Shown here one piece after another: positions 1 to 64,000 of a stretch of DNA of 64,000 nucleotides (position 1 is the stretch's first letter; each line of letters opens with the position of its first letter). The translations under genes were made by a program, and so were the position numbers. The notes under the pieces are model-generated. The model did not search any database. It was not told where the DNA came from and was given only the letters and a program-made list of their open reading frames with translations. The DNA is from an uncultured Pelagibacteraceae bacterium (lineage in GTDB: Bacteria; Pseudomonadota; Alphaproteobacteria; Pelagibacterales; Pelagibacteraceae), in NCBI GenBank assembly GCA_902619835.1, contig CACNFS010000001.1, positions 1 through 64,000 of the forward strand. The letters are read 5' to 3'.

Positions 1-292
1 TAAGATTTATATTTTTTTGATGAATACTTAAAATTACTTGATCTGCTTCCAAGTGAGGTAATGGGAAAGAATTGAATTTTATATTTTTTATTCGTTTAAT
101 GTCTAGATTGTAATCATTTGCTAAAAAAAACTTTATATTTTTCTCTCTTTTTTCGTAATCAAAAAAATTTGGTATGAATAAAAATAATGCACAGGAAATA
201 AAGAAAACAGCAAAAAGGTATCTAAGAAAAAAAACAAATTTAAAAAATCTTGGAAATTTGTTGTTAATTATTTTGTAAGTCTTATTTATCAT
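1..292 (-). CDS. AsmA-like membrane protein, N-terminal fragment
   Basis: Reading leftward from an ATG at 292, an open frame of 97 codons runs off the window edge with no stop, so only the N-terminus is visible. It has a short basic start, a single hydrophobic segment at about residues 17-41 and then a stretch ending LPHLEADQVILSI. That layout (membrane anchor, then a 'pxPHLExxxVxLSI' pattern) is what AsmA/YhdP-type proteins of the envelope show at their N-terminus; these are large periplasmic proteins linked to outer-membrane lipid transport. It is divergent from the uvrD gene, with a 44 bp gap. The family call rests on this fragment alone. Any signal-anchored envelope protein is an alternative. 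Confidence 0.5.
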   Translation of the reverse strand, partial: MINKTYKIINNKFPRFFKFVFFLRYLFAVFFISCALFLFIPNFFDYEKREKNIKFFLANDYNLDIKRIKNIKFNSFPLPHLEADQVILSIHQKNINL

Positions 293-336
293 TTTTTTTA
301 TTTTTATAACTAGTATATAAATGAAAATTCTTTCAT

Positions 337-2369
337 ATGAATAACATAGATAAGATTATAGAAAACCTTAACAAAGAACAAAAAGATGCGGTACATAGTA
401 CTGAGGGACCAAACTTAATTGTTGCTGGTGCAGGTTCAGGGAAAACAAGAGTTTTAACTACAAGATTGATACATATCATAAACCAAAAAAAAGCTTGGCC
501 AAATCAAATTTTGTGTGTCACTTTCACAAATAAAGCTGCTAAGGAAATGCAAAACAGAGTGATGCAGCATATTAAAGGAAACTCTAATGCTATTTCATGG
601 CTTGGTACTTTCCATTCAATAAGTGTAAAGTTTTTGAGAAGGCACGCTGAAGCACTAGGTTATAACAGTAATTTCACTATACTTGATACGGATGATCAAA
701 AAAAATTATTAAGAAATATTGTTAAAGGAGAAGATTTAGATGCAAAAAAATTTTCACCTCAATTAATTTTATACCATATCGATCAATGGAAAAATAAAGG
801 GCTATTACCAAAAGATGTTAAAATTAAAAAATCAAGTGCGATTTTAAAATCAATTTTAAAAGTTTACGAAATATATCAAAATAAGACCAAAGATTTAAAT
901 GCTTTTGATTTTGGGGATTTGATTTTATATTGTGTAAAATTGTTTGAAGAACATTCAGATATAAGAGAAATTTACCAAAAAAACTTTAAATATATTTTAG
1001 TTGATGAATTTCAAGATACAAATTTTATTCAAAATAAGTGGTTAAATTTATTAGTCAACAGTGATCAGAATATATGTTGCGTTGGAGATGATGATCAATC
1101 TATTTATAGCTGGAGAGGAGCTGAAATTAAAAACTTCCTTACTTTTGATCAAATTTATAAAAATTGTAAAGTTTTTAAATTAGAACAAAATTATAGATCA
1201 ACCAAAAATATTTTAGAAACTGCTTCCACTTTGATCTCTAACAATTCTAATAGGGTTGGTAAAAAGTTATGGTCTTCAGCAAACGAAGGTGAGTTAGTAA
1301 AACTTAATTGTTATAAGACTGGCAAAGAAGAGGCACAAGGCATTAGCGATATAATAGAGAATAAAATTAAAAAAAAATATTCATTGAATAACGTATCAAT
1401 TTTAGTTCGTGCGATATATCAAACAAGAGAGTTTGAGGAAAGATTTTTACAAGTTGGCATAGGATATCGCGTTTTAGGAGGTATAAAATTTTATGAAAGA
1501 TCAGAGATTAAAGATGCTGTTTCTTATTTAAGAATTATCAATCAAAAATATGATGATCTAGCTTTAGAAAGAGTAATTGGCTCACCAAAAAGAGGTATTG
1601 GTGAAAGCACACTAAATCAAATTTACACTTTTGGTAAAAAAAACAAATTATGTCTAGAGGACTCAATTTTAAAAATGATAGAAAGTGGAGAATTTAAACC
1701 AAAAGTAAAAAATTCTCTTAATCATTTAATTAATATGGTCCAAAAATGGAGAAAAGGCTCCAATAAAATGAAGCATTTTGATTTATTAAAGTTAGTTCTC
1801 GATGAGTCTGGCTATTCATCAATGTTAAAAAATAAAAAAGATTTAGAAAATGAAAACAGATTAGAAAATTTAAAAGAATTACTGAGAGCTATGCAAGACT
1901 ACGATAATTTACAAAGTTTTTTAGAACATGTTGCTCTAGCTACTTCAATAGATCAGGAGTGGGAGGGAGCAAAAATAAATTTAATGACGATGCATGCTGC
2001 TAAAGGTTTAGAATTCGATGTTGTCTTTCTCCCAGGCTGGGAAGAAGGTTTGTTTCCTCACCAAAAATCATTGGAAGAAAAAGGAGATTTTGCTTTGGAA
2101 GAGGAAAGACGATTAGCTTATGTAGGTATTACTAGAGCCAAAAAAGAAGCATACATATCGTTCGCAATGAAAAGAGCTTATCACGGAGATTGGATGGACG
2201 CTTTGCCCTCAAGATTTATTAATGAAATACCAGAGGAAGGTGTAGAAAAAAACGAGATTAATATTGTTGAGACTGCAGATTTTGAATTTAATCAAGATAA
2301 TTCAATAGATTTTGATGAAGAATTTAGAAGTCCTGGATGGGATAGGTATAAAAAAAACAAAATGCTTAA

Positions 2370-2382
<13 letters not shown>
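337..2382 (+). CDS. uvrD: UvrD/PcrA-type DNA helicase (superfamily 1A)
   Basis: ATP-driven 3'-5' DNA helicase that removes the damaged oligonucleotide and UvrC in nucleotide excision repair and also acts in mismatch repair. The 681-residue product has the SF1A motifs in order: Q motif LNKEQKDAV (11-19), Walker A AGAGSGKT (30-37), Walker B DEFQDTN (223-229), motif III GDDDQSIYSWRGA (250-262), motif IV LEQNYRST (282-289), motif V MHAAKGLEFD and motif VI AYVGITRAKK. Length is close to UvrD (about 720). The ATG at 337 puts the Q motif at the usual distance. Its 3' end overlaps pepP by 13 bp, so the two are probably co-transcribed. UvrB and UvrC lie further along. Rep is a less likely alternative. 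Confidence 0.95.
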
Positions 2383-6110
<3,728 letters not shown>

Positions 6111-6944
6111 TTACTTAATTTTTTCTAATATTCTTTTAATAAAATTCTTTTCTTTTTTTGTTTTCTTATCGTCAATATTTCCTTTTTTAAACTCATATTC
6201 CTTATTAAATAACTTGTAGGACTCTTCAAACCACTTACTAGAATTATAATTATAACCTAATACTTTTGCATATTTTTTTGCCTCATTTTCTAAGCCTAAA
6301 TGATAATGAATTTCCACTAAACGATGTAATGCTTCCTCCACAAATATTGTGTTATCATATTTTTTTGTAATCACTATAAGCCTATTTATTGCAGGAACCC
6401 ATTTTTGGATGGAAATATAATACTTTGCTATAAACAATTCTTTAGCTGCTAATTGATTTTGAATTAGGTCTTTTTTAAATCTAAGATCTACAGCGTAATC
6501 GGTTTGCGGATAAGTTTTTAAAAAAAAATCTATTTTTTCATTTGCTTTGAGTAATGGGTCTAAATCTTTTTTTTCATCTGAAATTTGCTCATAGTAAATT
6601 ATAGCTATTAAATAGTGAGCATAAATTATATTTTTATCAGAAGGGTAAGTTTTTAAATATCTATTTAAATTTTCTAAAGCTTGATCGTAAAAATTCATTC
6701 CGTATAGGGCAAAACTTGACATAATTGCAGACTTTGCAGACAATTCTACAATTTCAAAATTTAATTCTGCTTCTGAGAATTTTTTTTCAGCAAAGAAAAA
6801 TTGATTTCTTTCAAACGCCTCGAGACCATCTTTATACAGAACATATGGATCAAGTTTATTTGTAGGATTATAAATTTCTTGATCTTTAGAACAAGATTGA
6901 AAAGTAAAGATTAATAGTAGAATTAGGATGTATCTTTTTAACAT
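6111..6944 (-). CDS. bamD: Outer membrane assembly lipoprotein BamD
   Basis: TPR lipoprotein of the BAM complex that inserts beta-barrel proteins in the outer membrane. From the ATG at 6944 the 277-residue product has a hydrophobic signal sequence ending in the lipobox FQSC, so Cys18 would be lipidated (lgt lies at 50.1 kb). The mature part has repeated TPR-like helices: YKDGLEAFERNQFFFAEKKF, then DQALENLNRYLKTYPSDKN, then KANEKIDFFLKTYPQTDYA, the YfiO/ComL pattern. Length fits BamD (245-280). An upstream in-frame TTG at 6950 is unlikely to be the start. It sits between lpxC and ligA. Confidence is high from lipobox plus repeats plus place. Confidence 0.92.
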   Translation of the reverse strand: MLKRYILILLLIFTFQSCSKDQEIYNPTNKLDPYVLYKDGLEAFERNQFFFAEKKFSEAELNFEIVELSAKSAIMSSFALYGMNFYDQALENLNRYLKTYPSDKNIIYAHYLIAIIYYEQISDEKKDLDPLLKANEKIDFFLKTYPQTDYAVDLRFKKDLIQNQLAAKELFIAKYYISIQKWVPAINRLIVITKKYDNTIFVEEALHRLVEIHYHLGLENEAKKYAKVLGYNYNSSKWFEESYKLFNKEYEFKKGNIDDKKTKKEKNFIKRILEKIK

Positions 6945-6986
6945 ATTCAAAATTAATATCAGATTATATTAATAATATGTTAAAAA

Positions 6987-7913
6987 TTAAGCGCTTGCAG
7001 CTATTTTAATAGATTGACCTGTATTTATTTTTTCTGGAATAACAATATCTTTTATTTCTAGGTCTACAAAGTTAGTATTAGATTTAAATAGTTTTTTCAA
7101 AAATAAATTGGACAATTCATGTCCGCCTTGTTTGCAAATAACTTTTCCTAATATCCTATTTCCAGATAGTAAAAAGTCTCCTGCTAAATCCAAAATTTTA
7201 TGATTCACAAATTCTTTACTATTTCTAAGACCGCTTTTATTAAGTACTTTATTTTTATCTACAACAATTGCATTTTCTAAAGAGCCACCTTTTGCAAGTC
7301 CCATTTTTTTGATTTTTTCAATATCTTCAAATAAACAAAATGTTCTAGATTTATAAATGTCTTGTAGATCGTCTTTACTGAAATTTATTGAATTGCTTTG
7401 AGTTCCAATTATTTCATTCTTGTAGTTTAAATGAAACTCAACCTCAAATGTATTTGGGTTGGGCTCAATTGAAATTTTTCTTTCCCCGTCAGTAAGTTCT
7501 ACTTTGTTAAGAATTTTAATATATTTTCTTTTTTTTGAAAGTTTTTTTATCTCTGCTTTTTTTAAAATTTCTATAAAATCATAAGCTGAGCCATCCATAA
7601 TTGGAACTTCTTCATTGTTAATCTCTATAATCGCATTATCAATTTCTGATATATAAAGCGCTGCAAGTAAATGTTCAACGGTTGAAACTTTTACCCCATA
7701 TTCATTTTCTAAAGTTGTACAAAGCTTAGCTGAAGATACATTCTTATAATCAGCTTTAACTGTATTTTTATTTTTTAAATCAATTCTTTTAAAAATAATT
7801 CCACAGTCCTCGTTTGCTGGATGAATAATTACCTTCGATTTCTTTCCAGTATGCAGGCCCACGCCTTGAAAATTAACAGATTTTTTAATAGTTTTTTGGT
7901 GAATTTCTAACAT
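6987..7913 (-). CDS. lpxC: UDP-3-O-acyl-N-acetylglucosamine deacetylase LpxC
   Basis: Zinc amidase for the committed step of lipid A synthesis, in the cytoplasm. Motifs: N-terminal QGVGLHTGKK, STVEHLLAAL with the general base Glu and a zinc His, and HKILDLAGDFLLSGN carrying the second zinc His and the zinc Asp. I place the start at the ATG at 7913 (308 residues, MLEIHQKTIKKS), because this aligns with the usual N-terminus two residues off E. coli LpxC (305). The frame stays open to 7976, but that extension is not family-like. LpxC following the dcw genes is also the arrangement in E. coli. The presence of lpxC implies lipid A-based LPS. Confidence 0.96.
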   Translation of the reverse strand: MLEIHQKTIKKSVNFQGVGLHTGKKSKVIIHPANEDCGIIFKRIDLKNKNTVKADYKNVSSAKLCTTLENEYGVKVSTVEHLLAALYISEIDNAIIEINNEEVPIMDGSAYDFIEILKKAEIKKLSKKRKYIKILNKVELTDGERKISIEPNPNTFEVEFHLNYKNEIIGTQSNSINFSKDDLQDIYKSRTFCLFEDIEKIKKMGLAKGGSLENAIVVDKNKVLNKSGLRNSKEFVNHKILDLAGDFLLSGNRILGKVICKQGGHELSNLFLKKLFKSNTNFVDLEIKDIVIPEKINTGQSIKIAASA

Positions 7914-7978
7914 TCGTAGGTTTATACATAAATTGTATCTAGCAATTAAAACAACTAATGTTTCTAAAAATAACAATA

Positions 7979-9175
7979 TTAATTAAAGATAAGATCAAAT
8001 AATCTTGAAATTATTGATTTTTTTTCAGGGGTAAAAGGAATAGCCTCCCTTTTCCACCCATATTGAACAATTTTAAATGCGTTCTCAAGAAAGCTTTCAG
8101 GATCAGCGTCCTTTAAAAAATTTACTTTAAATTTTTCATTCATTGAAAAAGAAGATTTGTAATTATCATCAAACCATTTCGAAATTAATTTATCTTTTAA
8201 AGCAATAAAAATTGTAGTTTCTTTTTTAAGAAAATTAACAATATTTATATTTTTTGTAATAGTAATTTCAGAAATTTCTTGAATTCGAGCTTTTGCTATT
8301 TCTAAGATTAATGACTTTTTGATTTTTCTAAAACTATAATCTTCAAAAAATTCTTTCTCGATAAATTCATCATTTATTTTTTTTTTTGTAAATTTTGAAT
8401 TAATCAATATCTTTTCAACTATTTCAGTATTCAAACCAATTACTTTTGAAATATCATTAATTATTAAATTTGAACCAAATTTAAAATTCTGCTCAAACTT
8501 AATTGATGAATTTTCAAAATAAATTATTTTTATATTATTCAAATTTATATTTACCCTAAAAAAAGTTTCAATGCTTTGATGGTCATTCATAATTTTTGTT
8601 CCCTCAAGAAAATTTTTTGAAATAATTTTATTTATTCTTAAATTACATTTTTTAAAAATATTTTCTAAATTTTTGTAATCGTTTATATTCATCAAAAGAA
8701 AAGATAGTTCTTGAGAATATAAATTTCCAAAAAGTCCGATTGGTAAATTTTCAGTCTTGTTTTTATCTAATAAATATTTTGAACTAAAAATATGTATTAT
8801 TTTTTTTTCATTTTCAATTTCGTTTATTTTAGATTTTAACGAATTTAATATATAAGTAACGTTTTCTTTGAGCAATTGTGATCCGTTAAGTTTTTTGAAA
8901 CCCGAATAATTTATTATAGAACATTCAAAATTATCTATTATTAAGATCGCTTCTTTAAATATTAAATTTAGTTTTTGTTCAATTAAGTAAATATTTTTTT
9001 TAAGTGTAGTATAAATTAATTCATAATCTATAATTTTATTATCAATGATCCCTTTAACGGGCGTAGAATAATAGTGTAAAAGTTTTTTACTTTTTTTTTC
9101 ATCATTTAAATAAACTGAAAAAATAAACTCGAAATTATTTATTTCAATGAATAAAATTTTCGAAACATTTCTCAT
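7979..9175 (-). CDS. ftsA: Divergent FtsA-like division protein
   Basis: FtsA is the actin-like protein that anchors FtsZ to the membrane and recruits the late divisome. This 398-residue protein is in the ftsA slot (ftsQ, here, lpxC), has FtsA length (about 420) and the general FtsA order: a strand at 6-11, a PVKGIIDNKII segment, an SHS2-like insert around 85-165 with LPIGLFG, and a C-terminal amphipathic tail (KKSIISRLFDLIFN) of the type that targets FtsA to membrane. The nucleotide-binding signatures are not recognisable: the usual DIGTT-like phosphate-1 loop reads IEINNFEF, the GGGTTD phosphate-2 motif reads IIYFENSS, and no adenosine-type TGGA motif is seen. Identity therefore leans on position and layout. 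It may be a degenerate, non-ATP-binding FtsA. Confidence 0.72.
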   Translation of the reverse strand: MRNVSKILFIEINNFEFIFSVYLNDEKKSKKLLHYYSTPVKGIIDNKIIDYELIYTTLKKNIYLIEQKLNLIFKEAILIIDNFECSIINYSGFKKLNGSQLLKENVTYILNSLKSKINEIENEKKIIHIFSSKYLLDKNKTENLPIGLFGNLYSQELSFLLMNINDYKNLENIFKKCNLRINKIISKNFLEGTKIMNDHQSIETFFRVNINLNNIKIIYFENSSIKFEQNFKFGSNLIINDISKVIGLNTEIVEKILINSKFTKKKINDEFIEKEFFEDYSFRKIKKSLILEIAKARIQEISEITITKNINIVNFLKKETTIFIALKDKLISKWFDDNYKSSFSMNEKFKVNFLKDADPESFLENAFKIVQYGWKREAIPFTPEKKSIISRLFDLIFN

Positions 9176-9178
9176 AAT

Positions 9179-9838
9179 TTACTTTAGAATAAGTTGACCA
9201 TTGATTCTATAATCAAATATTTCATATTTTTTAAAATTATTTTGATCCCTAATACTTAAAAAATTTATAAGAACTTGATTGTAGTTTTTTGGTGGTAATT
9301 TTAAAGTTTGATTAAAAATAGTAATTAGATCCCATCTATTAGACTCAAAAAAATAGCATGCTTTTATTTCATTAAAAGGGAAATTAATTTTTTCTAAATT
9401 TTGATAAAATTTTTTAAAGTTATCTTTATTGCTAAATACTACTGGTAGATTTCTGAATTTTTCTGACTCAAAAAAATTAATTACATCACCATTTGTAGTA
9501 TAATAATTTTTTTCTTTTTTATTTTGTAAGATTGCTATAGGTTTCTTTTCAAAAATTTTAATTTTTATCCTATCTGGATAAATTTTCTTTATTTCATAAC
9601 TTTCGATTAAGTCAATTTCACTTAACTTTGAATTTATATTTTTTTTAGATAAAAAAAAAAGATTAGTTTCATATAAAAAAGATAGCTTTTTAGTTATAGT
9701 TCCATCATTTAAAATTGAATTGTTCTCTACTGAAATATTTTTAATGTTATGATTAAATCTAAATTTTAAACTATCTTGGATTTTATAAGTGCTAAAAAGC
9801 ACCAGTAATATAAGAGCAATGATAAACCTTTTTTTCAT
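9179..9838 (-). CDS. ftsQ: Cell division protein FtsQ
   Basis: Bitopic inner-membrane protein linking early and late divisome parts. The 219-residue product has a basic N-terminus, one membrane segment at about 5-22 (IIALILLVLFSTYKI), then a POTRA-like domain (about 30-100, ending near IKIKIFEKKPIAILQN) and the FtsQ beta domain with the pattern YTTNGDVINF and a C-terminal YRINGQL. It is shorter than most FtsQ proteins (240-300), mainly because the cytoplasmic tail is almost absent. Sequence similarity is low, as usual for FtsQ, so the place between ddl and ftsA carries much weight. Its ATG overlaps the end of ddl by 4 bp. Confidence 0.88.
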   Translation of the reverse strand: MKKRFIIALILLVLFSTYKIQDSLKFRFNHNIKNISVENNSILNDGTITKKLSFLYETNLFFLSKKNINSKLSEIDLIESYEIKKIYPDRIKIKIFEKKPIAILQNKKEKNYYTTNGDVINFFESEKFRNLPVVFSNKDNFKKFYQNLEKINFPFNEIKACYFFESNRWDLITIFNQTLKLPPKNYNQVLINFLSIRDQNNFKKYEIFDYRINGQLILK

Positions 9839-10776
9839 TTATTAATGCTTGCATCTAATAAAATTTTCTCCACTAAATTTGAAAAATTAATTCCTTTATA
9901 TTTTGCAATTTCTGGGACAAGAGAAAGATTTGTCATTCCAGGCTGAGTATTTAATTCTAGTAGATAAAACTTATTTTTAAAAAATTTAAAATCTGTTCTA
10001 GTAACTCCCCTGCATCCTAAAGTTTCATGTGCTTTTTTTGCTAATTTAAGAACTCTTAAATAGTTTTTCTTACCAAGTCTTGCAGGCATTACATGTCGTG
10101 TTTTAGCTGCTTTTGTGTATTTTGCTTGGTAATCATAGAACGATCTTTTAGGAATTAATTCGATCGCGCCTAAAGGTTTTTTATCAATAATTGCAGCTTG
10201 TATTTCTTGACCACCAATATATTCCTCAAAAATTAAATCATTATATTTTTTGAAAAGTTTTTTAGAGGACCTATTCAAATTATTAATATTTTTACAAATT
10301 TTTACGCCAAGACTTGAACCTTCATTAACCGGTTTGACTACAATCGGAAATTTGATTTTTTTTCTATTTATGAATTTTTTAAGAATATTTTTTATTTTTG
10401 CTTGTTTTTTATTAAGAGGAAAATATTTTGGCGTTAGAATATTATTTTTTATAAAAATTTCTTTTGAAATAATTTTATTCATAGCGTTAAATGAGCTGAT
10501 GACCCCAGAATGTGTGTAAGGAACTCTCAAATATTCAAAATAGCTTTGAGCTATACCATCCTCACCATCACGTCCGTGTAAAGCATTAAAAATCACATCT
10601 ATTTTTTTTTTATCAATTAAATTTAAATTTTTAAACTTAGGATCAAATGTCGTGACATTATATTTTTTTTTTCTTAGAGCTAATATACATGCTTTTCCAC
10701 TATCCAGGCTTACTTCCCTCTCTCCAGAAGTGCCGCCTAATACAACTAATACCTTTTTAAATTTTTTTTTATTCAC
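9835..10776 (-). CDS. ddl: D-alanine--D-alanine ligase
   Basis: ATP-grasp enzyme that makes the D-Ala-D-Ala dipeptide used by MurF. The 313 residues match DdlB (306). Motifs: N-terminal LGGTSGEREVSLDSGKA, HGRDGEDG, PVVKPVNEGSSLGVK, EEYIGGQEI, VTRTDF and the C-terminal LELNTQPGMT that holds Mg-ATP ligands. The start is GTG at 10776, lying inside the murB stop region (8 bp overlap), which puts MNKKKFKKVLVVLGG at the usual N-terminal distance; no ATG fits. It overlaps ftsQ by 4 bp downstream. This is the standard murB-ddl-ftsQ-ftsA order of alphaproteobacteria. Confidence 0.96.
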   Translation of the reverse strand: MNKKKFKKVLVVLGGTSGEREVSLDSGKACILALRKKKYNVTTFDPKFKNLNLIDKKKIDVIFNALHGRDGEDGIAQSYFEYLRVPYTHSGVISSFNAMNKIISKEIFIKNNILTPKYFPLNKKQAKIKNILKKFINRKKIKFPIVVKPVNEGSSLGVKICKNINNLNRSSKKLFKKYNDLIFEEYIGGQEIQAAIIDKKPLGAIELIPKRSFYDYQAKYTKAAKTRHVMPARLGKKNYLRVLKLAKKAHETLGCRGVTRTDFKFFKNKFYLLELNTQPGMTNLSLVPEIAKYKGINFSNLVEKILLDASINK

Positions 10777-11674
10777 CTATAATCTTAATCTCTAATTCAA
10801 GATTTACTCCTGTTTTTTCAAAAACTGTTTTTTTTACCTTGTTAATAAGTTTTTCAATATCTGATGATTTCGCTTTGCCAATATTTACAAAAAAATTACA
10901 ATGTTTCTCTGAAATTACTGCATCTCCCACTCTAAACTTATCACATCCTGTTTCTTTAATTAACTGCCAAGCTTTTTTTTCGTTTATTATATTCTTGAAG
11001 GTACTTCCACATGTCTTGATTTGACTTGGCTGAGATAATTTTTTTTGTTCAATAAAATTTTTTTGTTTTTCTTCTATATTTTCAACAGCATCTGCTTTTC
11101 CTTTTAATTTAGCTGAAATAATTATAAATTTTTTTGATATATTGGTACCTCTATAGAAAAATTTAATATCTTTTGATTGTATTTCTTTTTCTTCAAAATT
11201 ATCTGGGTCAATTCCATTGATGGAAACTAAGACTTTTGAAATATCATTTCCGTAACAACCGCTATTCATAATTACTGCTCCGCCTATGGAGCCTGGAATA
11301 CAAGAAAGAAATTCAAAGTTTCCAATACCATTTTCTTTCGCAAAATTAGATATTTTTCGGTCTAAAGCAGCGGCTCCAACTTGAATAGTGCTCTCGTTTA
11401 TTAATTCTATTTTAGAAAAACTTGTGCCGAGTTTTATAACTACACCTTTCACACCATTATCTCTAACAAGAGTATTTGACCCTGCCCCTAAAATTGTAGT
11501 TTGAAGTTTGTATTTTTTATTTTCTTTTAAAAAATTTACAAGTTCCTCTTTATTTTCTGGCTTAAAAAAATATTCAGCTGGCCCTCCTAAATTAAACCAA
11601 CTATAATTTGAAAGTTTAACGTCGGTTTTAATACTGTTGTTAAATTCTTTAATTAAATCTAAACCTAATTTCAT
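10769..11674 (-). CDS. murB: UDP-N-acetylenolpyruvoylglucosamine reductase MurB
   Basis: FAD-dependent reductase giving UDP-MurNAc, in the cytoplasm. The 301-residue product is the short (type II) form. Visible parts are NYSWFNLGGPAEYFFKP, the FAD-binding LGAGSNTLVRDNGVKG, CIPGSIGGAVIMNSGCYG, FYRGTNI in place of the usual FxYR motif, and CGSTFKN with the catalytic Ser/Thr region. A C-terminal ELEIKIIGE closes the protein. MurA is not in this window. The ATG at 11674 overlaps the murC stop by 4 bp, and the 3' end overlaps ddl, so translation is probably coupled through murC-murB-ddl. Confidence 0.96.
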   Translation of the reverse strand: MKLGLDLIKEFNNSIKTDVKLSNYSWFNLGGPAEYFFKPENKEELVNFLKENKKYKLQTTILGAGSNTLVRDNGVKGVVIKLGTSFSKIELINESTIQVGAAALDRKISNFAKENGIGNFEFLSCIPGSIGGAVIMNSGCYGNDISKVLVSINGIDPDNFEEKEIQSKDIKFFYRGTNISKKFIIISAKLKGKADAVENIEEKQKNFIEQKKLSQPSQIKTCGSTFKNIINEKKAWQLIKETGCDKFRVGDAVISEKHCNFFVNIGKAKSSDIEKLINKVKKTVFEKTGVNLELEIKIIGE

Positions 11675-13068
11675 AAAGTATTTTTAAGTTCTCTCATCCA
11701 CTTAGATATTGATCCAGCACCCATTCCAATAATAATTTCATTACTATATAAATTTTTTCTAAAATATTTTGCAATTTCTCTGTGATCTCTTATTAATATT
11801 GCTTGTGTATTTGATAAAATTGAAATTAATTTTGTAAATTTTTTTTGATCGAATTTTAAATTTTTTTTTTCACCGGCAGCATATAACGGACAAACAAGAA
11901 CTGAGTCAGAATTTAAAAAAGATCTTGCAAACTCTTTTTTGAGCGATAAAACTCTTGAGTAGCGATGTGGTTCAAAAACAGAAATTATTCTTCTGTTTTT
12001 GTTGACATTTTTGACACCCTCTAAAATAGATTTGATTTCTGTTGGATGATGAGCGTAGTCATCGTAAAAATCATTTTTATTTTTTGTAAATATTTTAGTC
12101 ATTCTTCTTTGAACTCCAGAAAATTTCTTCAAAGACTTTTTAATAATATTCTGGTTTACACCTAGGTTTAAGCATATGGATATTGCTGCAACTGCGTTTA
12201 GCACATTATGTTTTCCTAACAATTTCAAATAAATATTTTTTATCTTTTTATCTCTTTTTTTCACATCCTTGTATATTAAATCAAAAACTGTGTAATCTAT
12301 TTTATATCTTATATTTAATATTCGATAATTAGCTTTTTTATTTTCGCCATAAGTAAGTATGTTTTTATTTTTTATATTTTTGTATATTCTTTTTATATTT
12401 TTGTTATCTATACATATGATTGATTTTCCTGTTAGCGGCGTTTTTTCTATAAATTTTATAAAAGAATTTTCTAAATTTTTAAAGTTTTTATAATAATCAA
12501 CATGTTCGAAATCAATATTTGTAATTATCGAATAATTTACTGGTAATTTTAGAAAACTTCCATCTGACTCATCAGCTTCCAAAATTGCCCAATCTCCTTT
12601 ACCCAGTCTTGCATTACTTTTAAATGAATTTATTACACCCCCATTTATAATTGTAGGGTCTAACTTTTGATCAGACAAAATTTTTGCGACTAAAGATGTA
12701 GTAGTTGTTTTTCCATGTGAACCAGTAATTATGATATTTTTTTTTAATGAAACAACATCTGCTAACACATCTGCTCTTGAATAAATCGGTATTTTTTTTT
12801 CCTTAGCATATCTTATTTCACTATTGTTATTTTTGATTGCTGAGGATCTAACTAATATTGTTGAGTTTTTAACATTTTTTTTTGAGTGGCCGATGAAAAT
12901 TCTTATGCCTATTTTCTTGCAACTTAAAGTATTTTTACTATTGCTTTGATCGCTACCTTGCACTTTGAAGCCCATATTTTTCATAATTTGAGCTAAACCA
13001 CTCATACCGATGCCGCCGATGCCCACAAAATGGATTACTTCATTTTGACCTAAATTAATTTTTTTCAT
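11671..13068 (-). CDS. murC: UDP-N-acetylmuramate--L-alanine ligase MurC
   Basis: ATP-dependent Mur ligase that adds L-Ala to UDP-MurNAc. The 465 residues fit the family (about 470-490). Domain 1 holds VHFVGIGGIGMSGLA and VQGSDQS (UDP-sugar binding). The ATP loop is ITGSHGKTTTTSLVAKI. Then come LEADESDGSF, ITNIDFEHVDYY, the C-terminal ligase region with DDYAHHPTEI and EPHRYSR, and GMGAGSI near the end. Start at ATG 13068, inside the end of murG (14 bp overlap). The low-complexity lysine/asparagine-rich stretch around 225-275 is AT-driven and does not disturb the motifs. Confidence 0.97.
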   Translation of the reverse strand: MKKINLGQNEVIHFVGIGGIGMSGLAQIMKNMGFKVQGSDQSNSKNTLSCKKIGIRIFIGHSKKNVKNSTILVRSSAIKNNNSEIRYAKEKKIPIYSRADVLADVVSLKKNIIITGSHGKTTTTSLVAKILSDQKLDPTIINGGVINSFKSNARLGKGDWAILEADESDGSFLKLPVNYSIITNIDFEHVDYYKNFKNLENSFIKFIEKTPLTGKSIICIDNKNIKRIYKNIKNKNILTYGENKKANYRILNIRYKIDYTVFDLIYKDVKKRDKKIKNIYLKLLGKHNVLNAVAAISICLNLGVNQNIIKKSLKKFSGVQRRMTKIFTKNKNDFYDDYAHHPTEIKSILEGVKNVNKNRRIISVFEPHRYSRVLSLKKEFARSFLNSDSVLVCPLYAAGEKKNLKFDQKKFTKLISILSNTQAILIRDHREIAKYFRKNLYSNEIIIGMGAGSISKWMRELKNTL

Positions 13069-14149
13069 TAATACTTTTGTTTAAAACTAAGTTTATATTG
13101 TTATAGACATTTTTGTCAGAAAATTGTCTTTGATTATTCATAATTTTTTCTAAAATAGAGTTATTGTCATTAATTTCTTTTAAAAGTGATAATAATTTAT
13201 CATTTAAATCTTTTTCCTCTAAGAGGAATGCCGATTGGTTTTTTTGATAATGTAAAGCATTTTTGAATTGATGATTATCAGCAGATGATGGAAGTGGAAC
13301 ACAAATAAATGGTAAATTTGCATTTGCAAGCTCCGCCAACATTGATGATCCAGATCTTGTTATTGCTAAATTTGTTTTAATAAAATAATTAGTCAAATTA
13401 TTGCTAAAATTAAAAATTTCAAAATCTATATTTGCATTTTTATAAAATGAACTGAGATAATCATTCTGATGCGGTAAACATTGTTGATAAATTTTGAGAG
13501 AAATTCCCTTTTTAGAGCATTGTACAAAAATAGTTGGTAATTTTTCTGCAAAAACTTGAGCTGCTTGGCTGCCTCCTAGTATAAGCAAGCTCAGTCCTTT
13601 GAAATTGTTCACTCTTTCATTTTTTGAAAAATTAATTATCTCTTTTTTAATTATATTTCCCGTTTCAAAAATTTTTTTGTTATATTTTTTTGAAACCCCT
13701 TCAACTTCTTTAAATGCAACAATCATTTTTTCAGTAAATGGAAGTAATAATTTATTCGCTTTACCAATTACTAAGTTATTTTCATAAATTATAAATTTTA
13801 TTCTTAAAGCAAAAGCTGCGATACAAATTGGGAAAGATGCATACCCCCCCATACCAAAAATAATATTAGGTCGGTTGAATATTAAAAAGATTGCTGATCT
13901 TAAAATTGAGTAAAAAATTGAGAAAAATGAAAAAAAGAGTGTAAATATATTTTTTCCTTTTAAAGGAAAAGAGGGTAAAATATAAATATTTAATTTTTTA
14001 AATTCTGATAAAAATCTGTATCCTCTCTTATCAGTAATTAAGTCTATATCATAACCGTTTTCCTTCAAATGTATTCCTAGATTATACCCAGGAAAGACAT
14101 GTCCTCCGGTACCCCCAATTGCTATTAAAGCTTTTATCTTTTTACTCAT
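13055..14149 (-). CDS. murG: Undecaprenyl-PP-MurNAc-pentapeptide GlcNAc transferase MurG
   Basis: GT28 glycosyltransferase that turns lipid I into lipid II at the cytoplasmic face of the membrane. 364 residues (E. coli 355). The N-terminal glycine loop is IAIGGTGGHVFPGYNLG and a hydrophobic patch follows (about 70-95). GMGGYASFP and IYENNLVIGKANK match the acceptor site; the usual EQN here reads ENN. The C-terminal donor half has LILGGSQAA, then RSGSSMLAEL and PLPSSADNHQ. Start ATG 14149, overlapping the end of ftsW by 8 bp. Confidence 0.96.
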   Translation of the reverse strand: MSKKIKALIAIGGTGGHVFPGYNLGIHLKENGYDIDLITDKRGYRFLSEFKKLNIYILPSFPLKGKNIFTLFFSFFSIFYSILRSAIFLIFNRPNIIFGMGGYASFPICIAAFALRIKFIIYENNLVIGKANKLLLPFTEKMIVAFKEVEGVSKKYNKKIFETGNIIKKEIINFSKNERVNNFKGLSLLILGGSQAAQVFAEKLPTIFVQCSKKGISLKIYQQCLPHQNDYLSSFYKNANIDFEIFNFSNNLTNYFIKTNLAITRSGSSMLAELANANLPFICVPLPSSADNHQFKNALHYQKNQSAFLLEEKDLNDKLLSLLKEINDNNSILEKIMNNQRQFSDKNVYNNINLVLNKSINEKN

Positions 14150-15296
14150 AAAGATACGTTTTATTTTTTGTATAATTTAAAATTACACCAGCTAAAACCG
14201 CACTTCCTATCAATGAAGATCCTCCATAACTTAAAAACGGAAGCGTCATACCTGTCGTAGGTATCAAGCTTGTGTTCACCCCAACATGTATAAAGGTTTG
14301 AAAAATTAATAAGGCAGCTAAACCACATAATGATATTTTGATTGACTGGTCGTCTTGATTAATACAATTTTTTATTATCCTAAAAGAAATGTATAAAAAA
14401 ATTAATATAATTATTATTGAAATAACTGATCCATATTCCTCGGCAATTATAGCAATAACATAATCTGTGTGGGCTTCAGGAACGGTTTCTTTTAAAATTC
14501 CTTCACCCATACCTTGTCCTTTAAGGCCTCCAAGTTTTATTGCATCAAGAGCTGATGAAGATTGAAATTTATCTCCTTTGCTTGGATCAATAAATGATAC
14601 TAAACGATTAATAATATAACCGAATTTTTCAGGCATTAGAATTAATAAAGAACTTATTAAAATTAAAAAAACTGAAAAAAAACCTATTATATAAAATAAG
14701 CTTACTCCAGATATAAAAACTGTAGCTATCCAGCTGCCAATTAAAAGAATAGACTGGCCAAGGTCTGGTTGATCAATTAATAAAATTATAACTGATGATA
14801 AAAGTAAAAAACTAAATAAATATTTAATCTGAGAATTTTGTAGTTTCTTTAAAGTTAAAATTTTTACGGTTATCAAAACAAAAAAGGGTTTTACTAGTTC
14901 AATAGGCTGCAACCTAAAAAAGTGAAAATCTAACCATCTTTTGGCGCCTTTGACTTCCGCTCCAAATAATGGAACTAATGCTAAGAGAAGAAAAGTTAAG
15001 ATAAATAAAGGCACTACCGTCTTTTTAAGCAGATTTGTTTCTATAAAAGAAATAAAAAACATTATACAAAACGCAATAAGTGTAAAAATTAAATGTTTTG
15101 AGAAAAAAAAATAATAATCTTTATTCAATCTTTCTCCAGCCAAAGATGAAGTGGAAGAAAATGAAAAAAATAAACCTAGTAAAAAGAGAGTAAAAAAACT
15201 AAAAAAAATTTTTTTATCTATATTTCTCCAATGATTAATAAATTTAAATTTAAATGAATTTTCTAGCATAGTATTTACATAATCTTTTAAATTCAT
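14142..15296 (-). CDS. ftsW: Lipid II polymerase / division protein FtsW
   Basis: SEDS-family integral membrane glycosyltransferase that polymerises septal glycan together with FtsI. About ten hydrophobic segments follow a short cytoplasmic N-terminus. SEDS markers are KGAKRWLDFHFFRLQPIELVKP, DQPDLGQSILL, AHTDYVIAIIAEEYG and, near the end, TGMTLPFLSYGGSSLIGS. Three starts are possible. I use ATG 15296, preceded by AAGGAGAGGTG, but that purine-rich stretch also encodes the conserved FERRGDEF of MurD in the other frame, so it may be coincidence. ATG at 15269 gives a more typical N-terminus; the frame opens at 15329. It overlaps murD by 20-47 bp. Confidence 0.95.
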   Translation of the reverse strand: MNLKDYVNTMLENSFKFKFINHWRNIDKKIFFSFFTLFLLGLFFSFSSTSSLAGERLNKDYYFFFSKHLIFTLIAFCIMFFISFIETNLLKKTVVPLFILTFLLLALVPLFGAEVKGAKRWLDFHFFRLQPIELVKPFFVLITVKILTLKKLQNSQIKYLFSFLLLSSVIILLIDQPDLGQSILLIGSWIATVFISGVSLFYIIGFFSVFLILISSLLILMPEKFGYIINRLVSFIDPSKGDKFQSSSALDAIKLGGLKGQGMGEGILKETVPEAHTDYVIAIIAEEYGSVISIIIILIFLYISFRIIKNCINQDDQSIKISLCGLAALLIFQTFIHVGVNTSLIPTTGMTLPFLSYGGSSLIGSAVLAGVILNYTKNKTYLYE

Positions 15297-16536
15297 CACC
15301 TCTCCTTTCGAAATTTGAGAACTGATCAAAAGATGCTGCGGATGGACTTAGCAGTATTATATTAAACTCCCTTTTAAAAATTTTAATATCTTCAATGATT
15401 TTTATGATAGTATTTTTTAAATTTCTTGTAATGGAGAAATCAACTTTATATTTAATTTGACTTTTAAAAAAGTTAATATTTTTGCCAATAATATAAGTTT
15501 TAACAATATTCTTTCTTAAATCCCTTAATACAATTTTATCATTTTTTTTTGGAAGTCCACCAACTATCCAAAAAATGTTTTTAGTGTTTTTTAAGGCAAA
15601 TTTTGATGCTTCGAAAGATGTGGCTTTTGAGTCATTAATAAAAGTTGTTTTTCTTTTCTTGAGAAAAACTTCATACCTATGCGGTAATCCAACAAAAGAA
15701 TTTAATGCTCCTATTAATGATTTTTCATTTATTTTGAGTATTTTAGATAATGCAAATACGTGAGACATATTTTCATCATTAATAGCAGATTTTATGTAAT
15801 CATTTTTTATTTTTAACTTTAATTTTTTATAATTTTGGATTTTTGGTATTATCAATTTACCCCTAAATTTATTTATTTGAAAAATCTTTTTTAACTTATG
15901 ATTTACTAACGAAAAGTGATTTTTTTTTTGTAAACTAAACACTTTTAATTTCGAATTTTTATAATTTGCCCTACTACCATGCCAGTCAAGATGATCATTT
16001 GTTATATTAAGCAAAACTGCAAAATCTGGACGAATAAATTTAGAATGAGATAATTGAAAAGAAGATGCCTCAATAATCACAAAGCTATTTTTTTTAAATT
16101 TAAGGTTTAGTATTGGAGTACCAATATTGCCTCCTAATGAAACTTTAAACTTATTTTTTTGAAGTATATGATTAATAATTTTACAAGTTGTAGATTTACC
16201 ATTCGTACCAGTAACAACTATACTCTTAAATTTTCTTTTTAATAAAAAAATCAAATCAATATCAGTGATTATTTTTTTTTCATACTTAATTAATTCATTC
16301 TTATTTTTCGACTTTATCAAACTCACTCCTGGACTTAAAATTATATAATCTGCTTTTTCTAAAGCTTCTTTAAGATTCTTAGTTCTTTTTTTTTTGTGTA
16401 GTTTTTTGTTTTTATCGTCCCAAACTTGATAATTATTGATTTTGTTTTTTATGAAAAAATTTATTACGGATTTTCCAGTTAAGCCTAAGCCGTAAACTAA
16501 AAAAGATAGTTTTTTAAAATTTCTGATTGAGGACAT
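15250..16536 (-). CDS. murD: UDP-N-acetylmuramoyl-L-alanine--D-glutamate ligase MurD
   Basis: Adds D-Glu to UDP-MurNAc-L-Ala. The 428-residue product has the domain-1 loop VYGLGLTGKSVINF, DYIILSPGVS, the ATP loop VVTGTNGKSTTCKII, NITNDHLDWHGS, GLPHRYE with ND SKAT after it (INDSKATSFEA), and the C-terminal LLSPSAASFDQFSNFERRG. The start is ATG 16536: its first base is shared with the mraY stop codon (TAATG on the minus strand), so translation is likely coupled. The frame stays open to 16593 inside mraY, but nothing there is MurD-like. Confidence 0.96.
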   Translation of the reverse strand: MSSIRNFKKLSFLVYGLGLTGKSVINFFIKNKINNYQVWDDKNKKLHKKKRTKNLKEALEKADYIILSPGVSLIKSKNKNELIKYEKKIITDIDLIFLLKRKFKSIVVTGTNGKSTTCKIINHILQKNKFKVSLGGNIGTPILNLKFKKNSFVIIEASSFQLSHSKFIRPDFAVLLNITNDHLDWHGSRANYKNSKLKVFSLQKKNHFSLVNHKLKKIFQINKFRGKLIIPKIQNYKKLKLKIKNDYIKSAINDENMSHVFALSKILKINEKSLIGALNSFVGLPHRYEVFLKKRKTTFINDSKATSFEASKFALKNTKNIFWIVGGLPKKNDKIVLRDLRKNIVKTYIIGKNINFFKSQIKYKVDFSITRNLKNTIIKIIEDIKIFKREFNIILLSPSAASFDQFSNFERRGDEFKRLCKYYARKFI

Positions 16537-17621
16537 TACCTTAATTTTAATGTAGCTAATCCTACTAATGCTAAAATAATAGCTATAATCCAAAAACGAA
16601 TTACAATAGTTGGCTCAGCCCATCCCTTTTTTTCAAAATGGTGATGAATAGGTGCCATCTTAAAAATTCTTTTTCCAGTTAATTTAAATGAAATTACCTG
16701 AATTATTACAGAGACAGTTTCGAGCACAAAAAGCCCTCCAATAATTGCTAGCACTATTTCGTGTTTTACAATTATAGCAACTGCTGCAAGTGATCCTCCC
16801 AAAGATAGAGAGCCTGTGTCTCCCATAAAAATTTTAGCGGGAGGAGCATTGTACCAAAGAAAACCTAGGCAAGCTCCAACAATTGAACCACAAAAAATAG
16901 AGAGTTCACCAACTTCTGGAATATATTGAATTTGAAGATACTCAGAGAAAATTGTGTTTCCTACAACATAAGAAATAAGAGTAAATGAGATAGCAACTAG
17001 CATAACAGGAACTGTAGCTAAACCATCAAGTCCGTCAGTTAAATTTACAGCATTGGATGCACCTATGATAACAAATAGTCCAAATGGTATAAAAAACAAA
17101 TCCATTTGTAAAATCAAGTTTTTGAAAAAAGGAAAGTAGAGATCAAATAAAAATTCATGGTTAGAATAATTAATCAAAAAAAATAAAGTAAATGAGCCAA
17201 TTGCTAATTGACCTGCAAATTTATATCTTGATTTTAATCCGCTTGAATTTTTATATTTAATTTTAAGAATATCATCTAGAAGTCCTAATCCTCCTAAACT
17301 TAATGATACAAAAATTAAAATCCAAATGTAAATATTTGTTAAATCTGCCCAAAGAAGCGTGCTGGAAATTATCCCAATTATGATTATAACTCCACCCATT
17401 GTTGGTGTTCCAGATTTTTTTACAATGTGATCTATAGGACCATCTTGTCTAATTGGGCCAGTGATCATTTTTTCTGAAAAGATTTTTATTAAAGGGGCTC
17501 CAATAATAAAAGCTATTATTAAAGACGTCATTACAGATAATCCGGTCCTGAAAGTTAAATATTTAAATACGTTAAAAAAAGAATAATGTTCAACTAATGA
17601 AGTAAAAAAATGATATAGCAT
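16536..17621 (-). CDS. mraY: Phospho-MurNAc-pentapeptide translocase MraY
   Basis: Integral membrane enzyme that transfers phospho-MurNAc-pentapeptide to undecaprenyl phosphate, giving lipid I. 361 residues (E. coli 360), about ten membrane segments. Active-site motifs are GTPTMGGVI, GLLDDILKI (the DD pair), NAVNLTDGLDGLA, FMGDTGSLSLGG and the MraY-specific histidine loop MAPIHHHFEKKGW. Start ATG 17621 follows the murE-murF stop (17622) with no gap, and the stop interlocks with the murD start codon. Confidence 0.98.
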   Translation of the reverse strand: MLYHFFTSLVEHYSFFNVFKYLTFRTGLSVMTSLIIAFIIGAPLIKIFSEKMITGPIRQDGPIDHIVKKSGTPTMGGVIIIIGIISSTLLWADLTNIYIWILIFVSLSLGGLGLLDDILKIKYKNSSGLKSRYKFAGQLAIGSFTLFFLINYSNHEFLFDLYFPFFKNLILQMDLFFIPFGLFVIIGASNAVNLTDGLDGLATVPVMLVAISFTLISYVVGNTIFSEYLQIQYIPEVGELSIFCGSIVGACLGFLWYNAPPAKIFMGDTGSLSLGGSLAAVAIIVKHEIVLAIIGGLFVLETVSVIIQVISFKLTGKRIFKMAPIHHHFEKKGWAEPTIVIRFWIIAIILALVGLATLKLR

Positions 17622-20387
17622 TTAATACCCCTTTATCATTTTTTTACTTATATTATTAAGTCCTGTAGCATTTGATCCTTTAATCATAAGGTAATCATTA
17701 TCAGATATAATATTATTTAAAGTAAAATCTATATCTTCATCTACCTGAAAAATATTTCCTCGCTTATTTTTATTGATATTTTTGTATGTAATGAGAGTTT
17801 TATTGCCCTTAATGAATACTTTATCTATATCCGAATTGTTAATAACTTTTGAAATATTTTTATGTAATTTCTCTGATTTTTTACCCAACTCAAGCATATC
17901 ACCTAATAATAAATATTTTTTAAATTTATTCTTTTTTATAGAGTTAAAATTTTTAATAGCATTTTTGACTGAAAGCGGATTAGCGTTGTAGCTTTCGTCA
18001 ATAAGGTTAAAATTTTTTTTATATCTTTTAACCTTATGTACTTTTCCTCTACCTTCGGTTAGCTCATATTTATTAAAACTTTCTATAACTTTATCAAAAT
18101 TTAAGTTCATTACTTTCAATAAAGCCAAAGATGATAGTGCATTAAGGATATTCATATTATTCATATTTATGCTTAGAACTTTTTTTTTAATTTTTACTTT
18201 AAGTAAAATTTTTTCTCCTTTCTTAAAAATTTTAATTGGAAAAATATCAGATTTTTTATTCATCCCAAAAGAAACTATCTTGAGATTTTTAATTTTGGCT
18301 CTTTTTGCAAAGTAATTATAATATTTATCGTCTCGATTTAATATTATTGTACCTTTTTCTTGAATGTTATTAATTATTTCTCCTTTTGCCTTAGCTATAC
18401 CCTTTAAATTTTTGAAGTTTTCAATATGTGCTTCACCTACATTAGTTATTATGCCGATGTGTGGCTTAATCATTTTTGATAATTTATTTATTTCACCTGC
18501 TTTACTCATACCAACTTCAAATACTCCGTATCTATTATTTGTGCTTAACAAAGATAAACTTAAGGGTACGCCATAATGGTTATTGTAAGATTTCGGAGAA
18601 CAAAATGTTTTTCCAAAATTTTTTAATAATTCATTAATTAAATTTTTTAGCGAAGTTTTTCCTGCACTTCCAGTAATTGCAACAATTTTTGCAGTTGAAT
18701 ATTTTCTTTTTAGAATTGCAAAATTATTTAAAAAATTAAACTCATTTTTAACTTTTATTATAAATTTTTTTGGAAAATTTTTTAAAGTTTTTGAGGAAAT
18801 TATGTATTTTGCTCCTTTTTTTAAAGCTTCAGGAATAAATTTTACTCCATGATTATTTTTACCTTTAATTGTTAAAAATAGATTATTCTTTTTTAAAACT
18901 CTTGTATCAATAGCTATGCCATGAAAATTTTTTACATTAATATCACTTTTAATTTCATTCATAATTTTTTTGTTTTGTAAAAAATCAAAATAATTTATTG
19001 AATTTTTTTTCTTTTTAAATTTTATTTCTCTTATTATTTGCTTATCAGAGATCTTTAATATCTTATTCTTATAAATTTGCTCATTTTCGTGACCTTTTCC
19101 AGCAACTAAAATAATTTCATTTGGATCTGCATCAAGTATGGCGGTTTTAATTGCTTTGGCTCTGCTCCCAATATTAAAACAATTTTTATTTTTGATATTT
19201 TTAATAATTTCTTTTCTAATACTTTCAGGTTTTTCGTTTCTAGGATTGTCGTCAGTAACATAAATTTTTTTACAATTTTGACTAGCAATTTTTGCCATTA
19301 AGGGCCTTTTTTTAAAATCTCGATCACCACCACAACCAAATACTAAGGATATATTTTCAGTATTAGATTCTTTTAATGCTAGTAAAGCTTTCAAAAGTGC
19401 ATCTGGGGTATGAGCAAAATCTACATAAACTTTCACCCCATTAGGAAATTTTTTAATTAATTCTAACCGACCGTCAACATCTTTTATTTTTTTAATTGAA
19501 CTTAAAATTTTTTTTTCACTTAAATTCAAGATTTTTGCAGCTTCTATTGCCATTGAAAGATTTTTTAATTGGAAATCATTTAAATTAAAATTTTCAATTT
19601 TATTTAATTTATCTTTCGTAGAATTTATATCAATTAATCGAAATCCTCTTTTTTTTGAAATTTTTTTTAAAATTTTAAATTCATTTAAAAATTTATCAGA
19701 AATCACTGATTTATTTTTTGATAAAATTCTATTAAACAACATCAGTTTAGAATTTAAATAGTTCTTCATATTTTTATGATAATCCAAATGATCTTGGCTA
19801 AAGTTAGTAAAAACTCCAGCTTTTAAATTTATATGATCAATTCTATGTTGATTTAAACCGTGGCTAGAAGCCTCAATTATTACATTTTCTATTTTATTTT
19901 TTTTGATATTTTCAAGTATCTTATGAGTTAAAATAGGATCGGGTGAAGTTAGGTCAGTATTAATTTTTTTTTTCCTAAATTTGACTCCTAAAGTTCCAAT
20001 ATAGGCAACTGGAATCTTATTAATATTTAAAATCTGATAAAATAAGTCAGCTACAGATGTTTTACCGTTTGTTCCCGTGACAGCTATAATATTATTTGGT
20101 TTTAATTTGTAATATTTAGATGAAACTTCGCTTAAAAAATGTCTTACATTTAATTTTTTAATTATTAGAGCTGACTTGCTTCGATATTTACAGTTTTTAG
20201 AACAAATTACTACTGAAGCTCCATTTAAAATCGCCTCATCAATAAATCTTTCTCCATTAAATTTTCTTCCATTAATGGCAAAAAAAATAAATCCCTTTTG
20301 AATTTTTTTACTATTAGTTGATAAACCATGTATCCTGATATTTTTTTTTTCTGCAGGAAGATGATTAATTAGTTTTTTCAGCAACAT
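17622..20387 (-). CDS. murE-murF: Fused MurE-MurF ligase (tripeptide and pentapeptide synthases)
   Basis: One 921-residue frame carries two complete Mur ligases. The first half (about 1-460) is MurE: TGTNGKTSVA ATP loop (105-110), EASSHGLNQHR, FTNFSQDHLDYH, DFAHTPDAL, and the substrate motif DDNPRNE (379-385), whose DNPR core is the meso-diaminopimelate type. The second half (about 464-921) is MurF: IDTRVLKKNNLF, GSAGKTS ATP loop (573-578), GEAHIENF, DESYNANPLS and LLGDMLELG. The joint is a short lysine-rich stretch without stop or frameshift. I start at ATG 20387; an upstream GTG (20408) is less family-like. It lies where separate murE and murF normally stand, overlapping ftsI by 23 bp. MurE-MurF fusions are known in some other bacteria such as Bordetella. 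Confidence 0.95.
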   Translation of the reverse strand: MLLKKLINHLPAEKKNIRIHGLSTNSKKIQKGFIFFAINGRKFNGERFIDEAILNGASVVICSKNCKYRSKSALIIKKLNVRHFLSEVSSKYYKLKPNNIIAVTGTNGKTSVADLFYQILNINKIPVAYIGTLGVKFRKKKINTDLTSPDPILTHKILENIKKNKIENVIIEASSHGLNQHRIDHINLKAGVFTNFSQDHLDYHKNMKNYLNSKLMLFNRILSKNKSVISDKFLNEFKILKKISKKRGFRLIDINSTKDKLNKIENFNLNDFQLKNLSMAIEAAKILNLSEKKILSSIKKIKDVDGRLELIKKFPNGVKVYVDFAHTPDALLKALLALKESNTENISLVFGCGGDRDFKKRPLMAKIASQNCKKIYVTDDNPRNEKPESIRKEIIKNIKNKNCFNIGSRAKAIKTAILDADPNEIILVAGKGHENEQIYKNKILKISDKQIIREIKFKKKKNSINYFDFLQNKKIMNEIKSDINVKNFHGIAIDTRVLKKNNLFLTIKGKNNHGVKFIPEALKKGAKYIISSKTLKNFPKKFIIKVKNEFNFLNNFAILKRKYSTAKIVAITGSAGKTSLKNLINELLKNFGKTFCSPKSYNNHYGVPLSLSLLSTNNRYGVFEVGMSKAGEINKLSKMIKPHIGIITNVGEAHIENFKNLKGIAKAKGEIINNIQEKGTIILNRDDKYYNYFAKRAKIKNLKIVSFGMNKKSDIFPIKIFKKGEKILLKVKIKKKVLSINMNNMNILNALSSLALLKVMNLNFDKVIESFNKYELTEGRGKVHKVKRYKKNFNLIDESYNANPLSVKNAIKNFNSIKKNKFKKYLLLGDMLELGKKSEKLHKNISKVINNSDIDKVFIKGNKTLITYKNINKNKRGNIFQVDEDIDFTLNNIISDNDYLMIKGSNATGLNNISKKMIKGY

Positions 20388-22092
20388 ATTGATTAGTAAA
20401 ATCCTCACTTTTTATGGCTAAAATTGGTCCAATTTTTTCTATTATTTTGCCCGCTACATAAACTGAATTCCATCCAGCTTCGTTTCTAGAGCCTTTAATT
20501 TTCATGCCCCTATAATTGTAGATCAAATTTTTAGCAACTTTAGGATTTTCTAACATTACCAGAAGTACATATTTTGGGTTTTGTGATGGAAAAACAGATA
20601 TAAAAGTATTTAAATTTTCATTTTTATTTTTATAATTTTGTGATGTTCCAGTTTTTCCTCCAACGTAATATCCATCAATATCTGCAAGGCTTGCTGTGCC
20701 TGTTTCCTCTGTGACAACTTTTCTTAGGATTTTATTAATTTCTTTGCTAGTTCTTTGAGAAATTAATCTTTCATACGATTTTTTTTCAAATGATTTTGTT
20801 ATTTTTGGTTGAATTATTTTACCTCCGTTTACAAGTGAAGCATATACTGTAGCAGCTTGTAATGGCGTAGTAGTAATACCGTGTCCAAAAGAAACGGTTT
20901 CTAATTTACATTTGTTCCAATTAAAACTAACAGGCTGCCCCACTTCCTCTAATTTTAAGTTTGGGCTTTTTAGTAAATTTGATTTTTCAAAAAAACTTCT
21001 AAATTTTTCTTCACCTATTTTTCTAGCTAATAATAAAGTTCCTATATTGGATGACCTTACTAGAATTTCCTCGACTGTAAGATTTTTTGGAAATTCTTTG
21101 ATATCTGAAATTTGGTGTTTAGAACATTGTATTGAACGTGGAATATTTTCAACTATGGTATTTGTTTTTACAATGTCATTTTCAAGTGCTAAAGCAACTG
21201 TAAAAGTTTTAAAAATAGACCCAAGTTCGTAAACACCTTTTGTGATTTTATTTAGGTATTTTTTATCTTTTAAATCGGTTCTCATGTTTATGTCAAAATT
21301 TGGGAGAGAAGCTAAAGCTAAAATTTCACCATTCTTTGCATTCATTAATAAAGAACCGCCGCCAGTAGCATCAAATAGTTTAAGAGACTGTTCTAACTCT
21401 TTGCTGATTAAATGTTGAATATTGGTATCTAAAGTAAGTTTTAAAGGTTGTCCTAAAAGATTTTCATTTTTTAACTCTTTATCAAAAGACTTTTCAACGC
21501 CTGATATACCATAATTATCGTAATCAACTTGACCAATTATATGACTGAATAAGTTAGAGTGGGTATAAATTCTAGATTGAAATGGTTCAAAAATTATGCT
21601 CTTCTCTCCCAGTTTCCATAATTTTTCTTTATCAATTTGGTTAATACGTTTTTTTAGATAAAAATACTTATTTTTTTTTAATTTTCTTTCTATTTCAGAA
21701 ATGTTAAGTTCTGGAAAATTTACTCTAAGCTTAATTAAAAAATTTTCCTTATTATTAATTAAGGAAGGATTGATTGCAGCATGGAATGATTTTACATTCC
21801 TTGATATTAAAGTTCCGTTTCTATCTACAATATCTCTTCTTAGAAAACTAAATTTGTTTATTTCATTATTATTATTATAAATTTCAATATTATTTAGAGA
21901 TAAATGTATTATTCTAATTCCAAAAATAAATATAAGTGAAAAAAATAAAAAAAATAAAAGGTAAATTCTATCCTGAAGAATATTATTTTTTTGTGAAAAT
22001 TTATTTTTTTTGTTAGTTTCAATATAATCTTCAAAATAAAAACTAGCTTGATTTACATTGAGGTTTTTATTTCTTTTTTGTTTTTTTTTCAT
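20365..22092 (-). CDS. ftsI: Peptidoglycan transpeptidase FtsI (PBP3)
   Basis: Septal class B penicillin-binding protein working with FtsW. The 575 residues show a 40-residue cytoplasmic tail, one membrane anchor (43-61), a dimerisation region starting RRDIVDRNGTLIS, and the transpeptidase domain with Ser292-x-x-Lys295 (GSIFK), SSN (347-349) and KTGT (480-483). GHGITTTPLQ is also present. Length matches E. coli FtsI (588). The ATG at 22092 overlaps the ftsL-like gene by 26 bp and the end overlaps murE-murF. No lipobox or secretory cleavage site is evident. Confidence 0.97.
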   Translation of the reverse strand: MKKKQKRNKNLNVNQASFYFEDYIETNKKNKFSQKNNILQDRIYLLFFLFFSLIFIFGIRIIHLSLNNIEIYNNNNEINKFSFLRRDIVDRNGTLISRNVKSFHAAINPSLINNKENFLIKLRVNFPELNISEIERKLKKNKYFYLKKRINQIDKEKLWKLGEKSIIFEPFQSRIYTHSNLFSHIIGQVDYDNYGISGVEKSFDKELKNENLLGQPLKLTLDTNIQHLISKELEQSLKLFDATGGGSLLMNAKNGEILALASLPNFDINMRTDLKDKKYLNKITKGVYELGSIFKTFTVALALENDIVKTNTIVENIPRSIQCSKHQISDIKEFPKNLTVEEILVRSSNIGTLLLARKIGEEKFRSFFEKSNLLKSPNLKLEEVGQPVSFNWNKCKLETVSFGHGITTTPLQAATVYASLVNGGKIIQPKITKSFEKKSYERLISQRTSKEINKILRKVVTEETGTASLADIDGYYVGGKTGTSQNYKNKNENLNTFISVFPSQNPKYVLLVMLENPKVAKNLIYNYRGMKIKGSRNEAGWNSVYVAGKIIEKIGPILAIKSEDFTNQYVAEKTN

Positions 22093-22405
22093 AAATATAC
22101 TCTTGATTTACAAGTTTATTATTTAAATTTATAAAATATTTGATGCTTAAAAAGATTTTTGAAAGTTCCATTGGTAGGTAATTTTTATTATCTAGGTGAT
22201 CAATCTTTTCTTCAATTTTTGAGGGTGAAGAGAGGTATGAGTAATCTAATTGAGTCTCATTTAAATCTTTTTCTTTAATTTGGACAATCTTATTTAGATT
22301 ATGAATATTTTTCTCTAATTCTCTTGTTTCATTCTTAATAATTGAGGTCCCTAAAATAAAAAAAGAAAATACAAGAACAGAAAAAAAAAATTTTATTTTA
22401 GACAT
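22067..22405 (-). CDS. ftsL: FtsL-like small bitopic division protein
   Basis: FtsL forms the FtsQLB complex that activates FtsWI. This 112-residue product has the expected layout: a few cytoplasmic residues, one membrane span (about 5-22, FFFSVLVFSFFILGTSII), then a heptad-like coiled coil (NETRELEKNIHNLNKIVQIKEKDLNETQ) and the segment DYSYLSSPSKIEE, matching the 'dyxxLsxPxrie' pattern seen after the coiled coil in alphaproteobacterial FtsL-like proteins. Start ATG 22405; an upstream TTG opens the frame at 22417. It sits between rsmH and ftsI, the standard ftsL place. Sequence identity alone would not make the call. Confidence 0.82.
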   Translation of the reverse strand: MSKIKFFFSVLVFSFFILGTSIIKNETRELEKNIHNLNKIVQIKEKDLNETQLDYSYLSSPSKIEEKIDHLDNKNYLPMELSKIFLSIKYFINLNNKLVNQEYIYEKKTKKK

Positions 22406-23408
22406 TAATACCTTCAATTTCTAAATATCTTTTAAATTTATGAAATATATTTTCAGGAAAAATAAATTTATTTTTACTTCTAATTGCAAATCGTAGTTTT
22501 GCAGAACGGGAGCGATTATTGGTCTTAATTTCTCTCAAAGTTGGAGTGATTATTTTTTTATTATATTTTTCAAAAAGATAATCATTATTATTTCTATCTT
22601 CAGGAAAATATCTCGATGGTTTTGATTTATTTTTTGAGAAATTGCTGAAAAAATATTTTACAATTTTATCTTCGATTGAATGAAAACTAACAATCAAAAT
22701 TTTTCCACCAGGTCTTAAAAATTTTGTTGCTTTTACAATTCCATTAATTAATTCAGTTATTTCTTTATTGACAAAAATTCTTAGGGCTTGAAAAGTTTTG
22801 GTGCTTGGATTTATTTTGGTTGGATATTTTTTTTTCTTGCTTTTTTCAATAATTTTTACAAGTTCATCTACTTTTGTAATTTTTTTTTGTATCCTTGCAT
22901 GAACTATGTTTTTTGCAATTTTGGAGGCCTCTTTTTCTTCTCCTAAAATCTTTATAATTAGTCTTAGTTGTGATTCGTTTAAATTATTCACCACCTCTTC
23001 GGCAGATATATTTGATAGTCCCATCGACATATCAAGTTTGTCTTTTGAATTAAATGAAAATCCCCTTTTTAAATTATTTAATTGTATTGAAGAAAGACCA
23101 AGATCAAAAATAATCGTATCAACATAGCTGTTTAATGTATCATCTATCTGGCTAAATTTTAATTGATAGAAATTAAATCTATTGTTGAATTTTTCTCTCA
23201 GTTTATTTGCTATTGAAATAGCATTTTTATCTCTATCTATTGCTATGACTTTTGTATTTGGAAATTTCAGTAATGCGCTTGTGTATCCGCCACCGCCTAA
23301 TGTGCAATCGACAAATATGCCTCCATTTACAGGAGCGGAAATTTTGATTACTTCATTCAACATCACTGGAAAATGCGAGTTGTCCAGTGATGATGTTTGA
23401 TTTTTCAT
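22398..23408 (-). CDS. rsmH: 16S rRNA (cytosine-1402 N4)-methyltransferase RsmH
   Basis: SAM-dependent methyltransferase for N4 of C1402 in the ribosomal P site. The 336 residues include HFPVMLNEVI at the N-terminus, the SAM loop DCTLGGGGYTSALL, IDRDKNAI, DLGLSSIQLNN, GFSFNSKDKLDMSM, the insert domain around 130-200, FQALRIFVNKE and the C-terminal SFHSIEDKIVK and RSRSAKLR. All RsmH/MraW hallmarks are kept. It follows ftsZ after an 18 bp gap here, whereas in most dcw clusters it directly follows mraZ. Confidence 0.97.
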   Translation of the reverse strand: MKNQTSSLDNSHFPVMLNEVIKISAPVNGGIFVDCTLGGGGYTSALLKFPNTKVIAIDRDKNAISIANKLREKFNNRFNFYQLKFSQIDDTLNSYVDTIIFDLGLSSIQLNNLKRGFSFNSKDKLDMSMGLSNISAEEVVNNLNESQLRLIIKILGEEKEASKIAKNIVHARIQKKITKVDELVKIIEKSKKKKYPTKINPSTKTFQALRIFVNKEITELINGIVKATKFLRPGGKILIVSFHSIEDKIVKYFFSNFSKNKSKPSRYFPEDRNNNDYLFEKYNKKIITPTLREIKTNNRSRSAKLRFAIRSKNKFIFPENIFHKFKRYLEIEGINV

Positions 23409-23426
23409 TAATTATAAATTTGAACA

Positions 23427-24938
23427 TTAAAATTTTTGTCTTCTTAAAAAAGCTGGTATTTCGAAATCTTCGTCTTCATTATTTTCCGGCTCAAAAAGAC
23501 TATCAACTTCATTATTTTCAGTTGTTTCCTCAATTTCATGACTATCTTGACCTTGCTCATCTGAAAAGAGTTTCGGAGTATATTCTAGATCTTTATTTTC
23601 ATCTAAATGATTTTCTGCTGGAAACGAATCTTGATTTTGTAAATCATTATTATTTTCAATGTAAGAAGCGCTTTCAATTGATACCCCGGCTGGAACTTCA
23701 TTATTAATAATTGACTCTCTTTGATTGTTTAAAGAGTTTTCTGCTATTTTATTTTCCTCTTTACTTTCAAAACTATCAATTAAAGAATTTTGCTCCTCAT
23801 TATTTTTTAACTCATAATTTTCATCAAGCCTTAAAGCAGTTGCTCCATCGATAGAATTAATTACATTATGTTCTATCTTATTCTTTGAAAAAAGATTTTC
23901 AGAAAAATTAACGCCGCCATTATTTGATCCATTAACAACATTCAAGACTGGTCGAGAGTCCTGATTAACTGTTGAGCCATTTAAAGATGTGGCCACTATT
24001 GAAACTCTAATCTTACCATTCATACTATCATCTTTTATTGCGCCAAATATAAGCTCGGCTTCAGGATCTACCTCCGCTCTTATCTTGTTGACAGCTGCGT
24101 CAACTTCAAAAAGCTTAATATCGCTTCCTCCAGTTATATTAACTAATAAACCTTTTGCTCCCTGCAAAGTATACTCATCTATCAAAGGATTGTTTAAAGC
24201 TAATTCTGTAGCGGCCATTGCTCTATTTTCACCATCAGACTCACCAGTTCCCATCATTGCTTTTCCGCTAGAACTCATTACTGTCTCCACATCAGCAAAG
24301 TCTAAATTTATCATGCCAGGTCTAACCATTAAGTCTGTAATACTTTGGACTCCATGTTTCAAAACATCATTAGAAAGACTAAAAGACTCTTCAAAGCCTG
24401 TTGCCTCATTAGCAATTTTAAAAAGATTCTGATTTGGAACGACAATAGTTGTATCTAAATGTCTTTTAAGTTCCTCCAGACCTGCATGAGCTCTTCTCAT
24501 TCTTTTTGGACCCTCGTATGCAAAAGGTAATGTTGTAACGCCAACGGTTAAAATATTCATTTCTCTAGCTGCTTTTGCGATTACATGTGAAGCTCCAGTG
24601 CCAGTGCCGCCACCCATTCCCGATGCTATAAAAACCATATTACTTCCTTGGATATAATTCACAATTTCATTAATTGATTCATCAGCGGCTGCTTGACCGA
24701 TATCATGCTTAGCCCCGGCTCCAAGGCCTTTAGTTAAATTCATTCCAATTTGAATTTTTGCATCAGCTTTGCTCATTTTAAGATCTTGAGCATCAGTGTT
24801 AACAGCTACAAACTCTACACCTTGCATTCCTGCTTCAATCATGGCATTAATCGCATTCCCTCCAGCCCCACCAACTCCAATAACTAGTATTCTTGGTTTA
24901 AGTTCTCTTAATTCGCCACCTCCAACATTAATACTCAT
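23427..24938 (-). CDS. ftsZ: Cell division GTPase FtsZ
   Basis: Tubulin-like GTPase that forms the Z ring. The 503-residue protein has VIGVGGAGGNAIN (19-31), the GTP-binding GGGTGTG (109-115), a T7 loop NLDFADV (211-217) and the full C-terminal GTPase subdomain to about 320. A long acidic, asparagine/glutamate-rich linker (about 325-488) follows, and the conserved C-terminal peptide EIPAFLRRQ ends the protein; that peptide normally binds FtsA and other partners. The start is ATG 24938, overlapping the mraZ stop as ATGA, with AAAGGAG 7 nt upstream. Its place between mraZ and rsmH is unusual; ftsZ normally follows ftsA. Confidence 0.98.
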   Translation of the reverse strand: MSINVGGGELRELKPRILVIGVGGAGGNAINAMIEAGMQGVEFVAVNTDAQDLKMSKADAKIQIGMNLTKGLGAGAKHDIGQAAADESINEIVNYIQGSNMVFIASGMGGGTGTGASHVIAKAAREMNILTVGVTTLPFAYEGPKRMRRAHAGLEELKRHLDTTIVVPNQNLFKIANEATGFEESFSLSNDVLKHGVQSITDLMVRPGMINLDFADVETVMSSSGKAMMGTGESDGENRAMAATELALNNPLIDEYTLQGAKGLLVNITGGSDIKLFEVDAAVNKIRAEVDPEAELIFGAIKDDSMNGKIRVSIVATSLNGSTVNQDSRPVLNVVNGSNNGGVNFSENLFSKNKIEHNVINSIDGATALRLDENYELKNNEEQNSLIDSFESKEENKIAENSLNNQRESIINNEVPAGVSIESASYIENNNDLQNQDSFPAENHLDENKDLEYTPKLFSDEQGQDSHEIEETTENNEVDSLFEPENNEDEDFEIPAFLRRQKF

Positions 24939-25399
24939 AACGGTTCTCCTTTCTTTTTATTTTCCCATTTTAAGTTTGATCTATTTTGAAAAGCTTTTTT
25001 TCTTGCAAAAGCTCTAAATTTTTCAAAATTTTTTGGCTCCCAAATTTGAAAAGTTTTGCCCTGACCTACAAATAAAACACTATTTTTAATATTCGCATGA
25101 TTTAATAATTTTTCTGATATAGAAACTCTACCTTCAGTATCAAATTGTAAATTCTCACTCTCGGATAATACTGAAGTTGCAAAAAAATCTCTTTTTTCTT
25201 CAAAAGGATTTAAAGAGTCAATTGTGTTTGATAATTTTTCAATTCTATCTTGAGAGCAAGCCTCTAAGGCAGAGTGATTAAAAGAGGCGTAAGTTATAAA
25301 ACCATTGTAACCCATGGAATTAAGATATGATCTAAAGGTTGCTGGCACAGATACCCGACCTTTCTTGTCTATTTTGTTTTCGTAACTTGACAGAAACAT
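24935..25399 (-). CDS. mraZ: Transcriptional regulator MraZ
   Basis: AbrB-fold DNA-binding protein that represses the dcw promoter in E. coli by binding phased TGGG repeats. The 154 residues contain two tandem swapped-hairpin repeats with the marker pattern: NKIDKKGRVSVPATFR (about 8-23) and FDTEGRVSISEKLL (about 86-99), the first being near-canonical 'iDxKGRvsvPaxfR'. Length fits (143-155). The start ATG is at 25399. Three TGGG boxes at 25451-25475 overlap the upstream promoter, which fits autoregulation. Its stop overlaps the ftsZ start (ATGA). A frame on the same strand through 25520 is an overlap artefact. Confidence 0.96.
   Translation of the reverse strand: MFLSSYENKIDKKGRVSVPATFRSYLNSMGYNGFITYASFNHSALEACSQDRIEKLSNTIDSLNPFEEKRDFFATSVLSESENLQFDTEGRVSISEKLLNHANIKNSVLFVGQGKTFQIWEPKNFEKFRAFARKKAFQNRSNLKWENKKKGEPL
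24946..24952 (-). promoter_or_regulatory. Strong Shine-Dalgarno site of ftsZ
   Basis: AAAGGAG on the minus strand lies 7 nt before the ftsZ ATG at 24938, inside the last codons of mraZ. It is one of the clearest ribosome binding sites in the window, where most starts have weak or no purine-rich leader. It fixes the FtsZ start and suggests efficient independent initiation in addition to coupling at the ATGA overlap. Confidence 0.75.
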
Positions 25400-25450
25400 A
25401 CTTATTCAAAAACCTCTGTAATAAATTTAACCTCAAATCACCCTCCATTT

Positions 25451-25475
25451 TGGGATTATTTGGGATATTATGGGT
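25451..25475 (-). promoter_or_regulatory. MraZ-type operator: three TGGG boxes with 10 bp period
   Basis: TGGGA at 25451, TGGGA at 25461 and TGGGT at 25471 (read on the plus strand) repeat with an exact 10 bp step. E. coli MraZ binds TGGGN repeats separated by 5 nt, the same period. The boxes overlap the -10 element and the predicted start of mraZ transcription, so bound MraZ should block RNA polymerase. The repeat is seen directly; binding is inferred from the family. Confidence 0.75.
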
Positions 25476-25492
25476 TTTTAAAAAATAGTCAA
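25465..25492 (-). promoter_or_regulatory. Promoter of the mraZ-ftsZ division cluster
   Basis: On the minus strand TTGACT (25492-25487) and TAATAT (25470-25465) are separated by 16 nt, a good sigma-70 match. Transcription would begin near 25458, about 58 nt before the mraZ ATG. The -10 element lies between two of the TGGG boxes. It is the only convincing promoter seen ahead of the long run of overlapping genes down to about 4.1 kb. Inference from sequence only. Confidence 0.7.
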
Positions 25493-25536
25493 TAAGATTG
25501 TATAAGCTAAGAAAGTACAAAAGCAGAACAAAAAAT

Positions 25537-25895
25537 GGAAGTGCTAGATAATCTATAAGCCGGGTTCTGTCATTGAAGATGTCATTTCTCTAGGCTTAAA
25601 TTCGCATCTAAGCTCAAGCGGTTAACCCTGAAGACTAACTAAAGACGGTTTTTAGCAATTGCAATGTCTTCTCTATTTAACCTTGCTCCCAGTGGGGTTT
25701 GCCGTGCGTTTTTTGTTGCCAAAAAACCGGTGAGCTCTTACCTCGCCGTTTCACCCTTGCCTTGATTAGGCGGTTTATTTTCTGTGGCACTATCCCTGAA
25801 GTCACCTCCGCCAGCAATTAACTGGCACTGTGTCTTTATGGAGCCCGGACTTTCCTCTATAAATTAGTTTATAGCGACAATCCAATTATCTAGCA
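25537..25895 (-). ncRNA. rnpB: RNase P RNA (M1 RNA, class A)
   Basis: Catalytic RNA that matures tRNA 5' ends. On the minus strand the conserved 5' block GAGGAAAGTCCGGGCTCC follows a short P2/P3 region, and the 3' end carries AGAACCCGGCTTATAGAT. Helix P1 closes the molecule: TGCTAGATAAT (25895-25885) pairs with ATTATCTAGCA (25552-25542). The CR-II/CR-III-like segment GGCGGAGGTGACTTCAGGG is also present. Length near 355 nt fits type A RNase P RNA. A T-run just after P1 (ATTTTTTG) may end transcription. End positions are good to a few nucleotides. Confidence 0.95.
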
Positions 25896-25900
25896 GGTAG

Positions 25901-25929
25901 TATTTATTTAATTATCTACCTTTTATCAA
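25901..25929 (-). promoter_or_regulatory. Promoter of rnpB
   Basis: TTGATA (25929-25924), a 17 nt spacer and TAAATA (25906-25901) on the minus strand place the transcription start near 25895, exactly where helix P1 of RNase P RNA begins. It sits immediately after the amidase stop codon at 25932. The agreement of promoter and RNA 5' end supports both calls. Confidence 0.7.
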
Positions 25930-25931
25930 GC

Positions 25932-26651
25932 TTAATTTTTAAAATTAGCTAAAAAATAGCTTATTATAAGGGTTTTTTTATCTATCGATCCATTGACATT
26001 TTTTGGCAAGTATCTTCTTTGGAAAGCAAGGATAATTTTTCTATCTGTTTTTGATTTTTTTTGAATGTTAAAATATCTATAGCCAATTTTTTTAAGATTT
26101 TTAAAAAATAATTTTCTGTATTTCTTTTTGTCAAAAAAAATTTTTTGATTTGAATTAAGATTATACCAATTACCTATTTTAAATCTGCTGAGTTTTTCCC
26201 ATGGAAATCTTTCGCCTGGATCCGTTTTTCTTAAAGGGGCAACGTCAGAATGACCTAAAAAGTTTTCGCTTTTAATATTGTATTTTTTTTTTATTTTCTT
26301 ACACAGCCTGATCAAGTTATTAATTTGTTTTAAAGTAAAATTTTTATAGCCATATCTATGGCCTTTATTCATAAGCTCAATCCCAATTGAATGTTTATTT
26401 AAACCAATTATTTTCCCCCATTTCGATTTACCTGCATGCCAAGCAATATATTTATCTTTTACCATTTGAGAGATTTCCCCATTTTTTCCGATAAAATAAT
26501 GACAACTTACTTGGGTCTCAGGATTTTTAAGTCGATTTAGAGATTCAATTTCAGATTGCATTCCTGTGTAATGAAAAATCACGTATTTTATTGATTTTAA
26601 TGGCCTGGGTTTTTTTGTAAAATTTGGTGAAAGGTGGAGTTTTTTTTTCAT
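25932..26651 (-). CDS. N-acetylmuramoyl-L-alanine amidase, AmpD/AmiD type
   Basis: Amidase_2 enzyme cutting the MurNAc-L-Ala bond. In the 239 residues the zinc ligands are visible as H27 (IFHYTGM), H134 (GHSDV) and D144 (KTDPGERFPW), with the usual SCHYFIGKNG, WHAGKS and SIGIELMN between. The C-terminal 70 residues, with a helical region ending GSIDKKTLIISYFLANF, resemble a peptidoglycan-binding domain (AmiD-like layout). No signal peptide or lipobox is seen at the N-terminus (MKKKLHLSPNF), which points to a cytoplasmic AmpD-like role in recycling anhydro-muropeptides rather than a secreted autolysin. It lies just upstream of rnpB and divergent from mlaA. Confidence 0.88.
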   Translation of the reverse strand: MKKKLHLSPNFTKKPRPLKSIKYVIFHYTGMQSEIESLNRLKNPETQVSCHYFIGKNGEISQMVKDKYIAWHAGKSKWGKIIGLNKHSIGIELMNKGHRYGYKNFTLKQINNLIRLCKKIKKKYNIKSENFLGHSDVAPLRKTDPGERFPWEKLSRFKIGNWYNLNSNQKIFFDKKKYRKLFFKNLKKIGYRYFNIQKKSKTDRKIILAFQRRYLPKNVNGSIDKKTLIISYFLANFKN

Positions 26652-26706
26652 GACATTAGTCGAATAATCAAAATAATGACAAAATATAACCTTTTTTACT
26701 AACTTT

Positions 26707-26735
26707 TTGTATAGAATAAATGGTAAAAATATATA
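26707..26735 (+). promoter_or_regulatory. Promoter of mlaA-mlaC
   Basis: TTGTAT (26707-26712), 17 nt, TATATA (26730-26735). The start of transcription would be near 26742, leaving a leader of about 9 nt before the ATG at 26751. The match is moderate and the region is AT-rich, so a chance match is possible. Confidence 0.45.
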
Positions 26736-26750
26736 TATAGCTTAAAAATC

Positions 26751-27488
26751 ATGGATATAAAAAAATTTACATTTATTGCAGTTCTTACAATTTTTATTTC
26801 AACAACTTCAGTAATTAAAGCCGAAGAAGAGTGCTTTGAGGGTGTAAGTAGAGCTATATTTAAATTTAATTTAGCATTTGACGATATAATTTTGGAACCA
26901 ATTGCTAAAGGATATAGTAAACTTCCCTCACCGATTAAATCGGGTACTAATAATTTTACTTCAAATATATCTACACTCCTTTCAATACCTAATTCCTTAT
27001 TTCAAGGAAATATAAAACAAGTCGGTCATGCAACTGGGAGTTTTGTGATTAATACAACTGTGGGAATTTTAGGGTTTTTAAACCCTGCTGAAAAACTTGG
27101 GTTAAAACCACATAAAGAAGATGTTGGTCAAACTTTAGGTTCTTACGGAATTGGAGGTGGTTGTTATTTTGTTTTGCCGATTTTAGGACCAACTACAGTA
27201 AGGGACTCGGTTGGATTAATAGCAGATACAATGATTGATCCTTTTGCCCATATTACTTTAAGGGAGCACGAATTATTAGGTGTTTCCGGATCTTCTTTAG
27301 ATTACTACTCAGTCAAAGGTACAACTGCAGTCGATTTTCGTTCAGATAATTTGACTAATTTCGAAAGTTTAGAAAAAAATTCCATAGATTTATATTCATC
27401 ATTTAAAAGTATTTATTTACAAGATAGAGAGAATAAAATATCAAACTCTACTGGCAGCGATGACTCTTGGGGCAATCTAGATAATTAA
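26751..27488 (+). CDS. mlaA: Phospholipid retrograde transport protein MlaA (VacJ)
   Basis: Outer-membrane part of the Mla pathway, which removes phospholipids from the outer leaflet. The 245-residue protein has a signal peptide (about 1-24, cleavage after IKA) and the VacJ pattern: FNLAFDDIILEPIAKGY, NFTSNISTLLSIPNSLFQG, FVINTTVGILGFLNPA, EDVGQTLGSYGIGGGCYFVLPILGP and a final DYYSVK. E. coli MlaA is a lipoprotein. Here no lipobox is present; the nearest cysteine (C28) follows EEE, so the protein may be anchored only by its membrane-embedded ring. mlaC follows after 9 bp. Confidence 0.93.
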   Translation: MDIKKFTFIAVLTIFISTTSVIKAEEECFEGVSRAIFKFNLAFDDIILEPIAKGYSKLPSPIKSGTNNFTSNISTLLSIPNSLFQGNIKQVGHATGSFVINTTVGILGFLNPAEKLGLKPHKEDVGQTLGSYGIGGGCYFVLPILGPTTVRDSVGLIADTMIDPFAHITLREHELLGVSGSSLDYYSVKGTTAVDFRSDNLTNFESLEKNSIDLYSSFKSIYLQDRENKISNSTGSDDSWGNLDN

Positions 27489-27497
27489 AAAATTTAA

Positions 27498-28094
27498 ATG
27501 AAAAAATTTTATTTTTTTTTAATCTTATTCAATATTATTTTTACATCTACTACACTGGCCTATAGCACTAATCCAAAAGAATTTGTATTTGAATTAGTAA
27601 ATGATGCAATAACTAAATTATCAGATAAAAATCTGACTAAAGAGGAAAAAGCACAATTTATTGAGGATATAGCATTAGAAAATGTAGATATAAAAGCCCT
27701 TGGAATGTACACTCTTGGAGAACTAAGAAAATCGTCTGAAAAAAAAGATATTGAAAACTATCAAATAGCTTTTGAAAAATATTTTTTAAAGAGTCTAACC
27801 TCTAGGTTATCAGATTACTCATCTAGTAAATTTGAAATAATAGAGACAGATAAAAAAAGTACAAATTATACAATTGTAAGTTCTAAGGTTGTTCCTGATG
27901 ATGGAAAACCAGAAATTAAAATTGATTGGAGGGTTTATACAAAAAATCCTGATAAACCCTTAATAAGAGATTTAATCGTTGAAGGCCTCAGCTTAGCAAG
28001 AACTCAAAAAGAGGAATTTGCATCGATACTAAGTTCAAATAATAATGATTTAAATATACTGATTTCAAAACTTAAAGAATTCATAGATAATTAA
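27498..28094 (+). CDS. mlaC: Periplasmic phospholipid-binding protein MlaC
   Basis: Shuttles phospholipid between MlaA and the inner-membrane MlaFEDB transporter. The 198 residues begin with a signal peptide (cleavage near residue 21, TTLA|Y) and continue with an Ttg2D/MlaC fold pattern: FVFELVNDAITKLSD, a helical region, ALGMYTLGELR, YQIAFEKYFLKSLTSRLSDY, IKIDWRVY and IRDLIVEGLSLARTQKEEF, the last being the clearest family signature. Genes for MlaFED are not in this window. It is paired with mlaA in one operon (9 bp gap). Confidence 0.9.
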   Translation: MKKFYFFLILFNIIFTSTTLAYSTNPKEFVFELVNDAITKLSDKNLTKEEKAQFIEDIALENVDIKALGMYTLGELRKSSEKKDIENYQIAFEKYFLKSLTSRLSDYSSSKFEIIETDKKSTNYTIVSSKVVPDDGKPEIKIDWRVYTKNPDKPLIRDLIVEGLSLARTQKEEFASILSSNNNDLNILISKLKEFIDN

Positions 28095-28101
28095 CTCTAT
28101 T

Positions 28102-28178
28102 TGGTGGGCCCGCCAGGACTCGAACCTGGGACCAATACATTATGAGTGTACTGCTCTAACCAACTGAGCTACAGGCCC
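28102..28178 (-). tRNA. tRNA with CAT anticodon (tRNA-Met type, possibly tRNA-Ile2)
   Basis: A full 77 nt cloverleaf including an encoded CCA. On the minus strand: acceptor GGGCCTG / CGGGCCC, D arm GCTCAGTTGGTTAGAGC, anticodon stem GTACA/TGTAT with loop CTCATAA, T arm CCAGG TTCGAGT CCTGG. Anticodon CAT would be called elongator Met by default. The acceptor pairs C4-G69 and C5-G68 are the ones TilS uses to pick tRNA-Ile2 in E. coli, while E. coli elongator Met has T4/A5. It may therefore carry lysidine and decode ATA. It sits between the convergent mlaC and rpoD genes. Confidence 0.95.
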
Positions 28179-28207
28179 TAAACAAATACTTCTTATATCA
28201 CAAATTG

Positions 28208-30079
28208 TTATTTTTCTAGGAAACTTTTTAGTTGTTTAGATCTGCTTGGATGTTTTAATTTTCTCAATGCTTTAGCCTCTATTTGTCTTATTCTTTCCCG
28301 AGTAACAGAAAATTGTAAGCCAACTTCCTCTAGAGTGTGGTCAGTATTCATTCCTATTCCAAATCTCATCCTGAGAACTCTTTCTTCTCTTGGTGTTAAA
28401 GAAGCTAAAATTTTAGTAGTTGACTCGCTCAAATTTGATTGTATAGCAGTATCTAGTGGTTGAAGAGCGTTTTTATCCTCGATAAAATCACCTAAGCTAC
28501 TATCTTCTTCATCGCCAACCGGAGTTTCTAGAGAAACTGGTTCTTTCGCGATTTTTAAAACTTTTCTCACTTTTTCAAGAGGCATTGCTAATTTTTTTGC
28601 TAATTCTTCTGGTGTTGGCTCTCTACCAAATTCACTCATAATTTGTCTTTGGGTTCTTACAATTTTATTAATTGTTTCTATCATATGGACTGGAATTCTA
28701 ATTGTTCTTGCTTGATCTGCAATTGACCTGGTTATTGCTTGTCTTATCCACCACGTTGCATAAGTAGAAAATTTATAACCTCTTCTATACTCGAATTTAT
28801 CTACTGCTTTCATTAATCCAATATTTCCCTCCTGTATAAGATCAAGGAATTGTAATCCTCTATTAGTATATTTTTTTGCAATTGAAATTACTAATCTTAG
28901 ATTTGCTTCAACCATTTCTTTTTTGGCAATCCTAGACTCTCTTTCTCCTTTTTGAATTCTGCTTACAAGTTTTTTAAATTCCCCTACAGAAAGTCCGATT
29001 TTTTTACTAAATTCTACTAATCTATCTCTTATTTCTGAAAAATCTTTTTTATATTTTTTGAAAAATGCTTTCCAAGTAGGATTTTCTTTTAAAAAAGACT
29101 CAAACTTTGGATTTATCTCATTGCCAATGTAATATTTCAAGAATTCTTCTCTGCTGATTTTGTTATCTATTGCTAATCTGAGTAAAACACCTTCTAAAGA
29201 TACAATTTTTTTATTTTCTTTGTAGTGAGATTGCACTAATTCTTCAACTACATGAGGCGCAAGTTGTAAATTTTTAAAATTATCAACTAAAATCTCCTGG
29301 ATCTTTTTGAAATTCTTATTTTTTGATACTGACAATTCTTTGGCATTAAGTAAGCATTCTAGTTTCTCAACTTGATATTTTTGAAGTTTTGAATAATTCT
29401 TTTTTAAAGACTCCAAAATATTCAAAATTTTTGGTTTAATTTCTTCCTCCATTTTGGCTAATGACACATTAAATTCATCATCTTCACTATGCGAATTGTC
29501 ATCATCTTTTTTTGTTTGTTCCTCTTTTTCTTTATCTTTATCTTTTTTTTGTTTTGCCTTTTTTTCCAATTTTAAATCACCATTTTCCTCAGATGTTTCA
29601 AAGTCTTCGTAAGTTGAGTCAATATCTATTATATCTCGGACTAATAATTGCTTATTTTCTATTTCATCCTTCCACTCGTGAATCTTTTTACCTACTATCG
29701 GACTTTGTGTAAGAGCGTTGATCATTACATCTTTTCCTGCTTCAATTCTTTTTGCGATAGCTATTTCACCCTCTCTAGAAAGAAGTTCAACACCTCCCAT
29801 TTCTCTGAGATACATTCTGATTGGATCATCGCTTTTGTCTGAAGTTTTTTCCTCGCTTGAGACTGCAGTTTCTTTCTTTTTATTTGACTGAAATTGAGAT
29901 TTTTTTTCTACGAGGGTAATTTTTTCATCTACCAAAATAATGAAAGCTTTTTCAATATTTTCGTTGGTGCTATTTCTTTTTCCTAATGATTTCCCGAGTT
30001 CTTCATAAGTAATGAAGCCTCTGTGTTTGCCTTTGTCTAAAAGTCTCTCAAACGATTTTGTAATTACCTTCTCGATCAT
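28208..30079 (-). CDS. rpoD: Primary sigma factor RpoD (sigma-70)
   Basis: Housekeeping sigma factor, 623 residues. It has an N-terminal 1.1 domain, region 1.2 ([21 protein letters not shown]), a non-conserved acidic/lysine region of about 60 residues ([10 protein letters not shown]...), regions 2.1-2.4 ([47 protein letters not shown]), region 3 ([12 protein letters not shown]) and region 4 ([15 protein letters not shown] and [16 protein letters not shown]). All promoter-recognition segments are intact. It is downstream of yqeY and dnaG on the same strand, the usual macromolecular-synthesis order, with a 50 bp gap after dnaG that could hold its own promoter. Confidence 0.98.
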
Positions 30080-30129
30080 ATAAGAATAGGGTATATATAA
30101 TGTTTAAAAGATAAAAATCTATACCATAT

Positions 30130-31917
30130 TTAATCCCGATTTAATTGACTTTTAAGCTTGATAAGTTCTGAATATGAATTTTCGTCTAAGTTGTTGATTA
30201 ATTTTTGTTCTAAAGATTCTATTTTTTTCAAATTTGCTTGATCTTTGTGGTCTTTAATTAATTCATCAAGTAAATCTAGTATATCTTGTTCAGATTTATT
30301 TTTTATAATTAATTGAATGTTTGAATTCTTATTTATTTCTTCAACAATTTCACCGAAGCCTAGATCAATTTTTGATTTTAATGTTTTTTGATCATTTTCA
30401 TTTGTTATTGAGTTTAAAAGCAGATCTTTAAATACCTCATTTTTTTCGTTTAAAAACTCAATCTTAGATAACTCCTCCAACTTTTTAGACGCTATTTGTA
30501 AATAGTTTAAGATTATAAACAAAATAGCGAATTCAATAATTTGAATTTTAGATAGGTTTTCTTTTTTTTTATGAAGGATTTTAGTCTCTTTAAGTATTTT
30601 ATAATCTCTTTTCTTTTTGAATGGAAAATAATTATAGTTTTGTCTCGACGCTTGAATAGGTGTTAATTTTTTTAATTTATCTAAAAAATCTTCCAAAACG
30701 TATTTTTTTAAGGTTTCATCTTTGATTGAGTAAGATATTTTTTTTATCTTTTTTTCAAACTTAGAGATTTCGTATGGATTATTTTGATCGATTTTACTTA
30801 ATTGATAGTTCCAAATAAAAGATTGTATGATTTCTTTTTGCTTAAGTAATTTTAATAATCCGTCTTTTCCGTTTTCTTTGATAAAATCATCCGGATCCTT
30901 GCCTGCTGGCATTATGGAAAAAAATATTTTATTATTTTCGTTAATTAATGGAAATAATCGCTCTGCTATTCTTTCAGCTGCTTGTTGACCACTTTCGTCT
31001 CCATCAAGGCAAATTATAGGGTCCGAAAAAAATTTCCAAATTAGAGAAATTTGCCTTTCTGTAATCGCAGTTCCTGAATTTGAAATTACATTTTTTATTC
31101 CTGAAGCATAAACACTCACCACATCCATATAACCCTCTACAATTAAAACATCGCTAGTATCCGATCTTAAACTTTTAACTTTATCAAGATTAAAAATCAT
31201 GTTTCCTTTTTTATAAAATTCAGTTTCGGGTGAGTTTATGTACTTAGCTAATTTACCATCACGGATAACTCTTCCGCCAAAAGCTATCGTGTCGCCTGTT
31301 ATATTATTCACAGGAAAAATTATACGAGAATTAAATCGATCAACAAAATCTCTTTTTTTATCACTTTTATAGTAAATACCAGTTAAAGAAACTTCTTCTT
31401 CAGAATATTTTTTTGATAAGTCATTGTAAAAATTATTTTTCCAAGGAACATACCCTAGCTTAAATTCTTCAATAATCTCTTTTTTTAGCCCTCTTCTGTT
31501 GAGGTAATCTAGAGCTTCTTTATTATTTGAAACAAATAACTGTTTGTGAAAATAATCAGAATAATCCTTATAAATGTTTTTATATGTTTGAAATCTTAAA
31601 TCTTTTTTTTTATCAAAATTTGAAAATCTATATGGTTGCATGCCGGCCTCTGCTGCTAAAGTTTTAACTGCCTCTCCAAATCCAACTGATTTTATTTTCA
31701 TCAAAAAATCAAATATATTTCCGTGTTCCCCAGTGCTAAAGCAATGATAAAATTCTTTCTCATCATTGACAGTGAAGGATGGAGTTTTTTCATTTTTAAA
31801 AGGAGATAAACCAATAAATTCTTTACCTCTTTTTTTAAGTTGAACAGTTTTTCCAACAACTTGGGATACTTTTAGTCTTAATTTAATTTCATCTAAGTAT
31901 TCTTTAGGGTACTTCAT
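30130..31917 (-). CDS. dnaG: DNA primase DnaG
   Basis: Makes RNA primers at the replication fork. 595 residues from ATG 31917 (the frame opens with TTG at 31923). It has an N-terminal CHC2-like domain (about 1-100), a TOPRIM core with VLIVEGYMDVV and CLDGDESGQQAA, and a poorly conserved helical C-terminus that would bind DnaB. Of the four residues that bind zinc in E. coli DnaG, only one cysteine (C59) remains; the others read S38, K41 and T62 within LSPFKNEKTPSF and HCFSTGEHG. I recall similar loss in other alphaproteobacterial primases, so it is probably lineage-typical. It abuts yqeY. Confidence 0.96.
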   Translation of the reverse strand: MKYPKEYLDEIKLRLKVSQVVGKTVQLKKRGKEFIGLSPFKNEKTPSFTVNDEKEFYHCFSTGEHGNIFDFLMKIKSVGFGEAVKTLAAEAGMQPYRFSNFDKKKDLRFQTYKNIYKDYSDYFHKQLFVSNNKEALDYLNRRGLKKEIIEEFKLGYVPWKNNFYNDLSKKYSEEEVSLTGIYYKSDKKRDFVDRFNSRIIFPVNNITGDTIAFGGRVIRDGKLAKYINSPETEFYKKGNMIFNLDKVKSLRSDTSDVLIVEGYMDVVSVYASGIKNVISNSGTAITERQISLIWKFFSDPIICLDGDESGQQAAERIAERLFPLINENNKIFFSIMPAGKDPDDFIKENGKDGLLKLLKQKEIIQSFIWNYQLSKIDQNNPYEISKFEKKIKKISYSIKDETLKKYVLEDFLDKLKKLTPIQASRQNYNYFPFKKKRDYKILKETKILHKKKENLSKIQIIEFAILFIILNYLQIASKKLEELSKIEFLNEKNEVFKDLLLNSITNENDQKTLKSKIDLGFGEIVEEINKNSNIQLIIKNKSEQDILDLLDELIKDHKDQANLKKIESLEQKLINNLDENSYSELIKLKSQLNRD

Positions 31918-31919
31918 TA

Positions 31920-32375
31920 TCAATTTAATAATCCTTTTAAAATTGAACTTACTTTTGAAAAGTCTAAAGTGTCTGCATATTTAGATTTAAGAACTCCCAT
32001 TATTTTGCCCATGTCCTTCATTGATGAAGCGCCCACAGATTTAATTGTATCTTGACATATTTTTTTTGTTTCTTCCTCACTTAGTTGTTTCGGTAAAAAA
32101 ACATTTATGACTTCTATTTCTTTTTTTTCATTCTCTAAAAGCTCATTTCGTCCAGCTTTTTGATATACTTCACAAGACTCGTTTCGTTGCTTTATCATTT
32201 TTTTAAGCAGTGCAATAATGTCACTGTCTTTAATTTCTTTTTGATCTTTTGAGCGGCCTGCGATTTCAGCGTCTTTGATAGCTGAAACAATTAGTCTTAG
32301 AGTAGGATAGGTATTTTTATCTTTGGCTTTTAAGGCTTGGTTTAGCTTATCATCTATTTGTTTTTTTAGAGACAT
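31920..32375 (-). CDS. yqeY: GatB/YqeY domain protein
   Basis: The 151-residue product (ATG 32375, MSLKKQIDDKLNQALKAKD) is a free-standing YqeY domain, related to the tail of GatB, the tRNA-dependent amidotransferase subunit. Seen: TLRLIVSAIKDAEI, IIALLKKMIKQRNES, YQKAGRNELLENEKKEIEVINVFLPKQLSEEE and the C-terminal DMGKIMGVLK. Its biochemical role is not settled; it may bind tRNA. Context is the usual one, between carA (divergent) and dnaG, whose start lies 2 nt after its stop. Confidence 0.9.
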   Translation of the reverse strand: MSLKKQIDDKLNQALKAKDKNTYPTLRLIVSAIKDAEIAGRSKDQKEIKDSDIIALLKKMIKQRNESCEVYQKAGRNELLENEKKEIEVINVFLPKQLSEEETKKICQDTIKSVGASSMKDMGKIMGVLKSKYADTLDFSKVSSILKGLLN

Positions 32376-32502
32376 ATATAGATTTATTTTAATCACAATT
32401 CTAATACAAAATAAAAAGAACTTTCTTGACGATTTTGTTTCTATTTCATATGTTGCCCAAAATCATGTTTATAAGTTTTTTACTTTAACTTATGAGTTGT
32501 AT

Positions 32503-33705
32503 TTGAAGAAGATTGGTCAAAATATAAACTCAAAAAAAAATCTTAAAGAGATCGATTCAACTGCTATTTTAGTTCTTCAAAATGGTCAGTTTTTTAGAGG
32601 AATAGGCTTAGGTTATAAAGGCACAGTAACTGGAGAAGTATGCTTTAATACCTCAATCACTGGCTATCAAGAGATAATTTCTGATCCTTCATATGCGGAC
32701 CAGATAATTAATTTCACCTTTCCTCATGTTGGGAATGTTGGAACTAATAAAGAAGACCATGAGTCTGACAAAATTTGGACCAAAGGTGTGATAATAAATA
32801 CTGAAATAACTAGTCCTTCAAATTATAGATCTCTAAAACATCTTGATAAATGGTTAAAGAAGAATAAAATTGTCGGCATAACTGGTATTGATACAAGAAA
32901 TTTAACAAATTTAATTAGAGATAGAGGTGCACCCAAAGGAACAATATCTTTTTTAAAAAAAGATAAGTTAAACTTAAAAAAACTGCTCAGAACAACTCAA
33001 AAGTGGAGTGGTCTTAAAAATCTTGATTTAGCTCAGAAAGTCTCAACCAAAAAAAATTATGTTTGGAATGATCTAAAAACTTGGAAAAAAGTTGACGGTT
33101 ATTTAAAAAATAAAAAGAAAATATTACATGTTGTAGCAATAGATTATGGAGTTAAAAAAAACATTTTAAGATATTTTTCGGATTTTAAATGTAAAGTCAC
33201 GGTAGTTCCTTGTAAAACAGCTGCAGAAGACATTCTGAAAGAAAAACCTAATGGAATTTTTTTATCTAATGGGCCTGGTGATCCAGCTGCAACAGGAAAA
33301 TATGCTATACCAATTATAAAAAAATTGATAAATAACAATTTACCAGTTTTTGGTATCTGCTTGGGGCATCAGCTCTTAGCTTTAGCATTAGGTGCCAAAA
33401 CAAATAAAATGAAACTTGGTCATAGAGGAGCTAACCATCCAGTAAAAAATTTAATTGAAGGTAATGTAGAAATAACAAGTCAAAATCATGGTTTTGAGGT
33501 TGTAAAAAATAATTTACCAAAAAATATAAAGATTACTCATCAGTCACTTTTTGATAATAGTATTGAAGGTATTCAACTTAAAAACAAACCTGTTTTTTCA
33601 GTACAGTATCATCCGGAGTCTAACCCTGGACCGCAAGACAGTATCTATTTATTTAAACAATTTATTACGAGTATGAAAAAAGATGCCAAAAAGAAAAGAT
33701 ATTAA
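32503..33705 (+). CDS. carA: Carbamoyl-phosphate synthase small subunit CarA
   Basis: Glutaminase subunit that supplies ammonia to CarB for carbamoyl phosphate (arginine and pyrimidines). Conserved sequence starts at [15 protein letters not shown] and continues with [24 protein letters not shown], the class I glutaminase core FGICLGHQ (nucleophile Cys) and QYHPES (catalytic His-Glu). The start is unclear: no in-frame ATG lies upstream. I chose TTG 32503 (400 residues), 18 codons before the conserved region. The frame opens at a TTG at 32323, but that would overlap yqeY on the other strand and is not family-like. The end overlaps carB by 23 bp. Confidence 0.93.
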
Positions 33706-36700
33706 AAAGATTTTAGTAGTAGGAGCTGGTCCAATAATTATAGGTCAAGCATGTGAGTTCGATTATTCAGGTACTCAAGCATGTAAAGCACTTAAGGATG
33801 AAGGTTTTAAAGTAATCTTAATTAATTCTAATCCAGCAACTATCATGACCGATCCCAATGTTGCTGATAAAACTTATATAGAGCCAATTACATTAGAAGT
33901 ACTAGAGAAAATTATTATTAAAGAAAAACCTGATGCTATTTTACCTACTATGGGTGGACAAACCGCACTTAATTTAGCAATGGAAGCTGAAAAAAAGGGA
34001 TTACTGAAAAAATATAGAATTGAATTAATTGGTGCAAACTCCAAAGCGATAGCAAATGCCGAGGATAGAAAAAAGTTTAGAAAGAATATGATAGAAATTG
34101 GTTTAGATTTACCAAAATCAAAAATTGTAAATAATTTTAATCAATCAACTAAAGTTCTAAAACAAATTGGATTGCCCGCAATTATCAGGCCTGCTTTCAC
34201 TTTAGGAGGTCTTGGTGGGGGTATTGCCAAAACGAAAAAAGAATTTTTTAAAATTATTAAAAATGGTCTTCATGAATCACCTGTGAGTCAGGTTTTAGTT
34301 GAAGAGTGTTTAGAAGGTTGGAAAGAATTTGAAATGGAGGTTGTAAGAGATAAAAAGGACAATTGTATAATAATATGTTCAATAGAGAATTTAGATCCCA
34401 TGGGCATTCATACTGGGGACTCTGTTACAATAGCTCCAGCCTTGACTTTAACCGACAAAGAATACCAAGTGATGAGAAATGCATCTATTGCTTGCTTAAG
34501 AAAGATAGGAGTTGAAACTGGCGGTTCAAATGTCCAATTCGCTATTAATCCTAAAAATGGAAGGATGGTAATTATTGAGATGAACCCTAGGGTTTCAAGA
34601 TCTTCAGCCTTAGCGTCTAAAGCTACAGGATTTCCAATAGCAAAAGTAGCAGCAAAGTTAGCAGTGGGATACACATTGGATGAATTAAAAAATGAAATTA
34701 CAAAGATTACGCCAGCTTCTTTTGAACCAACAATTGATTATGTTGTTACGAAGATTCCAAGATTTACTTTTGAAAAATTCTCAACTTCTGCGGCAGTTTT
34801 AGGAACATCTATGAAGTCCGTTGGAGAAGCAATGGCAATTGGTAGGAATTTTAAAGAGTCTCTTCAAAAAGCTTTGGTATCTCTTGAGACAGGTTTTTCA
34901 GGTATAGACCAAATATTTAATTTAAGTGTTAAGAAAATCGAAAAAAAGTTAAAAGAGAATATTCCAAATAAAATCCTGCTTGTCGGGGAAGCTATCAGGA
35001 AAAAAATCGGCTTAAGCAAAATACACAAGCTCTCAAAAATTGATCCTTGGTTTTTAGAGCAAATAAAAGAAATTATAGATAATGAGTTCAAAATTAAAAA
35101 AAATGGTCTTCCAAAAACTTTTAGTGAATTTAATTATATAAAATCGATCGGATTTTCTGATAAAAGATTATCAGTATTAACGAAGACGTCGGAGTTAATT
35201 ATAAGAAGGAAGAGAGAAGCGTTAAAGCTTTTCCCGGTATATAAGAAAGTTGATACTTGTGCTGCTGAATTTAAATCTTTTACACCATATATGTACTCAA
35301 CTTATCAAAGAAGTTTTTCTGTAAATTCAGAGTGTGAGGCTGATCCTTCTAAGAGAAAGAAAATAATTATACTTGGAGGCGGTCCTAATAGAATTGGTCA
35401 AGGTATAGAATTTGATTATTGTTGCTGTCAGGCTAGTTTTGCACTTAAAGAGGCAAAGTATGAAACAATCATGGTCAATTGTAATCCAGAGACTGTTTCT
35501 ACAGATTATGATACCAGCGATAGATTATATTTTGAACCTTTGATTGATGAGTATGTTTTCAATATAATAAAAAGAGAAAAATCAAAAGGCAGTTTACTCG
35601 GAATTATCACACAATTTGGCGGACAAACTCCAATTAAACTTGCAAAATTTTTACACGAAAATAAGCTTCCGATTTTAGGAACTCAGTATTCGTCTATAGA
35701 TCTTGCTGAAGATAGAGATAGATTTAGAAATCTTTTAAATAAACTAAGGTTAAAACAGGCTGAAAGTGGTATAGCAAGAACTTTTCCTGGAGCTATAAAA
35801 ATAGCAGAAAAGATTGGTTTGCCTTTAATGGTAAGGCCTTCTTATGTATTAGGTGGAAGAGCAATGGAAATTGTTCACGAAAAAAGCCAGTTAAAAAACT
35901 TTGTAAGGGAAGCTTTTAAGGTAGCAGAAAAAAATCCAATCTTAATCGATAAATTTATTGATAACGCGATGGAGGTAGATGTTGATGCAATATCTGATGG
36001 TAAAAATGTTTTTGTTGCTGGTATTATGCAACATATTGAAGAGGCTGGAATACACTCTGGTGATTCAGCATGCAGCTTGCCTCCAGTATCAATAAAACCT
36101 TTTTTAATTAAAGAAATTGAAAATCAAACAAAAAAATTAGCTTTAGCTCTTAAGGTTAAAGGATTCATGAATGTTCAATACGCAATTAAAAAAGATCAGA
36201 TTTATGTAATAGAAGTTAATCCAAGAGCTAGTAGAACTGTCCCGTTTGTTTCAAAAGCAAAAAATTTACCTCTTGCTAAAATAGCCTCAAGAGTGATGGC
36301 AGGAGAAAAATTATCTAAATTTAATCTTAAAAGTAAAACGAAAGATATGTTTGCTGTAAAGGAAGCAGTCTTTCCATTTAACAAATTTCCAAATAGCGAT
36401 CTTTTACTTGGACCAGAAATGAAATCCACTGGCGAAGTGATGGGTTTTGATAAAAATTTTGGTATGGCTTTTGCTAAAAGTCAAATTGCAGCCTCAAATT
36501 CCCTTCCTAAAAAAGGGTTAGCTTTTATCTCTTTAAAAAATAGCCATAAAGAGGAGGGGGTACAATTGGCAAAACAATTAATTAAATTAAATTTTAAGCT
36601 TTGTGGAACCAGAGGCACAGCTGATTATATTAATCAACATGGAATTAAGTGTAAAAAGATAAACAAAGTAAATCAGGGTTCTCCGCATATTGTAGATGTT

Positions 36701-36907
36701 TTAAATGCTAAAAAAATAGCTTTAGTTATTAACACTGGAGGAGGAAACAGTGAAACTCAATTAAGTGATGCCGTTGCATTAAGAAGAGCTACTTTAGCTA
36801 ACAAGGTTCCTTACTGTACCAATATGTCCACGGCTAAAGTTTGTCTGGAAGGTATAAAATCTTTAAAATTCAAAGATATTAACGTGACTTCTTTGCAAGA
36901 TATCTAA
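33683..36907 (+). CDS. carB: Carbamoyl-phosphate synthase large subunit CarB
   Basis: Makes carbamoyl phosphate from bicarbonate, ammonia and two ATP. The 1074 residues match E. coli (1073). Two homologous ATP-grasp halves are plain: the first starts [19 protein letters not shown] and has [13 protein letters not shown] and [19 protein letters not shown]; the second starts [18 protein letters not shown] and has [14 protein letters not shown] and [17 protein letters not shown]. The C-terminal MGS-like allosteric domain (from about 930) contains [10 protein letters not shown]. The operon partner is carA. The stop codon interlocks with that of the convergent oxygenase gene (4 bp overlap). Confidence 0.98.
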
Positions 36908-37569
36908 CCTTTTACTTTCCAGTCAGTCTCAAAAGTGACGTAGTTTATCTGGATACATCTCCTCTCTTTTTTAATCTCTTTTTTTTCCATTCCGTGCCAA
37001 GTGTTTGGTCCACTTGTAAAGAAATATCCATAATTATGTTTGTAAGGAACTGTTTTTACTTTATTTAATTTTGAGTCATAAAAATCAGTTCCTAGATTTT
37101 CTGACTCGTTATGTAAGTTGACAAAAACTATTGAGGACATCAATTTTTCCTCAATATCACAATGAGGTTTAAGCCAAAAACCTTCTCGGTCACAAATCAC
37201 CTCTAGTCTCACATAAGAATTACCCAAATCTTTTCCAATTAACAATCCAATTTTTTTATAGACTTTAGGTGATCTTAATTCTTCAATAAATTTTGTTAAG
37301 TTTGGAAATTGATTTGAGTTTTCTTTAGTTACATAACATCTAAGTTTTTTTGCTTTACCACCCCCTTTAATCCCAGCCCGGAATGCTCCTTCTCCTCCAT
37401 CAAGAGCTCTTGTTCCATCATAATTTAAATTTTGTTTTCTAGGATCGGCTATCTCTGCATTGCAAATCTCATCAATAGCATTTTGCGTCAGTGGCTGATT
37501 AATTTCAAAATGTTTAAAAGGATCTTTAAATAATTTGGTCCTTTTTTCTAATGATTTAAATAATTCCAT
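36904..37569 (-). CDS. 2-oxoglutarate/Fe(II)-dependent oxygenase, substrate unknown
   Basis: A 221-residue protein with the jelly-roll 2OG-oxygenase signature: the iron triad H136-x-D138 (KPHCDIEEK) and H192 (NTWHGMEKK), then R203/R204 about eleven residues later as the likely 2-oxoglutarate anchor, plus the fitting strand pattern ([25 protein letters not shown]). The N-terminal half (1-100) is not recognisable. No signal peptide is present, so it is expected in the cytoplasm. It overlaps the ELM1-like gene upstream by 14 bp, so the two are very probably one transcript. Family members hydroxylate proteins, amino acids or small molecules; nothing here shows which. Confidence 0.75.
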
Positions 37570-38509
37570 TTTTTCTCATTTTTGCTTTTACTATTGGAGC
37601 AATTCTATTTACCTCATTCAAACTATTATAACTCCAACTTTCTACACTATCTTTTAGTTCTCTTGTTATACCTAAATCTTTCAATTGTGAATAAAATTTT
37701 TTAAATCTTCCAGTTGGCTTAAAAGACTTCATCATAGCAATATAAACAGGTTTTCCTGTCATAGCAGCTTCTGAAATCATAGACGTGGAGTCGCATGTTA
37801 CAACTAAATAATTTGAAATCGCTAATGCAGAAAGATAAGCTTTTTTATCAATATTTTTCACAACATGATGATTAATGCTAAAAGTGTTAAATGCAATTTT
37901 TAAAATATTTTCAGGTGTTCTGTAAGAGGGAATTACAATAATTTTAAATTTATCTGGGGTAAATAAAGTCTTCACTTTGTTAAAAAGCTCATGAATTTGT
38001 TTTTCTGAATAGTTATAATATTTATTCGGTCCTCCAATTATAAATGCAACTAATTCTCTTCTCTTATCTTTTTCAATTCCAAGATATTTTGAATTTTCGT
38101 TAATTTCTTTTTTATTTAGATAATGAATAGCCCCTGTTGTATTGATTATGTTTTCGCCTTGTAAATTATCATGTTCTGGACTTACTATGAGGTCAAAGTG
38201 TTCATAAGAAACTTTAGGATCCTGTACGTGAATATTAAAAATTTGATTACCTAATCTTTTTTTTAAAGCTATTGATGGTATTACACTTTTTCTTCCACAG
38301 GATATAATTACTTTGCAATCACATACGAATTTATTTTTTACCAAATTTTCTGATATTGGGCTTATTTTTGGGGGAATAAAATTCCAAAAAGATTTTAATT
38401 CAATTTTCTGGTGTTTATAACTTAGGCCCAAAGCTTTGGCTAATCCCTCTACTTGACTAACCATACCGTGCATACCTTGCGTTAAAAGAAGTGCTTTTAA
38501 TTCTAACAT
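37556..38509 (-). CDS. ELM1-like protein (mitochondrial fission ELM1 / DUF1022 family)
   Basis: The 317-residue protein matches the ELM1-like family in pattern: an N-terminal LLTQGMHGMVSQVEGLAKAL, ISCGRKSVIPSIALKK, IHVQDPKVSYEHFDLIVSPEHD, a GAIH motif, FIIGGPNKYYNYS in the middle, IIVIPSYRTPENIL and a C-terminal VTCDSTSMISEAAMTGKPVYI. The two-halves layout resembles GT-B glycosyltransferases, and the last motif looks like a nucleotide-sugar site. The plant homologue ELM1 recruits a dynamin for mitochondrial fission; the bacterial function is not established. It is divergent from trxB (23 bp gap) and overlaps the oxygenase gene downstream. Confidence 0.78.
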   Translation of the reverse strand: MLELKALLLTQGMHGMVSQVEGLAKALGLSYKHQKIELKSFWNFIPPKISPISENLVKNKFVCDCKVIISCGRKSVIPSIALKKRLGNQIFNIHVQDPKVSYEHFDLIVSPEHDNLQGENIINTTGAIHYLNKKEINENSKYLGIEKDKRRELVAFIIGGPNKYYNYSEKQIHELFNKVKTLFTPDKFKIIVIPSYRTPENILKIAFNTFSINHHVVKNIDKKAYLSALAISNYLVVTCDSTSMISEAAMTGKPVYIAMMKSFKPTGRFKKFYSQLKDLGITRELKDSVESWSYNSLNEVNRIAPIVKAKMRKNGII

Positions 38510-38532
38510 TAGTTACTATATACTTTTACATA

Positions 38533-39483
38533 ATGGATAATAAATCAACAAAACACACAAAAGTGTTAATTCTTGGATCTGGTCCAGCTGGTTATACAGC
38601 GGCTATTTATGCGGCTAGAGCAATGCTTAAACCAATACTTGTTCATGGTTCTCAACCCGGAGGACAATTGACTACAACTACAGATGTTGAAAATTACCCT
38701 GGATACTCAAAAGTGATTCAAGGTCCATGGCTTATGGATGAAATGAAGGGCCAAGCCGAAGCTGTGGGAACAGAGATGATACAAGATCATATCAGCAAAG
38801 TAGACTTAACAAAAAAACCTTTTACGGCAACAGGTGATAGTGGTCAGATTTACACTGCAGATAGTTTTATAATTTCAACAGGAGCACAAGCGAGATGGTT
38901 AAATTTAAAATCTGAACAAGAGTTTAGAGGATTTGGAGTTTCAGCCTGTGCTACTTGTGACGGATTTTTCTTTAAAGAAAAAGAAGTAGCAGTAGTTGGT
39001 GGAGGAAATGCTGCTGTTGAAGAAGCAATGTTTCTAACTAAATTTGCCTCAAAGGTCTATTTAATACATAGAAGAAATGAATTAAGAGCAGAAAAAATGC
39101 TTCAAGCTAAATTAAAATCTAATAAGAAAATAAAAATAATTTGGGATACAGTAGTAGAGGATGTTATTGGCACTAAAGAGCCAAAAACTGTAAATGCATT
39201 AAAAATTAAAAATGTAAAAGATAATAATGTTAAAGATCTTAAAGTTGATGGTTTATTTATTGCCATAGGTCATGATCCAGCTACATCTTTATTTAAAGAT
39301 CAACTTAAAATGGACAAAGAAGGGTATTTAATAACAAAACCTGACTCTACTGAAACGAATATTCCAGGAGTTTTTGCTGCAGGAGACGTAAAGGATAAAA
39401 TTTTCAGACAAGCTGTTACCGCTGCTGGAATGGGTTGTATGTCAGCACTTGAAGCTGAAAAATATCTTTCTGAGTCTAATTAA
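38533..39483 (+). CDS. trxB: Thioredoxin reductase TrxB
   Basis: FAD/NADPH enzyme that reduces thioredoxin. From ATG 38533 the product has 316 residues (E. coli 321). FAD loop VLILGSGPAGYTAAIYAAR, QPGGQLTTTTDVENYPGY, redox pair ACATCDG (Cys139/Cys142), NADPH loop VVGGGNAAVEEA, HRRNELRAEK and the C-terminal VFAAGDVKDKIFRQAVTAAGMG. The frame is open from 38491, but the 14 extra residues are not family-like. Its stop lies in an 8 bp overlap with the convergent aminotransferase gene. Confidence 0.97.
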   Translation: MDNKSTKHTKVLILGSGPAGYTAAIYAARAMLKPILVHGSQPGGQLTTTTDVENYPGYSKVIQGPWLMDEMKGQAEAVGTEMIQDHISKVDLTKKPFTATGDSGQIYTADSFIISTGAQARWLNLKSEQEFRGFGVSACATCDGFFFKEKEVAVVGGGNAAVEEAMFLTKFASKVYLIHRRNELRAEKMLQAKLKSNKKIKIIWDTVVEDVIGTKEPKTVNALKIKNVKDNNVKDLKVDGLFIAIGHDPATSLFKDQLKMDKEGYLITKPDSTETNIPGVFAAGDVKDKIFRQAVTAAGMGCMSALEAEKYLSESN

Positions 39484-40663
39484 GGCTATCACAAAAACTC
39501 TTAATTCTTTTCATTGCTTTTTTCAAATTTTCCATTGAAGTAGCGTAAGATATCCTAAAATAACCCTCTAAACCAAAGGCAGAACCTTGAACCACAGCTA
39601 CCTCGGCTTTTTCCAAAAGTTTTTCTACAAAGTCTTTATCAGTTTTAAGTTTTGTTTTCTTGTTTAGTAATTTTTTACAGTTTGGAAAAACATAAAAAGC
39701 TCCTTCAGGACTTAAACAGCTTATACCTTTTATATTATTTAAACTATCAACAACAAAATTTCTTCTTTTTTTAAAAGAATTTGATCTGTCTGAAATAAAG
39801 TCTTGTGTCCCGTTTAAAGCCTCGACTGCAGCTGCTTGACTTATGGATGTAGGATTACTAGTTGATTGTGATTGAATTTTAGCCATCGCTTTAATTATTT
39901 CTTTTGGACCTGCAGCATAACCTATTCTCCAACCAGTCATTGAATAAGATTTACTCACTCCATTCATAGTTAAAGTTCTACTTTTTAATTTTTCAATTTG
40001 CGCGATTGTAAAAAATTTAAAACCGTCATAAGTAATATGTTCGTAAATATCATCGCTTAAAATATATAAATTTTTATATTTTATTAAAATCTTCGATAAA
40101 GCTATTATCTCATCTTTTGTATAACCAGAGCCTGTGGGATTAGATGGCGAGTTTATAATTATCCACTTTGTTTTCTTTGAAACTGCTTTTGTTAATTTTT
40201 CTGGTGTTAATTTAAAATTATTTTTTTCATCACACTTTATAATTTTGGGTTTTCCCCCAGCTAACAAAACAATGTCAGGGTAAGAAACCCAATAAGGGGC
40301 TGGAATAATTACCTCATCACCTTTATTTATGGTTGCCATAAAAGCATTATATAAAACCTGCTTTCCACCAGTTCCAACTGAAATTTCATCAAGCTCGTAT
40401 GATAAATCATTTTCCCTAGAAAATTTTGCTTGGATAGCTTTTTTTAGAGCTGGGGTTCCATCCACTGCAGTATATTTTGTATCCCCTTTTCTTATCGCTT
40501 CGATTGCTGCTTCTTTAATATTGTCTGGGGTATCAAAATCAGGCTCTCCAGCCCCTAAACCTATAACATCCTTTCCGGCAGCTCTCATTTCCCTTGCTTT
40601 TGAGGTAACTGCTATTGTGGGCGACGGTTTTATACGTTTTAAACTATTGGAAACTATGCTCAT
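39476..40663 (-). CDS. aspC: Aspartate/prephenate aminotransferase, class I
   Basis: PLP enzyme of 395 residues. SLGAGEPDF-type start (IGLGAGEPDFDTP), YTAVDGTPALKKAI, the PYWVSYPD loop, NSPSNPTGSGY, SDDIYEHI and the Schiff-base Lys238 in NGVSKSYSMTGWRIGY. The pattern is subgroup I-beta/gamma, the thermophilic/alphaproteobacterial kind (AspAT that can also use prephenate), rather than E. coli AspC. Specificity cannot be settled from sequence alone. It is divergent from uvrB with a 38 bp gap. The symbol is by role only. Confidence 0.88.
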   Translation of the reverse strand: MSIVSNSLKRIKPSPTIAVTSKAREMRAAGKDVIGLGAGEPDFDTPDNIKEAAIEAIRKGDTKYTAVDGTPALKKAIQAKFSRENDLSYELDEISVGTGGKQVLYNAFMATINKGDEVIIPAPYWVSYPDIVLLAGGKPKIIKCDEKNNFKLTPEKLTKAVSKKTKWIIINSPSNPTGSGYTKDEIIALSKILIKYKNLYILSDDIYEHITYDGFKFFTIAQIEKLKSRTLTMNGVSKSYSMTGWRIGYAAGPKEIIKAMAKIQSQSTSNPTSISQAAAVEALNGTQDFISDRSNSFKKRRNFVVDSLNNIKGISCLSPEGAFYVFPNCKKLLNKKTKLKTDKDFVEKLLEKAEVAVVQGSAFGLEGYFRISYATSMENLKKAMKRIKSFCDSLN

Positions 40664-40701
40664 TGAAATTTATAATATAATTAATTTATTATTAACACAA
40701 A

Positions 40702-42873
40702 ATGCAAAATACTTATCAAGAAAAATTAGCTGATCTAGAAGTTAATAACTCAAAAAAAATTAAGAAGTTAGAGGGAGGTATTAACTTTAAAATCAAAAGT
40801 GATTTTCAACCTAGCGGTGACCAACCAGAGGCCATAAAGCAGATATTAAAAAACTTAAAAGATAACAAACAAGAACAAGTACTTTTAGGAGTCACAGGTT
40901 CAGGTAAAACGTTTACGATGGCAAAAGTTATCGAAAAGGCTAACAGACCAGCTCTAATTCTTGCACCAAACAAAACTTTGGCTGCTCAATTGTACGGAGA
41001 GTTTAAAAGTTTTTTTCCTGATAATGCTGTAGAATATTTTGTATCATATTACGATTACTATACTCCAGAAGCATACGTTCCTAGATCTGATACTTATATA
41101 GAAAAAGAGGCCTCAATAAATGAGCAAATTGATCGTATGAGACACTCGGCAACAAGATCTTTGTTGGAAAGAGATGATGTGATTATTGTTGCAAGTGTAT
41201 CATGTATTTATGGTTTAGGTTCTGTAGAGGCATATTCGAAAATGACTATCACTCTTAAGAAAAATTATGAGTACGATAGAGACGACTTAATTAGAGCATT
41301 TATAAACTTACAGTACAAGAGAAATGATCAAAATTTTTTTAGAGGAACTTTTAGAGTAAGAGGAGAGAATTTAGAGATCTTTCCATCACACTTAGAAGAC
41401 AGAGCTTGGAGAATAAGTTTAAATTTAAATAAATTAGAAAAAATTGAGGAATTTGACCCGCTTACTGGGAACAAGACAAATGATTACTCAATAATTAAGA
41501 TTTACGCTAATAGTCATTATATAACTCCAAAGCCTACTATCGAGCAAGCAATACGACAAATAAAATCTGAGTTAGCTGAAACTTTAAAAAAACATAGAGA
41601 AAATAATAAACTTTTAGAGGAACAAAGATTAAGAGAACGAACTAAGTTTGATCTAGAAATGATTGAAGCTACCGGAACTTGTGCAGGAATAGAAAATTAT
41701 TCAAGATTTTTATCAGGAAGAAAAGCTGGTGAACCTCCTCCTACTCTGTTTGAGTATTTTCCAGATAATGCAATTATATTTGTAGACGAAAGTCACGTAA
41801 CAGTTCCCCAATTAAATGGAATGTATAAAGGTGACCGTACAAGAAAAAGTACGTTAGCCGAATACGGGTTTAGACTCCCTTCATGTATGGATAATAGACC
41901 TTTGAAATTTGAAGAGTGGGATCTAATGAGAACACAAACTGTTTTTGTCTCTGCTACCCCAGGACCTTGGGAACTTAAACAAACAAGCAATAAATATATT
42001 GACCAAATCATTAGGCCAACAGGTTTAATCGACCCACCGGTTGAAATAAGACCAGCCAAAACTCAAGTTGATGATCTTATGCACGAGGCAAAAGAAATTG
42101 TAAAAAAAGGATATAGAGTTCTTGCTACAACGCTGACAAAAAAAATGGCTGAAGATCTTACAGAGTACCTCCACGAAAATGGTCTTAAAGTAAGATATAT
42201 GCATTCTGATATTGATACTCTTGAAAGAATTGAGATCATTAGAGATTTGAGAATGGGAGTGTTTGATATTCTTGTAGGAATTAATCTGTTGAGAGAGGGA
42301 TTAGATATTCCCGAATGTGCTTTGGTAGCAATTTTAGATGCTGATAAAGAGGGATTTTTAAGATCTGAAACTTCTTTAATTCAAACGATTGGAAGAGCAG
42401 CGCGTAATGTTGATGGTAAAGTAATTTTATATGCTGATAAAGTCACGAAGAGTATTGAAAAGGCAATCAAGGAAACAGACAGAAGGAGAAATAAGCAATT
42501 AGAATATAATAAGAAAAATGGAATAACTGCTGAGTCTGTAAAAAAAGAGATAAGTGATATTTTAGAGTCTGTTTATGAAAAAGATTACGTTAAAATCAGT
42601 GAAGGCTCAAACGTAGGTGGAAACTTAAAAAAACATCTTAAAGCTTTAAACAGAAAAATGAAGGAAGCTGCATCTAATTTAGAATTCGAAGAGGCTGCTA
42701 AACTAAGAGATGAAATGAGAAAACTAGAAGCTAGTGAACTTGAAATAACTTTAAATCCTAAAATATCTCAATATAATTTGAAAAGTAAAGTTTATCCAAA
42801 AGGAAGATCGACTATGGGTATGCCTGGCACAAAACCTAGAAAAGCGATAAAAAAATGGAAGCCAAAAAAATAA
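40702..42873 (+). CDS. uvrB: Excinuclease ABC subunit UvrB
   Basis: Damage-verifying helicase-like subunit of nucleotide excision repair. The 723 residues show the SF2 ATP site [14 protein letters not shown], the damage-binding hairpin region [54 protein letters not shown] and a C-terminal UVR domain ([28 protein letters not shown]). The first 25 residues before [19 protein letters not shown] are a lysine-rich extension. It overlaps the SDR gene by 19 bp; uvrC lies 1.1 kb downstream on the same strand. Confidence 0.98.
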
Positions 42874-43610
42874 TCATCACTGGTGGAGCTACTAGAATAG
42901 GGTCTGCAATCGCTAAAAGTTTAGTTAATTTTGAAACAAAAATAGGTATCCACTTTAACAAATCAAAAAGTAGCGCCTTAAAATTAAAAAAAGAATTAGA
43001 GGAACTTGGAGCTGAAGTATACTTATTTAAAGCTGATTTAAATAATTTTAAACAAACCGAAACTTTAATAAAAAAAGCTTATAAAACTCTGAAAGGATTA
43101 GATTGTTTAATTAATAATGCATCTATTTTTGAAAACGATAATCTTGAAAATTTTTCTGAAAAATCCTTTACAAAACATATGAATATCAACTTAAAAGCGC
43201 CAGCAATCATGACGCAAAATTTTAAAAGATTAGTTAAAAACAAAGAAGGATGTATCATTAATATTATTGATCAAAGAGTTGAAAAGTTAACTCCTTTTTT
43301 TTTCTCTTACACTTTAAGTAAGTCCTCATTAGCCACTTTTACAAAAACATCAGCCATGAAATTAGCACCTAATATAAGAGTTAATGGTATTTCACCCGGA
43401 CCAACATTAAAAAACAAAAGACAATCTGAAAGGCATTTCAAAAAGCAGTGGAAATCTACACTCTTAAAAAAAAAAGTAGATTTAGAAAATATATGTAATG
43501 GAGTAAAGTTTCTTATTGAAAATAAAAATGTAACAGGAGAGATAATTAATATTGATAGCGGGCAAAGAATGGCATGGCAAACACCAGATATTATTAATAC
43601 AAAAGAATGA
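42855..43610 (+). CDS. SDR-family reductase, FolM/pteridine reductase-like
   Basis: A classical short-chain dehydrogenase, 251 residues: cofactor loop [14 protein letters not shown], a basic HFNKSKSS after beta-2 (favours NADP), NNASIFEND, and the catalytic Tyr-x-x-x-Lys as YTLSKSSL (Ser region IINIIDQR). The C-terminal [13 protein letters not shown] pattern is typical of alphaproteobacterial SDRs next to folB. The neighbour folB-like gene overlaps its end by 4 bp. Together they suggest pteridine metabolism, either dihydromonapterin/dihydrofolate reduction (FolM-like) or another step of folate synthesis. The substrate is inferred from context, not shown. Confidence 0.72.
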
Positions 43611-44002
43611 AAATAATTAAATTCAAAAAAAAAGAAAAATTTAAATATAAAAGAAAAGTAATTATTAAAGATTTAATCTTGAATATTTCTATAGGAATAC
43701 ACAATTTTGAGAAAAAAAAGAGACAAAGAGTAAAATTTAATATTGAAATTCTAACAAATCCATATGTAATTCCAAATAACAAAGATTTGAATTCAATACT
43801 TAATTATGAGGAAATAGTTGGTAAAATTGAGAAAATTGCTTATCTAAAACATCACGAGTTACTTGAAGACTTAGCAGAAAATATTTTTAATATGATATTT
43901 AGAAATAAACTTGTTAAAAAGATTAATCTTAAAATAGAAAAGTTAGATATCTTAAAGAAAACCAAATCTGTTGGCATCGAGGTATCAAAATCAAAATTAT
44001 GA
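43607..44002 (+). CDS. folB: Dihydroneopterin aldolase/epimerase-like protein (FolB/FolX)
   Basis: A 131-residue T-fold protein. The family shape is clear: [31 protein letters not shown]-type start (here positions 18-48), [25 protein letters not shown] and [24 protein letters not shown]. The conserved Glu near the 'G.h..E' site and the catalytic-type Lys near the C-terminus can be placed, but I cannot tell aldolase (FolB) from epimerase (FolX). It is joined to the SDR upstream and uvrC downstream by 4 bp overlaps. A folate or monapterin role is likely. Confidence 0.78.
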
Positions 44003-45837
44003 TTAATAGTTTAGAGTTAGGAAAAAAAGTAATAAAAGAAAAAATACCGCTGATACCAAAGAACCCCGGTGTTTACAAAATGATTAGTTCCACTGGTGAA
44101 ATTTTATATATTGGTAAAGCTAAAAATATCCCTAATAGACTTAAAAGTTATGTCTCTGAGTCTAATCTCCCAATTAGAACTGAGAGAATGCTTTCACTCA
44201 CGCATAATCTTGAAACTACTACTACAAGCAATGAAAGTGAAGCACTACTATTGGAAGCAAATTTAATAAAAAAACATAAACCTCGTTACAATATTCTACT
44301 GCGAGATGACAAATCTTTTCCTTATATTTACATCGGTAATAAAGACAAGTGGCCACAACTTACAAAATTAAGGGGAAAAAAATCAAAAACAGGATATTAT
44401 TTTGGTCCATTTGCATCAATTGGTTCTGCTAATTGGACAATAAAAATTTTGCAAAAAATTTTCCTTTTGAGAGTCTGTGATGACACTGTTTTCAAAAATA
44501 GAGAGAGACCGTGTATCTTATACCAAATTAAAAGATGCTCTGCTCCATGTGTTGGACACATAAATGAAAAAGAATACGAATCTACAGTTGCAGACGCTAT
44601 TGATTTTATTTCAGGAAAATCTAGAAGAATTCAGAAAAACTTATCCAAAGAAATGGAAAAAGCTAGTAAAGAATTAGATTATGAGAAAGCAGCAATAGCT
44701 AGAGATAGAATAAAAGCATTAACTCAAATACAAACCTCTCAAAAAATAAATCAAACAAATTTAACAGAGGCTGATGTTATCAGTATTTACAAAGAGACAG
44801 GAAAAACATGTGTTCAAGTATTTTTTTTCAGGTCAAAACAAAACTGGGGTAATCAGGCTTTTTATCCAAAACATGATCCAGATGACAGCGTAGAAGATAT
44901 AATAAGTTCTTTTATATCCCAGTTTTATGAAAACAAAACTATTCCCAGGCTGATATTAACTAACTGTGAAGTCAAAGACAAAAAGCTTATTGAAAAAACG
45001 TTTTCCGAGAAGGACAAAAAAGATATTACTATAAAGCTAGCAAAAAGTAAAAATGAGATAAGTATTTCTAGTCTCGCAGAGAAAAATGCAAAACAATCTT
45101 TAAAACAAAAACTCGTTCAATCTGATACTAACAATAATCTTATCGAAGAATTAGCATCTAAATTTAATATTAATAACAATATAGAATTGATAGAAGTTTA
45201 CGATAATAGCCACATTCAAGGAACTGACTCTGTTGGATCATTAATTTGCTTCGGTAATGAAGGTTTTGTTAAGAAAAGATACAGAAAATTCAATATTAAA
45301 GACGAGAAAGTAAAAAATGACGATTATGGTATGATGAAAGAAGTTTTATTTAGAAGATTTTCTAAAGCTATTAAAGAAAAGTCTGGTTCTCTGTCATTGC
45401 CGGATTTAATAATGATAGACGGTGGAAAAGGACAATACTCTGTATCTAGAGAAATTCTTAATGAACTAGGATTGCATGACTTGCCAATTTTAGCTGTAGC
45501 AAAAGGTAAAAGAAGAAATGCTGGAGAGGAAAAAATTTATTACAAAAATAAAGAATATATTTTAGAAAGAAATGACCCATTATTATTTTTTATACAAAGA
45601 CTTCGAGATGAAGCCCACAGATTTGCCATAAGCACTCATAGAGCCAAAAGAAAGAAAAACCTAAGCAGATCTTTATTAGATCAAATCCAAGGTATTGGGA
45701 AACAAAGGAAAAGAGCTTTATTAAATCATTTTGGGTCTGCACGAGCTGTAGAGTCTGCAAGTTTTGATGATTTAAAATCAGTGGAAGGAATAGAAGACAA
45801 TATTGCAAAGAAAATATATGATTATTTCCACGAATAA
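43999..45837 (+). CDS. uvrC: Excinuclease ABC subunit UvrC
   Basis: Makes both incisions in nucleotide excision repair. The 612-residue protein has an N-terminal GIY-YIG domain ([22 protein letters not shown], about 22-43), the cysteine pair region [17 protein letters not shown], a UVR motif (about 205-235, [18 protein letters not shown]), the RNase H-like 3'-to-5' endonuclease domain with [27 protein letters not shown] and DEAHRFAI, and two helix-hairpin-helix motifs at the end ([30 protein letters not shown]). It follows folB by a 4 bp overlap and abuts pgsA with no gap. Confidence 0.97.
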
Positions 45838-46422
45838 ATGAAATTAAAAATACCAAATATTCTTACTATTGGTCGAATTATAATTGTACCAATTTTTGTA
45901 ATAAGTTTTTTTATTCCAGGTTTTTTTGGTGATCTAATTCCTTTTTTTTTATTTGTTTTGGCAAGTTTTACTGATTACCTTGACGGCCTCTTAGCTAGAT
46001 TATTTAAGGAGGAGTCAAAGTTAGGGGAACTATTAGATCCAATAGCAGATAAAATTTTAGTTGCAGCTGCACTTATCCTATTGGTGATGAATGAAACAAT
46101 TAAAAACTATGAAGTAGTCGCTGCAATAATTATTCTTACAAGAGAAATTTTAATATCTGGATTAAGAGAATTTTTAGCCAAAGGAAGAATTACAATGCAA
46201 GTAACTAGTTTATCTAAATTAAAAACTTTTATACAAATGACCTCAATTGCTATTCTTCTAACTGGAGAGAGTGGAAATAAGATTATTAATTTTCAAGATT
46301 ATAATGCTCAAACAGTGGGTATTATTCTTTTATGGTTATCAGCATTCTTAACTTTATACACTGGTTATGACTATCTTAGAAAAGGTATAGATCATGCTAT
46401 TAATGAAGACAAAAAAGATTAA
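45838..46422 (+). CDS. pgsA: CDP-diacylglycerol--glycerol-3-phosphate phosphatidyltransferase
   Basis: Integral membrane enzyme for the first step of phosphatidylglycerol synthesis. The 194 residues have four or more hydrophobic segments and the CDP-alcohol phosphotransferase signature D49-G50-x2-A53-R54-x8-G63-x3-D67-x3-D71, preceded by the N-terminal IPNILTIGRIIIVPIFV typical of PgsA. The ATG follows the uvrC stop immediately; uvrC-pgsA adjacency is common in proteobacteria. Its stop interlocks with that of the convergent ilvE. Confidence 0.94.
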   Translation: MKLKIPNILTIGRIIIVPIFVISFFIPGFFGDLIPFFLFVLASFTDYLDGLLARLFKEESKLGELLDPIADKILVAAALILLVMNETIKNYEVVAAIIILTREILISGLREFLAKGRITMQVTSLSKLKTFIQMTSIAILLTGESGNKIINFQDYNAQTVGIILLWLSAFLTLYTGYDYLRKGIDHAINEDKKD

Positions 46423-47306
46423 GCGGCAGAGTCTTTTCTCACTAAGTTTTGATAAGCATCATTTAATTCAGTAATAATTTTACAAACTTTAAACTTAAAA
46501 TCATTTATTTGTGAAACAGGCGTTATTTCTGCTGCTGTTCCTGTTAAAAAACATCCAACAAAATTTTTCATTTCTTCAGGTTTGATTTTTCTCTCATTTA
46601 CTTTTATTCCTTTCGATTTTGCAATTTTTATTACTTCACGTCTGGTAATACCATCTAAAAAAGAGTCTGGTATTGGAGTGTGTAATTCTCCAGCTTTATC
46701 TTTAAAAAAAATATTAGCACCGGTCGCCTCTGCTACATTTCCTTCATGGTCAAGCATTAAGGAGTCGGTAAAACCACTTGCCTCAGCCTCATGTTTCGAT
46801 AGAGTACAAATCATATATAAACCTGCTGCTTTAGTGTCCCAAGGAATTGTGTTTGGTGCCGGCCTTCTCCAACTTGATATATTTAATTTTATACCTTTTA
46901 ATTTCAGTTGAGGATCAAAATATGACCCCCATTCCCAAGTCGCAATTGCAACATGAATTTTATTTTTTTGGGCAGAAATTGCCATCATCTCACTACCTCT
47001 CCAAATTAAAGGTCTGACATAACCGTCCCTAACTTTTTGAATATTGACTATGTTTCTACAAGCTTCATTTATTTCTTTTTGATTATAAGGAACGTCTATT
47101 CCCATTCTTTTCGCAGAGTAAAATAATCTCTCTGTGTGCTCTTCTAATCTAAAAATTTCTCCATCATAAACCCTTTCTCCCTCGAACACGCAGCTTGCAT
47201 AATGAAGTCCATGATTTAAAATGTGAATATTAGCATCCTTCCAATCAACAGTTTTTCCATTGAACCATATTTTTCCAGATCTCTTATCGTAAGGTATACT
47301 ATCCAT
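46419..47306 (-). CDS. ilvE: Branched-chain amino acid aminotransferase
   Basis: Class IV PLP aminotransferase for Leu, Ile and Val, 295 residues from ATG 47306 (MDSIPYDKRSGKIWFNGK). Seen: HILNHGLHYASCVFEGER, RLEEHTERLFYSAKRMG, RPLIWRGSE, the Schiff-base lysine in DTKAAGLYM, EGNVAEATGANIF, DGITRREVIKIAK and CFLTGTAAEITPV. The frame stays open to 47381, but those residues are not family-like. A type 3/4 D-amino acid transferase relative is the only alternative. It is divergent from the MarR gene (76 bp gap). Confidence 0.95.
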   Translation of the reverse strand: MDSIPYDKRSGKIWFNGKTVDWKDANIHILNHGLHYASCVFEGERVYDGEIFRLEEHTERLFYSAKRMGIDVPYNQKEINEACRNIVNIQKVRDGYVRPLIWRGSEMMAISAQKNKIHVAIATWEWGSYFDPQLKLKGIKLNISSWRRPAPNTIPWDTKAAGLYMICTLSKHEAEASGFTDSLMLDHEGNVAEATGANIFFKDKAGELHTPIPDSFLDGITRREVIKIAKSKGIKVNERKIKPEEMKNFVGCFLTGTAAEITPVSQINDFKFKVCKIITELNDAYQNLVRKDSAA

Positions 47307-47382
47307 TAGAAGTAAATATATAGATTTTTTATTTTTAAAAAAGTATATTCCAAAATGGCATAAGTCAATATAACTTACCATT

Positions 47383-47823
47383 ATGAAAGATTTACTCTAT
47401 CTTAAAGATGAACAAATAAAAGAATTTATTCAACTTCTATATTATGCTTACAGAGAGACATTTTTAGACCCTAGAGAAATTTTATCTAAAAAATTTTTTG
47501 GCCCGGCTCATCTCAGAGCTTTACACCTGATCGAAAGGAATCCAGGAATAAATCTTGGAGAATTGATATTTAAACTGAAAGTCACTAAACAAAGTCTAAA
47601 TAGAGTTTTGAGGGATCTAATAAAATCTAAAATGATTAAACAAATACAAGATGAAAGCGACTCAAGGAAAAAAAATTTATTTCTTGACAAAGAAGGTAAG
47701 GTTTTTTTCGAAACAGTATATAATTCTCAAAAAAAAAGAATTTTTAATGCGCTTAAAAACTCAGGATCGGACTCTGTTATTAAATTTAAGTTAGTTTTAA
47801 AAAGAATTATTGATGGAAAATAA
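47383..47823 (+). CDS. MarR-family transcriptional regulator
   Basis: 146 residues with a winged helix-turn-helix: RALHLIERNPGINLGELIFKLKVTKQSLNRVLRDLIKSKMI and the wing DESDSRKKNLFLDKEG. It overlaps the response regulator gene by 11 bp, so it belongs to a MarR-regulator-kinase operon. In Rhodobacter capsulatus petP (MarR-like) and petR (response regulator) form such a pair, needed for cytochrome bc1 expression; the bc1 operon lies 8 kb away here. The effector is unknown. Confidence 0.88.
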   Translation: MKDLLYLKDEQIKEFIQLLYYAYRETFLDPREILSKKFFGPAHLRALHLIERNPGINLGELIFKLKVTKQSLNRVLRDLIKSKMIKQIQDESDSRKKNLFLDKEGKVFFETVYNSQKKRIFNALKNSGSDSVIKFKLVLKRIIDGK

Positions 47824-48490
47824 TAAAATACATATTTTAATCGTTGATGATGATGACAGAATTAGAAATCTCTTAAAAGATTACCTATCAGAAAATCAAT
47901 ATATAGTTTCAACTGCAGAAAATGCAGACCAAGCAATTACTAAGCTTAACTATTTTAAATTTGATATTCTCATATTAGATGTGATGATGCCAGAAAAAAA
48001 TGGTTATGAACTAACAAAGGAAATCAAAAAAAGTCTTAAGGTACCAATTATACTTTTAACTGCTAAAGGCGAGGTAGAGGATAGGATAAAAGGTTTAGAG
48101 ATTGGAGCTGATGATTATATTAGTAAACCTTTTGAACCTAGAGAATTATTGTTAAGAATTAAAAACGTTATCAAAAGTAATAATAAGATTGACTTAAATT
48201 CAAAACATATTGTGGGAGCTGCTAAAATCGATCTTAACAAAATGACAATAAGTTTGAAAGATAAAGTTAGGAGAATTAATAACTCTGAAAAAAAAATTCT
48301 TTTAGAAATGTTAGCTAATCCTGGAAAGCCATTCTCGCGGGAGGAAATTGGAAAAATTTCAAGAATAAGCCAAGAAAGATCTATTGATGTAATGATAACT
48401 CGACTAAGACAAAAATTAGAAATAAATCCTAAAAATCCAAAATATTTACAAACTATTCGAGGAGAGGGATATGTTCTCTGGATTGAATAA
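47813..48490 (+). CDS. petR: OmpR/PetR-family response regulator
   Basis: 225 residues from ATG 47813; the frame also opens one TTG earlier. Receiver domain: acidic pair VDDDDR, phosphoacceptor Asp56 in ILDVMMPEKNGYE, LLTAKGE and a Lys in SKPFEPRELL. The C-terminal OmpR-type winged helix contains RINNSEKKILLEML, REEIGKISR, SIDVMITRLRQKLE and IRGEGYVLW. It overlaps marR (11 bp) and the kinase (20 bp), giving a three-gene operon. The PetR name is by order and similarity of the set to alphaproteobacterial petP-petR and is tentative. Confidence 0.9.
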   Translation: MENNKIHILIVDDDDRIRNLLKDYLSENQYIVSTAENADQAITKLNYFKFDILILDVMMPEKNGYELTKEIKKSLKVPIILLTAKGEVEDRIKGLEIGADDYISKPFEPRELLLRIKNVIKSNNKIDLNSKHIVGAAKIDLNKMTISLKDKVRRINNSEKKILLEMLANPGKPFSREEIGKISRISQERSIDVMITRLRQKLEINPKNPKYLQTIRGEGYVLWIE

Positions 48491-49784
48491 ATTAATTAAA
48501 ATAATTTTACCTAAAAGATTATTTTATAGGGCATTAATTATAGTTGCTGCACCAACAATTATTTTACAAATTATAATAACAATTGTTTTTTATGATAGCG
48601 TTTGGATCAAAGCAAATAAAAATACTACTAGAGCTCTAGTTGCACAATTGAAAACTATTGAGGAAATTTATATTAATGATAAAAAAAATTTAGATTTTTT
48701 GACTGATAGTTACAAAAATAATTTTGATTTTGAAATAGGTTTTAGTAAAGAAAAAATTCCTAATATAACTGGGGAGAGGAGATTTAGTCCGATGGACAGA
48801 TCTTTAAGAAGAGAATTAAAATCAACATTTGGAAATAATAATTATTGGTTTAGTACTTCTAAATTTAAAAATGCTGTTGAGATTAAAATAAATTCTGAAG
48901 GTGAAGTTATTGAGTTTTTGGTTCCTAAAGAGATGGTCTCAGCATCTTCAGTAAGGCTTTTTGTTTTATGGACAACATTACCTTCGGTTATTTTAATTAT
49001 AATAGCTTTGATTTTTTTGAAAAATCAGACTCGTCCATTGGTAAAATTAGCTAAAGCTGCTGAGAAGTTTGGCAAGGGAGACTATGTAAACGATTTTAGA
49101 CCCTCTGGGGCTCAAGAAATAAGAAAAGCTGCTTATGAATTTGATAGAATGGCTAAGAGAATAAATCGACATCTTAATCAAAGATCAGAAATGTTATCTG
49201 GAATAAGCCATGATCTTAGAACTCCTCTTACAAGACTAAAATTGCAACTTGCCATGTTGGATAAAAAAGAAGTTTCAAAAAATATGTCTAAAGATATAGA
49301 TGAAATGGAAAAAATGCTAAACGATTATCTTCAATTTGCTAAAACTCAAGCCCAGGAGGAAACTTCGGAAATAGACTTAAATTATTTGTTCAAAGAATTA
49401 GAAAAAAATTTTGATGAAAATTTAAAAGTTTTATATAATGAAAAAATTATTTTCTCTGGAAGGCCAATTGCTTTAAAACGATCTTTTGAAAATATCATTC
49501 AAAATGGATTAAATTATGGAAAAAAAGTATTTATAAAAATTTCAAAAAGTTCAAATAGAGTATTAATTGTGTTTGAAGATGATGGGCCTGGAATACCTGA
49601 AGATCAATATAAAAACGTTTTTAAACCTTTTTTTAGACTTGATAAAAGTAGAAGTCTAAATCAGTCTGGAGTGGGTTTAGGTCTTGCGATTGTAGAGGAT
49701 ATAATCAACTCCCATGGAGGAAATATTCAATTAGGAAAAAGTCAATATAACGGATTATTAGTTAAGATTTCTTTACCTTTTTAA
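48471..49784 (+). CDS. EnvZ-like sensor histidine kinase
   Basis: 437 residues with two membrane spans (about 21-41 and 163-183) framing a periplasmic loop of about 120 residues, then a HAMP linker (NQTRPLVKLAKAAEKFGKGDY), the H box SGISHDLRTPLTRLKLQL with His247, an N box (NIIQNGLNYG), the G1 box DDGPGIPEDQ and G2 box GVGLGLAIVEDI. This is the EnvZ/RstB-like class. It presumably phosphorylates the regulator encoded just upstream. A GGAGAGG stretch just before the ATG supports the start. The 3' end overlaps the convergent ubiK by 23 bp. The signal sensed is not evident. Confidence 0.92.
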   Translation: MFSGLNKLIKIILPKRLFYRALIIVAAPTIILQIIITIVFYDSVWIKANKNTTRALVAQLKTIEEIYINDKKNLDFLTDSYKNNFDFEIGFSKEKIPNITGERRFSPMDRSLRRELKSTFGNNNYWFSTSKFKNAVEIKINSEGEVIEFLVPKEMVSASSVRLFVLWTTLPSVILIIIALIFLKNQTRPLVKLAKAAEKFGKGDYVNDFRPSGAQEIRKAAYEFDRMAKRINRHLNQRSEMLSGISHDLRTPLTRLKLQLAMLDKKEVSKNMSKDIDEMEKMLNDYLQFAKTQAQEETSEIDLNYLFKELEKNFDENLKVLYNEKIIFSGRPIALKRSFENIIQNGLNYGKKVFIKISKSSNRVLIVFEDDGPGIPEDQYKNVFKPFFRLDKSRSLNQSGVGLGLAIVEDIINSHGGNIQLGKSQYNGLLVKISLPF

Positions 49785-50007
49785 ATTTTGTATTCTGCTT
49801 TAGTTTTTTAATAATTTCCTCTTGTTTTTGAACAATTTTTTTTAAAACCTCAAATTCTTCTCTAGAAACAAGATCTAATTTATTCAAAATTTTATCTTTT
49901 TTAAATTTTAAGTCAGTTGAAATTTCTTTCCTTATATCTTTCGATGTCAAAATACCGTTTTCAATTAAGTTCGAAATTGTTTTCAAAATTTTGTCTGAAT
50001 TAGCCAT
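49762..50007 (-). CDS. ubiK: Ubiquinone biosynthesis accessory factor UbiK (BMFP/YqiC family)
   Basis: 81 residues: an N-terminal amphipathic stretch (DKILKTISNLIENGI), a helix with DIRKEISTDLKFKKDKILNKLDLVSREEFEVLKKIVQKQEEII (about 23-65), and a lysine-rich tail. The LDLVSREEFEV segment before a short coiled coil is the hallmark of the YqiC/BMFP family; E. coli UbiK binds UbiJ and aids aerobic ubiquinone synthesis. It is unlinked to other ubi genes. It is encoded opposite the end of the histidine kinase and divergent from lgt. Confidence 0.83.
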   Translation of the reverse strand: MANSDKILKTISNLIENGILTSKDIRKEISTDLKFKKDKILNKLDLVSREEFEVLKKIVQKQEEIIKKLKQNTKFKKVKKS

Positions 50008-50058
50008 AAGTCATCTTATTTGATAGATAAGTTAATTTCAAATGTGATATAAAAAGAT

Positions 50059-50850
50059 ATGTTTACCCATAATTTTGACCCTGTTATCGTTAATCTAGGT
50101 TTTATAGCTATAAGATGGTACTCATTGGCTTATATTTTTGGAATTCTACTAGGATGGTGGTACGGGAAAAAAATTATTATCAAAAGACTCAAATTCGTTG
50201 ACTATAAATTTGATTTAAAAGATTTTGATGATTTAATTACCTATATAATAATTTCGATTATTCTTGGCGGCAGACTAGGTTACGTCATCTTTTACAACTT
50301 AGATTATTACATTATCAACCCATACGAAATAATTAAAATTTGGGAGGGAGGAATGTCTTTCCATGGAGCATTGATAGGGATTGTTATTGGGACATTAATT
50401 TTTGCAAAAAAAAAACAGATTAAAACTTTGTTTTTTTTAGATGTAATTGCTTGTGTATCTCCAATCGGAATTTTTTTCGGAAGAATAGCAAACTTTATTA
50501 ATGGAGAATTAATAGGTAAAATAACTAATGTATCTTGGAGTGTAATTTTTCCAAAAATCGATATGAAACCACGACATCCATCTCAATTGTATGAAGCTTT
50601 TTTAGAGGGTTTTCTTTTATTTGTGATCTTAAACTTATTAATAACAAAAAAAAATTATGTTACTGGAACCTGTGCATACATGTTTTTAATTGTCTATGGA
50701 ATTTTTAGAATTTTCTCTGAAATTTTCAGAGAACCTGATGCTCAGATAGGTTATTTATTTAATCTTTTTAGCATGGGTACAATTTTAAGTTTCGCGATGA
50801 TTATTGTTGGTTTAACAATATTTAATATTTTAGAAAAAAATGAAAAATAA
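50059..50850 (+). CDS. lgt: Prolipoprotein diacylglyceryl transferase Lgt
   Basis: Inner-membrane enzyme that adds diacylglycerol to the lipobox cysteine of prolipoproteins (BamD in this window is a likely substrate). The 263 residues have about seven membrane segments. Family motifs: IAIRWYSLAYIFGILLGWWYG, GGRLGYVIFYN, EGGMSFHGALIG (His near the active site), GRIANFINGELIG and PRHPSQLYEAFLEG. The ATG at 50059 starts MFTHNFDPVIVNLG. It overlaps the MidA-like gene by 11 bp; lgt-midA-pgeF is a common alphaproteobacterial order. Confidence 0.97.
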   Translation: MFTHNFDPVIVNLGFIAIRWYSLAYIFGILLGWWYGKKIIIKRLKFVDYKFDLKDFDDLITYIIISIILGGRLGYVIFYNLDYYIINPYEIIKIWEGGMSFHGALIGIVIGTLIFAKKKQIKTLFFLDVIACVSPIGIFFGRIANFINGELIGKITNVSWSVIFPKIDMKPRHPSQLYEAFLEGFLLFVILNLLITKKNYVTGTCAYMFLIVYGIFRIFSEIFREPDAQIGYLFNLFSMGTILSFAMIIVGLTIFNILEKNEK

Positions 50851-51901
50851 TTCAAAATTTTTTAAAAATTCAAAAGCTCTTCCAGTAGATAAATTTTTTT
50901 ATAATGTAATGTATGATAAAAAAAATGGTTATTATAATTCAAAATATCCTTTTGGTAATCGAGGTGATTATATAACATCTCCAAATATATCTAATTTATT
51001 CTCTGAAATGATAGCAATTTGGATTGTTGCAACATGGGAAATTTTAGGTAAGCCTGATAAATTAAATGTTGTTGAGCTTGGACCTGGAGATGGAAGTTTA
51101 ACAAAAACTCTTTTGAGTGTTTTTAAAAAATTTCCAGAATTTAATAGATCTAAAAAAATTTATTTATTTGAAATTAGTAATCTTTTGAGAAAAGTACAAA
51201 AAAGAAAAATTAAAAGTAGAAATGTTACATGGATTAATAAATTTGAAAAAATAAAAAAAGGTCCAGTAATTTTTTTTGGTAATGAATTTTTTGATGCTAT
51301 TCCAATAAAACAATTTAAAAGAGAGAAAAATTTAATACTGGAGAAATATTTTACTTTAAAAACAAATGATATTAAAGAAATTTTTAAAAGGGCAAATAAC
51401 GAAGATGTAAAAACAATTAATTCCTATAAATCATTAAAAAAACTTAAGTTCATCGAGTTTCCTAAAAATGGATTTTATGAACTTAAAAAAATTATTAAAA
51501 AATTAAAAAAATTAAAAGGTTGTCTTTTATTAATTGACTATGGATACGTTAAATCTAATAATCAAAATACACTTCAATCTGTTATTAAACATAAAAAAAA
51601 TTATATTCTAAAAAATCTTGGAAATGCAGATGTCACTTCTCATGTCAACTTTGACCTGCTTCAAGAATTTTTTTTAAAAAATAATTTAAAAATTAAGAAA
51701 ATTATATCTCAAAACGAATTTTTGAAAAATTTAGGTATAATTGAAAGAGCTAATATCATTGCGAGAAAAATGAAATTTAGTGAACAATCAAATCTTTATA
51801 TTAGATTACAAAGATTACTTAGCCCAAAATCTATGGGTAGTTTATTTAAAGTTATTTTAGCTTATAATTTTAAAAATGATCAATATTTTGGATTCAAATA
51901 A
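50840..51901 (+). CDS. MidA/NDUFAF7-like SAM-dependent methyltransferase
   Basis: A 353-residue Rossmann methyltransferase. Key parts are YITSPNISNLFSEMIAIWI, the SAM loop NVVELGPGDGSLTKTLL, LFEISNLLRKVQ, FGNEFFDAIPIKQF and LLIDYGYV, all features of the MidA (DUF185) family. The eukaryotic member NDUFAF7 methylates an arginine of the NDUFS2 subunit of complex I; a similar role is likely here but unproven. The C-terminus is lysine-rich and AT-driven. It shares one base with the pgeF start (ATAATG). Confidence 0.87.
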   Translation: MKNNSKFFKNSKALPVDKFFYNVMYDKKNGYYNSKYPFGNRGDYITSPNISNLFSEMIAIWIVATWEILGKPDKLNVVELGPGDGSLTKTLLSVFKKFPEFNRSKKIYLFEISNLLRKVQKRKIKSRNVTWINKFEKIKKGPVIFFGNEFFDAIPIKQFKREKNLILEKYFTLKTNDIKEIFKRANNEDVKTINSYKSLKKLKFIEFPKNGFYELKKIIKKLKKLKGCLLLIDYGYVKSNNQNTLQSVIKHKKNYILKNLGNADVTSHVNFDLLQEFFLKNNLKIKKIISQNEFLKNLGIIERANIIARKMKFSEQSNLYIRLQRLLSPKSMGSLFKVILAYNFKNDQYFGFK

Positions 51902-52653
51902 TGTTTTATTCAAAAAAATTAAATAAATTAGGAGGTATTAAACATTGTTTTTTTTCTAGAAAGGGCGGTTTTTCAACTGGTCTTTATAAAAGTTTAAATT
52001 GTGGAAAAGGCTCCAATGATAATAGAAAAAAAATTTTAAAAAACTTGGGTATAGTAAAAAAAAAGATGAAAATTAAAGGAAATAATTTAATCCTTATGCA
52101 TCAAATACATAGTAATAAAGTTGTAGAAATTAAAAAAAAAAAATTCAGAGAATTTATAAAATGTGATGCTGTAATAACAAAAGAAAATAACATTGCTTTA
52201 GCAGTGCTAACTGCTGATTGTGTTCCGATTTTATTATTTGATTATCAAAATAATATAATTGGATGTATTCACGCCGGATGGAAAGGAGCCTTGAATGGAA
52301 TTATTGAAAATACTATTAAAAAGATAAAAAAAATGAATTCAACCTATAAAATCGTTGCATGTATTGGTCCTTGTATTGGAAAAAAAAGTTATGAGGTTGA
52401 TAAAGGATTTTTTAATAGATTTATACTAAGGTCTAAAAAAAATAGAAAATATTTTTCCTCAAAAAATAAGTTTAAAAAATTATTCAATTTAAGAAAATTT
52501 GTTGCGGACAAGCTGGCTCAATCAAAAGTAAGTTTTGATCACATAAATTATGACACTTTTAAGGACGAGAACAATTTTTTCAGCTATAGAAGATCAGTAG
52601 TTTTAAATCAGGCTGACTATGGAAGGTGCATAGCTATAATTAAGAAGATCTAG
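51901..52653 (+). CDS. pgeF: Peptidoglycan editing factor PgeF (YfiH family)
   Basis: 250 residues with the multicopper-type (laccase-like) YfiH fold: HCFFSRKGGFSTGLYKSLNCG, MHQIHSNKVVEI, LTADCVPILLFD, GCIHAGWKGALNGI, GPCIGKKSYEVD and a final SYRRS. The His/Cys/His metal site is formed by the HS, TADC and HAGW motifs. In E. coli YfiH/PgeF hydrolyses wrong UDP-MurNAc-L-Ser and keeps L-Ala in the stem peptide, so it connects to MurC in this window. It ends the lgt-midA-pgeF operon. Confidence 0.92.
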   Translation: MFYSKKLNKLGGIKHCFFSRKGGFSTGLYKSLNCGKGSNDNRKKILKNLGIVKKKMKIKGNNLILMHQIHSNKVVEIKKKKFREFIKCDAVITKENNIALAVLTADCVPILLFDYQNNIIGCIHAGWKGALNGIIENTIKKIKKMNSTYKIVACIGPCIGKKSYEVDKGFFNRFILRSKKNRKYFSSKNKFKKLFNLRKFVADKLAQSKVSFDHINYDTFKDENNFFSYRRSVVLNQADYGRCIAIIKKI

Positions 52654-52660
52654 ATTAAAT

Positions 52661-52689
52661 TTGAAAAGTTATAAAAATAATTGTATATT
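52661..52689 (+). promoter_or_regulatory. Promoter of prs
   Basis: TTGAAA (52661-52666), 17 nt, TATATT (52684-52689). Transcription would start near 52696, only about 5 nt before the ATG at 52701, giving an almost leaderless mRNA. Good box match and ideal spacing in a 47 bp intergenic gap. Confidence 0.6.
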
Positions 52690-52700
52690 AATAATATTTC

Positions 52701-53630
52701 ATGAAAATTTTATCTGGAACTAGCAATTTAAAGCTTAGCAAAGATATTTCAAAAAATCTTAAACTTAAACTAATTAATACCAATATCAGAAGATTTGCTG
52801 ATGGAGAAATTTATATAGAAATTAATGAAAATATAAGAGGGAACAGTGTTTTTGTAATACAATCAACTTCTAATCCGGCAAATGACAATATTATGGAACT
52901 CTTGTTAGTTATAGATGCTTTAAAAAGATCATCTGCAAAAACTATCACTGCTGTAATACCTTATTTTGGATACGCTAGACAGGATAGAAAAGTTGCTCCG
53001 AGGACATCTATTTCAGCAAAAGTCGTAGCGAATTTAATTTCTAACGCTGGCGCAACTAGAGTTGTTACAGTAGATTTACATGCTGGCCAAATACAAGGTT
53101 TCTTTGATATGCCCGTTGATAATTTATACACTGCTCCGCTATTTGCTAAATATATTAAAAAATTGAATTCAAAAAAATTAATTTGTGTTTCACCTGATGT
53201 TGGCGGAGTTGCGAGAACTAGGGCTCTAGCAACAAGAATTAAAGCTGACTTAGCTATTATTGATAAAAGAAGGCCGGCACCAGGAAAATCTGAAGTAATG
53301 AATATTATTGGAGATGTAAAAAATAAAACTTGTATTATAGTGGACGATATCATCGATAGCGGCGGAACTATTGTTAATGCAGCTGATGCCTTAAAAAGAA
53401 ATGGTGCAAATGAAGTTTATGTATTTATAACTCATGCAGTTCTAAGTGGTGATGCTGTTAAAAAAATTAAAAACTCAAAAATAAAAAAACTAATAATTAC
53501 TGATACAATAGATAACTCTCAAAAAACAAAGAATAATAATAAAATCGAGGTGTTATCAATTGCCTCACTAATGTCAGAGGCAATAAAAAGAATAGCTAAT
53601 TCAAATTCAGTGTCAGATTTATTTAATTAA
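52701..53630 (+). CDS. prs: Ribose-phosphate pyrophosphokinase Prs
   Basis: Makes PRPP from ribose-5-phosphate and ATP for nucleotides, His and Trp. 309 residues (E. coli 315). Seen: FADGEIYIEINENIRG, the flexible loop YFGYARQDRKVAPRTSISAK, VDLHAGQIQGFFD, SPDVGGVARTRALA and the PRPP loop IIVDDIIDSGGTI. The ATG at 52701 gives the standard N-terminus MKILSGTSNLKLSKDI. It stands alone between pgeF and rplY with its own likely promoter. Confidence 0.97.
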   Translation: MKILSGTSNLKLSKDISKNLKLKLINTNIRRFADGEIYIEINENIRGNSVFVIQSTSNPANDNIMELLLVIDALKRSSAKTITAVIPYFGYARQDRKVAPRTSISAKVVANLISNAGATRVVTVDLHAGQIQGFFDMPVDNLYTAPLFAKYIKKLNSKKLICVSPDVGGVARTRALATRIKADLAIIDKRRPAPGKSEVMNIIGDVKNKTCIIVDDIIDSGGTIVNAADALKRNGANEVYVFITHAVLSGDAVKKIKNSKIKKLIITDTIDNSQKTKNNNKIEVLSIASLMSEAIKRIANSNSVSDLFN

Positions 53631-53633
53631 TAC

Positions 53634-53662
53634 TTGTTTTAGTGAAGATCTTGAGTTATATA
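53634..53662 (+). promoter_or_regulatory. Promoter of rplY-pth-ychF
   Basis: TTGTTT (53634-53639), 17 nt, TATATA (53657-53662), in the 49 bp gap after prs. The start would be near 53669, with a leader of about 11 nt before the ATG at 53680. Moderate match; AT-rich context raises the chance of a false hit. Confidence 0.5.
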
Positions 53663-53679
53663 CCCTTTTCTACAAAATT

Positions 53680-54432
53680 ATGACTGACTTAAAGGCAACA
53701 AAAAGAGAGAAAATAAAAACTGGCGCAAATAATAAGTTGCGAGCTGAAGGTTTCATTCCGGCAATATTATATGGAGGGAAAGACCCTAACCAAAATATAT
53801 CTGTAAGTAAAAAAGAGGTATCTAACATAATTAACTCTGATACTTTTTTATCTAAAGTCCTGGAATTGGATATAGATGGCAAGAAAGAAAAAGTTATTCC
53901 TAGAGATATAGCCTTTCATGTAGTTTCAGAAGAACCCATACATATTGATTTCATGAGAATTGTTTCTGGAAAAAAAATTATTTTAGAAATACCTGTAAAA
54001 TTTATCAACCACCCAGACTCTCCAGGATTAAAACGTGGTGGTGTATTAAATATAGTCAGGCGTAAAGTTGAATTAAAATGCCCAGCAGAAAATATCCCAG
54101 ATGAAATAGTTGTTGATTTAGCAGGAACAGACATTGGTACGAGTATAAAAATTTCATCTGTTAAACTGCCTGAAAACGTGATTCCAACCATCACAGATAG
54201 AGACTTTGTAGTTGCAACGGTAGCAGCTCCAACAGTAATTAAAGAGCCTGAAAAACCGGCAGAAGAGACAGCAGCAGAAGGCGTTGAAGGAGATGGTCAG
54301 GCTGAGGGAACTGAAGCGGCGGCAAAAGAGGATGACGGAACTAAAAAAAACGAAAAATCTAAAGACAATGTCGCAGATAAAAAACCTGAAGACAAAAAAC
54401 CTGCTGAAAAAAAACCTGCTGAAAAAAAATAA
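53680..54432 (+). CDS. rplY: 50S ribosomal protein L25 (CTC type)
   Basis: Binds 5S rRNA. The 250 residues have the N-terminal L25 domain (LRAEGFIPAILYGG, KVLELDIDGKKEKVIPRDIAFH) and the TL5/CTC C-terminal domain (IEVPVKF-type IPVKFINHP, GLKRGGVLNIVRRKVELKCPAENIPDEI). A 60-residue low-complexity tail follows: glutamate/alanine-rich, then lysine-rich, ending in repeated KKPAEKKPAEKK units. Tails of this kind occur in alphaproteobacterial L25. It precedes pth by 5 bp, the usual rplY-pth-ychF order. Confidence 0.95.
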   Translation: MTDLKATKREKIKTGANNKLRAEGFIPAILYGGKDPNQNISVSKKEVSNIINSDTFLSKVLELDIDGKKEKVIPRDIAFHVVSEEPIHIDFMRIVSGKKIILEIPVKFINHPDSPGLKRGGVLNIVRRKVELKCPAENIPDEIVVDLAGTDIGTSIKISSVKLPENVIPTITDRDFVVATVAAPTVIKEPEKPAEETAAEGVEGDGQAEGTEAAAKEDDGTKKNEKSKDNVADKKPEDKKPAEKKPAEKK

Positions 54433-54437
54433 TTTAT

Positions 54438-55010
54438 ATGCTTTTACTTGTTGGATTGGGAAATCCAGGATCTAATTATACAAATACGAGACACAATATT
54501 GGTTTCAAAATAATTGATGCAATAAATTCCCACTTCAAACTTTCAAAACAAAAACCTAAATTTAAAGGCTTGCTCACAACGGGAAGTATTGATGAAAAAA
54601 AGATTTACGCAATTAAACCTCTTACTTTTATGAATAATTCGGGAACAGCTATTAAGGAGTTAATTGATTATTTCAAAATTGATGCAAAAAATGTAATAGT
54701 TTTCCATGATGATATGGATATTGACTTCGGGAAAATTAAAGCAAAATTTGGTGGAAGCAGCGCCGGGCATAACGGTATAGAGTCAATTGATAAATTTATA
54801 GGCAAAGATTATTCCAGAGTTAGAATTGGAATAGGCCATCCTAAACAAAAAAAGAAAGTAAATAATCACGTTCTTGAGGATTTTAAAGAAGATGAAGAAG
54901 AAAAAATCAAAGAAATTACAGAAAATATAGTCAAACAGATACCGACGCTTATAGACAAAAAAATGGATTTGTTTTCAAGTAAAGTTAATCAAAACCTTAA
55001 TGGGATTTAA
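54438..55010 (+). CDS. pth: Peptidyl-tRNA hydrolase Pth
   Basis: Frees tRNA from drop-off peptidyl-tRNA. 190 residues (E. coli 194) with VGLGNPGSNYTNTRHNIGF (N9 and catalytic His19), KPLTFMNNSGTAI, HDDMDIDFGKIKAKFGGSSAGHNGIESI (catalytic Asp and substrate-binding Asn) and SRVRIGIGHP. All active residues are kept. It overlaps the start of ychF by 11 bp. Confidence 0.97.
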   Translation: MLLLVGLGNPGSNYTNTRHNIGFKIIDAINSHFKLSKQKPKFKGLLTTGSIDEKKIYAIKPLTFMNNSGTAIKELIDYFKIDAKNVIVFHDDMDIDFGKIKAKFGGSSAGHNGIESIDKFIGKDYSRVRIGIGHPKQKKKVNNHVLEDFKEDEEEKIKEITENIVKQIPTLIDKKMDLFSSKVNQNLNGI

Positions 55011-56070
55011 ATGTGGTATAGTCGGATTACCAAATGTGGGTAAGTCGACGTTGTTTAATGCTTTAACTGCTTCAAAAAACGCTGAAGCCGCAAACTTTCC
55101 TTTTTGTACGATTGACCCTAACATAGGTATAGTGGACGTAATTGATGAAAGGTTAGATAGACTTTCTAGTTTATCAAATTCAAAGAAAAAAATTTATACA
55201 AATATTACATTTGTCGATATAGCTGGATTAGTTAAAGGGGCTTCAAAAGGAGAGGGATTAGGCAATAAATTTCTTTCTCATATAAGAGAAGTTGATGCAA
55301 TTATTCATTTAGTAAGATGTTTTGACTCTGAAAAAATCACCCATGTTAATCACAATATAAATCCTGCAGACGATTTGGAAACAATAAAAACTGAAATAAT
55401 TCTTTCAGATCTAGATATAATTCAAAAAAAACTCGAAAAAGGGAAAAAAAAATCATTAAATGAAAAAGAAATTAAAATTTTAGAAACAAAACTAATTCAG
55501 TTGAGTGATGGAAAAGAGGCTAAAATTAATAATTTAGAGGAAGAAAAGTTTCTAAGTAGTATTGGTCTTTTAAGTATAAAGCCTAAAATTATTGTATGTA
55601 ATGTAGATGAAGATAGTTTATCTAAAGGCAATCAATATACTAATCAAGTATGTAATAGATATCCAAATGAAAAAGTCATAAATGTTTGCGCTGATATAGA
55701 AGATCAACTTTCAGGACTGGATAAAACTGAAAAAGAAACATTTATGCAAGAAATAGGATTAGATAAAACTGGTCTAAATAAATTAATTAAGGAAGGTTAT
55801 GATTTACTAGATTTGGAAACTTTTTTTACCTCTGGACCAGAAGAGAGTAGGGCTTGGACTGTAAAAAAAAATACCCCTGCTCCAAAAGCAGCAGGTGTAA
55901 TTCATACTGATTTTGAAAAAAATTTTATCCGAGCTGAAGCAATTGATTGCGATGATTTTATTAAGTTTGGAAGTGCCGAAAAGTGTAAAGAAAACGGAAA
56001 AATGAGAATTGAAGGTAAAGATTATACAGTTAAAGACGGGGATGTACTATACTTCCGTGTCAATCCTTGA
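55000..56070 (+). CDS. ychF: Ribosome-binding ATPase YchF (OLA1 family)
   Basis: Obg-related P-loop NTPase that prefers ATP and binds ribosomes. The 356 residues have GLPNVGKSTLFNAL (about 8-21), FCTIDPNIGIVDV, DIAGLVKGASKGEGLGN, a coiled-coil insert (about 130-190), a degenerate G4 (ICNVDED), and a C-terminal TGS domain ([35 protein letters not shown]). The ATG at 55000 lies inside pth. Its 3' end overlaps the convergent petC by 24 bp. Confidence 0.96.
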   Translation: MGFKCGIVGLPNVGKSTLFNALTASKNAEAANFPFCTIDPNIGIVDVIDERLDRLSSLSNSKKKIYTNITFVDIAGLVKGASKGEGLGNKFLSHIREVDAIIHLVRCFDSEKITHVNHNINPADDLETIKTEIILSDLDIIQKKLEKGKKKSLNEKEIKILETKLIQLSDGKEAKINNLEEEKFLSSIGLLSIKPKIIVCNVDEDSLSKGNQYTNQVCNRYPNEKVINVCADIEDQLSGLDKTEKETFMQEIGLDKTGLNKLIKEGYDLLDLETFFTSGPEESRAWTVKKNTPAPKAAGVIHTDFEKNFIRAEAIDCDDFIKFGSAEKCKENGKMRIEGKDYTVKDGDVLYFRVNP

Positions 56071-56829
56071 CCAAATTTTTTTCATACTTAAATAAACTAG
56101 AATAGTTAAAAGTACCAAATAAATAATTACCTTAACCCCTGTTTTATGTCTCTCCTCAAGTTCGGGCTCTGCTGCCCAAGCTAGAAAAGTTGTTACATCT
56201 TTGGCCATTTGATCAACAGTAGATTCCGTGCCATCTGCATATTCAACTAATCCATCCATTAAATTATTTGGCATTTTAATCTTATTACCGGCCATATATT
56301 TATTGTAATAAACACCGTCATCAAGAGTTACACCTGGAGGAGGGTCTTCGTAACCAACAAGAACTGAATAAATGTAATTAGCCCCTCCTTTTCTTGCTTT
56401 GACTAAAACTGACATATCAGGTGGATACGCGCCACCGTTTGCTGCTGTAGCAGCTTGAACATTTGGGTATGGGCTTTTAAACTTATCTGAAGGTTTTCCT
56501 GGTCGAGTAAACATTTCTCCTTGAGAGTCTGGGCCATCCTCTATTTCGAAACTAGCTGCAATTGCTTTTACTTCTTGTTCTGAAAACTCAGGTCCACCAG
56601 GTTCTCCTAAATTTCTATAGCTAAGATATTGCATTGAATGGCAAGAAGCACAGACTTCTTTATAAACTTGAAAACCTCTTTGTAGTGACGCTCTATCAAA
56701 GGTTCCTGTTAAACCTTTAAAACTCCAATCCACTTTAATTGGATCAACCATTTCAGCGCTTTGTAGTGGTCTAAGTGAGATAAGTAAAAAAAAAGATAAA
56801 ACGAATAGTTTTAAATTAGACTTTATCAT
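56047..56829 (-). CDS. petC: Cytochrome c1 of the bc1 complex
   Basis: Membrane-anchored c-type heme subunit of complex III that passes electrons to soluble cytochrome c. 260 residues: signal peptide (about 1-25, ending LQSA), heme attachment CASCH (60-64), the c1 marker MQYLSYRNL, a region [20 protein letters not shown], an axial Met probable in the [10 protein letters not shown] segment, and a C-terminal membrane anchor ([20 protein letters not shown]). It is the last gene of petA-petB-petC, starting 14 bp inside petB, and its end overlaps ychF. Confidence 0.95.
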
Positions 56830-58075
56830 TAACCTTCCTAGCTATAGATGGTTCTGCTCCTCCGGTTAATACTGGTTCGGAGATGCTCATAGGAATCGGA
56901 TCCGTTTTTTCCAAATAACCGACAACAGGCATTACTACTATAAAATGTAAGAAATAATAAATAGTTCCCACTCTAGCTAATACTAAGTAAATTCCTTCAG
57001 CTGGCATCGCACCAACATAACCGAGCATTAGAACGTCTATTACTAATATCCAAAAGAACTGTCTATAAATCGGTCTAAAAACAGCAGATCTAACTTTTGA
57101 TGTGTCTAACCAAGGTAGGACAAATAAAATAAAAATTGCACTGAACATTAAAATCACTCCACCTAATTTATCAGGGACAGATCTTAAAATTGCGTAAAAT
57201 GGTAACAAATACCACTCAGGTACTATGTGAGCGGGTGTAACTAACGGATTGGCTGGAATATAATTATCTGAATGTCCTAAAACGTTTGGAGTAAAGAAAA
57301 CAAACCCAGCAAATATGATCATAAAAACTAAAAGCGCAAAAGCGTCTTTGATTGTTATATAAGGATGGAATGGAACTGTATCTTTAGATGGTTTCTTTAT
57401 ATCAATACCTACAGGGTTATTATTTCCTGGAACATGTAAAGCCCAAATGTGTAAAACTACTAATCCTAAAATTAAAAACGGGATTAAATAATGTAAACTA
57501 AAGAATCTGTTTAGTGTTGGATTATCTACAGAATATGCTCCCCATAACCAAGTTGTTATACTATCTCCAACTAACGGGATCGCACTAAATAAATTAGTTA
57601 TTACTGTAGCGCCCCAGAAACTCATTTGACCCCAAGGCAAAACATAACCCATGAAAGCTGCTGCCATCATTAATAAATAAATCATCAGACCAATTATCCA
57701 AATTACTTCTCTTGGTGATTTATATGATCCATAAAATAAAGATCTAAAAATGTGAATATAAACTGCTAGGAAAAACATAGATGCACCATTGCTATGAATA
57801 TATCTTATTAGCCAGCCGTAATTTACATCTCTCATTATGTGTTCTACACTCGCAAAAGCTAAATCTGCATGAGCGACGTAATGCATTGCTAAAACAATTC
57901 CTGTAACTATTTGAGTGATTAAGCAAAAAGTTAAAATTCCACCAAAGGTCCACCAATAATTTAAATTTTTAGGTGTTGGGTAATCTGTAAGATGTGCTCC
58001 AAGAGTAAGTAATGGCAAACGATCGTTAAACCATTTTCCTGCTTTAGATTTCGGTGTATATTCGTGCTCACTCAT
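56816..58075 (-). CDS. petB: Cytochrome b of the bc1 complex
   Basis: Eight-helix membrane subunit holding hemes bL and bH and both quinone sites. The 419 residues are typical for an alphaproteobacterial cytochrome b. Seen: [15 protein letters not shown], the first heme helix with [31 protein letters not shown], the second pair with [20 protein letters not shown], and the Qo-site PEWY in [15 protein letters not shown]. The C-terminal [17 protein letters not shown] fits helix H. It is encoded 6 nt after petA and overlaps petC by 14 bp. Confidence 0.97.
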
Positions 58076-58081
58076 AATTTT

Positions 58082-58603
58082 TTAACCAATCTTAATAGTA
58101 TTACTGTCTACAAATTCAAACTTAGGTATTTCCATATTTGTTGGAGCTGGTCCCTTTCTTATTCTGCCTGATACATCGTAATGTGAACCATGACAAGGAC
58201 AAAACCAACCATTGAAGTCTCCTTTATCTTTTAAAGGCACACATCCAAGATGTGTACAAACTCCCAACATGACTAACCATTCGTCTTTACCCTCTTTTAC
58301 TCTATCTTCATCTTTTTGAGGATCAGGCAAATCGTCCAACTTCACCGCCCTGGCCTCAGCTATTTCTTCTGAAGTTCTTTTTTTTATAAATATTGGCTTA
58401 CCTCTCCATAAGACAGTAATAGACTTACCAGGTTCTATACTACTAATGTCAACTTCTGTAGTCGCTAAAGCTTGTTGGGCTTTATCAGGATTCATTTGGT
58501 CAATCATTGGCCAAATAACTGCTCCAACCCCTACTGCTCCTACTGTATAACTAGCTGTAAACAAAAAATCTCTTCTATTAACTTTTTTTTCTTCTTTGCT
58601 CAT
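58082..58603 (-). CDS. petA: Rieske iron-sulfur protein of the bc1 complex
   Basis: 173 residues. The N-terminus carries a twin-arginine type signal/anchor (NRRDFLFTASYTVGAVGVGAVIW), so export of the folded protein by Tat is expected. The 2Fe-2S site is complete: C116-T-H118-L-G-C121 and C135-P-C137-H138-G, where C116, H118, C135 and H138 bind the cluster and C121-C137 form the disulfide; GPAPTNMEIP is the proline loop. It is the first gene of the bc1 operon, divergent from trmL with an 89 bp gap that should hold the operon promoter. Confidence 0.97.
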   Translation of the reverse strand: MSKEEKKVNRRDFLFTASYTVGAVGVGAVIWPMIDQMNPDKAQQALATTEVDISSIEPGKSITVLWRGKPIFIKKRTSEEIAEARAVKLDDLPDPQKDEDRVKEGKDEWLVMLGVCTHLGCVPLKDKGDFNGWFCPCHGSHYDVSGRIRKGPAPTNMEIPKFEFVDSNTIKIG

Positions 58604-58692
58604 TTATGTAAGTGCTTATAATGTAATTAGTAAATAAAACCATATTTTAAAGATTTCTAGGGTCAGAATGACACATAAATTAAGCTTAAATA

Positions 58693-59142
58693 ATGCACAT
58701 AGTTCTTTACAAACCTGATATCCCTCAGAATACGGCAGCGATAATAAGACTAGGCGCATGCCTAAATTTAAAAATTCACTTGATAGAGCCGTGTGGGTTT
58801 AACTCGAACGATAACAGATTTAAAAGAGTCGTCATGGATTATATGGGCTTATGTGAGGTTATTCGCCATCCTGACTTTGAAACATTTTTAAAAAGATATA
58901 AAAGATCAAGAATAGTTTTAATGACAACTAAGGCAAAAAAATTATATCATAAGTTCAAATTTAAAAAAAATGATATGCTTTTATTTGGAAGAGAAAGCGC
59001 AGGTGTACCAAAAGAATTACATCAATTATTAAGAAATAAGATTAAGATCCCTATGAATAAAAAAACTAGATCGCTGAATGTGGCAATGAGTGTTGCTATA
59101 GTTGCAGCTGAAGCTTTAAGGCAAAATCTCTTACTAAAATGA
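58693..59142 (+). CDS. trmL: tRNA (cytidine/uridine-34-2'-O)-methyltransferase TrmL
   Basis: SPOUT-class enzyme that methylates the wobble nucleotide of certain tRNA-Leu species. 149 residues (E. coli 157): MHIVLYKPDIPQNTAAIIRLGACL, IEPCGF, RVVMDYMG, MLLFGRESAGVPKELH and the knot region IPMNKKTRSLNVAMSVAIVAAEALRQ. It overlaps hemF by 4 bp, forming a trmL-hemF-greA operon. Confidence 0.94.
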   Translation: MHIVLYKPDIPQNTAAIIRLGACLNLKIHLIEPCGFNSNDNRFKRVVMDYMGLCEVIRHPDFETFLKRYKRSRIVLMTTKAKKLYHKFKFKKNDMLLFGRESAGVPKELHQLLRNKIKIPMNKKTRSLNVAMSVAIVAAEALRQNLLLK

Positions 59143-59963
59143 TTAACTCTAAGTTTAGAAAAAAAATGGCCAGTAGTTGGTTTTCATATTTACAAAGTCA
59201 AATTTGTAAAGAATTTGAGTATATTGAAAAAAATAACTCCAAGTTTTCAAAAAGAAATTGGAGTAAAGAAAAAAAAAATGAAGGTGGTGGAAGTTCTTAC
59301 TTATTATCAGGAGGAAAAATATTTGACAAAGTTGGAGTAAATAAATCCACAGTTTCTGGAACTTTTCCTAAAAAATTTAGATCAAAAATATTAGGAGCTG
59401 AAAGAAAAGGCAAATATTGGGCGTCGGGTATTTCTGTAGTTGCGCACATGAAAAATCCGAAGATACCTGCAATACATTTCAATACTAGGTTTATCGTAAC
59501 TTCTAAAGAGTGGTTTGGAGGCGGTATGGATGTAACTCCAAGTTTTAAGGATGCTAAAGAAAAGAAGCTGGTGCATGACGATTTAAAAAAAATTTGTATT
59601 CAAAATAAAAAAAATTATCAAAAATATAAAAAATTATGTGACGAATATTTTTATCTACCACACAGAGGAGAAGCTAGAGGTATTGGTGGTATTTTCTTTG
59701 ATTACGAAACTAAAGATTGGATAAAAAACTTTAAATTTGTTAGAGAACTTGGTCTTTCTTTTATTGATATTACAAAAAAAATTATTAAGAGAAAAGAAAA
59801 ATTTAAATGGACAAAGAAAGAAAAGGAAAAACAATTGTTCAAACGTGGTAGATATGTAGAGTTTAATCTTTTATATGATAGAGGTACAAGATTTGGATTA
59901 AACTCAGGAGGAAATATTGAATCAATATTTATGTCACTACCTCCTGAGGCAAAATGGAAATAG
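59139..59963 (+). CDS. hemF: Oxygen-dependent coproporphyrinogen III oxidase HemF
   Basis: Decarboxylates coproporphyrinogen III using O2, a late heme step. 274 residues, slightly shorter than E. coli (299). Family motifs: GGGSSYLLSGGKIFDKVGVN, ISVVAHMKNPKIPAIHFNTRF, WFGGGMDVTPSF, YFYLPHRGEARGIGGIFFDY, ERGRYVEFNLLYDRGT-like KRGRYVEFNLLYDRGTRFGL and a C-terminal ESIFMSLPPEAKW. Use of HemF rather than HemN fits an aerobic lifestyle. It is followed by greA after 2 nt. Confidence 0.97.
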   Translation: MINSKFRKKMASSWFSYLQSQICKEFEYIEKNNSKFSKRNWSKEKKNEGGGSSYLLSGGKIFDKVGVNKSTVSGTFPKKFRSKILGAERKGKYWASGISVVAHMKNPKIPAIHFNTRFIVTSKEWFGGGMDVTPSFKDAKEKKLVHDDLKKICIQNKKNYQKYKKLCDEYFYLPHRGEARGIGGIFFDYETKDWIKNFKFVRELGLSFIDITKKIIKRKEKFKWTKKEKEKQLFKRGRYVEFNLLYDRGTRFGLNSGGNIESIFMSLPPEAKWK

Positions 59964-59965
59964 TT

Positions 59966-60442
59966 ATGGAAAAAGAACCGATTACAATAAGTGGTCTTCA
60001 AAATTTAAAATTAGAATTGGAAGATTTAAAAAATGTTCAAAGGCCAAAAATAGTTGAAGCAATAGCTGAAGCAAGATCTCATGGTGATTTAAAAGAGAAC
60101 GCTGAATATCACGCAGCAAAAGAACAACAAGCTTTAATTGAAAGCCGAGTAATTGCTATAAATGATATAATTGCGAGAGCGAATGTAATTGATGTAACAA
60201 AAATAGAAAATAATGGAAAAGTGATTTTTGGATCAACCGTAAAAGTTCAGGACCTAGAAACAGGTAAAAAAATTTCTTATAAATTAGTTGGCCAGGATGA
60301 AGCCGATATAAAAAAGAATTTAATTTTTTTCAAAAGTCCGATAGGGAAATCTTTAATCGGTAAAAATAAAGGCGAAATGATAAATGTAATCACCCCATCT
60401 GGAGAGAGAAACTTTGAAATCTTAGACGTCGAATACATTTAG
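59966..60442 (+). CDS. greA: Transcript cleavage factor GreA
   Basis: Rescues stalled RNA polymerase by stimulating transcript cleavage. From ATG 59966 the length is 158 residues, the same as E. coli GreA. The N-terminal coiled coil has LQNLKLELEDLKNVQRPKIVEAIAEARSHGDLKENAEYHAAKEQQ, with the tip acidic residues in HGDLKENAEY. The C-terminal FKBP-like domain shows GSTVKV, SYKLVGQDEAD and SPIGKSLIGKNKGE. An earlier ATG at 59954 lies inside hemF and is less likely. The stop interlocks with that of the convergent cca. Confidence 0.97.
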   Translation: MEKEPITISGLQNLKLELEDLKNVQRPKIVEAIAEARSHGDLKENAEYHAAKEQQALIESRVIAINDIIARANVIDVTKIENNGKVIFGSTVKVQDLETGKKISYKLVGQDEADIKKNLIFFKSPIGKSLIGKNKGEMINVITPSGERNFEILDVEYI

Positions 60443-61701
60443 TTCGAATTTAATTTAATTATTTCATCAACTCTTTCGTTAGAAATTTTAAAATTATTAT
60501 TTATCCACTCTTTCTCAATAGTTCTCAAAACTTTTCCTAGGTTCTGACCTTCTTGCATACCTTTTTGTTTAAGGTAATCACCATCTATCAGAAATATGGG
60601 TATTTTGATTTTTAAAATTTTATTAAGAGTTTTTGAAAAATCATTAAGTTTTATCTTTGAATTTATTGAAAAATTAATCAAGTTGAGCGCTATTAAATGA
60701 TTTTTTCCATTTAGATAAATGTTTTTAATTAAATCTTTCTCAAAAAATTCTTTATCATTTTTAAATTTAATAAAATTTTTATTAAATTTTTTCAGGGTTT
60801 CCTGTGTCTTATTAGAAGCTTTGTATTTATGAATAAAATATTCATGATTATCTTTTTCATCAATCAGCATTACTGCTAATAAAATATCTACATTAACTTC
60901 TGAGTACTGATATACTTTTCTAAGTCTTTCTAATCTATATAGATACAAGAATTCAGGAAATATCATTAAAAATATTTCTTTCAAAGAACTGCTTTGATTT
61001 ATTATTAAAAAATTTTTAAGATCTAAAATTTTAAGTAGTTCAATTAAAATTCTTTCTTTAGAAATTTTTTTTATACCATCTAAATTTTGTTTAATTGCAT
61101 CAAATGTTGTGGGTTCAACTACAGTATCATACATAATTTTGAATCTTAAAAATCTTATAATTCTTAGGTAATCCTCCTCTATTCTTTTTTGTGGATCTCC
61201 GATAAATTTGATATTTTTATTTTTAAGGTCAATTGCACCCATTTGTGGATCAAAAAATTTTCCATTTATATCCATGTAAATTGCATTTATTGTAAAATCT
61301 CTTCTTTCGGAGTCTTTTTGCCAATCATCAGTATATTCTACCTTTGCATGCCTTCCATCTGTTTTGACGTCTTTTCTTAAGGTTGTTAATTCGACTTTGT
61401 AATTTTCAGAAACGATAGTTACAGTTCCATGTTCAATCCCTGTATCAATAACTTTTAGATTTGTATCTTTAAATTTTTCTTTGATCTGATCTGTTGTTAA
61501 AATTGTTGCAACATCAATATCATCAATCTTTTCATTTGAGAGATATTTCCTTACACATCCACCTACAAATCTAGCAGCTATTTTATCTTCGGGAACCCCA
61601 TCTTGTAATTTTTTGAAAATGTATTTTAAGTCTTTGTCTCTATAAAACGGGAAAATAAAACTCTTGATATTTTTTAAAAAATTAAAATTTAGATTAAGCA
61701 T
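60439..61701 (-). CDS. cca: CCA tRNA nucleotidyltransferase / polynucleotide adenylyltransferase
   Basis: Class II nucleotidyltransferase that adds or repairs the CCA end of tRNA. The 420 residues contain ARFVGGCVRKYL, the catalytic DIDVAT, GTVTIV, the RRDFTINAIYMD motif and IEEDYLRIIRFLRF; the C-terminal helical domain is divergent. The single gene may serve as CCA-adding enzyme; both tRNAs in this window already encode CCA, so the role would be repair. PcnB poly(A) polymerase is the alternative. tRNA-Gln lies directly upstream on the same strand. Confidence 0.92.
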   Translation of the reverse strand: MLNLNFNFLKNIKSFIFPFYRDKDLKYIFKKLQDGVPEDKIAARFVGGCVRKYLSNEKIDDIDVATILTTDQIKEKFKDTNLKVIDTGIEHGTVTIVSENYKVELTTLRKDVKTDGRHAKVEYTDDWQKDSERRDFTINAIYMDINGKFFDPQMGAIDLKNKNIKFIGDPQKRIEEDYLRIIRFLRFKIMYDTVVEPTTFDAIKQNLDGIKKISKERILIELLKILDLKNFLIINQSSSLKEIFLMIFPEFLYLYRLERLRKVYQYSEVNVDILLAVMLIDEKDNHEYFIHKYKASNKTQETLKKFNKNFIKFKNDKEFFEKDLIKNIYLNGKNHLIALNLINFSINSKIKLNDFSKTLNKILKIKIPIFLIDGDYLKQKGMQEGQNLGKVLRTIEKEWINNNFKISNERVDEIIKLNSN

Positions 61702-61708
61702 AAATCTA

Positions 61709-61782
61709 TGGCTGGGGCACTAGGATTCGAACCTAGGATGGCGGTATCAAAAACCGCTGCCTTACCGCTTGGCTATGCCCCA
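61709..61782 (-). tRNA. tRNA-Gln (TTG anticodon)
   Basis: A 74 nt cloverleaf with encoded CCA. Minus-strand parts: acceptor TGGGGCA/TGCCCCA, D arm AGCCAAGCGGTAAGGC, anticodon stem GCGGT/ACCGC with loop TTTTGAT (anticodon TTG), T arm CTAGG TTCGAAT CCTAG, and discriminator G73 as usual for Gln. It lies 7 nt upstream of cca and 35 nt downstream of ispE, likely on a shared transcript. Confidence 0.96.
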
Positions 61783-61817
61783 ATTACAGATGACAGATAT
61801 ATCATAATTAAATAAAT

Positions 61818-62657
61818 TTAAATAGTTTTTGCAATCGAGAACCAAAATTTAGGGTATTTCTTTCTTAATTTTTTAAGTGCGACTAATGAACTATTTTTAT
61901 TAACAAACAAACCATAGCAAGCAGATCCTGAGCCTGTCATTCTTGAATAATGGCATCCTTTAAATTCACTTAAATTATGTAGTAATTTTTTTAAAATTTT
62001 ATGCTGTTTTTCAACAATGGATTGTAAGTCATTTTTAGAATTTACTAAAAGATTTATGAAATTGTTTCTGGAAGCTAAGATTCTATTTATAGGTTTTTTA
62101 AGTTTTGAGTAATTTTTAACCTTAGAATACACTTTTTTTGTTGAGCTTCTTTTCATAGGAAAGATCAATAAAAAATGAAGCTTATGTTTTTTTTTTAACT
62201 TAAATACAGATTTCAAATTTTTTTGATATCCTTGATTATGAAAAAAAAGCCTTAAATCTGAACCAATTTCTTTTGTAATTTTGCTTAAAATCTTTTTGTT
62301 TAAGCTTTTTTTTGTAAAATACTTTAATAGTGTTGCGGCATTACTTGACCCTCCACCAAAGCCAGCAAAGACTGGGATTTTTTTATTTACTTTTACAGAA
62401 TAATAATCATTAATGATTTTATTTTTTCTCATCACATTTAAGACATTTTTGATTGAATTATTAGATTTGCTAATATCTTTCAAGAATGGACCGGCAAAAG
62501 AAACTTGATCAAAATTTTTATTTTTTATTTTTTTTAAAGATATTTTGTCATGTAGATCAATAAGGCAATAAATTGACTGAATAGAATGTAGTCCACTTTT
62601 TAGTTTTTTATTGACAGATAAAGTTAAATTTATTTTTGCGTAAGAGTTTAAGACCAT
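61818..62657 (-). CDS. ispE: 4-diphosphocytidyl-2-C-methyl-D-erythritol kinase IspE
   Basis: GHMP kinase of the MEP isoprenoid route. 279 residues (E. coli 283). Seen: SYAKINLTLSVNKKLKSGLHSIQSIYCLID, the ATP loop VFAGFGGGSSNAATLL, a central FLLIFPMKRSSTKKVYSKV, and the C-terminal MTGSGSACYGLF. The PLPxGGGLGGGSSDAA consensus is modified at its start (PVFAGFGGG), which is common in divergent members. It starts 4 nt after the TPR gene ends, so the two are probably one operon. Confidence 0.95.
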   Translation of the reverse strand: MVLNSYAKINLTLSVNKKLKSGLHSIQSIYCLIDLHDKISLKKIKNKNFDQVSFAGPFLKDISKSNNSIKNVLNVMRKNKIINDYYSVKVNKKIPVFAGFGGGSSNAATLLKYFTKKSLNKKILSKITKEIGSDLRLFFHNQGYQKNLKSVFKLKKKHKLHFLLIFPMKRSSTKKVYSKVKNYSKLKKPINRILASRNNFINLLVNSKNDLQSIVEKQHKILKKLLHNLSEFKGCHYSRMTGSGSACYGLFVNKNSSLVALKKLRKKYPKFWFSIAKTI

Positions 62658-62661
62658 ACTT

Positions 62662-64000
62662 TTAAAGGCCTTTTATTAATTTTTGTTCAATTTTTTCTTT
62701 TAAATCCTTTTCAGCTTCATCGAGGTTTAGAACATAGTTCCAATAATATCTTGCTTGTATTTCGTCTCCATTTTTCCAAAGAACATCTCCATAATGATCA
62801 TTAACAATTGGATCTGCGGGCATCAATTGTAATGCGAGTTGAAGGTATTCTTTAGACTCTTCATACCTTTTAAGCTTGAATAATGCCCAACCCAGTGAGT
62901 CAATTATATACGGATCATTAGATTTCAGCTTATTTGCTTTTTCAAGCATGCTAAGAGACTTTTCAATTTTAATACCTTGCTCTATCCATGAATAAGCTAA
63001 ATAATTTATTACATAGGCTTGGTTTGGGCTTACTTCCAAAGAGTTTAAGAAATCTTTCTCGGCTTTCTCCCATTCTCCAGATCTTTCATAAGCTATACCT
63101 CTGCCATCAGTAGCTTCGGGGTATAGTGGATGATCTTTATTAATTCTGTTTAAAATATTTGAATAGTACTCGATTGAACTTTCAAATTTTTCATTATTTT
63201 TTAAAAATTCTGCATAATCAAAGATTTCGTAAAGTCCCTTTATATATAATTCTTTAAAAGTTTTTTTTAAAAGATTTAAAGATTTTTCTTTATTCTTCTC
63301 CTGTATCAAAATTCTACAAATTTGTTTTGTAGAATGCCATTTAAAAGCTATTCCTTTTTTTGTTAATTTTTCATAAATTTTTTTTGAATTATCGAAATCA
63401 TTTATTTTATAAAAATTCTCTGCTAACAAAATATCAAAAGCGTGAAAATTTTGATTAAGATGTTTTGATAAGTTTAAATAAAAATTTGAAACTTGGTAAA
63501 TTGATTGTGAAGAGAATGCATTAGCATTTATATAAAGCAACTCTGCCACGATATGTTGTTTATTTTTACAATTAAATTCAAAACTGTTTTTGGATAATTC
63601 TAAGTCAATTTTATACTGATTTAAAAGAAGATTTCTTGGGTTTTTTTTTAATGATTTAGAAATAATTTTTTTTGCTTTAATAGTTTCACCTTTGTTTTCT
63701 AAGTATTTACCATAAAAGAAATTATATCTTGAAAAATCAGTTTTTTTATCAGAGGTTAAATTTCTAAAAGACTCCTCAGTTTGACTATCATCAAAATAAC
63801 AACTCAAAAAAACTTTTTGTATCTTTTTTAAATTTTGGAATCTTTCATCTATTTGGCTCAAATTAAATAAAGCTCTTTCTGGATCATTCATAACTAAATC
63901 AGACCAAATGTATAATGATTCAGCAATATAATTATCTAGTAAAGATACAGATTTTCTTTTTTTTGCTTTTTGAAAAAACTTTTTAGAAAGATGATATTTA
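62662..64000 (-). CDS. TPR-repeat protein, 5' end outside the window
   Basis: A tetratricopeptide protein without a recognised function. An internal ATG lies at 63891, but the frame continues open through 36 further codons to the window edge with family-like sequence (DNYIAESLYIWSDLVMNDPE), so the gene is truncated by the window. At least six TPR-like units are visible, clearest at the C-terminus: ATDGRGIAYERSGEWEKAEK, NYLAYSWIEQG and DPYIIDSLGWALFKLKRYEE, then VNDHYGDVLWKNGDEIQARY. This matches the alphaproteobacterial TPR protein commonly found next to ispE. Such proteins often bear a signal peptide; that end is not seen here. Confidence 0.82.
   Translation of the reverse strand, partial: KYHLSKKFFQKAKKRKSVSLLDNYIAESLYIWSDLVMNDPERALFNLSQIDERFQNLKKIQKVFLSCYFDDSQTEESFRNLTSDKKTDFSRYNFFYGKYLENKGETIKAKKIISKSLKKNPRNLLLNQYKIDLELSKNSFEFNCKNKQHIVAELLYINANAFSSQSIYQVSNFYLNLSKHLNQNFHAFDILLAENFYKINDFDNSKKIYEKLTKKGIAFKWHSTKQICRILIQEKNKEKSLNLLKKTFKELYIKGLYEIFDYAEFLKNNEKFESSIEYYSNILNRINKDHPLYPEATDGRGIAYERSGEWEKAEKDFLNSLEVSPNQAYVINYLAYSWIEQGIKIEKSLSMLEKANKLKSNDPYIIDSLGWALFKLKRYEESKEYLQLALQLMPADPIVNDHYGDVLWKNGDEIQARYYWNYVLNLDEAEKDLKEKIEQKLIKGL

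Follow-up and report, generated by a model that had tools for sequence, protein, structure and literature searches.

In Escherichia coli and Streptococcus pneumoniae, ATP binding by FtsA plays a part in its assembly, in its attachment to the membrane and in control of the divisome (PMC10213515, PMC5832921). Forms of E. coli FtsA carrying E14R, S84L, A188V or D210A did not rescue temperature-sensitive ftsA strains, and A188 is located near the active-site Mg (PMC10213515). Within the open-licence literature, no prior report on FtsA in SAR11, Pelagibacter or Pelagibacterales was found. The stretch of Pelagibacteraceae DNA analyzed here (64,000 nucleotides, hereafter the window) encoded an ftsA homologue that an earlier note, made from the letters only, had described as lacking recognizable nucleotide-binding motifs. 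All evidence presented below is computational, and the genome containing the window is about 80% complete.

The ftsA locus and its product

The homologue was an open reading frame with an ATG start on the minus strand, with ftsQ and lpxC on either side:

7979..9175, minus strand: ftsA homologue, 398 aa, nucleotide motifs lost (ORF, TIGR01174, model, structure match)
9179..9838, minus strand: ftsQ with POTRA domain, upstream neighbour of ftsA (Pfam search)
6987..7976, minus strand: lpxC, downstream neighbour of ftsA (Pfam search)
23427..24938, minus strand: ftsZ, 503 aa, 14 kb away from ftsA

The gene order murB-ddl-ftsQ-X-lpxC, where X is this frame, placed it at the position of ftsA within a division and cell-wall cluster. 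The window ftsZ was located at the opposite end of the cluster, flanked by an MraZ-like ORF (24935-25399) and rsmH (22398-23408), and not between ftsA and lpxC; the distance between ftsA and ftsZ was about 13-15 kb in the other Pelagibacteraceae checked. A single 928 aa frame in the window (17622-20408) resembled MurE-like and MurF-like ligases fused together.

The window protein matched the NCBIfam ftsA family TIGR01174 (E 1.3e-23, 83.7 bits) without reaching its curated cut-off of 175.85, and scores were well under this cut-off in every genus member. A phmmer comparison with the solved FtsA 7q6d gave 1.2e-8. The SHS2-like region claimed by the earlier note was recovered as a weak match to Pfam SHS2_FTSA at residues 87-151 (E 7e-4, under the curated cut-off). 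A profile and an AlphaFold model of the window protein were built from an alignment of 26 genus members. Against solved structures, the profile matched only FtsA. The model (mean pLDDT 86.4, pTM 0.84) displayed the FtsA fold with its 1C subdomain, reaching Z 24.3 to both 7q6g and 1e4g across 353-357 residues. Its eleven top structure matches were all solved FtsAs (Z 21.9 to 24.3), followed by the PilM family (17.8), and ParM, MreB and Arp structures were also matched at Z 12-15, as for a two-domain actin fold. Given its place in the ftsA slot, the profile match, the model and the structure matches, the window protein is a genuine orthologous FtsA. The FtsA length that the earlier note gave for this slot was present, at 398 aa.

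Three parts of the protein were retained:

8687..8926, minus strand: 1C/SHS2 subdomain, the most conserved part (entropy; Pfam SHS2_FTSA)
8276..8287, minus strand: residues 297-300 of the FtsZ-tail-binding region, with invariant R297 and E300 (E. coli R300 and E303)
7982..8017, minus strand: C-terminal amphipathic helix, residues 387-398 (model; moment)

Across 93 sequences of the window type (92 distinct; its SAR11 genus and close matches), mean entropy was 1.12 bits in 1C versus 1.77 bits overall. G234, D241, R297 and E300 were invariant in 93/93, as well as in the canonical alphaproteobacterial FtsAs aligned with them. From their place in 2B and from work on Thermotoga maritima FtsA, R297 and E300 are putative contacts of the FtsZ tail; entry 4a2a is titled as a complex of the FtsZ tail with T. 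maritima FtsA. The C-terminal amphipathic helix, also claimed earlier, was found in the last 12 residues, with a moment of 0.65 equalled in 2% of shuffles, and the helix was amphipathic throughout the genus (mean moment 0.62). The frames stayed open at about 398 aa with 25 invariant columns in 26 genus sequences, and dN/dS among close pairs of the window-type FtsA ranged from 0.10 to 0.34. As judged from these alignments, window-type ftsA is under purifying selection. The conserved open frames and dN/dS values ruled out a pseudogene or a sequencing artefact.

Residues at the former ATP site

The phosphate-1 (P1), phosphate-2 (P2) and adenosine motifs of actin-like ATPases were sought at the aligned positions of the window protein:

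9128..9154, minus strand: former phosphate-1 loop, residues 8-16 LFIEINNFE (E. coli E14 kept as E11, G16 lost to N13)
8528..8563, minus strand: former phosphate-2 loop, residues 205-216 (E. coli D210 is N209, G212 is N211)
8186..8212, minus strand: former adenosine motif, residues 322-330 IFIALKDKL (E. coli G336 is L326)
8615..8617, minus strand: K187 at the E. coli A188 position, Lys in 85/93 (alignment; PMC10213515 for A188)

None of the three was recognizable in the window protein, where these regions read LFIEINN, FRVNINLNN and IFIALKDK, in agreement with the earlier note. Among the 93 sequences, DxG occurred in none at P1 and in two at P2, and GG or GxG in none at the adenosine motif, so that motif absence was not an accident of one sequence. 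The string IIYFENSS previously assigned to P2 was misplaced, being located just past the P2 loop, which reads VNINLNN. At P1 the earlier claim was only partly right: the acidic residue was retained as Glu in 82/93 (E11 in the window), and since E. coli FtsA likewise has Glu at this position, E14 (PMC10213515), the loss at P1 concerns the glycine and the residues after it. The P1 glycine was retained in 2/93 and the first P2 glycine in 15/93, while the replacements of motif glycines differed between species (Asn, Lys, Glu, Leu or Ile) and entropy in the adenosine region reached 2.49 bits versus 1.77 overall. Such variation by species at the replaced positions, chiefly in the adenosine region, fits a released constraint. 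The P2 loop of T. maritima FtsA is NLGYNFT, with Asn at the D210 position, and this FtsA nevertheless binds ATP; no lone change is thus decisive, and the joint loss is what counts. On these alignments, the conserved nucleotide signatures are lost, and the loss is fixed across the window's genus, though not in all SAR11.

Alternatively, non-canonical residues might allow the cleft to go on binding ATP or some other nucleotide, function having been kept while the motifs diverged. The actin fold and domain arrangement were intact in the model, ATP binding in T. maritima FtsA involves a P2 loop unlike the usual DxGGGT, and the surviving acidic residue at P1 suggests that some pocket chemistry may remain. 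We consider this unlikely, because the P1 and first P2 glycines are so rarely retained, the adenosine motif is absent throughout with replacements that vary by species, and an adenosine region more variable than the protein as a whole does not evolve as a used binding loop would. In addition, Lys at the A188 position and Leu, Ile or Phe at that of G336 would be expected to crowd the site.

N209 and K187 of the window FtsA stand at the positions of E. coli D210 and A188, at both of which variants failed complementation. Positions 11 and 187 were Glu and Lys in 78/93 sequences. Two loci of a single clade (L137 and L156) displayed charge-swapped Lys11/Asp187. The two positions covaried only moderately, at z 2.5 and rank 1491 among 79003 pairs, and a single clade accounts for the swap. 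A salt bridge between E11 and K187 is no more than suggestive, and as a weaker proposal K187, at the former pocket wall, could pair with E11 in place of Mg-ATP.

Related genera and the mini-FtsA

Motifs were also lost in genus g6. In a MurB+Ddl+LpxC tree, g149 and g151 formed the sister group to g1 plus g6, and their proteins kept the motif glycines while the P1 Asp was already Glu. FtsAs of g2, g4, g5, g149-g151 and part of g3 were orthologues sharing the locus and length class of the window FtsA; unlike it, they retained P1 as DxG or ExG, P2 in most cases as DxG, and GxG at the adenosine motif. Motifs were recognizable in g2, g4, g5 and full-length g3 proteins, with the exceptions, among g3 proteins, of P2 Asp to Glu in three and Gly to Ala in one. 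In family f2, changes at P1 and P2 were mixed and the adenosine glycines were kept. Among the proteins shown, those of g1 and g6 had Lys at the K187 position, where other groups mostly had a small residue. Since sister genera retain the motif glycines, the loss is local, and at full length it would most simply be one event on the branch leading to g1 and g6. In FtsA-slot proteins of two other alphaproteobacteria (L220 in G190, 0.6 Mb, and L280 in G267, 1.4 Mb), the P1, P2 and adenosine motifs were likewise changed and R300/E303 seemed to be missing, in an uncertain alignment.

Genomes of g3 displayed two forms of the gene. Fourteen of those examined encoded an FtsA of 368-391 aa, and 29, in one of which it was split in two, had only a frame of 222-236 aa (mini-FtsA) in the same slot, ftsQ and lpxC being some 690-765 bases apart:

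L202:4560-5258, L249:5155-5856, L236:5093-5794 and others: mini-FtsA, 222-236 aa, in the ftsA slot, g3 examples

Homology of the mini-FtsA was to the first half of the FtsA sequence, with an hhalign probability of 99.8% against a mixed FtsA alignment, and the FtsA profile matched 20/26 members. Its confident model (pLDDT 87.6) matched FtsAs best, through their 1A and 1C parts. The mini-FtsA shared the slot, 1A and 1C, and the amphipathic C-terminal helix with the window FtsA, and differed from it in the deletion of domain II (2A and 2B), which supplies half of the ATP site and includes the subdomain known to bind FtsZ. A separate gene for domain II was searched in eight mini-FtsA genomes without any convincing match (the best, at E 0.045, fell in a frame of 730 aa), and was rejected. 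In the MurB+Ddl+LpxC tree the minis were scattered over four places, while they were joined in a tree of FtsA 1A-1C (support 0.998); a single or several origins are possible on these trees, with transfer, several deletions or tree error to be considered. In one complete genome (G086, L226:5260-5959), the mini-FtsA frame was split into 76 + 175 aa near a run of TTTTTTTAAAAAAAA, which may be due to slippage, to faulty sequencing or to a genuine interruption.

With dN/dS of 0.18-0.30, mini-FtsA genes also are, by their substitution pattern, under purifying selection. Decay of ftsA toward loss, with little function left, would agree with profile scores under the family cut-off in every genus member and with relatives that have lost half of the protein. 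It is highly improbable in view of the open frames, invariant columns and dN/dS of the full-length type, and of the dN/dS of the mini forms.

FtsZ anchoring and comparison with known systems

The partner of FtsA retained its tail:

23430..23465, minus strand: FtsZ C-terminal peptide (FEIPAFLRRQKF)

The window FtsZ ended in EDFEIPAFLRRQKF, so that its C-terminal peptide is intact, as the earlier note had stated, and the tail was EIPAFLRRQ or EIPAFLRKQ in all 23 Pelagibacteraceae FtsZs examined. No genus genome showed a second, canonical FtsA by profile, the remaining matches being partial, MreB-like or DnaK-like; this result rests on relatives because of the incomplete window assembly. Neither SepF nor ZipA was found in 18 genomes in which control searches were positive, which discarded both as substitute anchors.

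The window protein might no longer tether FtsZ and act as a 1C-based divisome scaffold, another protein anchoring FtsZ. The conservation of 1C above all other parts would be in line with this, as would the mini-FtsA, which is without 2B in relatives where the FtsZ tail is nonetheless retained. Invariance of the four domain II residues in the window's genus, an amphipathic helix kept in both full-length and mini forms, and the SepF and ZipA searches argue against it, and we regard it as improbable, slightly more so than a cleft that still binds nucleotide.

The window FtsA is best explained, with a probability of roughly 0.7, as an orthologue turned into a nucleotide-independent membrane adaptor, for which ATP independence, FtsZ tethering and a locked conformation are what we infer. 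With its fold, the partner-receiving 1C, the FtsZ-tail positions of domain II and the amphipathic helix retained, the protein most likely continues to hold FtsZ at the membrane and to work for the divisome, and would do so as a static adaptor with no ATP cycle. The E. coli active-site variants E14R and S84L bind lipid without ATP (PMC10213515), hence lost nucleotide control need not abolish membrane binding. The deletion of domain II in relatives indicates that SAR11 tolerates an FtsA without ATP site, and a small streamlined cell may do without ATP regulation. We lean, by a modest degree, toward SAR11 having dropped the FtsA ATP cycle by two routes: motif loss at full length (g1 type), and domain II deletion in many members of g3, leaving an adaptor of 1A-1C and amphipathic helix whose contact with FtsZ or the divisome would have to differ from any seen in known FtsAs.

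The earlier note saw the window FtsA as at odds with models of ATP-dependent FtsA. This is not strictly so for E. coli; it would rather show that such models are not universal. If true, a natural FtsA without ATP site would reveal which functions of FtsA can be separated from ATP, and a minimal set of parts would be defined by the mini-FtsA. SAR11 are among the most abundant bacteria of the ocean, and division there may run on a non-ATP FtsA. Close genera with and without the ATP site make the question directly testable.

Canonical FtsAs (E. coli 7q6d, T. maritima 1e4f/4a2a, Staphylococcus aureus 3wqt) share with the window FtsA the fold, subdomain order, neighbourhood, C-terminal amphipathic helix and R300/E303 positions. 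The window protein differs from them in the loss of the P1 glycine, the P2 Asp and glycines and the adenosine glycines, and in Lys at the A188 position. PilM and the cytoplasmic domain of GspL/EpsL have FtsA-like folds and form platforms on the cytoplasmic side of the membrane; of these, GspL and EpsL are structural neighbours of the mini-FtsA (Z 11.3 and 11.1). They differ by belonging to pilus or secretion machines with other partners, and PilM has been solved with ATP and ADP.

Follow-up and report, generated by a model that had tools for sequence, protein, structure and literature searches.

The window analyzed here, a stretch of 64,000 nucleotides from an uncultured Pelagibacteraceae bacterium, carries an mraZ gene on its minus strand at 24935..25399, with the ATG at 25399. 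The gene was assigned from its open reading frame and from Pfam and NCBIfam profiles. The full-length product of 154 aa, referred to below as MraZ-L, contains the two repeats of Pfam PF02381 (72.4 bits in the profile search against a cut-off of 23) and scored 173.8 with NCBIfam NF001477, which has a cut-off of 162; the remaining MraZ equivalog models stayed below cut-off. In a scan of named genomes, MraZ-L was 74-91% identical at the protein level to loci titled Pelagibacteraceae, Pelagibacterales or Candidatus Pelagibacter among the 80 loci kept. A single AlphaFold2 model (mean pLDDT 68.7, 10 sequences), used solely to place strands and helix, showed strands at residues 5-10 and 15-17 and a helix at residues 20-28. 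A Foldseek search with this model matched MraZ structures at TM values of 0.46-0.50 of the query.

The ftsZ gene (23427..24938, minus strand; open reading frame, Pfam and NCBIfam) follows mraZ directly. The mraZ stop and the ftsZ start share 4 nt (ATGA), and ftsZ has a Shine-Dalgarno (SD) sequence of its own. The gene order continues with rsmH, a weak match to FtsL below the cut-off, an FtsI-type transpeptidase and a MurE-MurF fusion, the latter a single protein of 928 aa encoded at 17622-20408 on the minus strand. The first-pass annotation had pointed out ftsZ directly behind mraZ as notable. The arrangement is true of the window, but it is common to the sister family (18/21 loci) and was also found by motif in 26/30 loci of the genus and in 3/3 loci from other genera. 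Among 25 other loci of the class, rsmH was seen in 12 and ftsZ in only one, which is from Pelagibacteraceae. In two contigs (G119:C6 and G160:C10) the mraZ open frame extends to 646-648 aa, and mraZ and ftsZ may be fused there. Upstream of mraZ and on the same strand lies the RNase P RNA gene (25540..25893, minus strand); for HTCC1062, an excerpt of PMC2704228 places the RNase P RNA between mraZ and ybjR. A search for terminator-like sites between the RNase P RNA gene and the mraZ promoter (25493-25539, minus strand) gave none, so read-through from the RNase P RNA gene into mraZ is possible.

Three TGGG boxes on the plus strand, reading CCCA on the mraZ strand, were confirmed at an exact 10-bp step: box 1, the most distant from the gene, at 25471..25474, box 2 at 25461..25464 and box 3 at 25451..25454. 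They coincide with a predicted promoter, TTGACT-N16-TAATAT, at 25492-25465 on the minus strand. The -35 element TTGACT is at 25487..25492 and the -10 element TAATAT at 25465..25470, where it occupies the whole of the gap that separates boxes 1 and 2; the overlap of operator and -10 element described by the first-pass annotation is real. Two promoter-like sites were found in the window with 1.3 expected from shuffled sequences, which is weak evidence without conservation. When up to two mismatches were allowed, the box triple matched twice in the window against 0.47 expected, and 8 of 100 shuffles also reached two matches; just the triple at mraZ was exact. Across the 925 kb of the genome, which is about 80% complete, this triple was the sole match at up to one mismatch, and the reversed-pattern control gave 0. 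A regulon extending beyond mraZ was considered and rejected, since no second triple at up to one mismatch occurs in these 925 kb. Two-box look-alikes at one mismatch (6 forward and 3 reverse, compared to 1 and 4 in the control) were at about control level.

Conservation was studied in 128 loci of the genus with a readable mraZ start (G030 was dropped because its mraZ start is lost at a contig edge) and in 102 loci from 101 genomes of other Pelagibacteraceae genera, a set in which G488 gives two loci and which leans to one large genus (g6). Among all 230 loci there are 200 distinct 5' ends. L195 was dropped as the same locus as L194, and one of 22 sister-family loci was dropped because its start is missing. 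The loci are related, and the counts given here are not counts of independent events. All of the evidence comes from sequence, and many of the genomes are single-cell or metagenome assemblies.

All relatives examined keep the boxes. The three boxes are exact in 128/128 genus loci, and in the other genera three boxes are found in 90/102 loci and two in 12/102. Alignment of the first 30 genus loci showed conservation of the boxes and of the -35 and -10 elements, the -35 element being in register in 26 loci and shifted by one base in 4, but not of the flanking sequence. In the sister family five boxes are present in 16, four in 3 and three in 2 of 21 loci; loci L043-L059 of this family have up to five boxes in the 10-bp register instead of three. 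A class-wide set of 29 alphaproteobacterial loci, 25 of them readable by motif and L179 among these belonging to Pelagibacteraceae, was evaluated as raw counts. On the coding strand ahead of mraZ, 23/25 readable loci have at least one CCCA pair at a 10-bp step and 0/25 a TGGG pair. The layout of the boxes is not peculiar to a streamlined genome, as the CCCA pair is present in nearly all of these readable loci. The three boxes have the form of an MraZ operator, and the predicted operator is supported by its conservation. The interpretation of the first-pass annotation stands in that the gene is mraZ and the boxes are conserved and operator-like in form; their orientation and place are unlike those of E. 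coli, and the layout is ordinary. As judged from these comparisons, the predicted operator is conserved and ordinary for alphaproteobacteria, and is set apart from the E. coli operator by its orientation and position.

The unusual feature of the locus is not the operator but an overlapping leader frame, which the first-pass annotation had not mentioned. Directly after box 3 the genus carries a conserved GGAGGG followed by TTG. The frame opened by this TTG crosses the mraZ ATG one base out and ends within mraZ. In the window the SD sequence GGAGGG is located at 25441..25446, and the frame (25332..25436, both on the minus strand) comprises 34 codons from TTG at 25436-25434 to TAG at 25334-25332, with mraZ in the +1 frame relative to the leader. 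GGAG followed by a start codon is present in 115/128 genus loci. In these 115 loci, the leader frame holds 2 stops between its start and the mraZ ATG, and the other two frames hold 180 and 202. Both leader-frame stops come from L090, which has GTG in the usual place of the TTG and for which the rule in the script chose a neighboring ATG. Column-shuffled leaders contained 37.9 +/- 4.2 stops, with a minimum of 25 in 1000 shuffles, compared to 0 observed in 92 distinct leaders. The frame was also recovered by tests that are blind to it. The distance from leader start to ATG is 1 mod 3 in 111/115 genus loci; a scan of the other genera found an SD-preceded ATG in 51/102 loci, at 1 mod 3 in 51/51, and when TTG and GTG starts were allowed as well, in 53/56. 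A start upstream of the ATG exists in the leader frame in 225/227 out-of-frame loci, compared to 9/227 and 25/227 in the remaining two frames. On the genus tree the length of the leader underwent about 21 parsimony changes, its frame only 4.

The set of 227 loci was obtained by removing three loci (L083, L109 and L147) on the basis of their leader frame, not their codon content. In these three, leader and mraZ share one frame and MraZ is extended at its N terminus like that of the sister family, in which the SD-TTG is in frame with mraZ in 29/30 loci; the out-of-frame leader of Pelagibacteraceae aligns in place with the in-frame extension of the sister family. A clade of the genus (L006, L008, L011, L069 and L072) has lost the TTG, and the frame is still open except in L006, where an A run is longer by one base. 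No leader start in frame is present in L006 and L229, and the start region is changed in L024, L131, L141 and L156.

Inside mraZ the leader frame has left a clear footprint. Codons 1-19 contain no leader-frame stop in any of the 227 out-of-frame loci from 13 genera, whereas synonymous recoding with the family's own codon usage predicts 3.07 stops per locus and leaves a locus free of them with a probability of 0.7%. Over the same codons the third frame has at least one stop in 204/227 loci, and further down, in codons 24-42, the leader frame itself has a stop in 218/226. Codons 6 and 8 end in C in 227/227 loci and codon 11 in 226/227. Within the genus, codon 6 is TAC, TTC or CAC in 128/128 loci, codon 8 is AAC in 126 and codon 11 is GAC in 126; codon 10 ends in T in one locus only, and where codon 14 is GGT, codon 15 is never AGN. 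Codon usage in the genus is normal in codons 24-66, except for Ser36. The constraint is gone where the leader is in frame with mraZ: the sister family has stops in the -1 frame in 21/21 and 30/30 loci of two overlapping sets, and L109 and L147 have gained leader-frame stops. L083 is still intact. An antisense frame was considered and set aside on inspection, since reverse complements of stops occur among the forward codons. Together, the sequence comparisons of the leader frame argue strongly that selection keeps it open, and hence that it is translated and matters. Translation of the leader is all but certain, given that stops are absent from all 227 loci and that the footprint is missing from the sister family and has been eroded in two of the three in-frame exceptions.

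Codon 18 of mraZ (GTG18; 25348-25346 in the window) is GTG in 227/227 out-of-frame loci, compared to just 6/139 valine codons downstream and to 2/21 loci at codon 18 in the sister family. The sole genus exception is GTA in the in-frame locus L147. Initiation at GTG18 would give a candidate short product of 137 aa, MraZ-S (24935..25348, minus strand), which retains only the second Pfam MraZ repeat and is without strands 5-10 and 15-17 of the model. The leader ends close to this candidate downstream start in 227/227 loci, after mraZ codon 22 (163 loci) or codon 20 (64 loci) and nowhere else, a placement reached by 78% of recoded sequences; the 13 loci lacking a stop at 22 all have one at 20. Counted from the first base of GTG18, the stop starts 8 or 14 nt further downstream. 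A purine-rich, SD-like stretch, AAAGGTCGG, lies upstream of GTG18 at 25355..25363 (minus strand); it is weak in the window and stronger in many relatives. Calculated anti-SD pairing averaged -11.1 at the leader start, -9.55 at GTG18 and -5.9 at the mraZ ATG, with a background of -4.5. For GTG18 the corresponding value was -8.14 in sequences recoded with protein and open leader kept, and -7.88 in the sister family. Simple SD motifs precede GTG18 in 134/227 loci (59%), compared to 52% after recoding. The SD-like stretch is in part a consequence of encoding the residues KKGR, and recoded sequences score nearly as well; measured against recoding, the enrichment appears to be real but small. Arg15 is encoded by AGG in 111/227 loci, compared to 9/233 arginine codons downstream. 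Gly14 of the D-K-K-G-R DNA-binding loop is replaced by W, R or M in 16 loci (L226-L237, L242 and L243 from genera near g229, and L123, L133 and L148). AGG always follows the replaced codon, and most of the 16 loci thereby have a GGAGG-like sequence before GTG18.

Several explanations of these observations were weighed. One is that there is an ordinary MraZ operator and nothing else, and that relatedness and codon bias have left the frame open as a by-product. Genes without a -1 stop in codons 1-19 do occur by chance, as in 7/54 genes of the window. Against this, the same gene goes from 0/227 to 218/226 loci with stops in its next stretch, and stops are found at all 21 sister-family loci and have appeared in two of the three in-frame loci. 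A by-product is hardly credible. Joining of the leader to mraZ by a programmed +1 frameshift or by transcript slippage, to produce an N-terminally extended or altered MraZ, would fit the alignment of the leader with the in-frame extension of the sister family and the offset of +1. A shift near the ATG, however, would not need the leader to stay open for 18 more codons, and we regard this explanation as very improbable. Programmed frameshifting was rejected both for the leader stop and for the surroundings of the ATG, as no constant shift-prone codon was seen by eye, the residues before the stop vary and there are two stop places.

Two other explanations remain live. The leader may be a pure decoy, which just diverts ribosomes from the SD-poor start of MraZ and keeps MraZ scarce, GTG18 then being no start codon. 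The SD sequence is far better at the leader start than at the mraZ ATG, the leader start, its frame and its openness are all conserved, and stops near the ATG, which would permit restart there, are avoided. A decoy nevertheless leaves unexplained why codon 18 is GTG and why the leader stops at 20 or 22 in every one of the 227 loci, and is considered unlikely. Alternatively the locus may contain an overlapping gene, whose basic leader peptide of about 25-50 aa is itself functional and has the alanine at codon 18|19 as one of its residues. The constant GTG18 could in that case serve to preserve an alanine of the leader peptide. Entropies at leader codon positions 1, 2 and 3 are 0.93, 1.14 and 1.29, with variation rising from the first position to the third, and alanine is present in 228/228 peptides that reach codon 18|19. 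On the other hand, neither the length nor the sequence of the portion ahead of the mraZ ATG is constant, lysine and glutamate swap freely at several overlap positions and no Pfam family scored above cut-off. A functional peptide is rated as rather unlikely.

The reading preferred here, to which we assign a probability of roughly 0.55 on the sequence evidence, is that mraZ is controlled in two layers, by an MraZ operator at the promoter and by a leader that bypasses the first mraZ start and allows a restart yielding MraZ-S. In the first layer, MraZ would bind the three boxes around the -10 element and shut its own promoter and with it the operon mraZ-ftsZ-rsmH-ftsL-ftsI-murEF; the operator form is present in the DNA, and binding is inferred. 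In the second layer, a start codon on the mRNA, usually SD-preceded in the genus, opens the leader frame across the mraZ ATG. Ribosomes on the leader would pass over the start of MraZ-L, which has a poor SD sequence, and would terminate at mraZ codon 20 or 22, next to GTG18 with its SD-like stretch in front. Restart at GTG18 in the mraZ frame would then produce MraZ-S, a protein without the first strand pair and the D-x-x-G-R loop of the AbrB-like fold. Traffic on the leader would keep full-length, DNA-binding MraZ low while ribosomes flow through mraZ to ftsZ. MraZ-S might dilute MraZ-L in its rings, or might merely serve the flow of ribosomes towards ftsZ. With half of a folded repeat missing, MraZ-S may be unstable. 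The more specific proposal, that mraZ in Pelagibacteraceae has three nested starts and that the leader sets the ratio of long, DNA-binding MraZ to short MraZ without the first DNA-binding hairpin, is tentative, at slightly less than even odds.

SAR11 genomes are extremely streamlined. A second frame through the start of mraZ in 13 sampled genera is therefore costly and must do something. Overproduction of MraZ is toxic in E. coli. If the two-layer reading is true, a translational switch lies on top of transcriptional autoregulation of the division cluster in very abundant ocean bacteria. Translational control of MraZ can be put to a direct test at this locus. The annotation of mraZ in Pelagibacteraceae overlooks a frame that is almost certainly translated, and perhaps another product as well. 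The family also provides a natural experiment, with a sister family in frame, in-frame exceptions and a codon footprint that decays once the frame is lost. A literature search, with subscription journals mostly outside it, found no report of an overlapping mraZ frame, and a search for overlapping genes and translation initiation in SAR11 gave no relevant paper.

Eraso et al. 2014 reportedly located an operator for E. coli MraZ at the mraZ promoter. Its layout resembles that of the window, with three four-base boxes that precede mraZ at the division-cluster promoter and repeat every 10 bp exactly. E. coli K-12 carries TGGG three times with this period, and the likeness in period noted by the first-pass annotation is correct. 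The boxes, however, read TGGG on the mraZ strand in E. coli K-12 and CCCA on the mraZ strand in the window. The operator of Eraso et al. 2014 is described in PMC8475190 and PMC7761207. According to PMC7761207, the -10 element precedes the boxes in E. coli and B. cenocepacia, whereas in the window it fills a spacer between boxes. The MraZ box of Mollicutes is AAAGTG[T/G] according to Fisunov et al. 2016, as cited in an excerpt of PMC8475190, and differs from the TGGG boxes of the window. In Mollicutes and in the structures of MraZ with promoter DNA, 9r4j and 9sz7, direct repeats are bound by MraZ rings, and the MraZ of the window is a relative in sequence and fold.

A possible leader peptide upstream of mraZ is also described for another alphaproteobacterium, Rhodobacter sphaeroides, where the available part of PMC5089854 places a possible leader-peptide sORF in the mraZ 5' UTR. 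That sORF overlaps the UpsM terminator in a leader of 268 nt and is said in the same part to be limited to R. sphaeroides species. The Pelagibacteraceae leader, in contrast, overlaps mraZ itself and is family-wide. By the criteria stated in PMC3711429, the arrangement of leader stop and GTG18 is similar to stop-start translational coupling, the leader stop being within 20 nt of a candidate downstream start that has an SD-like stretch. Unlike the usual case of such coupling, the downstream start in Pelagibacteraceae would be located inside a gene that has its own upstream start, and two products would result.
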